DNA of 40,248 nucleotides. Source: Actinomycetes bacterium (GTDB lineage Bacteria > Actinomycetota > Acidimicrobiia > Acidimicrobiales > RAAP-2). The notes under the pieces are model-generated. The model did not search any database, was not told the origin of the DNA, and was given only the letters and a program-made list of their open reading frames with translations. The stretch covers positions 1 through 40,248 of the forward strand of contig JAJXUK010000017.1 of assembly GCA_021782915.1 (NCBI GenBank). Direction: 5' to 3'. This document shows, in pieces, positions 1-40,248 of this stretch. The translations under genes were made by a program, and so were the position numbers. Every line of letters begins with the position of its first letter. Positions within the stretch are counted from its first letter, which is position 1.

Positions 1-1
1 C

Positions 2-589
2 CAGAGCTGCATCGCCTCCAAGCGTTTCATCGTGGTCAAGGAGCGCGCCGAGGAGTTCATCGCCGGCTTCACCAAGGCGATGGGCGAGATCGTGGTCGGT
101 GACCCGATGAGCCCGAACTCGGGCATGGGCCCGCTGGTGAGCGCGGCTCAGCGCGAGGAGCTGCACGCGCAGGTTCAGGACTCGCTGTCCCAGGGCGCGA
201 CGCTGCACACCGGCGGCAAGTTCATCGACGGGCCGGGCTTCTTCTACGAGCCCACCGTGCTGAGCGACGTGCCGCGCGACACGCGTGCCGGCTGCGAGGA
301 GCTCTTTGGCCCGGTGGCCGTGGTCGAGGTCGTCGAGGACCTGGACGAGGCGATCGAGCTGGCCAACGCGACGCCCTGGGGTCTGGGCGGCTCCATCTGG
401 GCCACCGACCGCGCCGAGATCGACCGGGCCATCGCCGGCGTCGAGGCCGGCATGGTCTTCGCCAACGCCATCGTGGCCTCGACGCCCGAGCTGCCCTTCG
501 GCGGCATCAAGAAGTCCGGCTACGGCCGCGAGCTGTCCACGCTGGGCATTCGCGAGTTCACCAACGCCAAGACCTTCTACATCGCCTAG
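2..589 (+). CDS. NAD(P)-dependent aldehyde dehydrogenase, succinate-semialdehyde type (5' truncated)
   Basis: This is the C-terminal part of an aldehyde dehydrogenase. The reading frame is open from base 2 and begins QSCIASKRF, which contains the catalytic cysteine of the family (the GQxC motif), so the gene starts outside the window and the upstream coenzyme-binding half is missing. The remaining ~195 residues hold the EELFGPVAVV segment (the Glu-Phe-Gly-Pro-type coenzyme/substrate block), the PWGLGGSIW loop and the typical ending PFGGIKKSGYGRELS. The last motif and the GIREFTNAKT tail are what succinate-semialdehyde dehydrogenases (GabD/SSADH group) usually show, so oxidation of succinate semialdehyde or a similar short aldehyde acid is the best guess; the exact substrate cannot be fixed. 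It converges on the L,D-transpeptidase gene, with 63 bp between the two stops and no obvious terminator. Confidence 0.9.
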   Translation, partial: QSCIASKRFIVVKERAEEFIAGFTKAMGEIVVGDPMSPNSGMGPLVSAAQREELHAQVQDSLSQGATLHTGGKFIDGPGFFYEPTVLSDVPRDTRAGCEELFGPVAVVEVVEDLDEAIELANATPWGLGGSIWATDRAEIDRAIAGVEAGMVFANAIVASTPELPFGGIKKSGYGRELSTLGIREFTNAKTFYIA

Positions 590-652
590 GCGCCGGCTGC
601 TGCTACGCGTCGGCCTGGTTCGTGGCGCGTCGAGAGCTCGGCGGGCCGTTCT

Positions 653-1555
653 CTACTCGACGGTGACTTCCGTGCCCAGGGGGGTGTAGGGCCAGAGGAT
701 CTTGGCGTTCTGGAAGGGCATCTCGACGCAGCCGAGGCTTTGGGGCCAGCCGTAGGTGGAGCGGATGAAGCCGTGCAGGGCGTCGCCGCCGTTGAAGTAC
801 GAGGTCCAGGGGATTCCCGTGTCGTGGTACGGCTGGCCGTTGGGCAGTGTGCCCGACATCGTCGTGACCGCGTAGCGCAGGTACACCGTGTAGGTGCCCG
901 GGGCCGTCGGCGCGGCCGCGATGCCGGTGTTGGCCAGCGACGTGAAGGACAGCTTGCCGTTTCGATACAGCCACACGCGCTGGGGCAGGGCCCGCTGGAC
1001 CACCACCACGTTGTAGGTCTCGTCGCTCACCTGGTGACGCAGCGCCGCGCTGACCAGCGCGTGCCAGGTGGGTCCGTCCATGTTCCCGTTGATCGGCAGG
1101 TTGTGCTGGGCCTGGAAGCGCATCAGCGCGCCGCGGAAGATGACGTTGAGCGTGCCGACGCTCCAGTTGGCCTTGAACGGGCTGGGCAGATCGGCGAAGC
1201 GCCAGGCGTAGTGGCCGCGCAACAGGGCAACGGGACTGGCCGTGACGCTCGCGCGAGAGTGGCTGGCCACGGTCGTGGCCGTCGCAGAGCTCGGCGCGCC
1301 GGGCGTCGTCGTGCCCGCCGAGCTCGGAGTCGTCGTCGTCGTGGGCGTCGGGCGCGACGCGTCAACGAACTGCACCGGCAGGAAGCGCAGGTTGGCCAGC
1401 AGCTCGTCGGCGAGCGGGATCGAATAGGGCACCCTCAGCGGGTTGATCTTTGCTCGGCCCGACGCGCCCGCGGTGCCGGTGGTGCTCAGGAGCGTCGCAC
1501 CGATCGCCAGCGCCGTGACCGCGCGCGCACCGCGCCCAGAAACCGTAAAAACCAT
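653..1555 (-). CDS. Exported L,D-transpeptidase (YkuD) with peptidoglycan-binding domain
   Basis: A 300-residue exported enzyme that probably forms 3-3 cross-links in, or anchors proteins to, peptidoglycan. Residues 1-31 form an N-terminal signal sequence (charged RGAR, then a hydrophobic stretch ending near AGA). Residues ~69-110 are a Thr/Ser/Pro/Ala-rich linker. Residues ~135-170 look like a PG_binding_1 domain (the LMRFQAQHNLPINGNMDG segment). Residues ~180-300 are the YkuD catalytic domain, with His261 in HGFIRS and Cys276 in SLGCVEM, matching the conserved H..S.GC motif. Start ATG 1555 is preceded by a TAGGGT -10-like box only 7 nt upstream and by no ribosome-binding site, which suggests a leaderless message. 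It is divergent from the D-Ala-D-Ala carboxypeptidase gene, another wall enzyme, across 127 bp. Confidence 0.9.
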   Translation of the reverse strand: MVFTVSGRGARAVTALAIGATLLSTTGTAGASGRAKINPLRVPYSIPLADELLANLRFLPVQFVDASRPTPTTTTTPSSAGTTTPGAPSSATATTVASHSRASVTASPVALLRGHYAWRFADLPSPFKANWSVGTLNVIFRGALMRFQAQHNLPINGNMDGPTWHALVSAALRHQVSDETYNVVVVQRALPQRVWLYRNGKLSFTSLANTGIAAAPTAPGTYTVYLRYAVTTMSGTLPNGQPYHDTGIPWTSYFNGGDALHGFIRSTYGWPQSLGCVEMPFQNAKILWPYTPLGTEVTVE

Positions 1556-1562
1556 AGAGCCA

Positions 1563-1568
1563 CCCTAT
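1563..1568 (-). promoter_or_regulatory. Candidate -10 box of a leaderless promoter for the L,D-transpeptidase
   Basis: The minus strand reads TAGGGT (TANNNT type), with 7 nt between it and the ATG at 1555. This would place the transcription start at or next to the start codon. No Shine-Dalgarno sequence is visible. Inferred from spacing only. Confidence 0.35.
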
Positions 1569-1670
1569 CGACGCCGACGGCCCGACTGGTCATCGGGGTT
1601 CGACGCGCCCGACTGAGCGCTGCTCGGTGCGTCGTACGGACTCTCCGGCCGACGAGCGCCTATCGGCGGG

Positions 1671-1676
1671 TACTGT
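1671..1676 (+). promoter_or_regulatory. Candidate -10 box of a leaderless promoter for the D-Ala-D-Ala carboxypeptidase
   Basis: TACTGT (TANNNT type) lies 6 nt before the ATG at 1683, so transcription would begin at or near the start codon. There is no Shine-Dalgarno sequence before the ATG. It mirrors the arrangement on the divergent transpeptidase gene. Confidence 0.35.
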
Positions 1677-1682
1677 GCGGCG

Positions 1683-2807
1683 ATGGCGCAAGATCGACTC
1701 ACACCGACGTGGCGCGCGGGAGTGGCCCTGGCCGCGGTGACGCTCATCGGCACGCTCCTGGCGGCGGGCCCGGCGGCGCTGGCCTCCGCGCCTCACGCCT
1801 CGACGACGTCGAGCACGAGCGTGCCGACGAGCGTGCCCACCAGCACCACCAGCACCACCAGCACCACCAGCACCACCGTGGCGCCACTCACGCTCACGTG
1901 GCCGAGCGCGGAGAGCGCGGCGATCCTCACTCCCGAGCTCTCCCTGCAGGCGAGCTCGCCCCAGCAGCCACGCGTGCCGATCGCGAGCATCACCAAGCTC
2001 ATGACGACGTGGGTCCTGCTGCATCGCCTGCCCCTCAGCGTCGGCCAGAGCGGGCCCTGCCACGTGGTGAGCGCCGCTGACGTGGCCCTCTATCGCCATG
2101 ACGTGGTGACCGACCAGTCCAGCGCGGCGGTCGCCCTCGGCGAGAGGATCTGCGAGGGCACCCTCCTGCGAGGTCTGCTCGTGCACTCGGCGGGCAACTT
2201 CGGCGAGATCCTCGTGGCCATGTCCGGACTTGGTGACGCGCGCTACGTCTCGCTGATGAACCGCGATGCGCGCGTGCTGGGTCTGAGGAACACGCACTAC
2301 GTGGACGTCACCGGCATCGGCGCGGGTGACCGCTCGACCGCCCTGGACCAGGTGCGTCTGGCGAGTCTGCTCATGATCACGGAGCCGATCGTGGCGAGCA
2401 TCGTTCGTCTGCCGTGGGTGCGCCTGCCGGTGGCGGGGATCGTGGACTCCTATACGCCCTTCGTGGGCCAGGGCGGCGTCATCGGGGTCAAGTCGGGCTA
2501 CACGGACCTCGCGGGCGGATGTGACGTGATGGCCATCAGGTTCCACATCGGCGCGCTCAGCACGACCGTGTACGCCGTCGTGCTGGGCGATCACGGCGCC
2601 AACGCCATCGTGGGATCCGGTCAGATCGCCCTGGGCCTGGCGCGCCAGGTCCGCAGCGCCATTCGCGTGCGTGGCGCGCAACACGACGCGCGCCTGGTCT
2701 GGGTCGGCGCACCCAGCTACGTGGTGGGAACCACCACTACGACGAGCACGACCACTAGCACGACGACGAGCGTGCCGAGCACGTCGAGCACGACGACGCT
2801 GCCCTGA
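1683..2807 (+). CDS. Exported D-alanyl-D-alanine carboxypeptidase (peptidase S11, low-molecular-weight PBP)
   Basis: A 374-residue serine peptidase expected to trim the terminal D-Ala from peptidoglycan pentapeptides outside the membrane. A signal/anchor segment spans ~residues 11-36. Residues ~40-66 are a Thr/Ser-rich linker encoded partly by 9-bp tandem repeats. The penicillin-binding motifs are in order: SITK (Ser102 nucleophile, Lys105), SAGN (residues 169-172, the SxxN form of the second motif) and KSGYT (from Lys270, the KTG box). The C-terminus (~residues 350-374) is another Thr/Ser-rich tail with no sorting motif or membrane anchor visible. It is shorter than classic DacA/DacB proteins and lacks an obvious C-terminal beta domain. 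The divergent L,D-transpeptidase uses the tetrapeptide stems such enzymes generate, so the two may act in sequence (inference). Confidence 0.9.
   Translation: MAQDRLTPTWRAGVALAAVTLIGTLLAAGPAALASAPHASTTSSTSVPTSVPTSTTSTTSTTSTTVAPLTLTWPSAESAAILTPELSLQASSPQQPRVPIASITKLMTTWVLLHRLPLSVGQSGPCHVVSAADVALYRHDVVTDQSSAAVALGERICEGTLLRGLLVHSAGNFGEILVAMSGLGDARYVSLMNRDARVLGLRNTHYVDVTGIGAGDRSTALDQVRLASLLMITEPIVASIVRLPWVRLPVAGIVDSYTPFVGQGGVIGVKSGYTDLAGGCDVMAIRFHIGALSTTVYAVVLGDHGANAIVGSGQIALGLARQVRSAIRVRGAQHDARLVWVGAPSYVVGTTTTTSTTTSTTTSVPSTSSTTTLP
1842..1877 (+). repeat. Four tandem 9-bp repeats in the carboxypeptidase linker
   Basis: Four identical in-frame copies of AGCACCACC code for a Ser-Thr-Thr repeat in the linker after the signal segment. 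Such tracts can vary in copy number by slippage without breaking the frame. Confidence 0.85.
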
Positions 2808-2876
2808 CCGTCGGCCTGGCCGCGATGTGCTGGACTGATGCCAGCTCGCGCGGCGTCGCGGGTTCGGGGAGGCACC

Positions 2877-3920
2877 TTGAGCACGGCACGTGAGATCCCC
2901 CTCGAGGTCTACGGGGCCGCCCGCGTGCTCGAGCCGACGGGCGCGCTGGCCCAGGGCGCGCGCCGCCTCGACGCGGCGCCGCCCCGGCGCGACTTCGAGA
3001 TCGAGCTCGCCGTCGACACCCTGTGCCTGGACTCGACGAGCTTTCGCCAGTTGGTCGAGTTCAACGGTGCGCGCGCTGAAGGGATCTCCCAGGACATCCT
3101 GAGGATCGTCGGCGAGCGCGGCAAGATGCACAACCCGGTGACCGACTCGGGCGGCATCCTCTCGGGCACGGTGCGCTCGATCGGGTCCGCGTACCGCGAC
3201 CCACCCGCGCTCGGCCAGCGCGTGGTGTCGCTCGGCTCGCTCACGCTGAGCCCGCTGAGCCTCGAGCACGTCGGACCCGTGGACGTCGCCTCGCCCCTGG
3301 TGCCGGTGCGCGGCACGGCGTACCTGTCCTGGCTCATCCCGTGGGCCCCTTTTCCTCGCGATCTGCCGTTCGAGGTCGCGGTCGCCGCGCTCGATGTGGG
3401 CAACGCGCCGGTGCAGACGCGCGAGCTCATCAGCGAGCGCACGCGGGTCGTCCTGATCCTGGGAGCGGGCCACGCGGGACTGCTCGCCATGGCCGCGGCT
3501 CGTGAGGCACTGGGCGCGCCGGGGCGCGTCGTCGTGATGGACGCCTCGCCCAGCGCGTGCGAGCTCGCCGTGTCGCTCGGCCTGTGCGACGAGGCCATCG
3601 TGGCCGACCTGCGCGATCCTCTCGGCGCCCTGGAGCAGGCGCGCCGTCACGGCGTGCCGCCCGCCGACCTCACGGTGGTGCTGGTCAACGCGACGCACTG
3701 CGAGATGACGGCGATGGCCCTGACGGGCGACGAGGGGACCGTCCTGTTCTTCTCGATGGCGACCAACTTCTCGCGGGTGGCCCTGGGATCCGAGAGCGTC
3801 GCGACGACCGCGCGCCTCGTCATCGGGTCGGGCTACGCCGCGGACCGGGGTGACTACGCCCTGATGCTGCTCTCGCGACACCCGGCACTCCGCGACGCTC
3901 TCGGCGCGAGGAGCACGTAG
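2877..3920 (+). CDS. kdd: L-erythro-3,5-diaminohexanoate dehydrogenase
   Basis: This NAD-dependent dehydrogenase family converts L-erythro-3,5-diaminohexanoate to 5-amino-3-oxohexanoate (with ammonia release) in lysine fermentation. The block GKMHNPVTDSGGILSGTV is very close to the family signature, and LFFSMATNFS and IGSGYAADRG near the C-terminus fit too. A Rossmann nucleotide-binding stretch (VVLILGAGHAG) sits near the middle. I chose the TTG at 2877 because GGGGAGG lies 4 nt before it; an in-frame ATG at 2838 would add 13 residues without a good ribosome-binding site. The other lysine-fermentation genes (aminomutases kamA and kamDE, kce, kal) are not in the window, so the gene is isolated, between wall and secreted-protein genes. 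The family call is strong; the physiological role here is open. Confidence 0.85.
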   Translation: MSTAREIPLEVYGAARVLEPTGALAQGARRLDAAPPRRDFEIELAVDTLCLDSTSFRQLVEFNGARAEGISQDILRIVGERGKMHNPVTDSGGILSGTVRSIGSAYRDPPALGQRVVSLGSLTLSPLSLEHVGPVDVASPLVPVRGTAYLSWLIPWAPFPRDLPFEVAVAALDVGNAPVQTRELISERTRVVLILGAGHAGLLAMAAAREALGAPGRVVVMDASPSACELAVSLGLCDEAIVADLRDPLGALEQARRHGVPPADLTVVLVNATHCEMTAMALTGDEGTVLFFSMATNFSRVALGSESVATTARLVIGSGYAADRGDYALMLLSRHPALRDALGARST

Positions 3921-4041
3921 ATCTCATCTCTCGGCGTGCCGGCGGTCCGCGCTAGTGCGCCGACGTTCAGCTGCCCGATTCGTGCGTGAGTGACCCACGC
4001 GTTCGCGACATACTGGGGCTGGTATCGAGTGAAGGAGGCCC

Positions 4042-4923
4042 GTGCGGGCACTCACCCGGATCGCTCTGATCCTCGCTCTGGTGTCGGGCGCGGCTAGCGT
4101 CGCCACGCACGCCGAGCCGTCGGGCGCGAGCGCGCGGGTCGTTCTCTACCTCGACCTGGGCGCGTCGGTGTCACGAGGCGTGCAGCCCACCCCAGCGGTC
4201 CCCACCGGCCAGCCGACCACTCGGGGCTACGCCAATCGTCTGGTCGCCCTCGAGAGGGCGCGGGGGGTCTCTCTCGCCCTCACCGAGCTGGGATGCCCCG
4301 GCGAGTCGATCGCCACGATGCTGCACGGGCCCGATCCGTGCTACCTGGCCCCCGACACCCAGCTCTCGGACGCCGTGGCCTTCATGCACGCACACCGACA
4401 GGAGCGCACCCTGGTGAGCATCGACATGGGCTTCAACACGCTCGACGTGTGCTTTCGGCACCGTGACATCGACCTGACGTGCGTGACGCCGGTGCTGAGG
4501 ACGCTGCGGGCCCAGCTCACGACGCTGGTGGGCACCCTGGTCGCCGCCGGCGGAGCCCAGGTGCTCTACGTGGGGCTCAATCACTACAACCCGTACCTCA
4601 CCCAGGGGCTCAAGGAGGGCGCGCGGGAGGTCTTTGCTCTCAACAGCGAGCGCGCGCTGAGCCGAATGAACGCGGTCTTCGCGCAGGTCTACGGCTCGTA
4701 CCACATTCGCGTCGCCGACGTGGAGGGCGCCTTTCACGAAGACGACACGCGCGCGCTGCGAGTCCCGGGCCAGGCCGAGCGCGTGGCGGCCAACGTCCTC
4801 TACGAGTGCCGCTTCACGTGGATGTGCGCGCCGCGGCCCTACGGGCCCAACATCCATCCCACCGACGCGGGCTACGCCGCCATCGCCGGGGCGATCGCTC
4901 GGGTGCTGCCCGCCGGGTACTAG
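4042..4923 (+). CDS. Secreted SGNH/GDSL-hydrolase-like protein with altered active-site motifs
   Basis: A 293-residue protein with a signal peptide (about residues 1-24, ending THA-EP) and an SGNH-type layout. Block I reads LDLGASVSRG, so the nucleophile serine is kept but the usual Asp of GDS is Ala. Block III reads MGFNTLDVC, keeping the Gly and Asn. Block V reads NIHPTDAGYAAI, keeping the His, but the Asp of the DxxH pair is Pro. Four or more cysteines in the mature part (GCPG, DPCY, DVCF, LTCV) suggest disulfide bonds outside the cell. It may be an esterase or lipase with a modified catalytic dyad, or a non-catalytic relative; the substrate is unknown. The GTG start is supported by AAGGAGG just upstream. 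Confidence 0.7.
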   Translation: MRALTRIALILALVSGAASVATHAEPSGASARVVLYLDLGASVSRGVQPTPAVPTGQPTTRGYANRLVALERARGVSLALTELGCPGESIATMLHGPDPCYLAPDTQLSDAVAFMHAHRQERTLVSIDMGFNTLDVCFRHRDIDLTCVTPVLRTLRAQLTTLVGTLVAAGGAQVLYVGLNHYNPYLTQGLKEGAREVFALNSERALSRMNAVFAQVYGSYHIRVADVEGAFHEDDTRALRVPGQAERVAANVLYECRFTWMCAPRPYGPNIHPTDAGYAAIAGAIARVLPAGY

Positions 4924-5019
4924 AGCCGCGCGCGCGAGCGGACCGCGCGCACTATTGGATGCTCCGATTCACCCCATGTTCAGGGCTAATGCACTTCGTG
5001 GCTTTCATAGCCATTGCCT

Positions 5020-5073
5020 ATTCAAAGAATCGATTCTCCGAGTTGGACTTTCCCTCGTCAGAGGCAGTATTAC
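5020..5073 (+). promoter_or_regulatory. Candidate promoter and palindromic operator of the sulfur/Hdr operon
   Basis: The 190-bp gap before the TusA gene is A/T-richer than its surroundings. It contains a perfect 12-bp palindrome, AGAATCGATTCT (5026-5037), that overlaps a second inverted pair ATTC-AAA-GAAT (5020-5030), giving three alternating half-sites. Six bp further on is a possible -35 TTGGAC (5043-5048), then 16 bp and a -10-like CAGTAT (5065-5070). The layout would suit a dimeric helix-turn-helix repressor acting upstream of the operon. Inferred from sequence only. Confidence 0.4.
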
Positions 5074-5114
5074 GGAGACGTACCCGAGATGAAGAACCTC
5101 GGAGAGGAGTTACC

Positions 5115-5375
5115 GTGACGATCAGTATTGAAGAATTGCGAGACCTGAAGTCGGACGCCGTCATCGACGCGCGCGGCACCTCGTGCCCCGGGCCGATCCT
5201 GGCGGCCAAGAAGGGCATTCCCGGTGTGCCGGCGGGCGGACTGATGGAGGTGCTGGCCACCGACTCGGGCACCCTGAGGGACCTGCCAGCCTGGTGCAAG
5301 AAGATGGGCCACGAGTTCTTGGGCCACGTGGAAGAGCCGGGGCACCTGCGCCTCTTCTTGCGCAAGGCGGCCTAG
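5115..5375 (+). CDS. TusA-family sulfur-carrier protein
   Basis: An 86-residue protein of the TusA/SirA family, small cytoplasmic proteins that carry sulfane sulfur as a persulfide and hand it to partners. The family motif is clear: DARGTSCPGPIL at residues 18-29, with Cys24 as the sulfur-bearing residue, followed by EVLATDSGTLRDLPAWCKK, which is typical of TusA. A second cysteine sits at position 61. The GTG start at 5115 is chosen because GGAGAGGAG lies 5 nt upstream and the family begins just before this point. It is the first gene of a seven-gene operon; its TAG overlaps the next gene's GTG by one base. In Hdr-like sulfur oxidation and reverse-Dsr systems TusA delivers sulfur to the redox enzymes, so a donor role for the complex encoded downstream is the natural inference. 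Confidence 0.9.
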   Translation: MTISIEELRDLKSDAVIDARGTSCPGPILAAKKGIPGVPAGGLMEVLATDSGTLRDLPAWCKKMGHEFLGHVEEPGHLRLFLRKAA

Positions 5376-5788
5376 TGGCCTCAGTCTCCCATCCTCGCAT
5401 CCTGGTCTTCTCGACGACCAACATCTCGGATCCGGGCATCGACCTGGCCGGGAGTCGTCACCTGCACTACCCGGCCAGCGTCTTTACCCTGAGCGTGCCG
5501 TGCTCGAGCGCGGTGCGCCCGGGCTGGATCGTGGACGCCCTGGAGCACGGCTTCGACGGCGTGTTCGTCGCGGCCGACGGGGACGAGTGCGCCCTGCTCG
5601 CCGACTGCAACCAGCGCACCGCGAGGCTGGTCAGCCTCGCCCAGGCCCAGCTCACCGAGCTCGGCATCGCGCCCCAGCGGGTCACGATGGCCGCGCTCTG
5701 CTCGGTGTGTGCCGAGCCCTTCGTCAACCACATGAGGGAGTTCTCCGCGAAGCTCGCGGCGCTCGACCCCGCCGTGCACGCCGCATAA
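5375..5788 (+). CDS. MvhD/FlpD-like hydrogenase iron-sulfur subunit
   Basis: A 137-residue protein of the MvhD family (methyl-viologen-reducing hydrogenase delta subunit), which carries an iron-sulfur cluster and passes electrons between a partner oxidoreductase and HdrA. Visible cysteines are Cys43 (VPCSSAVRPG), Cys72 and Cys78 (DECALLADC) and Cys109 and Cys112 (LCSVCAEPF). The spacing matches the family pattern of a CSGRV-like site, a GC/DC pair and a final Cys region. The GTG start overlaps the TusA stop by one base. In QmoB and in some HdrA proteins this module is fused at the C-terminus; here it is separate, while the second HdrA-like protein of the operon lacks it. A role as electron relay to the HdrA subunits is inferred. 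Confidence 0.8.
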   Translation: MASVSHPRILVFSTTNISDPGIDLAGSRHLHYPASVFTLSVPCSSAVRPGWIVDALEHGFDGVFVAADGDECALLADCNQRTARLVSLAQAQLTELGIAPQRVTMAALCSVCAEPFVNHMREFSAKLAALDPAVHAA

Positions 5789-5798
5789 GGAGGCGACC

Positions 5799-6290
5799 GT
5801 GACCGAGATGACCACCACTACGGGCAAGAAGACGATCATCGTCTTCAGCGGCGAGATGGACAAGATCCTCGCCGCGTTCGTGATCGCCAACGGCGCGGCC
5901 GCGATGGGCGACGACGTGACGATGTTCTTCACGTTCTGGGGACTCAACGTGCTGCGCAAGGACGCGAGTGCCCACGTGCACAAGACGGCCCTGGAGCGCG
6001 CCTTCTCGTGGATGATGCCGCGCGGCACCGAGCATCTGCGCATGTCGCACTTCAACTTCGCCGGCGCTGGCCCGCATCTCTTGAGCCACATGATGAAGGC
6101 CCACCACGTCGATCCCATCTCGGAGATGCTCGCCACCGCGCGCGAGCAGGGCATCCAGATGATCGCCTGCACGATGTCGATGGACGTCATGGGGATACGC
6201 CGCGAGGAACTCATCGACGGCATCGACTACGCCGGCGTGGCCACATACCTCGGCGAGGCCGACGAGGCCAACGTCAACCTCTTCATCTAG
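5799..6290 (+). CDS. DsrE2-like sulfur-transfer protein
   Basis: A 163-residue DsrE-fold protein of the DsrE2 type. The family block FSGEMDKILAAFVIANGAAA (residues 16-35), the TMFFTFWGLNVLR stretch (41-53) and the conserved Cys124 in MIACTMSMDVMG are all present. The cysteine is the probable persulfide carrier. DsrE2 proteins are commonly encoded beside TusA and rhodanese genes and exchange sulfane sulfur with TusA; the TMFFTFWG stretch is hydrophobic enough to suggest membrane contact. The GTG start at 5799 is preceded by a perfect AAGGAGG placed on the stop of the previous gene. With TusA it forms the sulfur-delivery half of this operon. No rhodanese is seen in the cluster. Confidence 0.88.
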   Translation: MTEMTTTTGKKTIIVFSGEMDKILAAFVIANGAAAMGDDVTMFFTFWGLNVLRKDASAHVHKTALERAFSWMMPRGTEHLRMSHFNFAGAGPHLLSHMMKAHHVDPISEMLATAREQGIQMIACTMSMDVMGIRREELIDGIDYAGVATYLGEADEANVNLFI

Positions 6291-6307
6291 CCGAAGGATC
6301 GAAACTG

Positions 6308-9040
6308 ATGGACTACGACGTACTCGTCGTCGGGGGTGGCATCGGGGGGATGGAGTCGTCGCTCAAGCTCGGCGACATGGGCTACAAGGTCCTGCTCGTC
6401 GAGAAGGAGCCGAGCGTGGGTGGCAGGATGATCCTGCTCTCCAAGGTCTTCCCGACCCTGGACTGTGCGAGTTGCATCTCGGGTCCGAAGATGTCCTCGA
6501 CGGTGAATCACCCGAACGTCACGGTGGCCTCGTCCTCGCTGGTCGAGGCCATCCACCCCCAGGCCGACGGCAGCTTCCGGGCGAGCGTGACGCACAAGGC
6601 GACCTACGTGGACGCCGCGGCCTGCACGGGTTGCCAGGAGTGCGAGCCGGTCTGCCCGGTCGCGGTGCCCGACCAGTTCAACGCCGACCTGGTGCCCCGG
6701 CGTGCGGTGTACCTGGCCTTCCCCCAGGCCGTTCCCAAGAAGGTCGTGATCGAGCGCGCCGGGACCTCGCCGTGCAGCGGCGAGTGCCCCGCGGGTATCA
6801 AGGCCCACGGCTACGTGGCCCTGGCCCGCGAGGGGCGCTACGAGGAGGCCTTCCAACTGGTCCTCGAGGCGACCCCACTCGTGGGCACCCTGGGACGCGC
6901 CTGCTACGCGCCCTGTGAGGATCAGTGCACGCGCGCCGACCTCGAGGGCTCCGTGCCCATCAGGGCGATCAAGCGATTCCTCGCCGACCGGCACTACGCC
7001 GAGAGCGACACGCCGGGCGTCAGCCTGGCGCAGGCCAACGGGCGCTCCGTCGCGGTCGTCGGCTCCGGCCCGGCGGGCCTGACCGCGGCCTGGCAGCTGG
7101 CCCTGCGCGGCTACGCCGTGACGATCTTCGAGGCTGACGATGAGCCGGGTGGCTTCTTGCGCTACGCGCTGCCGGCCTTCCGGCTGCCGGGCGAGGTCGT
7201 CGAGCGCGACATCCAGAACGTGCGCGACGTCGGTGTGACGATCCTCACCGGCGCGCGGGTCAGCGACCCCGTAGCGCTCACCACGCGCGGCTTCGATGGC
7301 GTCATCGTGGCCACGGGCACGCCCCTGGCGACGCCGCTGGAGGTCCCCGGGACCGATGCGGAGGGCGTGTGGAGCGGACTTGACTTCTTGCGTGACGTGC
7401 GCCTGGGACGCGCGCCGTCGCTGCAGGACCAGCGCGTGGTCGTGGTCGGCGGCGGCAACGTCGCCATGGACGCCGCGCGCAGCGCGGCGCGCCTGGGCGC
7501 CTCGTCGGTATCCATCGTGTACCGGCGCGGACGTGACGAGATGCCCGCGCACGAGGACGAGATCGCCGGCGCCGTTGCCGATGGGGCGTCTTTGCGCCTC
7601 CTGCTCGGACCCGCGGAAGTGGTCACGGATTCCGCGGGCCGGGTGAGCGCCCTTCGCTGCGACGTCATGCGTCTCGGCGAGGCGGACGCCTCCGGACGGC
7701 GCCGGCCCGAACCGGTGCCCGGACGCTCCGAGCTCGTCGAGGCCGACGTGCTCATCGCGGCCATCGGCATGGCGCCGGACGTGGGCGCACTGGCGCACGT
7801 GCTGGACACGACGCACGGGCGCCTCGGCGCCGACCCGACGACCCTGCAGACCTCGGTGCCCAACGTGTTTGCCGCCGGCGACGTCGTGGTGGGCGCCAGC
7901 GACATCACTCGCGCGGCCGGTGCGGGCCGGCGCGCGGCGATCAACCTCGACCGCTTCCTCAACGGCGAGGCGCTCGGGCCGATTGACGCCCTGGATGGGC
8001 GCCTCGACACGATCGCTCACGACAGCGTGATCAGGCGCCAGGCGCGCTACAGCGAGCACGCCGCCGTCGAGCGGGGACTCAACGCGGGCGAGCTCGCCAG
8101 CTTCGAGGAGATCGAGCGCACCCTGAGCGAGGACGAGGTCCTGGCGGGGGCCTCGTCCTGCCTGGACTGCGGCGTGTGCTCGGAGTGCGGCTCCTGCGCG
8201 CGGGCCTGTCCGGCCGACGCCATCGACTTCACGATGCGCGATCGCACCGAGGAGGTTCGTGTGGGCTCGGTCGTGGTCTCCACCGGCTTCACCCTCTTTC
8301 CGGCCGACCTCAAACCCGAGTACGGCTGGGGGGTCTACCCCAACGTGATTACCGGCATGCAGATGGACCGCCTCATCGCCCCGACGCGGCCGTTCAACAC
8401 GATCCTGCGACCGAGTGATGGCAAGGTGCCGGAGCGAATCGGCTACGTGTCCTGCACCGGCTCGCGCGATCGCACCGTGGGCAATCCGCGCTGCTCGAAG
8501 ATCTGCTGCATGTACTCGATCAAGCAGAACCAGCTCATCATGGGCACCTTGCCCCTGGCGGACGTGAGCATGCACTACATCGACATCCGCGCGGCGGGCA
8601 AGCGCTACGAGGAGTTCTACCAGCAGTCCGCCGCCATGGGCGCCCAGTACATCAAGGGCCGCGTGGCGTCGATCTCCGAGACGCCCGAGCAGAACCTGCT
8701 CGTGCGCTACGAGGACATCGAGGGCACCGGCAACATCGTCGAGACCGAGTACGACCTCGTGGTCCTGGCCGTGGGCGTGCAGCCCAACCCGGCCGCCGCC
8801 GCGCTCTTCCCGGACCAGGCCCTCGAGCTCGACGAGGCGGCCTTCGTCTTCGAGCCCAACGAGGACCTGCAGCCCGGGCGCACCAACATCCCGGGCGTCT
8901 ACGTGGCCGGCGCGGCCTCGGGGCCTAAGGACATCGTGGACTCGATCGCCCACGCCGGCGCCGCGGTCTCCGGGGTGGCGGCCTACCTGCAGGCCCACCG
9001 CGTGAGCACCGAGCCCGAGCTGATGGGGGTGACGCGATGA
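6308..9040 (+). CDS. HdrA/QmoA-like flavoprotein with inserted GltD-type NAD(P)H oxidoreductase module
   Basis: A 910-residue iron-sulfur flavoprotein. Residues 1-100 are the N-terminal HdrA FAD-binding part (GGGIGG at 9-14, LDCASC at 51-56). A ferredoxin-like motif CTGCQECEPVCP follows at 106-117. Residues ~145-560 are an inserted domain of the GltD type (small subunit of glutamate synthase, also found in NfnB and DPD): cysteines at 156-207 including ACYAPCEDQC, an FAD motif GSGPAGLTAA (252-261), an NAD(P)H motif GGGNVAMDAA (381-390) and AAGDVV. HdrA sequence then resumes with CLDCGVCSECGSCARACP (618-635), CTGSRD (716-721) and CSKICC (729-734). It can be expected to connect NAD(P)H with HdrA flavin/FeS chemistry. 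ATG 6308 has AAGGA upstream. The gene overlaps the next one by 4 nt. The role in bifurcation or in simple transfer is not decided by sequence. Confidence 0.88.
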   Translation: MDYDVLVVGGGIGGMESSLKLGDMGYKVLLVEKEPSVGGRMILLSKVFPTLDCASCISGPKMSSTVNHPNVTVASSSLVEAIHPQADGSFRASVTHKATYVDAAACTGCQECEPVCPVAVPDQFNADLVPRRAVYLAFPQAVPKKVVIERAGTSPCSGECPAGIKAHGYVALAREGRYEEAFQLVLEATPLVGTLGRACYAPCEDQCTRADLEGSVPIRAIKRFLADRHYAESDTPGVSLAQANGRSVAVVGSGPAGLTAAWQLALRGYAVTIFEADDEPGGFLRYALPAFRLPGEVVERDIQNVRDVGVTILTGARVSDPVALTTRGFDGVIVATGTPLATPLEVPGTDAEGVWSGLDFLRDVRLGRAPSLQDQRVVVVGGGNVAMDAARSAARLGASSVSIVYRRGRDEMPAHEDEIAGAVADGASLRLLLGPAEVVTDSAGRVSALRCDVMRLGEADASGRRRPEPVPGRSELVEADVLIAAIGMAPDVGALAHVLDTTHGRLGADPTTLQTSVPNVFAAGDVVVGASDITRAAGAGRRAAINLDRFLNGEALGPIDALDGRLDTIAHDSVIRRQARYSEHAAVERGLNAGELASFEEIERTLSEDEVLAGASSCLDCGVCSECGSCARACPADAIDFTMRDRTEEVRVGSVVVSTGFTLFPADLKPEYGWGVYPNVITGMQMDRLIAPTRPFNTILRPSDGKVPERIGYVSCTGSRDRTVGNPRCSKICCMYSIKQNQLIMGTLPLADVSMHYIDIRAAGKRYEEFYQQSAAMGAQYIKGRVASISETPEQNLLVRYEDIEGTGNIVETEYDLVVLAVGVQPNPAAAALFPDQALELDEAAFVFEPNEDLQPGRTNIPGVYVAGAASGPKDIVDSIAHAGAAVSGVAAYLQAHRVSTEPELMGVTR

Positions 9041-10755
9041 CCCAGAAGCGGCGAATCGGCGTGTTCATCTGCCACTGCGGCGGCAACATCTCGGACTACG
9101 TGGACGTGGCCGCGGTGCGCGAGGCCGTCTCGGACATGGGCGAGGTGGCCTTCGCCGAGACCTCGATGTTCGCCTGCTCGGACGGAACCCAGCAGGACAT
9201 GATCCGACGCATCGAGGAGGAGAACCTCGACGGGCTCGTGGTGGCGTCCTGCTCGCCCAAGCTGCACCTGACGACGTTCCGTGGCGTGTCGCGCCGCGCG
9301 GGACTCAACCCGTTCCAGTACACGCAGGTCAACATCCGCGAGCAGTGCTCGTGGGCGCACACCGACGACCGTGTGGGCGCCACGCAGAAGGCCACGGGTC
9401 TCGTGCGCGGGGCCGTCGCGCGCACCGCGCAGAGCTCGGCCCTCGTGCCGCTGCCGGTGGAGACCACGCCGGCCTCGCTCGTCGTGGGCGGCGGGGTGAC
9501 GGGCCTGCGCGCCGCGATCGGCCTGGCTGACCTGGGCCTGGACGTGCACCTGGTGGAGCGCGCCGAGCAGCTGGGGGGCCAGGTGGCCAGCTTGGGCGCC
9601 ACGTTCCCCGATCAGCGTGAGGGGCGCGCGATGATCGACGAGCTGCTCAGCGAGCTCGACGCGCGCGCACACATCGCGGTGCACACCGAATCGACGATCA
9701 CCGCCAAGAGTGGCAGCTTCGGCAACTACGACGTGACGCTGCAGGGGCCCAACGGCCAGAGCGTGACGACTCGGGTCGGCTCGATCGTGGTGGCGACCGG
9801 TGCGGCCAGCTACGTGCCCGAGCCCGGCGAGTTCGGCTTTGGCCTGGCCGGCGTGGTGACCCTGGAGGACTTCACGCGCGGGATCGAGAGCCACGCGGGA
9901 CGCCTGCACTTCCGGGGCCAGCCCGTGCGCACGGTGGTCTACGTCTACTGCGTGGGCAGCCGCCAGGAGAACGGCAACGAGTACTGCTCCAAGTACTGCT
10001 GCTCGGCCGCGGTGCACGCCTCGGTCGAGGCGGCCGACCTGGACCCGGCGGTTCGCCAGTACCACCTGTATCGCGACATCCGCACCTACGGGCGCCACGA
10101 GCTGAGCTACGAGGCCTCCCGCCGGCGCGGCTCGGTCTACCTCAAGTACGCCGACGACGATCCTCCGGTGGTCGAGATGGGCGAGGGCGGACGTCTGCGC
10201 GTGCTGACGACGGATCGGCTCACCGAGTCCACCCCCCTGCAGATCGACGCTGACGTGGTCGTGCTCGTCACCGGACTCGTGCCCCAGCAGAACGCCGAGC
10301 TGACCTCGCTGCTGCACCTGCCCCTGGGTAGTGACGGCTTCTACAGTGAGATCCACCCCAAGTTGCGTCCGGTGGAGACCGTGGTCGACGGCGTCCTGAT
10401 CGCCGGCACGTGCCAGGCGCCCAAGACGATCTCCGAGAGCGTGGCGAGCGGACTGGCGGCCGTGACCCAGAGCGGGGCGATGCTGATGCGCGGGGTGGCC
10501 GAGCTGGATCCCCAGGTGGCCGTGGTCGATCACGACGCGTGCACCTGGTGCGGCGCGTGCGCGGCCGTGTGCCCATACGAGGCCATCAGCCACCAGGTGA
10601 TCTCGGCCCGCGACGTCGCCGTCATCGACCCCACCGTCTGCAAGGGCTGCGGAGGCTGCGTGTCCTACTGCGAGGCCGGGGCGATCGACCTGCTGGGCAA
10701 CACCGACGCCCAGGTGCGCGCGTTGATCGAGAACCTGGTGGAGGTGCGAGCATGA
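9037..10755 (+). CDS. HdrA-like / QmoB-like iron-sulfur flavoprotein
   Basis: A second HdrA homologue of 572 residues. It opens with the HdrA N-terminal domain (IGVFICHCGGNI, residues 7-18; ASCSPKLHLTTFRG, 70-83), followed by an FAD Rossmann motif GGGVTGLRAA (151-160) and a mid-region Cys cluster (VYCVGSRQ and CSKYCC, ~304-322). It ends with two [4Fe-4S] ferredoxin motifs, CTWCGACAAVCP (from 502) and CKGCGGCVSYCE (from 539). It corresponds to QmoB, but without the C-terminal MvhD module that QmoB usually carries; a separate MvhD is encoded upstream. It starts at an ATGA overlap with the first HdrA gene and ends at an ATGA overlap with the small winged-helix gene. Probably a cytoplasmic subunit of a complex with the neighbouring HdrA and the membrane subunit. 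Confidence 0.88.
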   Translation: MTQKRRIGVFICHCGGNISDYVDVAAVREAVSDMGEVAFAETSMFACSDGTQQDMIRRIEEENLDGLVVASCSPKLHLTTFRGVSRRAGLNPFQYTQVNIREQCSWAHTDDRVGATQKATGLVRGAVARTAQSSALVPLPVETTPASLVVGGGVTGLRAAIGLADLGLDVHLVERAEQLGGQVASLGATFPDQREGRAMIDELLSELDARAHIAVHTESTITAKSGSFGNYDVTLQGPNGQSVTTRVGSIVVATGAASYVPEPGEFGFGLAGVVTLEDFTRGIESHAGRLHFRGQPVRTVVYVYCVGSRQENGNEYCSKYCCSAAVHASVEAADLDPAVRQYHLYRDIRTYGRHELSYEASRRRGSVYLKYADDDPPVVEMGEGGRLRVLTTDRLTESTPLQIDADVVVLVTGLVPQQNAELTSLLHLPLGSDGFYSEIHPKLRPVETVVDGVLIAGTCQAPKTISESVASGLAAVTQSGAMLMRGVAELDPQVAVVDHDACTWCGACAAVCPYEAISHQVISARDVAVIDPTVCKGCGGCVSYCEAGAIDLLGNTDAQVRALIENLVEVRA

Positions 10756-10991
10756 CGAGCCCGCGTGATCAGCGCGAGATCATCCGCGACGAGCCCCTGA
10801 TGCACCGGCCGATCCTGGCCGCGCTGGCCGACGGGCCGCGCACCATTCCCGAGATCGCTGCGGCGCTCGGTCGCCCGAGCAGCGAGGTCGTCTACTGGGT
10901 GATGGGGATGCGTCGCTACGGCTTCGTCATCGAGGAGCCGGAGGCGAACGAGGACGGCTACTTCCTCTACGGACGAAAGGACGCGCGATGA
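10752..10991 (+). CDS. Small winged-helix-like protein inside the Hdr/Qmo operon
   Basis: A 79-residue protein with no cysteines. The segment RPILAALADGPRTIPEIAAA followed by SSEVVYWVMGMRRYGFVIEE has the form of a winged helix-turn-helix: helix, turn, recognition helix, then a wing ending in DGYFLYGRK. ATGA overlaps on both sides tie its translation to the QmoB-like and QmoC-like genes. It could be a DNA-binding regulator of the operon or a structural/assembly protein using the fold for protein contacts; its position between two structural subunits makes the second possibility real. I do not recognise a named family. Confidence 0.7.
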   Translation: MTSPRDQREIIRDEPLMHRPILAALADGPRTIPEIAAALGRPSSEVVYWVMGMRRYGFVIEEPEANEDGYFLYGRKDAR

Positions 10992-12166
10992 CGACCCTGG
11001 CTCCTCGCGTGGTGGACCCTCACCTGCTCGCCGATCTGCAGCGTCTCGGCGCACCGGACGTGAGCGCGTGCGTGAGCTGCGGCAACTGCACGGCGATCTG
11101 CCCGCTGGCCGACAACGACGGGACGTTCCCGCGCCGCCTGGTGCGTTACGGCGTGGTGGGCCTGCGCGAGGAGCTGCTCAGCTCCAAGGAGCTGTGGACC
11201 TGCTATCACTGCGCCAAGTGCTCGGAGAGCTGCCCGCAGCAGGCCGATCCCGGGGCGTACATGGCCGCGGCCCGGCGCTACGCGGTCGCCAGCTACGACC
11301 CGACCGGCGTGGCGCGTGTGTTGGCTCTGAGCCCCGTGGCGAGCCTTCTCACGCTGCTCGTGCTCGCGGCCGGCTTCGCCTCGATTCTCAGCGTGGGCCA
11401 CGGCCCGGCGTCGCACGCGCGACTGGACCTCTTCGGCTTCGTGCCGGACGCGACGATCCACTGGACCGGCATCGCCGTGATGGTGATCGTGTTCCTGGTG
11501 GCGCTGCTCGGCCTGGGTTCGATGGTGCGGGCGGTGGCCCGGCGCGAGGGCGTGCACGGGCGTGAGCTCGTCACCGGGCGCCGGGGCTGGGCCCACGGGC
11601 TGCGCGCGGCCTACGACGCGGCCCTCGTCGAGTCACTCGGCCAGCGCCGCTACCGCGAGGACTGCAGCGAGGGTGCCCCGGAGCCGTGGTATCGGCGTCG
11701 CTGGATCGCCCACGCCCTGACCATGTGGGGCTTCCTAGGGCTCCTGGCCGCCACGATCCTCGACTACGCCCTGGCCCTGCTCGGCGTCCGCGCCACCGGC
11801 ACACCCGAGCCCGTCTGGTACCCGGTTCGCCTGCTCGGCACGCTGGCCGGCATCGCGATGCTGATCGGGGTGAGCACGCTGATACTGAATCGCGCGCGTC
11901 GGGTGACGACGTCCGTGACGCACTCCGAGCCCGGGGACTGGCTGCTGCTGAGCCTCCTGTGGCTCGTGGGCGCCAGCGGGCTGGGCACCGAGATTGCCCT
12001 CTACGTGGGCGGCGGACCAGCCTGGGGCTACGGCGTCTTCGTCGCGCACGTGACGCTCGCGCTCGAGCTGCTGATCCTCGTGCCCTTCATGAAGTTCGCC
12101 CACGTCCTGTACCGGCCGCTGGCGCTCTTCTTCCACTCACTCGCTCGCGCGGCGGCGGTGCGCTAG
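10988..12166 (+). CDS. QmoC-like (HdrC-HdrE fusion) membrane-bound iron-sulfur/heme subunit
   Basis: A 392-residue membrane subunit. The N-terminal ~90 residues are HdrC-like, with two [4Fe-4S] motifs: CVSCGNCTAICP (28-39, Cys 28/31/34/38) and CYHCAKCSESCP (72-83, Cys 72/75/78/82). About six hydrophobic segments follow, e.g. around LLTLLVLAAGFA, VMVIVFLVALLGLG, MWGFLGLLAATILDYA, LGTLAGIAMLIG, LLSLLWLVGASG and LALELLILVPFM, matching the HdrE / NarI-like cytochrome b part of QmoC. Histidines in or near these segments (IHWTG, IAHAL, VAHVT) are candidate heme b ligands. It should exchange electrons with menaquinone and anchor the soluble HdrA-like subunits. The ATG overlaps the previous stop; this is the last gene of the operon, and a 106-bp gap follows. 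Confidence 0.88.
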   Translation: MTTLAPRVVDPHLLADLQRLGAPDVSACVSCGNCTAICPLADNDGTFPRRLVRYGVVGLREELLSSKELWTCYHCAKCSESCPQQADPGAYMAAARRYAVASYDPTGVARVLALSPVASLLTLLVLAAGFASILSVGHGPASHARLDLFGFVPDATIHWTGIAVMVIVFLVALLGLGSMVRAVARREGVHGRELVTGRRGWAHGLRAAYDAALVESLGQRRYREDCSEGAPEPWYRRRWIAHALTMWGFLGLLAATILDYALALLGVRATGTPEPVWYPVRLLGTLAGIAMLIGVSTLILNRARRVTTSVTHSEPGDWLLLSLLWLVGASGLGTEIALYVGGGPAWGYGVFVAHVTLALELLILVPFMKFAHVLYRPLALFFHSLARAAAVR

Positions 12167-12272
12167 GCGTCTCGATGGCTCGTCCTGCGCGCTCTGGACG
12201 TGGAGCGTGTCGAGGCCTGGCCCTACGATGAGGCCACGGCCCAAAGGCGCGGGGGAGCCGAAGGGAGGCCCG

Positions 12273-13706
12273 ATGCGCGTTGCTCGAGTGCTGGTCTTCG
12301 TGGCGGGAGTCATGGTCCTGCTGGTGTCCATGGGCATCGGCGCCGGGGGCGGGGTGCTCTTGTGGGCGAACGGGACTCAGCGCGACGCCGCCGGCTACTT
12401 CAGCACTCCCGCTGAGGAGTTCCGGTCCCCGGGCGTGGCCCTGGTCTCGACGGTCAGCTTCGCGATGCACCCCGCGGCGAACTCGTGGATCAACATCGAG
12501 CCCCTGGGCACCGTGCGCGTGCGCGCGAGCGTGCCGGGGGCGTCCACGTTCCTCGGCATCGCGCCGAGCGCTCGGGTGAGTCGCTACCTGGCCGGCTCGA
12601 GCTACAGCCGGGTGGACTCGGTGTCGCTGCTGCCCTTCCGGGCGCACTACCGCGAGAGCGTGGGCTCCGTGCGTCCCGCTCGGCCGAGCAGCCAGGGCTT
12701 CTGGGTCGCCTCGGTGAGCGGAGTGGGGACCCAGCAGCTCACCTGGCACCCGACGAGCGGGAACTGGACGTTGGTGCTGATGCGCACGGACGCACGCGCC
12801 GGGCTCAGCGCGCAGGTGGCCGTGGGCACCAACACCGGGCTCGTCGCGCCACTCGGGGTGCTCCTCGTGATCATCGCGCTGCTGGCGGCCGGACTCGGCG
12901 CTCTCCTGGTCGTCGTCGGCGCCCGCGGGCGCCGGGCCCGAGCGCCGGCGAGCGCGCCCGAGCCACTCGGCGTCTCGCGCTGGGCGCCGGGGGCCTACCC
13001 GGTTCGCCTGGAGGGCCGCCTCGAGCCCGGCCTGAGTCGCTGGCTCTGGCTCATCAAGTGGATTCTCGTGATACCGCACCTGATCGTGCTGGGCGTGCTG
13101 TGGCTGGCGGTGCTCGTGCTCACGATGGGTGCGGCGGTGGCGATCCTGGTCACGGGGCGCTATCCGCGTGACATCTTCGCCTTCGTGGTGGGGGTGATGC
13201 GCTGGAGCTGGCGGGTGGGCTTCTACGCGAGTTCGGCCTTCGGCACCGACCGCTACCCGCCGTTCTCGCTCGCCGCCGACGCGAGCTACCCGGCCGACTT
13301 CGACGTGGCCTACCCGGAGCACCTGTCGCGCGCCCTGGTGCTCGTCAAGTGGTGGCTGCTGGCGATCCCGCAGTACATCATCGTGGGCCTCTTCACGGGC
13401 GGGGGCGTCACGTTCACCGGACACTGGCCCCCGCAGTGGTGGTTCGTCGGCGGCGGGGCGATCGGCATCCTGGTGGTGGCGAGCGGAGTCGTGCTGTTGT
13501 TCACGGGCACCTACCCGGCACCGCTCTTTGACGTGGTGATGGGCATGGACCGTTGGAGCGCGCGGGTGGCCTGCTACGCGCTGCTGCTGCGCGATGAGTA
13601 CCCACCGTTCCGCTTCGACGCGGGCGGGGCGGACCCGGCGAGCCTGGCCGCCGCACCCGAGGCGCCGGGGCCCGACCCCGGCTCACCGGGGCCCCACGGC
13701 GCGTGA
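12273..13706 (+). CDS. DUF4389-containing membrane protein
   Basis: A 477-residue membrane protein. An N-terminal membrane segment (residues ~3-30) is followed by an extracytoplasmic region of ~170 residues, then a membrane helix (VLLVIIALLAAGLGALLVVV). After it come two copies of the DUF4389 pattern: YPVRLEGRLEPGLSRWLWL with a membrane pair, and YPEHLSRALVLVKWWLLAIP with another, each ending in a RYPxxxF / YPAPLFD and DRYPPFS / DEYPPFR stretch. The function of DUF4389 is unknown. The start ATG is preceded by AAGGGAGG at 12261-12268, and a TACGAT -10-like box lies at ~12222. The C-terminus is Ala/Pro-rich. It converges with the next gene across 277 bp in which I see no gene. Confidence 0.8.
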   Translation: MRVARVLVFVAGVMVLLVSMGIGAGGGVLLWANGTQRDAAGYFSTPAEEFRSPGVALVSTVSFAMHPAANSWINIEPLGTVRVRASVPGASTFLGIAPSARVSRYLAGSSYSRVDSVSLLPFRAHYRESVGSVRPARPSSQGFWVASVSGVGTQQLTWHPTSGNWTLVLMRTDARAGLSAQVAVGTNTGLVAPLGVLLVIIALLAAGLGALLVVVGARGRRARAPASAPEPLGVSRWAPGAYPVRLEGRLEPGLSRWLWLIKWILVIPHLIVLGVLWLAVLVLTMGAAVAILVTGRYPRDIFAFVVGVMRWSWRVGFYASSAFGTDRYPPFSLAADASYPADFDVAYPEHLSRALVLVKWWLLAIPQYIIVGLFTGGGVTFTGHWPPQWWFVGGGAIGILVVASGVVLLFTGTYPAPLFDVVMGMDRWSARVACYALLLRDEYPPFRFDAGGADPASLAAAPEAPGPDPGSPGPHGA

Positions 13707-13983
13707 GGGTGCCGGACCTTTCACGGTGCTCGCGTGAGCCTCGCGGGCGCTCCTGATCAACGTGAGGCCTCGTGCTCGCCCGCTAGGCATCCGACGGCCT
13801 CCACGCGCTCGACGACGGCCCTGATTACTGGGTGGAGCGCTCGTGGCGTGGGGTCTCGAGGGCCGCAACAGCACCGGCGCGAACACCCGGGCGTGGGCTC
13901 ATCCTGGTCGAGGAGGCTCGTTCAACACCTGGGGGCCTCGCACCGGCGAGGGGCATCTCGTCTCTGCCGGGGCGGGCGCGATC

Positions 13984-14187
13984 TCAGGCGTGCAGGCCCA
14001 GCAGGTGGAACACGAGGAACGCGGGCCAGAACAGGGCCTTGAAGAGCGCTACCAGGACGAGCCACAGGCTGCCCGAGTGGGTGTGCAGGTAGTAGATGAG
14101 GGCGCCGATGAAGCCCAGGAACCAACCGCCACCCGCGCCGGCCGGCTGCCGCCGGGTCCCCCCGTCGCGCCTCGACGACTTCTTCAT
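13984..14187 (-). CDS. Small membrane protein coupled to the P-type ATPase gene
   Basis: A 67-residue protein with a basic start (MKKSSRRDGGTRRQ), a glycine-rich turn and two hydrophobic segments (WFLGFIGALIYYLH and WLVLVALFKALFWPAFLVFHLL). Similar short proteins with a FLGFIGALxYY and KAxxWPAFLVY pattern are common and conserved in Actinobacteria; their function is unknown to me. A good ribosome-binding site (GAGAGGAG) overlaps the end of the upstream ATPase gene, and only 2 nt separate that stop from this ATG, so translation is probably coupled. It could be an accessory peptide of the ATPase, which is inference from position. Confidence 0.75.
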   Translation of the reverse strand: MKKSSRRDGGTRRQPAGAGGGWFLGFIGALIYYLHTHSGSLWLVLVALFKALFWPAFLVFHLLGLHA

Positions 14188-14189
14188 GC

Positions 14190-16709
14190 TCACTCCTCTC
14201 TCTGACGAGCCCTGTGAGTCTCGTCGTGTTGCTTTCCACTGACCTCGTGGGCCCGACGCTCGTCGGAACCAGTGCCCCCGCCGGGCCCCTCGCCCGGTGG
14301 GGGCGGAGCGTTCTGGAGCTCGGGCTGACGGCGCTGGCCAGCCAGCCAGATCAGCACCAGCGCGCCGCTCGCGACGGCGCTGAGGGTGAAGGTGAGACCC
14401 AGCGTGCGCGTGGGCAGGCTGAGCGCGTAGAAGTCGCGCACCGCCGCGACGGGAAAGAGCATCGCGAAGGCGCCGACCATGATCGCCACCAGGAGCACGC
14501 GGCGCCCGCTGAGCGGGCGCGCGAGCAGCCCGAGAACCACGAGACTCGGCAGGAAGGCCCCGAGCGCGGCGCCCGAGCGCTGCTGGATGAGTGGCAGGCC
14601 CCTCGCGTGGGCCAGCCAGTACGAGGCCAGTATCGAGGCGAAGATGACCGTGCCGGCCGGGACGCTGAAGCCCAGCACGCGGGTCACGAAGCCGGGCACG
14701 TAGCGTTGTGGATTCGGCGCCAGGGCGATGAAGAAGGCCGGGATCCCGATGGCGAGCGCGTCGATGACCGTCAGGTGCCGGGGCAGGAGGGGGAAGGGCC
14801 ACGCGGCCACGCCGATCGCCAGACCCAGCAGGGTGGCCCAGACGCTCTTGACGATGAACAGGCTGGCGACGCGCTCGATGTTGGCGGTCACCCGACGCCC
14901 GTCGGCGAGCACACGGGGCAGGCGCGAGAACTGCCCGTCGAGCAGGACGACCTGGGCGACGGCGCGCGTCGCGGGTGCGCCCGAACCCATCGCGATCCCC
15001 AGGTTGGCGGCCTTGAGCGCGAGCGCGTCGTTCACGCCGTCGCCGGTCATGGCCACCGTGTGACCACGGGCCCGCAGGGCCGCGACCATGGCGCTCTTCT
15101 GCTGAGGCGTCACGCGCCCGAAGACGCCACGGTCCTCGACGAGCTCGGCGAGGGCCCCCGCCTCGCTCGGCATCGTGCGCGCGTCGACCGGCTCCTCAGC
15201 GCCCGGCACCCCCAGCTGCTGGGCGATGGCGCCCACCGTGGCGGCGCTGTCGCCGGAGATGACCTTGATCTTCACACCCTGAGCGCTGAAGTAGGCGAGC
15301 GTCGCCGCGGCGTCAGGGCGCACGTGTTCGGCCAGGAGGACGAGGGCCATCCAGCGTCGCGGCGTCGGTAGCGAGGTGCCGCTCAGCGAGGAGGGCGAGT
15401 GACACAGGGCCAGCACGCGCCGTCCGGTGCCGGCCAGCTCGTCGGCGCGAGCCAGGGCCTCGCTCTCGGTGGGCTCCAGGACGATCTCCGGGGCCCCGAG
15501 GATCCAGCTGCCCCGTTCGGCGAAGGACGCCGCGCTCCACTTTCGCTCCGAGCTGAAGGCGACGGTCGCCTCGCGCCGCCAGCCCGGCGGCGCGGAGAAC
15601 GTCTCGGCGAGGGCCGACAGGGTCGCGTTGGCCTGCTCCTCCTGGGCCAAGGCTCCCAGGGCCCCATCGACCAGGTCGGTCGCTTCGCGCCGCTCCAGGC
15701 GCTCGAAGGCAACCCGGCCATCGGTGAGCGTGCCCGTCTTGTCGAGGCAGACGACGTCCACGCGCGCGAGGGCCTCGATGGCGGCCAGCTCCTGGACGAG
15801 GACGCGCTGGCGAGCCAGCGAGACCGCCGCGACGCCGAAGCTGATGCTCGTCAGCAGGACCAGTCCCTGGGGGACCATCGCGACCAGGCCCGTGACCACG
15901 CCGGTGACGACCTGGCGCCAGCCCAGGCCGGCGCGCAGCTGACCCGTGATGATCAGGACCGCGACGGGCACGACGGCGATGCTCACGTATCGCAGGAGAC
16001 GGTTGATGCCCGCCATCAACTCGGAGTGCACGAGCTCGAAGCGCTTGGCCTCGGTCGTCAGGCGGTGCACGTAGGCCTGGGCGCCGACGCCGAGCGCCTG
16101 GTAGGCACCCGAGCCGGCGACGACGATGCTGCCCGAGCGCACGTCGTCACCCACCACCTTGTCCACGGGCAGCGACTCGCCGCTCAGGAGTGACTCGTCG
16201 AGCTGCAGGCCGGTGCTGGCGAGCACGACGCCGTCGGCCACGACCTGTTCTCCGGCGCTGAGCAGCACCAGGTCGTCGAGCACCACGTCGTCCACGGCGA
16301 GCTCGATGCGCTCAGCGTCGCGAACCACGCGAGCCCGGGGCGCGTTGAGTATCGCCAGACGGTCGAGGGTGCGCTTGGCGCGCAGCTCCTGGACGATGCC
16401 GATGAGGGCGTTGGCCAGGAGCACGATGCCAAAGAGGGCATCGCGAAGGTCCCCGGCCACCACGATGAGCACCAGCAGTGATCCCAGCAGGAAGTTGAAC
16501 CGGGTCACGATGTTCTCGCGCAGGATCCCGGCGATGGTGCGGCTGGTGGGCTGAGCGAATGCGTTGGTGCGACCCTCGCCGATGCGTGCGAGCACCTGCT
16601 GACTCGTCAGACCCGACGAGGGCGTCACCGCACCGGCGCGCTCACGATGCGCCGGTGTGTCGTCCATCACTCGACGCGCCGACGTGCGGACAGTCGCCCG
16701 GCGCGCCAC
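14190..16709 (-). CDS. P-type cation-transporting ATPase, CtpE-like
   Basis: An integral-membrane ATP-driven cation pump of 839 residues. Features in order: N-terminal cytoplasmic region with GLTSQQVLARIGEGRTNAF; first membrane pair (~73-105); actuator domain with SGES (176-179, equivalent to TGES); membrane pair containing MVPQGLVLL (278-286) in the ion-binding M4 position; phosphorylation motif DKTGTLTD with Asp323; nucleotide-domain features; the hinge TGDGVNDALALK; and C-terminal membrane segments. The overall pattern resembles mycobacterial CtpE, reported as a calcium transporter, rather than heavy-metal pumps: there is no N-terminal metal-binding CxxC and no CPC motif. GTG 16709 or ATG 16667 (residue 15) could be the start; neither has a clear ribosome-binding site. 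A good promoter lies at 16772-16800. Confidence 0.88.
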   Translation of the reverse strand: MARRATVRTSARRVMDDTPAHRERAGAVTPSSGLTSQQVLARIGEGRTNAFAQPTSRTIAGILRENIVTRFNFLLGSLLVLIVVAGDLRDALFGIVLLANALIGIVQELRAKRTLDRLAILNAPRARVVRDAERIELAVDDVVLDDLVLLSAGEQVVADGVVLASTGLQLDESLLSGESLPVDKVVGDDVRSGSIVVAGSGAYQALGVGAQAYVHRLTTEAKRFELVHSELMAGINRLLRYVSIAVVPVAVLIITGQLRAGLGWRQVVTGVVTGLVAMVPQGLVLLTSISFGVAAVSLARQRVLVQELAAIEALARVDVVCLDKTGTLTDGRVAFERLERREATDLVDGALGALAQEEQANATLSALAETFSAPPGWRREATVAFSSERKWSAASFAERGSWILGAPEIVLEPTESEALARADELAGTGRRVLALCHSPSSLSGTSLPTPRRWMALVLLAEHVRPDAAATLAYFSAQGVKIKVISGDSAATVGAIAQQLGVPGAEEPVDARTMPSEAGALAELVEDRGVFGRVTPQQKSAMVAALRARGHTVAMTGDGVNDALALKAANLGIAMGSGAPATRAVAQVVLLDGQFSRLPRVLADGRRVTANIERVASLFIVKSVWATLLGLAIGVAAWPFPLLPRHLTVIDALAIGIPAFFIALAPNPQRYVPGFVTRVLGFSVPAGTVIFASILASYWLAHARGLPLIQQRSGAALGAFLPSLVVLGLLARPLSGRRVLLVAIMVGAFAMLFPVAAVRDFYALSLPTRTLGLTFTLSAVASGALVLIWLAGQRRQPELQNAPPPPGEGPGGGTGSDERRAHEVSGKQHDETHRARQREE

Positions 16710-16771
16710 GCTGCGCGTCTCGCGGGCGCGAATTGAACCCCTCGTGGATTCCTGGGCAGCATCTAGGACTC

Positions 16772-16800
16772 TTTCTAAGCGCCGCGTGCGGGGCTGTCAA
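16772..16800 (-). promoter_or_regulatory. Strong housekeeping-type promoter for the P-type ATPase
   Basis: On the minus strand a perfect -35 TTGACA (16800-16795) is followed by a 17-bp spacer and a -10 TAGAAA (16777-16772). Transcription should start near 16765, giving a leader of about 55 nt to GTG 16709 or about 98 nt to ATG 16667. I do not recognise a known riboswitch in the leader. Confidence 0.65.
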
Positions 16801-16882
16801 ATGTCGAGCCGGCGCCCCGGGCGGTCGAACGGTGCCGGGCGCTTGGGCGCCACGACCTGCACCACTGATGCCCGGGCCCGTG

Positions 16883-16914
16883 CGTGGCGAGCCGAGGCCC
16901 GTCGGCTCGCCACG
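16883..16914 (-). terminator. Perfect 13-bp stem-loop between the ATPase promoter and the mutase gene
   Basis: CGTGGCGAGCCGA (16883-16895) and its exact complement TCGGCTCGCCACG (16902-16914) frame a 6-nt loop. No T-run follows on either strand, as is common for terminators of high-GC Actinobacteria. It lies ~70 bp beyond the mutase stop and would stop glycan-operon transcripts before the ATPase promoter. Confidence 0.55.
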
Positions 16915-16925
16915 AGTGGCTCGCC

Positions 16926-16983
16926 CGAGTCTCTCCTCGCGAGATCACCGTGGGGCGGCGCCCCGTGTGGCGCGAGAGACTCG
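16926..16983 (-). terminator. Long imperfect stem-loop directly after the phosphoglycerate mutase stop
   Basis: CGAGTCTCTC (16926-16935) pairs with GAGAGACTCG (16974-16983). The enclosed bases hold further complementary stretches, including GGGGC-GGC-GCCCC. It begins 1 bp beyond the stop codon and forms a double terminator with the 13-bp stem-loop further on. Confidence 0.5.
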
Positions 16984-16984
16984 C

Positions 16985-17746
16985 TCAGTTCGTCCAGAGG
17001 TCGACGAGCCCACCGGCGTCTGAGCTCATGAGGGCGCTGCCGGTGCTCTCGAAGAGCGAGCTCGTCTCGCGCGCATGAAGCGCGTCCACGAGTCGGGCGA
17101 GTGCGCGCAGGCTGTGGCAGTGCCCGACCACGAGCACGTCCTCGCCCCTCTCGAGGCGAGGCGCGATCGCCTCGGTCCAGCACGCGTGGACGCGGCGTTC
17201 CTGGTCCGCGATCGACTCGGCCCCGGGCAGGAGCTCCGGTGCCACGCCGGCGTAGCGCACGTCGTGTCGGGGGTGGCGCACGTCGTCCTCGGGGATCGCC
17301 GGGGGCACGGCGTCACGCTCACGCTTCCACCGGCGCACGGAGGCCCGGCCGTAGCGCTGAATCGCCGAGTCGCGGTCCAGGCCCTGGAGCAGACCGAAGT
17401 GGCGCTCGTTGAGACGCCAGTCGATCTGCCACTCGACTCGCGGTCCCTCGTCGCGGAACATGGCGATGGTCGCCGTCTCCAGCGCGCGCGTGGCCGGGCT
17501 CGTGATCACCACCGACACGTTCAGACCCACGGCCGCGATGGCGTCGCCGGCGCGCAGCGCCTCGGCGGCCCCGCGATCGCTCAGCGCCGGGTCCGCCCAG
17601 CCGGTGAAGCGCGACTCGTCATTCCACGACGTGCGCCCGTGACGCAGCATGACCAGCGTTCCTCGGGCCAGGCCCACGCGCGGGGAGTTCGGCGAGTCCG
17701 TGAGGCCCCGCTCAGCCAGGACCGCGCGGGGACGCAGGTCAGTCAC
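16985..17746 (-). CDS. Phosphoglycerate mutase-type histidine phosphatase (GpmA-like)
   Basis: A 253-residue histidine phosphatase. The catalytic motif is LRHGRTSWNDESRFTGWADP (His36), followed by LNERHFGLLQGLDRDSAI, with the catalytic Glu, and the second His in VVGHCHSLRALA. The length and the FTGW, ERHFG and LPGAES elements are those of cofactor-dependent phosphoglycerate mutase (2-phosphoglycerate/3-phosphoglycerate interconversion), but the segment linking the motifs is divergent (e.g. RHDVRYAGVAPELLPGAES). An N-terminal extension of ~30 residues precedes the usual start. The GTG at 17746, with GAGG 8 nt upstream, overlaps the previous gene's stop by 8 nt; an ATG at residue 33 would cut the first strand. 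Being last in a glycan operon, it may act on a phosphosugar instead of in glycolysis. Confidence 0.78.
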   Translation of the reverse strand: MTDLRPRAVLAERGLTDSPNSPRVGLARGTLVMLRHGRTSWNDESRFTGWADPALSDRGAAEALRAGDAIAAVGLNVSVVITSPATRALETATIAMFRDEGPRVEWQIDWRLNERHFGLLQGLDRDSAIQRYGRASVRRWKRERDAVPPAIPEDDVRHPRHDVRYAGVAPELLPGAESIADQERRVHACWTEAIAPRLERGEDVLVVGHCHSLRALARLVDALHARETSSLFESTGSALMSSDAGGLVDLWTN

Positions 17747-18938
17747 GACTCGTGCCTCGCGCGGCGGCGCCGACCAGCTCCTCGACGAGTCTCGCGCTCG
17801 TGCGCGCCCCATCGAGATCGATCGTCGCGTGGCTGCGGCGTGTTCCGAGCAGCTCGATCACCTCGTCGGCCAGGCGCCGGGGCGTGAGGGCGGACGAGTC
17901 CAGCACGCGCATCACGCCGAGGCTGGCGAGGCGCCGAGCTCGCTCGGCCTGCTCGGTTTCGTTCCCCTCATCGTGGGGAACGACCACCGACGGCACGCCG
18001 GAGCGCACGACGTCCAGGGCCGTGTTGTACCCGCACTGACTGATGGACGCCGACGCCGTGGCCATGGCGCCGGCCAGGTCCGGGATGAAGCGCTCGATGC
18101 GAAGTCCCGCACAGCTGGCCGCGCTCTCCTCTAGTGCGCGTACGTCCTCGTCGTCGAGGAACGGCCCGGTCACGATGCGCGTGCGCAGGCCTCGCTCGGC
18201 GAGGTGGCGTTGGTGAGCCAGGGCCGCGCTGCGCAGGAGGCCGGCGCCGACCTTGCCCCCGCCCGCCGAGACGAGGACCTCGGGCGGGCTCGTCGGCACG
18301 CCCCGAGGCCGCTCGCGGCGCGGCACGACGTAGCCCGTGTAGCGCACGGGCACGCGCAGCTCGATGCGGGGGCGAAACGTGTCCTCCAGACGGGCGACGG
18401 AGGGGTCGCCGTGCACCAGCACCGCGTCGAAGTAGTCGTTGAGCCGGCGTGCGGCCTCGTCGTCCTTGGCCTCCTGGCCCTCTCCACCGGCGACCAGGAT
18501 GTCACGCACGCTGCAGATGATCTTCGGCGCGCGTTCGCGGTCCCGCGCGCGCTCGAGCAGCGGAATGATCTCGCCGGCGAACTTGCGTCGTCCCAGGGGG
18601 AACAGCTCGACGAGCAGCGCTGAGGGACTGAGCTCGTCGAGCAGTGCGAGCAGCGTGGCGAGGCGGCGCTCCCAGGCTTCCTCGATCGTCACGCCCGGGC
18701 TCAGGCTGACCAGGGACGTGTCAGAGCCGCCCCGCGAGCCGATGGGCGCGAGGGCGACGAGCTGCACCCCCGCGGGCACGGTGATCGCCGCCGGGACCGG
18801 GCCGCCGCTGACCAGCACCACGCGGAAGCGCTGGGCGAGCGCCCCGGCCACCGAGAGCGAGCGCACGAGGTGGCCGAGGCCGACCGAGTGCTGGGAGTAG
18901 AAGAGGAGGGCGGGTCGCTCCTCGACTAGCCGTGTCAC
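17739..18938 (-). CDS. MurG-like predicted glycosyltransferase (COG4671 type), copy 2 of the cluster
   Basis: A 399-residue GT-B-fold protein. The N-terminal region begins PALLFYSQHSVGLGHLVRSL, with the GxGHxxR motif seen in MurG and in COG4671 predicted glycosyltransferases. The C-terminal domain has a glycine-rich SAGGGKVGAGLL at its start and the donor-binding region ISQCGYNTALDVVRSGVPSV followed by VVPHDEGNETEQ, matching the GGYNT...E.Q pattern of the family. It probably transfers a sugar from a nucleotide donor on the cytoplasmic side of the membrane. GTG 18938 gives a GTGA overlap with the upstream UDP-glucose dehydrogenase. Its closest relation in the window is the protein at 23405-24619, which shares the same architecture, suggesting an old duplication or two consecutive sugar additions. 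Confidence 0.8.
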   Translation of the reverse strand: MTRLVEERPALLFYSQHSVGLGHLVRSLSVAGALAQRFRVVLVSGGPVPAAITVPAGVQLVALAPIGSRGGSDTSLVSLSPGVTIEEAWERRLATLLALLDELSPSALLVELFPLGRRKFAGEIIPLLERARDRERAPKIICSVRDILVAGGEGQEAKDDEAARRLNDYFDAVLVHGDPSVARLEDTFRPRIELRVPVRYTGYVVPRRERPRGVPTSPPEVLVSAGGGKVGAGLLRSAALAHQRHLAERGLRTRIVTGPFLDDEDVRALEESAASCAGLRIERFIPDLAGAMATASASISQCGYNTALDVVRSGVPSVVVPHDEGNETEQAERARRLASLGVMRVLDSSALTPRRLADEVIELLGTRRSHATIDLDGARTSARLVEELVGAAARGTSRD

Positions 18939-20344
18939 GGGTTCTGGACCCCGCTCGGCTGGCCCGCGTCGAGCATCCATTCGAGCGGGCGCCAGAGCAC
19001 CGGGGCGAAGCTCGTCGCCAGTCCCCGGCCGATCCCGTAGACGTCGAAGCCGGCGTCTCGCAGGGGCTCCATCGCCAGGACCCCGACCGCGTCCATGATC
19101 ACGTGGCCACTCATCGAGTGGCGAAGCCGCGCGGGCTCGAGGTCTCGATACTCGGCCCAGCCCGTGGCCACGACGAGCGCATCAGCGCCGTGGACCGCCT
19201 CGTAGGGGTCCGCGACCTGGCTCAGGCCCGCCTCGCTCACGCGGGCGATGGGATCGTGGGCGCGCACGTGCGCGCCGCGCAGGAGGAGCTCGCGCACGAG
19301 CGCGACCGCGGGCGAGAAGCGCGTGTCGTCGGTACCCGCCTTAAAGGCCAGCCCGAGGACCGCGATGGTGCGCCCCTCGAGCGTGCCGAGGGCGGACTCG
19401 ATCTTTCCCGCCAGGCTGGCCAGCGCCATGTCGTTGGCGCGCTGGGCGGCTCGGGCGACCTCGGCCGGCCGACCGGCGGACTCGGCCACGGCGATGAAGC
19501 CAGAGAGGTCCTTGGGCAGGCACGATCCGCCAAAGCCGGGTCCGGGGTTGAGGAACGCACCCCCGATGCGCGCGTCGAGACCCACGCCGCCCAGCACCTT
19601 GTCCGTCTCGGCTCCGAGCGCCTCGCAGAGTGCGGCGACCTCGTTGGCAAAGGAGATCTTCACGGCGAGGAAGGTGTTCGAGGCGTACTTCACGAGCTCC
19701 GCGCTGCGCCGACTGCACTCCACCAGCGGCCACGAGGGCGGATAGAGACCCGCGACCACACGCGCCAGGTCGGTCTCGTCGGCGCCCACGACCACCCGGT
19801 CGGGGTTGAAGAAGTCCCACACCGCTCGGCCCTCTCGGAGGAACTCCGGATTCGACACCACGCGCACCCTCACGCCGTCGCGGGCCTGTCCGCCCACGAA
19901 GAGCTCGAGCGCTTCGCACGTGCCCGGAGGGACCGTGCTCTTGACCACGAGCGCGACGTCCCTCGTCGCGGCCGTCGCGGCCGTCGCGGCCGCCCGGGCG
20001 AGTTGGCGCAGGTCGGGCTCGCCGTCGGAGCGCGGAGGCGTGCCCACGCAGAGCATGGCCACCGCCACGTCGTCCATGGCACTGGCCATGTCGTCCGTGA
20101 AGCTGAGCCGACCGGTGCTCGCGTGGCGCGTGACCAGCTCGTCGAGGCCCGGTTCGTAGATGGGGATCTCACCGCGCGAGAGGGCCGCCAGGCGGGCGGC
20201 GTCGACCTCGACGCAGCGCACCTCGTGGCCCAGCTCGCTGAAGCAGGCCGCCGCGGTCAGGCCGACGTAGCCCGCGCCGATGACGCAGATTCGAGTCGGC
20301 TCAAGCTTCTCGGGGTCCTGGGAACGACCGGTGTGGAAGTTCAT
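18935..20344 (-). CDS. UDP-glucose/GDP-mannose-type nucleotide-sugar 6-dehydrogenase
   Basis: A 469-residue enzyme that oxidises a nucleotide sugar at C6 with two NAD+ to give the uronic acid, most likely UDP-glucose to UDP-glucuronate. An NAD-binding motif GAGYVGLTAA (residues 23-32) is followed by the CVGTPP region (99-104), STVPPGT (136-142), NPEFLREG (165-172), AELVKYASNTFLAVKISFAN (215-234) and the catalytic thiol Cys275 in GFGGSCLPKD. GLAFKAGTDDTR in the C-terminal domain is also standard. ATG 20344 forms an ATGA overlap with the upstream ABC transporter. An uronic acid supply fits a cluster with an epimerase and three glycosyltransferases. Confidence 0.9.
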   Translation of the reverse strand: MNFHTGRSQDPEKLEPTRICVIGAGYVGLTAAACFSELGHEVRCVEVDAARLAALSRGEIPIYEPGLDELVTRHASTGRLSFTDDMASAMDDVAVAMLCVGTPPRSDGEPDLRQLARAAATAATAATRDVALVVKSTVPPGTCEALELFVGGQARDGVRVRVVSNPEFLREGRAVWDFFNPDRVVVGADETDLARVVAGLYPPSWPLVECSRRSAELVKYASNTFLAVKISFANEVAALCEALGAETDKVLGGVGLDARIGGAFLNPGPGFGGSCLPKDLSGFIAVAESAGRPAEVARAAQRANDMALASLAGKIESALGTLEGRTIAVLGLAFKAGTDDTRFSPAVALVRELLLRGAHVRAHDPIARVSEAGLSQVADPYEAVHGADALVVATGWAEYRDLEPARLRHSMSGHVIMDAVGVLAMEPLRDAGFDVYGIGRGLATSFAPVLWRPLEWMLDAGQPSGVQNP

Positions 20345-22143
20345 ACTTCTCCTTTGACGAGGTGGTGGGAGTGCGACAGGGAGCGCTCGACCGACTGGTC
20401 GGCCTGGATGCGGCGCAGACGCCAGTAGACGTGCCGCTCGGCCATGAGCTGGGCGTGTGTGCCGGTCTCGCTGATGTGTCCATTGCTCAGCACGGCGATC
20501 TGATCGACGTCGCCGAGGCGCGAGAGCTGGTGACTCACGATGATGCTGGTGCGCCCGGCGGCGACCAGGTCGATGGCGCCGAGCACGGCGGACTCGAGCT
20601 CGGCGTCCAGACCCGTCGTGGGCTCGTCCAGCAGCAGGATCGGGGTGTTGCGAGCCATGGCGCGCGCCACGGCCACGCACTGGCGCTGGCCGCCCGAGAG
20701 GGACTGGCCCCGCTCGCCGATGAGCGTGTCGTAGCCCTCGGGGAACGACTCGATCAGCTCGTGCAGGCCCGAGCGACGCGCCGCCTCGATGGCCCCGGAG
20801 CGACCGAGCTCGACCTGGCCGTAGACGATGTTCTCCCACACTGGGGCGCGGAACAGGTAGGGCTCCTGGGGAACGTAGGCGATCTGGCGGCGAAGTTCGC
20901 TCAGTGCCAGTTCGGTGAGGTCCACCCCGTCCAGGCGCACCGAGCCGGACGTCGGGTCGAGGAACCGTGGGATGAGGCGCAAGATGGTGCTCTTGCCCGA
21001 GCCGGTGGCACCAACGAGGGCGAGGCGTGATCCGGCGTTCAGCTCCAGTGAGACGCCCGCGAGCACGGGCACACCCCCGGGGTAGCTCACGCACACGTCC
21101 GACAGGACGATGTCACCGCGCGCGCGAGAGAGACGACGAGGCGTGAGCGTCTCGGGGACCTCCTCGTGCGTGTCGAGCAGCTCGATGACCCGCTCGGCCG
21201 CCGCGTGGGCGCGTCCGACGACACCGGCGAGCTTGGAGAGTTGGCGCACCGGGCTGTACATGCCGCGCAGGTACGCCGTGAAGACGAGCAGGTCTCCCGC
21301 GGTCAGGCGTCCCGACATCACGGCGCGCGCGCCGAAGTACAGGACCAACGTGGTCGACAGGGACATCGCCAGGGTCGTGAGGGGCGTGAACTGGGACTGG
21401 GCGACGATGGCGCGGCGATTCTGCTCGAGGCCCCGCTCGGTCGCCTCGCCGTAGCGGGCGGCCTCGACGTCCTCGGCGCCGAAGGCTTGCACCACGGCCA
21501 TCGCGCTGAGGACCTCTTGGGCCACCGCGTTGGCGTCGCCGTCCGAGCGGCGCGCCAGGCGCTGGTAGGCCTTGATGCGCGCAAGGTAGTGCCGTGTCGA
21601 CCACAGGAGCAGCGGAACGAGCGTCATCGCCAGCAGGGCGAAGCGCCAGTCGACGATCAGCATGATCACGATCATCCCGGTCAGGGTCAGCACGTTGCGC
21701 ACGAGGGTCGGCACGGCGTTGATCACGGCGCTCTGGATCGCCTGCACGTCGCCGCCCAGACGTGCCAGCAGGTCGCCGGTGCGCCGGCTCTGGTGAAAGT
21801 GGGTGCCCTGAGCCTCGAGGTGCCGGAAGAGCTCGCGGCGGATGTTCAAGACGACGCGCTGGCCGGCCGTGGCCATCAGCCGGGTCGAGAAGTAGTCCGA
21901 GACCGCCAGCCCGAGGGCAATCGCGATCAACGCGCCGAGCAGCGCATCGAGCAGCCCGGCGCGCTGGTGGGGCATCCAGCTGAGCCAGTGGGGCAGACCC
22001 CGGTGGCTCAGCACGCTGTCGAAGATGAACTTCAGTGGCCAGGGCGCGAGCCACTGCATGACCGCGGCGAACACGCTCGCGCCGAGGCCGGCGGTGAGCA
22101 TTCCGCGCACGGGCCGCAGGTACGAGCGAAAGCGCCGGATCAA
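20341..22143 (-). CDS. ABC exporter, fused permease and ATPase (MsbA-like half transporter)
   Basis: A 600-residue half transporter expected to act as a homodimer. Membrane segments fill residues ~15-300 (type-1 exporter fold). The nucleotide-binding domain has Walker A GATGSGKST (378-386), a Q-loop VPQEPYLF, the signature LSGGQRQ (482-488), Walker B ILLLDEPTTGLD (502-513) and the H-loop VSHQL (537-541). Proteins of this class flip lipids, lipid-linked sugars or peptides; here it lies between genes of sugar synthesis, so a lipid-linked saccharide or glycolipid is the likely cargo (inference). The TTG start overlaps the upstream glycosyltransferase stop as TTGA. Confidence 0.9.
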   Translation of the reverse strand: MIRRFRSYLRPVRGMLTAGLGASVFAAVMQWLAPWPLKFIFDSVLSHRGLPHWLSWMPHQRAGLLDALLGALIAIALGLAVSDYFSTRLMATAGQRVVLNIRRELFRHLEAQGTHFHQSRRTGDLLARLGGDVQAIQSAVINAVPTLVRNVLTLTGMIVIMLIVDWRFALLAMTLVPLLLWSTRHYLARIKAYQRLARRSDGDANAVAQEVLSAMAVVQAFGAEDVEAARYGEATERGLEQNRRAIVAQSQFTPLTTLAMSLSTTLVLYFGARAVMSGRLTAGDLLVFTAYLRGMYSPVRQLSKLAGVVGRAHAAAERVIELLDTHEEVPETLTPRRLSRARGDIVLSDVCVSYPGGVPVLAGVSLELNAGSRLALVGATGSGKSTILRLIPRFLDPTSGSVRLDGVDLTELALSELRRQIAYVPQEPYLFRAPVWENIVYGQVELGRSGAIEAARRSGLHELIESFPEGYDTLIGERGQSLSGGQRQCVAVARAMARNTPILLLDEPTTGLDAELESAVLGAIDLVAAGRTSIIVSHQLSRLGDVDQIAVLSNGHISETGTHAQLMAERHVYWRLRRIQADQSVERSLSHSHHLVKGEV

Positions 22144-23408
22144 GACTGGGCGCTTCCCCGGGCGAGCCCGACGACGCAGGTGGCGGGCTGAAAGAGCGGG
22201 GCGATCGCCTGGGTGCAGGCGCGCCGGTCGAAGGAGTCGATCATGTGGCGCCGTCCCGCGGCACCCACGCGGGCGCGTAGCTCGGGCTCGTCGTGCAGGC
22301 GTCGAAGGGCCTCGGCCAGGGCCGCGGGGTCACCGGGCGGGACCAGCAGGCCGCACTCGGGGGTGATGACCTCCGGGATGCCGGCCACGTCACTCGCCAC
22401 GACCGGCACGCCGCTGGCCATCGCCTCGAGCAGTGAGTTGGGGATGCCGTCACGGTCGCCGTTGGCCATCACCACGCTGGCCTGGACGAAGACGTCGGCC
22501 TCGTGGTACGAGGCGGCGACCGCCGTGGCTGGAAGCGCGCCGAGGAAGCGGATGTTCGACGTGATGCCGAGGCGCGACGCGAGGCTCTCCAGCTCGTCAC
22601 GCTCGGGTCCGGCGCCCACGATCGTGCAGGACACGTCGCGACCCTCGCCGACGAGCTGAGCGAGGGCTCTGAAGAGGACGGGGTAGCCCTTCTTGGGCAC
22701 CAGACGCCCGACGGCCAGGATGCGCAGTGTTGCGTCGTCGGCGCCGCGCGGGCCCGACGCGGGCGCGAAGCGCTCCGTGTTGACCCCATGGGGCGCGAGG
22801 AGGATCTTGGCCGCATCCGTGCCGGCGATCTCGGTCATGGCGTCGTGCGCGGAGCGCGAGCAGGTCAGCACGAAGCTAGCGTCGTGGATCTTGCGCGCGA
22901 GCAGGTCTGGCGATGACACGTAGATGTCCTTGGCGTGGGCCGAGAAGCTGTACGGCAGGTCGCTCAGCAGGTGGACGAAGTGCGCCACCGACGCCGGCCC
23001 GTGGGCGAAGGCGGCGTGCACGTGCCGTGCGTCGTCGGCCTCGACGAGGAGGGTCAGTCGGCCCGCCTGGGCAAAGTTGATGAATGTCGAGAGGTGGCGG
23101 CGCTCCGTAGCGATGTAGGCGAGGATGCCCAGGTAGCGCCGAGGATCCCGAGCGAGCAGGCGCGTGTGCGACGCGATGGTCGCCATCGCCACCCGCGTGC
23201 GCTCGCGCGCCCCGCCTAGGGCCCGCAGGTAGGTGACGGGGCTGGCCACGCGCGCCACGTCGGGCTGCACGAGTCCCTCGTGCGGATCGGCGATGGCGTA
23301 GAGCCGAAGTGGGACGCCCGCATCCTCGAGTCCGATGATCTCGTCGAGGATGAACGTCTCCGAGAGACGGGGGAATCGCTTGGTGAGGTAGGTGACGCTC
23401 GTGCTCAC
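22140..23408 (-). CDS. GT4-family glycosyltransferase
   Basis: A 422-residue GT-B glycosyltransferase of family 4. The N-terminal domain starts SVTYLTKRFPRLSETFILDE, as in WcaL/AmsK-like colanic acid and exopolysaccharide glycosyltransferases. The C-terminal domain has ILAVGRLVPKKGYPVLFRAL, the EADVFVQASVV segment, the retaining-enzyme motif GIPNSLLEAMASGVPVVAS (the EX7E region) and LVPPGDPAALAEAL. It likely adds a sugar from a nucleotide donor to a lipid or oligosaccharide acceptor on the cytoplasmic face. GTG 23408 forms a GTGA overlap with the upstream glycosyltransferase and fits the family's start; an earlier frame start at 23435 would overlap that gene by 31 nt. Confidence 0.9.
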   Translation of the reverse strand: MSTSVTYLTKRFPRLSETFILDEIIGLEDAGVPLRLYAIADPHEGLVQPDVARVASPVTYLRALGGARERTRVAMATIASHTRLLARDPRRYLGILAYIATERRHLSTFINFAQAGRLTLLVEADDARHVHAAFAHGPASVAHFVHLLSDLPYSFSAHAKDIYVSSPDLLARKIHDASFVLTCSRSAHDAMTEIAGTDAAKILLAPHGVNTERFAPASGPRGADDATLRILAVGRLVPKKGYPVLFRALAQLVGEGRDVSCTIVGAGPERDELESLASRLGITSNIRFLGALPATAVAASYHEADVFVQASVVMANGDRDGIPNSLLEAMASGVPVVASDVAGIPEVITPECGLLVPPGDPAALAEALRRLHDEPELRARVGAAGRRHMIDSFDRRACTQAIAPLFQPATCVVGLARGSAQS

Positions 23409-24619
23409 GCGTTGCTCCCGACTCGGGCGGCCCACTCAGACCCCGCGGCCCGCGCGGAGCCGGCGAGACGGGCCTCCGCGTCCAGGGCTCGCTCGACCTC
23501 CACCAGGCCGCCGAGGTCGATCGGGGGCGGGCCCTGCCGGGGACCCTGGTCGAGGGCTTCGCGCAGAGCCTGGTAGACGTGTCGGGCCAGGTCGTCGCCG
23601 GGGGCGACCACGGACACCGCGCCGCGGGCCGCGAAGAGCTCGGCGCGAATCGCCTGCTCACGGCGCGGGTGGGTGCGTGGCACGACGACGGTGGGTGTGG
23701 CGCTCGCGACGAGCTCACAGAGGGAGTTGTAGCCGCCCATGGTCACCGCGGCGCGCGCGCGCGCCATCGCGGCGTGCGCGTCGGGGAGGAACTCGATCAC
23801 TGAGGCCTGCGGGTCCAGGCTCGCCTGGCGAACGAGGCGCGCTCGATCGGCTCCGCTCATCAGCGGGCCCGTCACGATGCGACACGGCACGTTGAGGGCC
23901 GCGCACGCCGAGAGCGTGGCCGACAGCGCCTCGACGCCGTCACCCCCGCCACCGGCGGTGCCCAGGACGAAGTTCTCCCGCGGCCCCGCGGTGTCGTCCC
24001 GGCGACGTCGAGCGACGTAGCCGCAGTAGGTGAGCTTGGACGCGACGGCCTCCGGGAGCTCGTAGGACGACACGACGTCGAAGAGGTCCTCGCTGCCATA
24101 GACCAGGACGCGGTCGAACACTTTCTCCAGGGCCTCGTAGGCCCGCTGGCTCGTCCAGAGTTGGCGCACCGTGTCCGGGTCGTCGAGGACGTCGCGCAGC
24201 CCCAGGACGATGCGCGTGCTCGGCGAGTGCGTGCGTAGGGCGTCGTAGACCGGGACGAGCTCGCCCTTCATGCCCAGCGGGGCGTGGTCAACCAGAAGGA
24301 CGTCGGGCCGGAAGCGCAGCGCCGTGTCGACCATGATCGCGCTGCGGGTTCGACGCACGAGCTCGATGTCCCAGCGAACGTCGTGGGCGCGGTACTCCTC
24401 GACACCCACCTTGACCACCGGCGGCAGCTGCACCAGGGTGAGGCGCTCCGGGATGGCAAAGTGCCCGGCGACCGGGGACCCGGTCATCAGCACGATCTGC
24501 AGACCCGGCCGGTCCGCCAAGAGGTGAGAGGCGATGGCGAGGTTGCGACGCAGGTGGCCGAGTCCGTACGTGTCGTGGCCGTACAGCAGGACGCGGCGCA
24601 GTGGCTGGGCCCTGCTCAT
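23405..24619 (-). CDS. MurG-like predicted glycosyltransferase (COG4671 type), copy 1 of the cluster
   Basis: A 404-residue GT-B protein. It begins RRVLLYGHDTYGLGHLRRNL, holding the GxGHxxR motif. The middle contains ENFVLGTAGGGGDGVEALSA, the domain-linking glycine-rich loop, and the C-terminal domain has TMGGYNSLCELVASATPTVV, followed by VPRTHPRREQ, the donor-binding GGYNT and E-Q elements. It shows the same build as the protein at 17739-18938 (for instance SVRDILVAGG there against GLRDVLDDPD here), so the two are paralogues in one operon. The ATG overlaps the epimerase stop as ATGA. Acceptor and sugar are not predictable. Confidence 0.8.
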   Translation of the reverse strand: MSRAQPLRRVLLYGHDTYGLGHLRRNLAIASHLLADRPGLQIVLMTGSPVAGHFAIPERLTLVQLPPVVKVGVEEYRAHDVRWDIELVRRTRSAIMVDTALRFRPDVLLVDHAPLGMKGELVPVYDALRTHSPSTRIVLGLRDVLDDPDTVRQLWTSQRAYEALEKVFDRVLVYGSEDLFDVVSSYELPEAVASKLTYCGYVARRRRDDTAGPRENFVLGTAGGGGDGVEALSATLSACAALNVPCRIVTGPLMSGADRARLVRQASLDPQASVIEFLPDAHAAMARARAAVTMGGYNSLCELVASATPTVVVPRTHPRREQAIRAELFAARGAVSVVAPGDDLARHVYQALREALDQGPRQGPPPIDLGGLVEVERALDAEARLAGSARAAGSEWAARVGSNA

Positions 24620-25578
24620 GACGCGCTCCTCAGCGCCACGTGGCTCTTCTCGCGCAGCCAGGCCACCTCGGCCGCGTAGCCGTCGGCGAAGTCCACTCGT
24701 GCCTGAAAGCCGAGGAGTTCGCGGGCGCGCGTGAGGTCGGCGCCGGTGTGCCGGGCGTCTCCTCGGGCGAAGGGCTCGCGCTGAATCGACACGGGTCCGC
24801 CCATGAGCTCGCCGAGCAGCTCGAAGACTTCATTCAGTGAGATCCGGGTTCCGCCACCGACGTTGACGGCCAGGCCGGCCACGTCGGCGTCGGCCGCCAG
24901 GCGGGTGGCGCGCACGATGTCGTCGACGTAGGTGAAGTCTCGGCTCTGCGTGCCGTCACCGAAGAGGCGGATGTCACGTGCCTCGAGCGCGGCCTCGGCG
25001 AAGCGGCGCAGCCCCATGTCCGGGCGCTGGCCGGGTCCGTAGACGGTGAAGTAGCGAAGCGCGGTCGTCTCCAATTTCGCCCCGTTGGCGTCGAGGCAGA
25101 TGAGCTCGGACTCCAGCTTCGTGTGGCCGTACGGCGAGAGTGGGTTGGTCGGCCCCGCCTCCGTGAAGGGCAGGGCCGCGTCGCCGTAGACCGACGAGGA
25201 CGAGGCGTAGACCAGGCGTCGCACCGAGGGTGCTCGATGGGCCGCGTGGACCAGGCGCGTGGTAGCGACCACGTTGTCGTGGTGATACTTCAGAGGAATG
25301 TCGAAGCTGTCGCGCACGCCAGGTCGTCCCGCCAGGTGGTAGACGACTTCAGCGCCCGCCAGGATCGCGTCGAGATCCGTCTCGGCGACGTCGGCGCTGA
25401 CGTGGTGGTACCGGGGGTGCGCGCGAAGACTCTGCGCACGCGCCATCTTCTCCTCAGGGTCATAGGAGTCGGTGAACGCGTCCACGCCCACGACGTGCCA
25501 GCCCTCGTCCAACAGCACCCTCGCCAGTCGAGATCCGATGAATCCGGCGGCCCCGGTTACGACGCACCTTCCGTCCAT
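24616..25578 (-). CDS. NAD-dependent nucleotide-sugar epimerase/dehydratase (extended SDR)
   Basis: A 320-residue extended short-chain dehydrogenase/reductase. The NAD motif TGAAGFIG is at residues 8-15, and the catalytic Tyr150-x3-Lys154 is in SPYGHTK, with the upstream serine in YASSSSVYGD. The pattern, including HLAGRPGVRDSF, RYFTVYGPGQRPDM and DFTYVDDIVRAT, is that of UDP-glucose/UDP-glucuronate 4-epimerase-like enzymes. Since a UDP-glucose 6-dehydrogenase is in the same operon, UDP-glucuronate to UDP-galacturonate is a good candidate reaction. I chose ATG 25578 over earlier in-frame codons because AAGGGA lies just upstream and the Rossmann motif starts within 8 residues. It is the first gene of the seven-gene overlapping operon. 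Confidence 0.88.
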   Translation of the reverse strand: MDGRCVVTGAAGFIGSRLARVLLDEGWHVVGVDAFTDSYDPEEKMARAQSLRAHPRYHHVSADVAETDLDAILAGAEVVYHLAGRPGVRDSFDIPLKYHHDNVVATTRLVHAAHRAPSVRRLVYASSSSVYGDAALPFTEAGPTNPLSPYGHTKLESELICLDANGAKLETTALRYFTVYGPGQRPDMGLRRFAEAALEARDIRLFGDGTQSRDFTYVDDIVRATRLAADADVAGLAVNVGGGTRISLNEVFELLGELMGGPVSIQREPFARGDARHTGADLTRARELLGFQARVDFADGYAAEVAWLREKSHVALRSAS

Positions 25579-25668
25579 GTCCGTTCCCTTCGGCGCCAGC
25601 GCCGCATCGGGATCTCCGGTGGACGCTCGCGTGACCGAGACATGAGACACCACGCACGTGGCGCCGAG

Positions 25669-25695
25669 GTGTGGACGATGTGGAGATCGTGTGGA
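25669..25695 (-). promoter_or_regulatory. Phased direct repeats upstream of the glycan operon, candidate response-regulator site
   Basis: Three heptamers, GTGTGGA at 25669, ATGTGGA at 25678 and GTGTGGA at 25689, are spaced 9 and 11 bp apart, about 90-120 bp upstream of the epimerase ATG and between it and the kinase gene. OmpR-family response regulators typically bind direct repeats ~10-11 bp apart on one DNA face, and a member is encoded just upstream. Confidence 0.4.
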
Positions 25696-25716
25696 AGTTG
25701 GGCCCGGGGTCCCCGA

Positions 25717-27057
25717 TCAGGCCCGGGGAAGTCGCACGGTGAACGTGCTGCCGGCTCCCGGCGAGCTCTCCACGCTGATCGTGCCCTGATGGGCGCGCAC
25801 CAGGGACGACACCACCGCGAGTCCGATCCCGCTGCCCGAGGTGTCGCGCGAGCCCGCTCCTCGGAAGAACCGCTCAAAGATGTGCGCCCGCTCGTCCTCG
25901 GGGATGCCTCGGCCCGTGTCAGCGACGACGAGGGCGCATCCTCGTTCATCGCTCGAGACCGTGATCCACACGCTGCCCTCGGGTGGGGTGAACTTGACCG
26001 CGTTCGACAAGAGGTTCACCACGACCTGCTCGAGGCGGGCCGGGTCCCCACGCACCATCGCCGGATTGAACTGGACCTCCAGGTTGACGCCCTTGGCGAC
26101 GTAGCGCGGTGCGAGGCGGGCCGCGGCGTTCGAGGCGACACGCGCCAGATCGACGGTTTCGAGGTTGAGGGTGAGGCCCGCGGCTTCTGCCGACGAGAGC
26201 ACGCTCAGGTCCTCGACGAGGCGATTGAGCTGCTCGAGCTCCTCGCCGAAGGCGCCGATTGCCTGCTGGTCGAGCTCCACGACTCCCATCGAGATGCCCT
26301 CGATCTGGGCCTGCAGGACCGAGAGGGGAGTACGCAGCTCGTGCGCCAGGTCAGCGACCAGCGTGCGGCGCAAGTGGTCCTCGTTCTCGAGCTTCTCCGC
26401 CAGGCCGTTGAAGGCGGTCGCCAGCTCGGCGACCTCGCCGGATCCGCGGACGTTCGTCGCGCGGCTGGAGTGATCGCCCGCGGCGAGCCGGCGAGTCGCC
26501 AGGGTCAGGGAACGCAAGGGTCGCACGAGCCAGCGCGAGCCGAAGATAGCCGTGGCCAGGGCGATGATCAGGGCGAGCCCCGAGGCCAGCGCCAGGGACT
26601 GCTCGATGGAGCGACGGAATCGGGCCTCCTCGGGAAGCAGCCCTGAAGCGGGAAACGAGAGCGACGCCATGGCGACCGTGCGGCCATTGGCTGTGACCGG
26701 CACCGTACGGGTCGGTCCTCCGCCCGAGGGCGGGTCCAGCGACACGAAGATGCGTCCGTTCACCCGCACGGTCAGGCCGAGACCCATCGCCTGGGCTAGC
26801 TCGGTGGAGGGTGTCAGGTCGGAGGGCTTCCAGTCGCGGTCGCGCAAGTAGGCGGTGCGGATCGAGGTGACGAGGGCGGCGGTGCTCGTGCGCTCGTTGT
26901 CGTTGCCCGCGCTGGTGATGTCGCTGTCGGTGAGCAGCACGGTCGCCACGGCCAGTGCGATCACCGACGTCATGGCGATCAGCATCGAGCCGATCGCCAA
27001 GCGACGCCCGACGGGTCCGAGCCACTCGGAGCGACGATCCTCGCGAGGGGCCGTCAT
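25717..27057 (-). CDS. Sensor histidine kinase of an OmpR-type two-component system
   Basis: A 446-residue membrane kinase. Two membrane segments (about residues 19-42 and 155-172) enclose a ~110-residue extracytoplasmic sensor region rich in Thr/Asp. A HAMP linker follows (~173-226), then the H-box ADLAHELRTPLS with phospho-accepting His239, and the ATPase domain: N-box NLLSNAVKFTP, G1 DTGRGIPEDE, F-box FERFFRG and G2 GSGIGLAVV. The ATG overlaps the response regulator's stop as ATGA. The signal is not predictable from sequence. It lies directly upstream of, and in the same direction as, the glycan operon, which suggests envelope-related control. Confidence 0.9.
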   Translation of the reverse strand: MTAPREDRRSEWLGPVGRRLAIGSMLIAMTSVIALAVATVLLTDSDITSAGNDNERTSTAALVTSIRTAYLRDRDWKPSDLTPSTELAQAMGLGLTVRVNGRIFVSLDPPSGGGPTRTVPVTANGRTVAMASLSFPASGLLPEEARFRRSIEQSLALASGLALIIALATAIFGSRWLVRPLRSLTLATRRLAAGDHSSRATNVRGSGEVAELATAFNGLAEKLENEDHLRRTLVADLAHELRTPLSVLQAQIEGISMGVVELDQQAIGAFGEELEQLNRLVEDLSVLSSAEAAGLTLNLETVDLARVASNAAARLAPRYVAKGVNLEVQFNPAMVRGDPARLEQVVVNLLSNAVKFTPPEGSVWITVSSDERGCALVVADTGRGIPEDERAHIFERFFRGAGSRDTSGSGIGLAVVSSLVRAHQGTISVESSPGAGSTFTVRLPRA

Positions 27058-27755
27058 GAGCCGTCTCGACGAGGCATGAGCCGGTATCCGATGCCGAGCA
27101 CCGTTTCAATGATGAGCGGGTGCGCCGTGTCCTCGCCGAGCTTGCGTCGCAGGTTCTTCACGTGTGAGTCGATCACGCGCTCGTAGCCCTCCCACTCGTA
27201 GCCGCGCACGGCGTTGACGAGCTCGTAGCGTGAGAAGACGCGCCCGGGAATCCTCGCCAGCTCAGAGAGCAATCCCCACTCAGTCGGCGAGAGATTGACT
27301 GCGACACCCCGCACCCGCACCTCGTGCTGGTCGTCGTCGATCTCGAGCAGTCCGGCTCCGAAGGAGCGCTGGTGAGATCCCTCATCGACGCCCCGTCCCC
27401 GGCGCAGCATGGCCAGGACGCGCAGTATGAGCTCGCGGGGGCTGAACGGCTTCGTCACGTAGTCATCGGCGCCGAGCTCCAGTCCACGGATGCGGTCTTC
27501 TTCGCTGGACATGGCGGTCAGGATGAGAACGAGGACGTCGGACCCGCGGCGCAGCTCTCTGACTAGATCGAGACCCGAGACATCGGGCAGCCCGAGGTCG
27601 AGCACGACGAGGTCTGGCTCGGCATGTGTCGCCAGAGCCAGGGCCTCGGACCCGGAGGCAGCGGTGAAGACTGTGAGGCCCTCTCGTTCGAGGAAGGAGC
27701 GGATGAGCTCGCGGAGCTTGCTCTCGTCCTCGACAACCAGGACTGTGGGTGACAC
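27054..27755 (-). CDS. OmpR/PhoB-type response regulator
   Basis: A 233-residue transcription factor. The receiver domain (1-~118) has the acidic pair near VVEDES, phosphorylated Asp53 in LVVLDLGLP, Thr80 and Lys102 in DDYVTKPFSPREL. The C-terminal winged-helix domain holds LSPTEWGLLSELA, then RVIDSHVKNLRRKLG and the closing IETVLGIGYRLM typical of OmpR/PhoB proteins. GTG 27755 is chosen because AGGAGG sits just upstream and the receiver starts at once; a longer frame reaching back to 27893 would add 46 residues without domain support. It is first in the two-gene unit with the kinase. Confidence 0.9.
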   Translation of the reverse strand: MSPTVLVVEDESKLRELIRSFLEREGLTVFTAASGSEALALATHAEPDLVVLDLGLPDVSGLDLVRELRRGSDVLVLILTAMSSEEDRIRGLELGADDYVTKPFSPRELILRVLAMLRRGRGVDEGSHQRSFGAGLLEIDDDQHEVRVRGVAVNLSPTEWGLLSELARIPGRVFSRYELVNAVRGYEWEGYERVIDSHVKNLRRKLGEDTAHPLIIETVLGIGYRLMPRRDGS

Positions 27756-28509
27756 GATTCCTCCTGGACCCTGTGGCGTTGGATCCTTTCGCGGGGTTCG
27801 GACAGCGTTCGCTCGCACTCCGCACGCAATGACCATAATGTGACTGGAGGAGAGTCTTGGTTTACTTGCCCCGCAACATAACAAGCTCTGCACAAGACCC
27901 CATGAGTCCTGGTGGACGGCCTCGCGGTATGTTGACAGAGAATCACCAGCCCTACGTCGCGTATGGCTCGCGCATCTATTCGGGCTACGGCGGCGTGGAT
28001 TCTCATGCGCCGGCAGAGCTCGCGCGTCTACCGATCTCGGCGCCCATGCGAGTATTCATGTCACATGCTGGGGACCGACACCAGGTCAATCTCAAATACC
28101 TGAAACAGACAACCTGAACTAGCGTCGTGCCCTGTCAAAACTCTTATAGCGCGAAAACAGAAGCCAAGTAGAAGAACGCGCACCCTATGAGAGCGCCCGA
28201 CCATTCAACGTCTGGCACGATGGCTCATCTGGAGACCTCACATCGGAAGTGGAAGTCGGGACAAATAGTGCCCAGGTCACACGCCTAGGAACTGCCGTGC
28301 ACTTGAGAGATCCTCACTACAGAAAAAGTTTTGGATTACACTTCACCACCAACACATGCTTCTTAATGAAACACACCCGATCATGCTATTCAGCGATCTT
28401 TAAAAACTACAATCCAACCAAGTGGCGCAAGGAATCCGGCTAAAGCTCGTTTTCATTCCCGAGAAACAGAAAAGCCAGACACTACTCGCAGCCGAGACAC
28501 TCGACACTC
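27756..28509. other. Gene-poor stretch and composition boundary
   Basis: The first ~100 bp are the upstream region of the response regulator. From about 28,100 the sequence becomes clearly A/T-richer than everything before it. Short open frames exist (e.g. 27857-28117 and 28249-28443), but none has a family motif or convincing ribosome-binding site. I see no RNA gene or long repeat. It probably marks the edge of transferred DNA. Confidence 0.5.
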
Positions 28510-30093
28510 ATGAGACTTCCTACAAAACAACTGATAGCGGCGGCGGGACCCCTCATCCGCACTCCCCCTTGCTGGCCGACGCGTGAAAGTTTGCAAGATC
28601 CCTGGTCGACGCAGACGCAGAGATCAGCAGTAGGAGATGAATCACATGACGACCGTGAATCCTCTGGGCCCTGGTCACCTAGCAAAAAAGACCTTGCCTT
28701 TGCGCTCGCTCTTCTCCTATACGTCACTTGGTTCATTCACCTGAGTCTTCTATTGTACGACTCATATCAGTCACCCCCATTTGATCTCGCAATATTTGAT
28801 CAAGGAATGTGGCTAACAACCCACCTTCACAATCCATTTATTACCATTAATGGACGAAACCTATTTGGAGATCATGCATCATATATCCTCCTGCTAATTG
28901 CACCCTTGTATCGCTTACTTCCTGAGCCGCAGGGACTGCTGATTATTCAGACACTAGTCTTTGCCAGTGGTTCAATACCCATCTATGTACTTCTCAAGCG
29001 ACGAGCGAGCGATAGCATAGTCGCCACAGCCGTTGCGGTCTCCTTCTTGCTAAATCCTATTCTTCAAAATGGAAACATTGATCAGTTTCATCCAGAAGCG
29101 TTCTTGGCACCACTTGTTAGCCTTGCAATATATGCCATATTCGAAGAAAACACAACTCTCTTCGTCTCTACTGTAATACTCATTCTTTTGGTAAAAGAAG
29201 ATACATCACTTATCACAATACCACTGTCAATTTGGTTTGCAATGCGCCGCGATAGACGAATTGGTCTTCTCGCCGCAACTGGCAGCACCATTTATGCCAT
29301 GCTCACGAATTGGCTTCTGATGCCGCTAGTACTTGGAACGACCAGTTTCTATACAAGACGTATTCCCTTTGGCGGTGTTAGCGGGCTAATTGCTGTGACC
29401 GTCGGAAAGCCATTACTACTAATACACTATCTTCTATCCCAGAATCGTCCATACTTTTTGTGGCAACTTGGCAGTACTGTTGCATTTTTATTTCTCGCAG
29501 CTCCGGGAGCGATACTAGTTGCAATGCCGCTTGCTGCTGAGGATATTATTAGCAATTTGGGAACGATGCATACGATTCACTGTCAGTACACAATTGCATT
29601 CGTGCCAATTCTACTAATGTCAGTAGCCTACGTTGTTTTGCGCTCAAGTTCCAAACGGGAGAAGAGACTTGTTGCATGTACGGTGCTGTTTGGCGCGCTA
29701 ACTACTAGCTTCTTTTGGGGGCACCTGCCATTTTCACTAAATCGGGCTACTGCCGTTCCTTCCACTACGGTGGCGGCGATGTCATATGTAGCTCGAGGGC
29801 TTCCGGCCAACGCCGGAGTCGCGGCGTTTGGTCCATTTGTTCCTCACTTGGATCATCGCTCGCAAATTTACGTGTGGCCAAATCCGTTTCTGGCACAGAA
29901 CTGGGGGGTGCGGCCGACTCCAGTGCCATTACCTGACAGTTATGAGCTCCACTTCGTCCGGAAAATTGATTACCTGCTACTTCCCGTTAACCCAGGATAT
30001 CTGGGTAGGTTAACGTTTGTGAATCGCGTGTTGAGTCACTTTAGCTTAATCCGATCACGAGGTGGGTTTGGTCTTTATCGGCGAAATCCTTAA
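28510..30093 (+). CDS. DUF2079 membrane protein (GT-C-like)
   Basis: A 527-residue polytopic membrane protein of the DUF2079 family. After a hydrophilic N-terminal region of ~57 residues come about ten hydrophobic segments. The family region includes SPPFDLAIFDQGMWLTTH, then GRNLFGDHASYILLLIAPLY and the HPEAF motif (FHPEAFLAP), followed by KEDTSL. These charged loops resemble the acceptor/donor-binding first loops of GT-C glycosyltransferases, which use lipid-linked sugars outside the membrane; the activity is unproven for this family. The ~140-residue C-terminal part lies outside the membrane. Base composition is much lower in G/C than the core genes, pointing to horizontal origin. The ATG 28510 start lacks a strong ribosome-binding site, so the true start may be further downstream. 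Confidence 0.78.
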   Translation: MRLPTKQLIAAAGPLIRTPPCWPTRESLQDPWSTQTQRSAVGDESHDDRESSGPWSPSKKDLAFALALLLYVTWFIHLSLLLYDSYQSPPFDLAIFDQGMWLTTHLHNPFITINGRNLFGDHASYILLLIAPLYRLLPEPQGLLIIQTLVFASGSIPIYVLLKRRASDSIVATAVAVSFLLNPILQNGNIDQFHPEAFLAPLVSLAIYAIFEENTTLFVSTVILILLVKEDTSLITIPLSIWFAMRRDRRIGLLAATGSTIYAMLTNWLLMPLVLGTTSFYTRRIPFGGVSGLIAVTVGKPLLLIHYLLSQNRPYFLWQLGSTVAFLFLAAPGAILVAMPLAAEDIISNLGTMHTIHCQYTIAFVPILLMSVAYVVLRSSSKREKRLVACTVLFGALTTSFFWGHLPFSLNRATAVPSTTVAAMSYVARGLPANAGVAAFGPFVPHLDHRSQIYVWPNPFLAQNWGVRPTPVPLPDSYELHFVRKIDYLLLPVNPGYLGRLTFVNRVLSHFSLIRSRGGFGLYRRNP

Positions 30094-30553
30094 CTAGCTG
30101 ATTGTTGGTGCATGTCCTTCCATGGTTATTGAACTATTTGTGTTGAAGTGGGAGCAAGTGGCACGAGAAATTTGTTTCAGGAGTTGAAGATTCTAATTCA
30201 GACATTCGTCGCCGCCCGCGCTGGTATTTTGGCCAAGTCGGCGGAGTCTCTGTGGGTGAGATTCCCGCAGTGCCGGCGGAGTAGGTTCATAAATAGTTGG
30301 GCTCTCGTTAAGCAAAATTGTTGATCGTGTCAGTTGGTCCGGGCGGCTTTGGATGATTGGTTGGAGGTTGCAGTCTCAGCATATTGATACCTGACTGGAT
30401 CATCTGCCTCGGACGGAATGTGGCCCATTGTGGCAGGCTGACGTGATTTGTAGTGAGTTTGGAGTGGGCGGTTCAGGTGGCAGGGCTGAAGACCGGTCGA
30501 GAGTGTTAGAGGACGAAGAAGTCCAACACCTCACTCACGCAAGCGAGTGAAAG
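30094..30553. other. Convergent intergenic region without a gene
   Basis: About 460 bp between two facing genes. No open frame with family features is seen. The right end holds two stem-loops (30501-30550). The first ~400 bp are low in G/C and may be decayed or filler DNA. Confidence 0.5.
30501..30550 (-). terminator. Two adjacent stem-loops after the GT-C-like gene
   Basis: One stem-loop pairs GTGTT with AACAC and, inside that, GGAC with GTCC around a 6-nt loop (30502-30529). The next pairs TCACTC with GAGTGA (30531-30550). They lie a few bases past the stop of the minus-strand gene ending at 30554. No T-run follows, so the call is tentative. Confidence 0.35.
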
Positions 30554-32407
30554 TCAATGGCAAAGTTGTCGCTCAGCGGCCAAGGGACTAGACGGAAATT
30601 TCATTGTGGTCCATGTCAGGCTGTGCTCAATGTTGGTCCAGATTGTGGACCAGCTCAGCGGGGCGTCAATGGCTCTTAGGTAGCCGGACAGCGGCTGGCA
30701 GGAGATAGCTCTTCGCTCTATGGCGAGAACATGAGTGAGTTTTGATATTGCCGGGGCCCGCTCAGCGAATCTGGCCAACATCCAAGTGTTATCAGTTATG
30801 TCTGCCGTTCCGGGTGTACGGTGACCCGTCAGGATGAAATGGGACCCGATTGGATTAGATAGTCCGAAGTTGTCGAAGATGTATACGTCGGGACCTGCCG
30901 CGACTGACCAGATGCCCAGTGAGGGTGCATTGGCGAATACAACTTCGGGAAGCGGTGATCGAGCTGGCGTTTCAAATGTTGTCCAACCTCCGGGGCCCAT
31001 CAGGCCACAGTGACACACTGAAACAATTTGACCGCCCAAGCGTTCGTGGCGCAGCTTATTAGCAAGGATTTGGTCGGCGTGGCCGTGTTGGAAGTTCCAT
31101 GTCTTTGCGTAGTTCGTAAGTTCGACTGGGTTGAGATTCTGGGAGCTGGCTATATAGACCTGTCGTTCGTTAGTGATGCCGTATTGATTAATGATGATAG
31201 ACGGATATCGAAAAAATATCAGACTTACTACTGACCAAGTCAGTAAAAAGGTAAGAGGAAGCCGGCGCTCCAAGGGCTCACCGAGATCTAGCCACGAAAG
31301 TATGGAAAGCAGAAAGAACCCCGGCAGAAACATTCGTGCGTGCATGAAGTCGCCACCAATTGCAACAACGTAGAGGCCATCCAAAATCGCACCACAGGCC
31401 ACGATCGTGATAATCGCAGCTTCTAGACGGAGCCCGTACTTCCACCATCGAATGAGACGTGAAGTCAAAACGACACCGAGGATGAGTCCTGGAATCCACA
31501 GGTAACTGGAATGCAGAAAGTCCTCAAGGTATAGAAGTCCCTGGGAAGGTTCGAGAGAAAAGCCAGATTTAGCGAGCGCAGTATTTGGAACTAGGAGACC
31601 AAAGTATGCAATTCGGAAGAGCTCAGATGCCAATGGGACTGCAAGGAAAGACACAAGAAGCGCAACGGCACGGCCCCTGCTTAGTCTGCGTCTTTGACCT
31701 TCGATTAGGAGTAGGGACGCAAAGAAACAGATAGAGAAGAATCCCGCATCAGGCCGAATCAGAACACCGAGTCCAAAGAGTGCCGCGGACGTTTTGTAGA
31801 TTTGGGCTCCCCCTGCCGGGAGATGGCGCACGAGCGCCCACCAAGATAGGCCAAGCCAGCCGAAGAGAAGTCCAGTCTCGAGCCCCGACGTGGAGAACCA
31901 CCACATTGCGTCAATGGACGCCACCACGATGGCACCGGTCGGGACAACGAGACCCAAGGAGATCGGACGTGCGAATCGAACCGTTGCAAGGGTTCCCACA
32001 ATCACGCCCAACGTTGTAAAGAAGATGCCCAGCACTACCATTGCCGTCTCCGTCGTGACCCATGGGAGTGCAAATCGCGCGATGCTTAGGACGATGATCC
32101 AAAGCGGGTTTGTATATGCTTCGACTCTCTCACCAACATTGAAGACGGGTCCGTGTCCAGCGACGATGTTGTTCACGACTCGTAAATCGATGAAGGCATC
32201 ATCGGTGATCCACCGATGCGAGATCGCCATCACGACCAGGATGGTGGTTGGCGAGATGATGACGAGCGTGGTGCGCCAGAATCTGTACGTTGGCCCAGTG
32301 AAAGGCAAATTCGCCGGTCTATCGTCCTTGTTGGAACGTTGTTCGCCGGGATCGTGAGGATTGGTCGTGTGAAAGTTGAATGTCGTCGAGTCAAGTAGTC
32401 GCCGCAA
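30554..32407 (-). CDS. GT-C-type membrane protein, AftB-like
   Basis: A 617-residue polytopic membrane protein. Just after the first membrane segment it carries TDDAFIDLRVVNNIVAGHGP and then VFNVGERVEAYTNPLW, the acidic first-loop pattern found in AftB-like (arabinofuranosyl-type) GT-C glycosyltransferases and related uncharacterised proteins, where the Asp pair is thought to be catalytic. Roughly ten membrane segments follow, then an extracytoplasmic C-terminal region of ~190 residues (from about RQVYIASSQNLNP). A sugar transferase acting on a lipid-linked donor outside the membrane is probable; the sugar is unknown. The TTG start has no strong ribosome-binding site, but TATAGG lies ~12 nt upstream as a possible -10. 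It faces the DUF2079 gene and shares its lower G/C content. Confidence 0.7.
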   Translation of the reverse strand: MRRLLDSTTFNFHTTNPHDPGEQRSNKDDRPANLPFTGPTYRFWRTTLVIISPTTILVVMAISHRWITDDAFIDLRVVNNIVAGHGPVFNVGERVEAYTNPLWIIVLSIARFALPWVTTETAMVVLGIFFTTLGVIVGTLATVRFARPISLGLVVPTGAIVVASIDAMWWFSTSGLETGLLFGWLGLSWWALVRHLPAGGAQIYKTSAALFGLGVLIRPDAGFFSICFFASLLLIEGQRRRLSRGRAVALLVSFLAVPLASELFRIAYFGLLVPNTALAKSGFSLEPSQGLLYLEDFLHSSYLWIPGLILGVVLTSRLIRWWKYGLRLEAAIITIVACGAILDGLYVVAIGGDFMHARMFLPGFFLLSILSWLDLGEPLERRLPLTFLLTWSVVSLIFFRYPSIIINQYGITNERQVYIASSQNLNPVELTNYAKTWNFQHGHADQILANKLRHERLGGQIVSVCHCGLMGPGGWTTFETPARSPLPEVVFANAPSLGIWSVAAGPDVYIFDNFGLSNPIGSHFILTGHRTPGTADITDNTWMLARFAERAPAISKLTHVLAIERRAISCQPLSGYLRAIDAPLSWSTIWTNIEHSLTWTTMKFPSSPLAAERQLCH

Positions 32408-32597
32408 AGATGCCCCTATACCTTGTGGCGTGAGTCACTCGCCCTGTTTACTATTTCAGCGCGATCCGGGGTACTCACGTGGGATGCGTGAAGAGTAATT
32501 GGCAGCGGATGGGAGTACTTCAGGCCAGTAGACCTTTTAGCCTGTCTCAGAGATAGCTTCCACATCACCGCTTCTGCTATGAGTTACTTGCCATGCT

Positions 32598-32638
32598 CTG
32601 AACCGCCCCAAGATTCCTGGAGACCGTGACCTGCCCCA
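32598..32638 (+). repeat. Left terminal inverted repeat of the IS3 element (41 bp)
   Basis: Begins CTGAACCGCCCCAAG. It pairs with the right repeat at all but two of 41 positions (17 and 20). Confidence 0.92.
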
Positions 32639-32692
32639 CGAAAAGTTTCCTTCTAGCTTCTTGAATTCGGGCCTTGATGAAAGGCGCCATTC

Positions 32693-32989
32693 ATGCCGCG
32701 TGCCTATCCAGCTGAGTTCCGGCGCCGAGCGATGGCGCTTGTTGAAGCCGGGCAGTCCGTTGCCAAGACGGCTGCGGATCTCGACATCATCGACAGCGCC
32801 CTCTACCACTGGATGAAACAGGACAAGGTCGACCGAGGAGTGATCCCCGGTCGAACGATGGTCGAGTCCAAGGACTTGCGCCGGGCCCGCCGGCGGATCC
32901 GCGAGCTCGAAGCCGAAGTGGAGATCCTGCGTCGAGCCAACGAGCTGCTCGGATCGGACGCCAAGCGCCCAAAAGGATCCACCCGGTGA
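32693..32989 (+). CDS. IS3-family transposase OrfA
   Basis: A 98-residue DNA-binding protein. The first ~55 residues form a helix-turn-helix (YPAEFRRRAMALVEAGQSVA to DSALYHWMKQ) of the HTH_Tnp_1 type. Residues ~62-90 form a leucine-zipper-like coiled coil (LRRARRRIRELEAEVEILRR), used for OrfA/OrfAB dimer formation in this family. The stop TGA overlaps the possible GTG of the orfB frame at 32986. Confidence 0.92.
   Translation: MPRAYPAEFRRRAMALVEAGQSVAKTAADLDIIDSALYHWMKQDKVDRGVIPGRTMVESKDLRRARRRIRELEAEVEILRRANELLGSDAKRPKGSTR
32968..32974 (+). promoter_or_regulatory. Programmed -1 frameshift heptamer CCCAAAA
   Basis: Near the end of orfA the in-frame codons CCA AAA are preceded by C, giving the X XXY YYZ form C CCA AAA that allows a -1 slip into the orfB frame. 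This is the usual way IS3 elements make the OrfAB transposase. I did not define a downstream stimulatory structure. Confidence 0.5.
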
Positions 32990-33036
32990 TCGACGTGCTC
33001 GTCGGCGCTTAGGTCACCATCAAACAGTGCACTCGA

Positions 33037-33840
33037 GTGCTCAACGTTTCCTCCCAGAGCTACTACGCCTACCGTCGTCGTCCCCTGTCGCCCACGATGA
33101 TGCGCCGCGAGTGGCTCACGGCGCTCATCAAGGAGGTCCACGCCGCCTCTCGCGGCAGCAACGGCTCTCGGCGGGTCCACGCCGAGCTGACCAAGGGCCG
33201 CGGGATCCACGTGAGTGTCAATCTGGTGACGGTCCTCATGCACAACGCCGGAAGTGCCGGACTTCCCGGCCCCGCGAAGGTCAAGAGGATCAAAGGCACG
33301 CCCACGAGCGACGATCTCGTCGAGCGCCAGTTCGCCCACAGCGACCTTGACGAGCTCTGGGTCACGGACATCACGGAACATCGCACGCGCGAAGGAAAGG
33401 TCTTCTGCTGCTGCGTGATGGACACGTGCAGCCGGCGCATCGTTGGCTGGTCCATCGACACGGTTCAGGACTCTCAGTTGGTCGTGATCGCTCTCGACGT
33501 GGCGATCAAGCAGCGACGGACCAAGCTCGGCGGCATCGTTCACGCGGACCACGGCGTTCAGTTCACCTCGTGGTCCTTCACCGAGCGAATACGTGACGCT
33601 GGGTTGTTACCTTCCTTCGGCTCGGTCGGCGACGCGTTTGATAACGCGATGATGGAGAGCTTCTGGTCGAGTATGCAGATCGAGCTGCTCGACCGCAAGC
33701 GCTGGAGAACCCGCCTCGAACTCACCAACGCCATCTTCGACTACATCGAAGTGTTCTACAATCGCCAGCGGCGCCACTCGAGCATCGACGACGTCTCACC
33801 GGTCGAGTTCGAGCTGTCGCTGACCCACCAGACTGCCTGA
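33037..33840 (+). CDS. IS3-family transposase OrfB (DDE integrase), interrupted near its start by an amber codon
   Basis: A 267-residue frame with the retroviral-type integrase core: first Asp in ELWVTDITEH, second Asp in VHADHGVQFTS, and Glu 35 residues after it in DNAMMESFW, then the closing NRQRRHSSIDDVSPVEFE. The N-terminal HTH_21 region is present (SRGSNGSRRVHAEL). The orfB frame can be traced back to GTG 32986, but a TAG at 33010-33012 interrupts it after eight codons; the residues on both sides (VIDVLVGA and VTIKQCTRVLNVSS) look like normal orfB sequence. A GTG at 33037 could restart it. A frameshifted OrfAB would stop at this TAG, so this copy may be defective. Confidence 0.85.
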   Translation: MLNVSSQSYYAYRRRPLSPTMMRREWLTALIKEVHAASRGSNGSRRVHAELTKGRGIHVSVNLVTVLMHNAGSAGLPGPAKVKRIKGTPTSDDLVERQFAHSDLDELWVTDITEHRTREGKVFCCCVMDTCSRRIVGWSIDTVQDSQLVVIALDVAIKQRRTKLGGIVHADHGVQFTSWSFTERIRDAGLLPSFGSVGDAFDNAMMESFWSSMQIELLDRKRWRTRLELTNAIFDYIEVFYNRQRRHSSIDDVSPVEFELSLTHQTA

Positions 33841-33868
33841 ACTCAACAGGTGAAGTGGAAACAAAGCC

Positions 33869-33909
33869 TGGGGCAGGTCACGGTCTCCAAGATTCTTGGG
33901 GCGGTTCAG
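33869..33909 (-). repeat. Right terminal inverted repeat of the IS3 element (41 bp)
   Basis: Its complement begins CTGAACCGCCCCAAG, as on the left side, with two mismatches in 41 positions. Confidence 0.92.
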
Positions 33910-34500
33910 GGATTTGCTAGTGTGATCAAGGAAAGAGTTACTAGAGCTAATAGGGCTTAGCGGCTCGGCGATGTCGTTCATGAGTGGATAAGGTTTGAAC
34001 ATCATGGATAATTCGTTACATGAGATGCTCGGCGGAGTGTGGGTCGAGCAAATCAACGCAGATCCTGTTTACATAGTTGTGTGTTCCTGTTCGCGACTGG
34101 GATCGCTCGTCAATTTTGAAGAGTCAGGTCCAGGCGCCGAAGAGAGAGCAGTTGCTAGGTGGCGTACTCACGCAGGAGTGAGAGAAGAAGGCGATTGAGT
34201 AAGGGTCGCCCGGATCTAATTGACTGACTTGATTTGAAGTCAAAGTTATCCTCCTACAGGGGGCAACTGGGAAGTTCAAACTTGGAAAGTTTTGGACGCG
34301 AAATATACAAGTCAAGTCAAGTACACATACGCCAGGGGTACGTTCGCTAGTAAGTCTTGCCGACTCGCATTGCGAGAGTCCATTTACTTTCTAGCGAGCG
34401 GCTCTCCTAGATCGATAAGCGCACAATAATTGTCGGGGATCGTCAAACCTGCGTTCGAACCGTATCTTCTCGCTGTTTGAGTATGACCGAACTACCGGAA
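33910..34500. other. Gene-free stretch between the IS element and the STAND NTPase gene
   Basis: About 590 bp of A/T-richer DNA. Short frames such as 33796-34056 and 33995-34198 show no family features or good ribosome-binding sites. No RNA gene recognised. It is the downstream flank of the minus-strand NTPase gene. Confidence 0.5.
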
Positions 34501-37500
34501 CTAACGCTTGTAAGCGTCGGCTTCCTTGGGACTCCCTTGAGCATCATAGAGGGCAGCAAGGGCGCTGTAAATGGGGACCATATCAGGGTGTTCGGAGGGC
34601 AAGGTCCGGCGCATTAAGTCAAGTAACTCGAGTAATACAGGCTCAGCTTCGCTGAGGCGACCCTGAGACTCGTAGAGCAGGGCGAGTGAAAGAAGGGCAG
34701 TGGCGAAGTTGAGGTAGTTGGGGAACTTCCCGGCTCTGCAAATCTTCCGAGCCTCGACAAGAAGCGGCTCGGCCTCATCGAAGCGGACTTGGTCCTGATA
34801 GAGAATGCCAAGATGGAGGAGAATCAGGCCGATCTTGGGGTGACCGGGGCGCCACGCGTGTCGGCCGATTTCCAATGCCTCGAGTAGGAGCGGCTCGGCC
34901 TCTCTGAAGCGCTTCTGAGCCCTGTAAAGCGCACCGAGACTGCCGAGGAGCTCAGCGACGGTGGGGGGGCTCGGGAACGGGACGGATCGAGCGTTTTGAA
35001 GTGCCTCGAGTAGGAGCGGCTCGGCCTCTCTGAAGCGCTTCTGATCCCTGTAAAGCGCACCGAGGTTGCCGAGAGCAACATTGATTTCGGAATGACCGGG
35101 GCGTAGTGCTAGCCGGTCGATCTTGATCGCCTCGAGCAGGAGCGACTCGGCCTCCTCGAAGCGACCTTGATCTTTGAAAAGCACTGCAAGGTTATTGAGA
35201 GCCCTTCCGATTCGGGGGTGGCATGGGGGCAAGGCAGTTTGCAGGATGTCGAGTGCTTCTCGGAATAGCGACTCGGCTTCCCCTAGTCGCCCTTGACTTT
35301 CGTAGACTGCGGCGAGGTCGGTGATGTCGGCAGCAATGATCGTGTCGGAGGGAGGATGAGCCACCCGATAGATTTCCTGAACCTCACCGAATAAGACTTC
35401 CGCTAGTTCGAAGTGTCCCTGGTCTCGGTAGAGTGCAGCGAGGTTTCGGAGGGCACTGGCGATAAGGGATCCGCCTATCCTCGGGGAGGCGGCACGAGCA
35501 ATTCCTAAAGCCTCGCGGAGTAGCGGCTCGGCTTCATCTAGTCGTCCCTGTTTGTGAAAGAGAGAGCCGAGTTTGTCGAGGCTCGATGCGATATGTGGGT
35601 CGTCTGGGGAGAGGCCAGCTCGACAAACCTCGACGGCCTCGCGGAGTAGCGGCTCGGCTTCATCTAGTCGTCCCTGCGATTGGTAGACACTCGCAAGACT
35701 CGTAAGACCAAAGGCGATGTTGGGATTGTCTGGGGGGAGGTTGGCGCGGTCCGTCTCCAGCAGAGCAATATCCCACGCCTCGGCCAGCATGAGGAAGTTC
35801 AAGTTATCTAGCCATATCCCCAAGAAAAGGATGGCCTTGAAGCCGTAGGTGTCCGAGGTTGTTGCCACTCCGAGTCGCTTCCAAGATTCGCCAATCGCGA
35901 CGACCTCGGGACTCATCTCGGCTCGCCCAGCCCCGAGCAACGTGAGGGCTCGCGAGAGTAGCGCTGGGTCCTCCTCCCAGAGGGCCGTGACTCGGCCCGG
36001 CTCACGGAGTAGCTGAACGAGGCGGTCGTGGTCCGCCAATTCGACCAACTGATGGGCGCGCTCGGCGATGTCCTCGCCGGTATCGGCTTCGCTGAAGGCG
36101 ATGAGCGATTCACGCCAGGCGGGCATGTTCTCGTCGATGAGCAAGGGAGCGGCGAGAGCGGCGTGCATGAGTGAGTGCCGACCGTTGTCAATGAGACTGA
36201 AGACGCCGAGACGCACCCAGAGGGGACTCATGACGAGGTCGGTAAGTCGTGCCTGTCCGGTGGCGGGGTCGATGGGGTCTCCCTCCTCGGCTAAGAGTGC
36301 GCGGAGTTGCGGATAGGTGAGACCTCGGCGCGACGCGACGGCGAGACCGCCGGCTCGACTTGCGAGTCCGGGGTGGATGTGTGCGAAGTCCTCGTTCATC
36401 TCGGCGAGGACGGTGAGGAAGAGTCGTCCCGTATCACCCGAGGCGAGCAGGGACGCGACGCGCTCTCGTAGTGAGTCGTAGTCGGCGTGCAGGTGCAACT
36501 CGTCGAGCACCAGGCGTAAGAACAACGGCACCGCACTCGCCGGATCGTGAACCAGGTTTTCGAGCAGGTCCTCATCGAGGCTTCTTCCGTGGCGCCTGAG
36601 GTGCGCGACGATGAGTTCGCGTCGACGTCTTTCTTCGAGGTTCGGGACCGACATGGTGTGCCACGTCGAACGCGGTGGCGTGATTAGGTCGGGGGTCGCT
36701 GAGACGACCAGGCAGCATCCCTCGGGCACAAACAGGTCATCGAGTCGTGCGAGAGACGTAGGAATGTCATCGAGGACGTTGAGGGCGTCGAGAACCACGA
36801 CAACGTTGACTGCAAGGCACCGGGCCACCTCACTCATCACGAGGGGCAGTACGTCCCAGCGTGCCTCGTCGCCGTCTGGGAGTTCACTCGTCACCTTTCC
36901 GGTCGCGACGAGTTCGTCGAGCACCCTCTCGCGCCAGGCGCGTAGAGAGCGGTCCCCGGCAGCGCCTATGTAGTGGGCGAGGACGAGTGCGTCACGTTCG
37001 CTCGTCGCGTAGTGGGCGAGTAGGGCCGATTTGCCGTAGCCGGAGGGAGCGCTGACCCAGACTCGCCTGGCTCGCGGGCTCACTTCGGCGGATTCGGTCG
37101 TGATCGTCGTAGCGAGTGTGGCGTCCAGCGTGGCGTCGGCGATGTAGTCGATCAGGCGTGAGGTGCCGTATGCGCGGTGGGCGAGGTGCACGCGCTGGAT
37201 CGGTGTGAGCGTGTCGGTCGAGGGGAAGAGCCGATCGAGCCCGTCGAGGAGGAACTTCTCCGCGGCCGAGCCGAAGCCGTCGAGGTCGCGGTAGTCCTCG
37301 CGGACGTCGGGGTGGTACTTATCGAGCCAGTCTTTGAGGGCGGCGAGAGAACTCGCCCCCGAGTCCTCCGTCGTGCCGTCGCCGTCATTTGGATCCGTGC
37401 GCGCGAACTCCGCGCTGAGTGCCGGGTCGCGTCTGAAGACCTTGGCCACCCAAGCTCGGCCCTTCGGCACGTCCTCGAGGGCGAGGCGCAACTCGAATTC

Positions 37501-37899
37501 GGTAGCGCTCACTCCCCTCGCGAGCCCGTCCTCAATGCGTTCACGGTATTCCTGGTCGCTCCGCGCCATGTAGGCGGAGAGAACTTCGTGCGTGGGGACC
37601 CAGCCGTAGCGCTCGCCGAGCAGGGCAATGAAAAACGGGGGAAAAGAACGTGCCCGGTCAACCTCGCGTAGGCAGATCTCAAGGGTTTGCCCGTTGCTCG
37701 CTTCGGCTTCGCTCACCCCCCAACGCAGGTCCACTTCACTGAAGGCAACCTGACGGCGTCGGCACTCGGCCGCCACCACCGGGAAGACCCTGCTCGCCAG
37801 GACGTGACGCTCGCGGGCCATGTCACGGAACGTCGAAGAGACGAAGACTCGGATCTCGCGTGCTCGTGAGGGATCGGGAACAGAAGATGGCTCGTCCAC
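34501..37899 (-). CDS. STAND-type NTPase with N-terminal DUF4062 and C-terminal TPR repeats
   Basis: A 1132-residue multidomain protein. Residues 15-105 are DUF4062 (EIRVFVSSTFRDMARERHVL, EVDLRWGVSEAEA, FIALLGERYGWVP), a domain found at the N-terminus of large NTPases including eukaryotic TEP1. Residues ~275-640 are a NACHT/AAA-like STAND ATPase: P-loop SAPSGYGKSA (283-292) and Walker B VVVVLDALNVLDD (366-378). From about residue 725 there are nine full 42-residue TPRs of the kinesin-light-chain type (e.g. LGALYRDQKRFREAEPLLLE) and a partial tenth. STAND proteins switch on when repeats bind a ligand; bacterial members include anti-phage sensors (Avs). The effector here would be DUF4062 or the divergently encoded SLOG membrane protein, 194 bp away start to start. 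GTG 37899 has a G-rich sequence upstream. Function is inferred from architecture. Confidence 0.85.
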   Translation of the reverse strand: MDEPSSVPDPSRAREIRVFVSSTFRDMARERHVLASRVFPVVAAECRRRQVAFSEVDLRWGVSEAEASNGQTLEICLREVDRARSFPPFFIALLGERYGWVPTHEVLSAYMARSDQEYRERIEDGLARGVSATEFELRLALEDVPKGRAWVAKVFRRDPALSAEFARTDPNDGDGTTEDSGASSLAALKDWLDKYHPDVREDYRDLDGFGSAAEKFLLDGLDRLFPSTDTLTPIQRVHLAHRAYGTSRLIDYIADATLDATLATTITTESAEVSPRARRVWVSAPSGYGKSALLAHYATSERDALVLAHYIGAAGDRSLRAWRERVLDELVATGKVTSELPDGDEARWDVLPLVMSEVARCLAVNVVVVLDALNVLDDIPTSLARLDDLFVPEGCCLVVSATPDLITPPRSTWHTMSVPNLEERRRRELIVAHLRRHGRSLDEDLLENLVHDPASAVPLFLRLVLDELHLHADYDSLRERVASLLASGDTGRLFLTVLAEMNEDFAHIHPGLASRAGGLAVASRRGLTYPQLRALLAEEGDPIDPATGQARLTDLVMSPLWVRLGVFSLIDNGRHSLMHAALAAPLLIDENMPAWRESLIAFSEADTGEDIAERAHQLVELADHDRLVQLLREPGRVTALWEEDPALLSRALTLLGAGRAEMSPEVVAIGESWKRLGVATTSDTYGFKAILFLGIWLDNLNFLMLAEAWDIALLETDRANLPPDNPNIAFGLTSLASVYQSQGRLDEAEPLLREAVEVCRAGLSPDDPHIASSLDKLGSLFHKQGRLDEAEPLLREALGIARAASPRIGGSLIASALRNLAALYRDQGHFELAEVLFGEVQEIYRVAHPPSDTIIAADITDLAAVYESQGRLGEAESLFREALDILQTALPPCHPRIGRALNNLAVLFKDQGRFEEAESLLLEAIKIDRLALRPGHSEINVALGNLGALYRDQKRFREAEPLLLEALQNARSVPFPSPPTVAELLGSLGALYRAQKRFREAEPLLLEALEIGRHAWRPGHPKIGLILLHLGILYQDQVRFDEAEPLLVEARKICRAGKFPNYLNFATALLSLALLYESQGRLSEAEPVLLELLDLMRRTLPSEHPDMVPIYSALAALYDAQGSPKEADAYKR
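34877..35676 (-). repeat. Near-identical 126-bp repeat units in the TPR region
   Basis: Stretches at 34877-34939 and 35003-35065 are identical but for one base, and those at 35511-35550 and 35637-35676 are identical. Both pairs are offset by exactly 126 bp (42 codons, one TPR). This indicates recent in-frame duplication or gene conversion within the gene. Confidence 0.8.
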
Positions 37900-38093
37900 G
37901 ACACCCCCCGGGAACGCTCTTGAGTGGATGATAGTGAGATGCGTGCGGGTGCGCTAGGGGGGGGCAACGATGGAAATGATTGAGGTTCAAGATAGATGGC
38001 GAAGAATGCGGCTTAACTCGGTCGCGCCGCGCGTGACAGTGCGCGGACGGTGTGATACTCGTGAAAATGCCGAGATATGCCGGGGAGGTCACC

Positions 38094-39875
38094 ATGGCGC
38101 GTCACTTCGGGCTAGAAGACGCTCGTATTCCTGTGATGATTGGTGTGACGGGCCACCGTGACGTGCGCGACGTCAACCATGCTCGAAGTCAGGTTGAAGA
38201 TCTTCTCGCGGCGATCTGTTCAGCCTTTCCACGCTCCCCGGTCCGGGGCATTTCTTCGCTTGCTGAGGGAGCCGACCGCATATTCGCTCACGCGGTGCTA
38301 GATGCCGGCCACACCTTGTTCGCCCCGCTGCCGTTGCCAGTCCACTCTTACGAGGAGGACTTCGATACTGACTCGCGGCGAGAATTCCATGGCCTTCTCG
38401 CCCACCCCGCAGTCACACCGTACGTGCTGCCTTTCCTCGAGGGCAACGATGATCTCAACACGCGGACCTACGGGAGAGCTCGGGATCGGCAGTACGCGGG
38501 AGCGGGAGTTCACATTGTTCGGCGATGTCACATCTTGGTGGCCCTGTGGGACGGCGTCGATATCGACAAACTGGGAGGCACATCGTGGGTCGTTCGACTG
38601 CGTGATCGACCAGTGGAGTTGGAGCGGTACGACCCGCATGAATGGCAAGCGCTGTTTGCGGATCGTAGCCTCGTGGACTTGCCCGAGTTCGGGCTCACGT
38701 ACCAGATCCCCGTGACACGTATGTCGGGCTCCGAGATCCCGAACTTGGCCGAGCCGTCATGGATTACTCATGATTGGGGACAGGACTGCGATACTAAGAC
38801 GGACTCGTTCGACCGTCGAGAGCGAGCTTTCTGCGACCTGCGGATGCTCGACGACTACAACTCGCGCGTCTGGTCGTTTGCCGCGGAGGCGGCAGACGAT
38901 GCTGGAATCGAGGACGTCGCGGGAAACCCGCCCGCCCCAGTGAGCCATCCTCCTGACCTCGAGCACTACCCGGCGGCTGCGCAACTCGACGCTCAGTTCC
39001 ACCGGGCTGACGACCTCGCTAACAGCGGTATGTCGGGAGTGCGAGGCACTAGCGTGAAGGTCTTCTGGCTCGCCGGGATCATGGCAGTCGTGATCAGTGT
39101 CTTCCATGTTTGGCATGGCTGGCCACTACTTGCCGCATACCTGCTGAGTGCCCTCGCGATCACTGCAGAGCTCCGTCGTATGCGTCGGCGTCGTCGCGAA
39201 AGTACGGGGGAGCAGGATCGGGCTCTTGCAGAAGCGCTGCGTGTTCAGTTGTACTGGTACCAACTAGGAGTCAGGGAGACCGTGGCGCATCATTACCTTC
39301 AGCGGCACCGCAGTGGGATGGGCTGGGTACTGACCGCTCTAGTGGGCGCCGCTCCGCCGCATTCCGAGCCTCCTGACTTCGAAGAATGGAAACGTGTTGG
39401 AACCGAATGGCTGAAGGGTCAAGAGGAGTACTACGACCACCGTATCTTCAAGTACCAGAAGAGGGAGTGGAAGCATAATTTGATGGCGCATGCGTTCTTC
39501 ATTCTGAGTGTGACGGTCGTGGTGAGTGACCTTATTCTCCTCGCGACTCATTCGATTGGCGCGGACTCGACGGTCGAGAAGATCATGATTGGCACACTTA
39601 GCCTCGCTGTTCTTAGCGCCGGCTTGGTTAAGGGTTTCCAGGAGGTGACGCTGCACAAGGAAGACATCATCCAATACACCAGGATGTCGTCGCTCTTTGG
39701 GACTGTATATGAAAGGACCTGTAACATCGTTGACTCGTACACGGAGACGTCTGCTGATCTCGCGAGACTTCTGCTGACCAATACTGTTCTCAGGGTTGGC
39801 AAGGAGGCCCTGCGCGAACACGCCGACTGGGCACTTGTCCACAAGGCCCACGAACCGTCGATGCCCACTGGGTAG
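38094..39875 (+). CDS. SLOG-domain protein with C-terminal transmembrane (SLATT-like) region
   Basis: A 593-residue protein. Residues ~10-200 resemble a SLOG nucleotide-binding domain: PVMIGVTGHRDVRDVNHAR, then VRGISSLAEGADRIFAHAVL and LFAPLPLPVHSYEEDF, and a later CHILVALWDG strand. SLOG domains bind nucleotide-derived ligands. After an acidic linker two membrane pairs occur (~320-360 with LAGIMAVVISVFHVWHGWPL; ~465-510 with AHAFFILSVTVVVSDLILLA and IMIGTLSLAVLSAGLVKG), then a helical tail HKEDIIQYTRMSSLFGTVYE. Sensor plus membrane-helix effector is the design of SLOG/SLATT proteins predicted to act in nucleotide-signal immunity, where the membrane part may form a pore. ATG 38094 is chosen for GGGGAGG 5 nt upstream; a GTG at 38052 would add 14 residues. 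It is divergent from the STAND NTPase gene. Confidence 0.75.
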   Translation: MARHFGLEDARIPVMIGVTGHRDVRDVNHARSQVEDLLAAICSAFPRSPVRGISSLAEGADRIFAHAVLDAGHTLFAPLPLPVHSYEEDFDTDSRREFHGLLAHPAVTPYVLPFLEGNDDLNTRTYGRARDRQYAGAGVHIVRRCHILVALWDGVDIDKLGGTSWVVRLRDRPVELERYDPHEWQALFADRSLVDLPEFGLTYQIPVTRMSGSEIPNLAEPSWITHDWGQDCDTKTDSFDRRERAFCDLRMLDDYNSRVWSFAAEAADDAGIEDVAGNPPAPVSHPPDLEHYPAAAQLDAQFHRADDLANSGMSGVRGTSVKVFWLAGIMAVVISVFHVWHGWPLLAAYLLSALAITAELRRMRRRRRESTGEQDRALAEALRVQLYWYQLGVRETVAHHYLQRHRSGMGWVLTALVGAAPPHSEPPDFEEWKRVGTEWLKGQEEYYDHRIFKYQKREWKHNLMAHAFFILSVTVVVSDLILLATHSIGADSTVEKIMIGTLSLAVLSAGLVKGFQEVTLHKEDIIQYTRMSSLFGTVYERTCNIVDSYTETSADLARLLLTNTVLRVGKEALREHADWALVHKAHEPSMPTG

Positions 39876-40248
39876 GCACGAATTGACTTCGAGTAGCATC
39901 GCAGACTACTTAGCCGCAATTTCGTCAGTTGTGCGTAGGATTTGGGTCTGAGTGATGGTTTAACCGAGAATCGCTGTTTCTCTGGCACCGGGAGAACTCG
40001 TGGCCGAGGTTGTTTATGTCGTTCCAGGCCGAAATCAAGACTGTTCCCAGTACGGATTGCTTCCTATCACGGTGCACCAAGTATCTGGCTTCAACGCACT
40101 GCGCGCAATTGCGGTCACGGGAGATCTTCAGCACTTCTCTCCATCACCTGTTGACGTCCCTTGAAGTGGTGTAATTTCCCCGGTCCTTCGTGAAGGCGGG
40201 CCACCGGAGTATTTCTTGATGTGTCCATCCAAGACACGAAGGGAATAC
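39876..40248. other. Gene-free right end
   Basis: No convincing gene is visible. Short frames (e.g. 39942-40154) have no motif. The last ~90 bp look like the left part of an insertion sequence. Confidence 0.45.
40163..40248 (+). mobile_element. Possible left end of an IS256-type insertion sequence cut by the window edge
   Basis: The sequence around GTGGTGTAATTTCCCC followed by two short stem-loops (CCTTC-GT-GAAGG; GTGTC-N7-GACAC) and a purine-rich GAAGGGA resembles the end plus short leader before the transposase start in actinobacterial IS256-type elements as I remember them. The coding part would lie beyond the window, so this is tentative. Confidence 0.3.

Follow-up and report, generated by a model that had tools for sequence, protein, structure and literature searches.

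A TusA-linked Hdr/Qmo-type operon of an actinomycete genome as a candidate sulfur redox module with an exchangeable third subunit

The window analysed here, a stretch of DNA of 40,248 nucleotides, lies on contig C80 of the host genome G000 (2.15 Mb in 84 contigs, 97.16% complete). Between positions 5115 and 12166 it carries seven co-directional genes on the + strand:

5115..5375, + strand, TusA sulfur carrier (Pfam TusA, 4.7e-20)
5375..5788, + strand, MvhD/FlpD-like protein (Pfam FlpD, 3.7e-28)
5799..6290, + strand, DsrE2-like sulfurtransferase (Pfam DrsE_2, 5.2e-61)
6308..9040, + strand, HdrA::GltD, the first HdrA, in the QmoA position, with HdrA matches at both ends
9037..10755, + strand, second HdrA, QmoB-like, with an HdrA domain at the N terminus and two 4Fe-4S sites at the C terminus
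10752..10991, + strand, winged-helix protein of 79 aa (Pfam hits below cut-off; AlphaFold2 mean pLDDT 93.7)
10988..12166, + strand, QmoC-like subunit with an HdrC-type 2x[4Fe-4S] domain and a membrane part

The tight packing described in an earlier note is real: four of the six junctions overlap, by 1, 4, 4 and 4 nt, and the other two leave 10 and 17 nt between genes. The gene identities proposed there (TusA, MvhD, DsrE2, HdrA::GltD, QmoB-like HdrA, winged helix and QmoC) were borne out by family profile searches and an AlphaFold2 model. The ORF upstream of the operon is GDSL lipase-like and the one downstream carries DUF4389; both are absent from the recurrent gene sets of relatives among the matches listed. 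A scan of positions 4900-12500 detected no sigma-70-like promoter and no terminator-like site.

TusA Cys24 (5184-5186) lies within an SCPGP motif of the CPxP type typical of the TusA family, and all 36 family sequences aligned, among the matches listed, keep this cysteine (36/36). The DsrE2-like protein scores 87.2 bits with the NCBIfam DsrE2 model, short of the cut-off of 210, and matches the solved relative 3pnx (1.1e-30); its single cysteine, Cys124 (6168-6170), is retained in 31/31 proteins among the matches listed. MvhD holds a C109-x-x-C112 motif (5699-5710) that is present in 37/37 family members versus 0/40 aligned MvhD proteins of other HdrA loci, again among the matches listed. With respect to the solved hydrogenase MvhD, the window protein lacks the first cysteine group and retains one Cys pair position. 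Judged from this sequence pattern, the CxxC of MvhD is the best candidate and most likely the site where TusA would make contact.

In the first HdrA (P0005), a GltD-type model match spans residues 145-650, and the inserted GltD-type NAD(P)H module occupies about residues 151-616 (about 6758-8155), within the HdrA ferredoxin region as in type III HdrA. Among the matches listed, 21 of 32 loci, the window included, carry YRR as the dinucleotide motif of this module; 10 carry CLE or SLE, and in L050 the motif is degenerate. In Rossmann folds, YRR points to NADP(H), an acidic residue to NAD(H). The insert was found in 32 of the 41 decidable family loci and is missing in nine, among the matches listed; its presence corresponds to two changes on a tree over 38 rows. 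Since GltD is missing in those nine loci and its motif is degenerate in L050, NAD(P)H cannot be regarded as essential to the core. Lys739 of the first HdrA aligns with K409 of HdrA, the bifurcation-linked lysine in the K409/E356 flavin-site numbering given in the accessible text of PMC12054007, and the second HdrA of the window has His at this position. Among the matches listed, a K409-type Lys occurs in 43/43 first and 1/43 second HdrA proteins, and an E356-type Asp/Glu in 41/41 aligned first HdrA proteins and 5/43 second ones. The K409/E356 type is thus a property of the first HdrA only, and such residues alone are no proof of bifurcation.

The QmoC-like subunit matches NCBIfam qmoC at 2.5e-52, yet with 178.5 bits it does not reach the cut-off of 300, a difference from Apr-linked QmoABC; its HdrC domains found matches in the PDB. 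Eight cluster cysteines are present in 42/42 QmoC or HdrC proteins, and the cluster cysteines of the family proteins are nearly all retained, both among the matches listed. Within the same scope, the third module is QmoC with a membrane part in 28 of 43 loci, and HdrC together with a CCG-type HdrB in 13 of 43; at L079 and L076 it was left unlabelled. Eleven of these 13 loci encode separate HdrC and HdrB (about 325 residues), the remaining two (L081, L084) carry a fusion, and Pfam CCG was confirmed on four of the 13 HdrB-type proteins. Changes between QmoC and HdrBC number at least five on the best tree, this being the fewest on that quick tree, and the CCG subunit is absent from QmoC-type loci. 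The earlier description of the operon as one without HdrB consequently holds for this genome and fails for the family: because HdrC plus HdrB replaces QmoC in 13 of the loci listed, the family is modular and the lack of HdrB is one of its states. For Apr-linked Qmo, the accessible part of PMC10504309 likewise describes QmoC as exchangeable with HdrBC.

The modelled winged-helix protein matched many DNA-binding winged helices in the PDB, none of them at E <= 0.001. Its gene stands between QmoB and QmoC or HdrC in 42/42 loci among the matches listed (one further locus ends before it). At L071 and L077 it forms an in-frame fusion with QmoB, so the protein is probably a subunit, and given this fusion a role as a plain transcription factor is less likely. 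The same fusion weighs against the idea that the operon delivers sulfur to biosynthetic pathways (tRNA thiolation, cofactors) or senses redox state, the Hdr parts keeping TusA reduced. TusA of E. coli has such roles and the winged helix could be a regulator; however, a membrane complex with two flavins would be large and costly for these purposes, and the operon is patchily present, occurring in 2 of the 6 genomes sampled from the host genus (the host and G241). We consider this explanation highly improbable.

Relatives were sought in 396 genomes of the host phylum and in a QmoB pattern scan of named genomes (at least 80 loci). A QmoB match at E <= 1e-30 was obtained in 89 of the 396 genomes, and only six of them (G000, G241, G043, G250, G186 and G320) hold a whole-length match, at 55-63% identity or to the window protein itself. 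The family comprises at least 43 loci including the window; 36 named loci are labelled with at least 13 phyla, four loci come without a phylum and one is archaeal (Thermoplasmatota L064), most relatives being MAGs. Among the matches listed, TusA and MvhD accompany every locus that reaches upstream (37/37; six others are truncated there), QmoC or HdrC is found in 42/42, and tblastn detects a DsrE2 relative in 31/43. The position of DsrE2 varies, the gene lying upstream of HdrA, downstream of QmoC or between the winged helix and QmoC, and the order TusA-MvhD-HdrA-QmoB-winged helix is conserved. An accidental arrangement, which the earlier note had named as a way for its proposal to fail, is ruled out by this conserved order, the gene set recurring in at least 42 further loci.

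By tblastn, TusA or the winged helix was found within 7 kb on the same strand in 0/51 other HdrA loci among the matches listed; at two such loci, L085 and L116, TusA lies about 9 kb from QmoB. Among the matches listed, 6 of the 43 non-family loci scanned gave weak winged-helix HMM matches (up to 30.9 bits). The trees come from quick, non-bootstrapped searches that included 11 of the 51 non-family loci, and their inner branches are weak. In them, the 43 family loci fall on one side of a branch (SH-aLRT 100) against the 11 other HdrA proteins. The same single clade is recovered when three Apr-linked QmoB proteins are added, and these form a clade of their own apart from the window family.

Regarding the sulfur partners, profile searches of G000 detected no siroheme sulfite reductase (NIR_SIR), AprA, PF01747-type Sat or SoxB. 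The genome encodes one GCV_H protein, assigned by score above the gcvH cut-off and located away from the operon, and no LbpA associated with Hdr genes as in sHdr; CCG appears only in one TfrB-like protein, below the TfrB cut-off, and not in an HdrB of the sHdr kind. The models fire in 14 control genomes, with the exceptions of AprA (0/14) and SoxB above its cut-off (0/14), for which G406, G416, G421, G423 and G424 (AprA) and G416 (SoxB) stand in as positives. The absence of Dsr, Apr, Sat, Sox and sHdr partners noted earlier for the operon therefore extends to this genome as searched. A complete sHdr or Dsr/Apr system at a distance was sought in G000 without success, and the operon as partner of such a remote system was rejected, none being located.

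In this regard, a divergent sHdr or Apr-linked Qmo system with its usual partners encoded elsewhere appears decidedly improbable. The shared HdrA, HdrC/QmoC, TusA and DsrE2 parts speak for it, as does the occurrence of AprA in 5/36 carrier genomes among the matches listed; these points are opposed by the missing partners in G000, with its single GCV_H, and by the separate clade. Moreover, the AprA neighbourhoods of three of the five carriers hold their own QmoAB, and the Apr-linked copies are 26-28% identical to the window QmoB versus 39-43% for the TusA-linked copies of the same genomes. Because three carriers hold both, Apr-linked QmoAB and the TusA-linked system coexist and are not the same part.

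The lack of NIR_SIR bears as well on a possible role in assimilation, in which the complex would replace siroheme sulfite reductase, the carriers binding sulfite from CysDN/CysH for reduction to sulfide. G000 encodes CysD, CysN and CysH, and NIR_SIR was found in 1/13 GltD-type Actinomycetota carriers searched (2/14 with G007) versus 219/396 genomes of the phylum, these rows not being independent and many of them MAGs. Within the genus, NIR_SIR is present in 0/2 carriers and 3/4 non-carriers. However, the remaining genome of the genus without NIR_SIR, G210, has no operon either, NIR_SIR is present in 8/36 carriers among the matches listed, and many carriers without CysH-type hits may simply use reduced sulfur. 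We regard this role as improbable.

Among known systems, as far as the accessible parts of the cited papers describe them, type II QmoAB(C) and QmoAB-HdrBC/HdrAACB come close, with two HdrA-type subunits plus a membrane QmoC or HdrBC, a position nearer HdrA and occurrence with or without Dsr/Apr (PMC10504309, PMC6397845). In the window family, by contrast, TusA, DsrE2, a separate CxxC MvhD and the winged helix are the fixed neighbours and Apr is not; type II Qmo of Ammonifex/Vulcanisaeta was compared by description only and may be the same thing. Apr-linked QmoABC differs by its linked AprAB, absent from G000, and by an MvhD that is fused instead of separate. Further Hdr systems share single traits. 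FlxABCD-HdrABC with DsrC uses an NAD(P)H module, an MvhD-type relay, HdrA and HdrBC on a small sulfur protein. The family has a comparable NAD(P)H module, MvhD-type relay, HdrA and HdrBC, although its NAD(P)H module lies inside HdrA, TusA/DsrE2 take the place of DsrC, and a second HdrA and QmoC are added.

The sHdr system, tied to LbpA in the available text of PMC6067878, resembles the family in placing Hdr subunits next to TusA/DsrE2, in the ArsR-type regulators present at some loci and in having, as in 13/43 family loci among the matches listed, an HdrB-type CCG subunit (PMC6067878, PMC12423496). On the same partial sources, the family differs from sHdr in lacking LbpA and a second HdrB, in its two HdrA, MvhD and GltD insert, and in QmoC, present in at least 28 loci. 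Type III HdrA, with GltD inserted within the inserted ferredoxin domain, is described in the accessible text of PMC12054007 for nine archaeal sequences linked to methane metabolism; the window HdrA shares the GltD insert and differs in being bacterial and TusA-linked. The YTD cluster and DsrEFH type II, as far as PMC12998232 and PMC13293266 present them, share a TusA plus DsrE-type carrier pair and differ by a YedE transporter and DsrFH without an Hdr/Qmo core. Two oddities of the window are already in print in the portions available, namely GltD in HdrA (PMC12054007) and the QmoC/HdrBC exchange (PMC10504309). The openly accessible literature covered by our searches gives no account of this combination of genes.

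The features observed in the family are its gene content and conservation, the cysteines, the flavin residues and the modular exchange; from these we infer complex formation, docking site, direction and product. In our best reading, the complex would do without partners of the lipoate-carrier or siroheme kind and would exchange electrons among menaquinone, NADP(H) and sulfane sulfur bound to carriers. We hold with about even confidence that the operon encodes one membrane-attached Hdr/Qmo-type complex whose protein substrate is TusA and not AprAB, DsrC or a lipoate-binding protein. Sulfane sulfur would be carried on TusA Cys24 and DsrE2 Cys124, with DsrE2 either loading TusA or receiving its sulfur. 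TusA would dock on the MvhD/HdrA core, the CxxC of MvhD being the most likely site. Of the two HdrA, the first would provide a bifurcation-type flavin and, by way of the inserted GltD, a site for NADP(H), and the second would act as electron conduit; in the third module QmoC would meet menaquinone, or HdrBC a disulfide/CCG site. In the host organism, which has two haem-copper oxidases (COX1), the direction would be mostly oxidative, from carrier-bound sulfane sulfur to menaquinone and partly to NADP+. The link between sulfane sulfur and menaquinone or NAD(P)+ raised in the earlier note agrees, at the level of sequence, with the parts and with the gene neighbours in relatives.

The seven-gene linkage, the single clade, the conserved carrier and cluster cysteines and the family-specific MvhD CxxC count for this best reading, together with the K409-type Lys split, the winged helix-QmoB fusion, the separate Apr-linked QmoAB in three carriers and the two host COX1. 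It also draws on the L035 cluster, which encloses a type III sulfide:quinone reductase (SQR III) and ArsR ORFs. By ORF clustering, ArsR-type ORFs occur in 11/43 loci among the matches listed (Pfam-checked in two), and the available text of PMC12423496 reports sulfane-responsive ArsR repressors controlling sHdr genes in Hyphomicrobium. Against it stand the QmoC-type loci without a CCG subunit, the carriers without COX1, the GltD-less loci, the lack of a recurrent sulfite- or sulfate-forming partner among the family loci listed, and the low score of the single SQR-like protein of G000 (129 of 525 bits, far below cut-off), encoded beside a cytochrome bd subunit. Within the genus, G241 has SQR III pieces on two contigs and the four other genomes gave no SQR match.

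The distribution of oxidases brings in the opposite direction. A COX1 match (E <= 1e-20) was found in 24 of the 40 genomes searched and is absent in 16, at least 14 of which carry the operon, so that an oxidative role cannot be general. The same complex could run reductively, electrons from NADPH and menaquinol releasing sulfide from a TusA-bound persulfide (or reducing a TusA disulfide), by analogy with FlxABCD-HdrABC acting on DsrC; this would serve to respire sulfur, to detoxify or to balance redox state. In line with this notion, the GltD insert would be the NAD(P)H entry and MvhD a Flx-type relay, the HdrC-HdrB forms of at least 13 loci resemble disulfide reductases, and the carriers without a COX1 match include Bacteroidota, Aminicenantota and Armatimonadota loci. 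The two COX1 of the window organism and the SQR inside the L035 cluster point the other way, and a recurrent sulfur-reductase partner was not found among the family loci listed. On balance, we see the reductive direction as a serious but rather unlikely possibility.

Returning to the preferred carrier-linked complex, the operon may represent a further cell route for sulfur beside sHdr and Dsr/Apr. Current views of sulfur metabolism in the cytoplasm are built on Dsr, Apr/Qmo and sHdr, and genomes holding the operon and none of these would be classed as lacking the capacity to process sulfane sulfur. If the proposal is true, sulfur capacity has been overlooked in lineages from peat, acid drainage and wastewater, habitats that are stated or hinted at in the records. 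A wider version, which we consider unlikely, would see here a further cytoplasmic pathway free of siroheme and lipoate, with a mobile TusA-Hdr/Qmo module of many phyla and an archaeon that uses TusA/DsrE2 to convert sulfide to or from sulfite or sulfane sulfur, has an exchangeable output (QmoC or HdrBC) and supplies sulfide where sulfite reductase is absent. Two features offer handles on the contact between Hdr-type enzymes and sulfur carriers: a single core that accepts either QmoC or HdrBC, and the CxxC specific to MvhD of this family.

Extra conserved flanking genes were also considered and rejected, the 86 flank ORFs examined out of 244 belonging mostly to housekeeping families. Among these 86 ORFs, SQR III recurred with two members, one of them located in the L035 cluster; the other recurrent families were rhodanese and thioredoxin, with two members each, and DsrE, with four.

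In L035, a related-genome member of the TusA-linked family, five ORFs, among them two ArsR genes and a type III SQR, lie upstream of the TusA-MvhD-HdrA-QmoB cluster:

L035:3668-14264, ArsR, type III SQR, 241-aa ORF, distant DsrE2 and second ArsR, followed by the TusA-MvhD-HdrA-QmoB cluster

In the host genome, an SQR-like flavoprotein adjoins cytochrome bd subunit I (contig G000:C41, L172:1889-4631). Additionally, a CoA-disulfide-reductase-like protein is encoded 3' of the cluster of the related locus L054 (L054:14458-16155); its 566 aa leave room for an additional domain, and persulfides could be its substrate.

Despite the presence of assimilatory genes in the host genome, no siroheme sulfite reductase was found there:

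G000:C9 (L157:7710-10620), CysN, CysD and CysH

Two other genes of the window adjoin each other, the second of which has no Pfam match:

window 34501-37899, minus strand, large DUF4062 and TPR protein (1132 aa)
window 38052-39875, plus strand, 607-aa ORF

In the relative genome G406, two TusA and two DsrE2 relatives are found close to an AprA gene (L170:3500-5000), and GCV_H matches share their contig (G406:C70), possibly defining a separate sHdr/Apr sulfur-oxidation region.

Within the TusA-linked family, the GltD dinucleotide motif is degenerate in L050, the remainder of the cluster being intact. Weak relatives of the winged-helix protein occur near HdrA genes in archaea and others (L111, L104, L096, L113, L106 and L117), and proteins of this type may represent a wider Hdr accessory.
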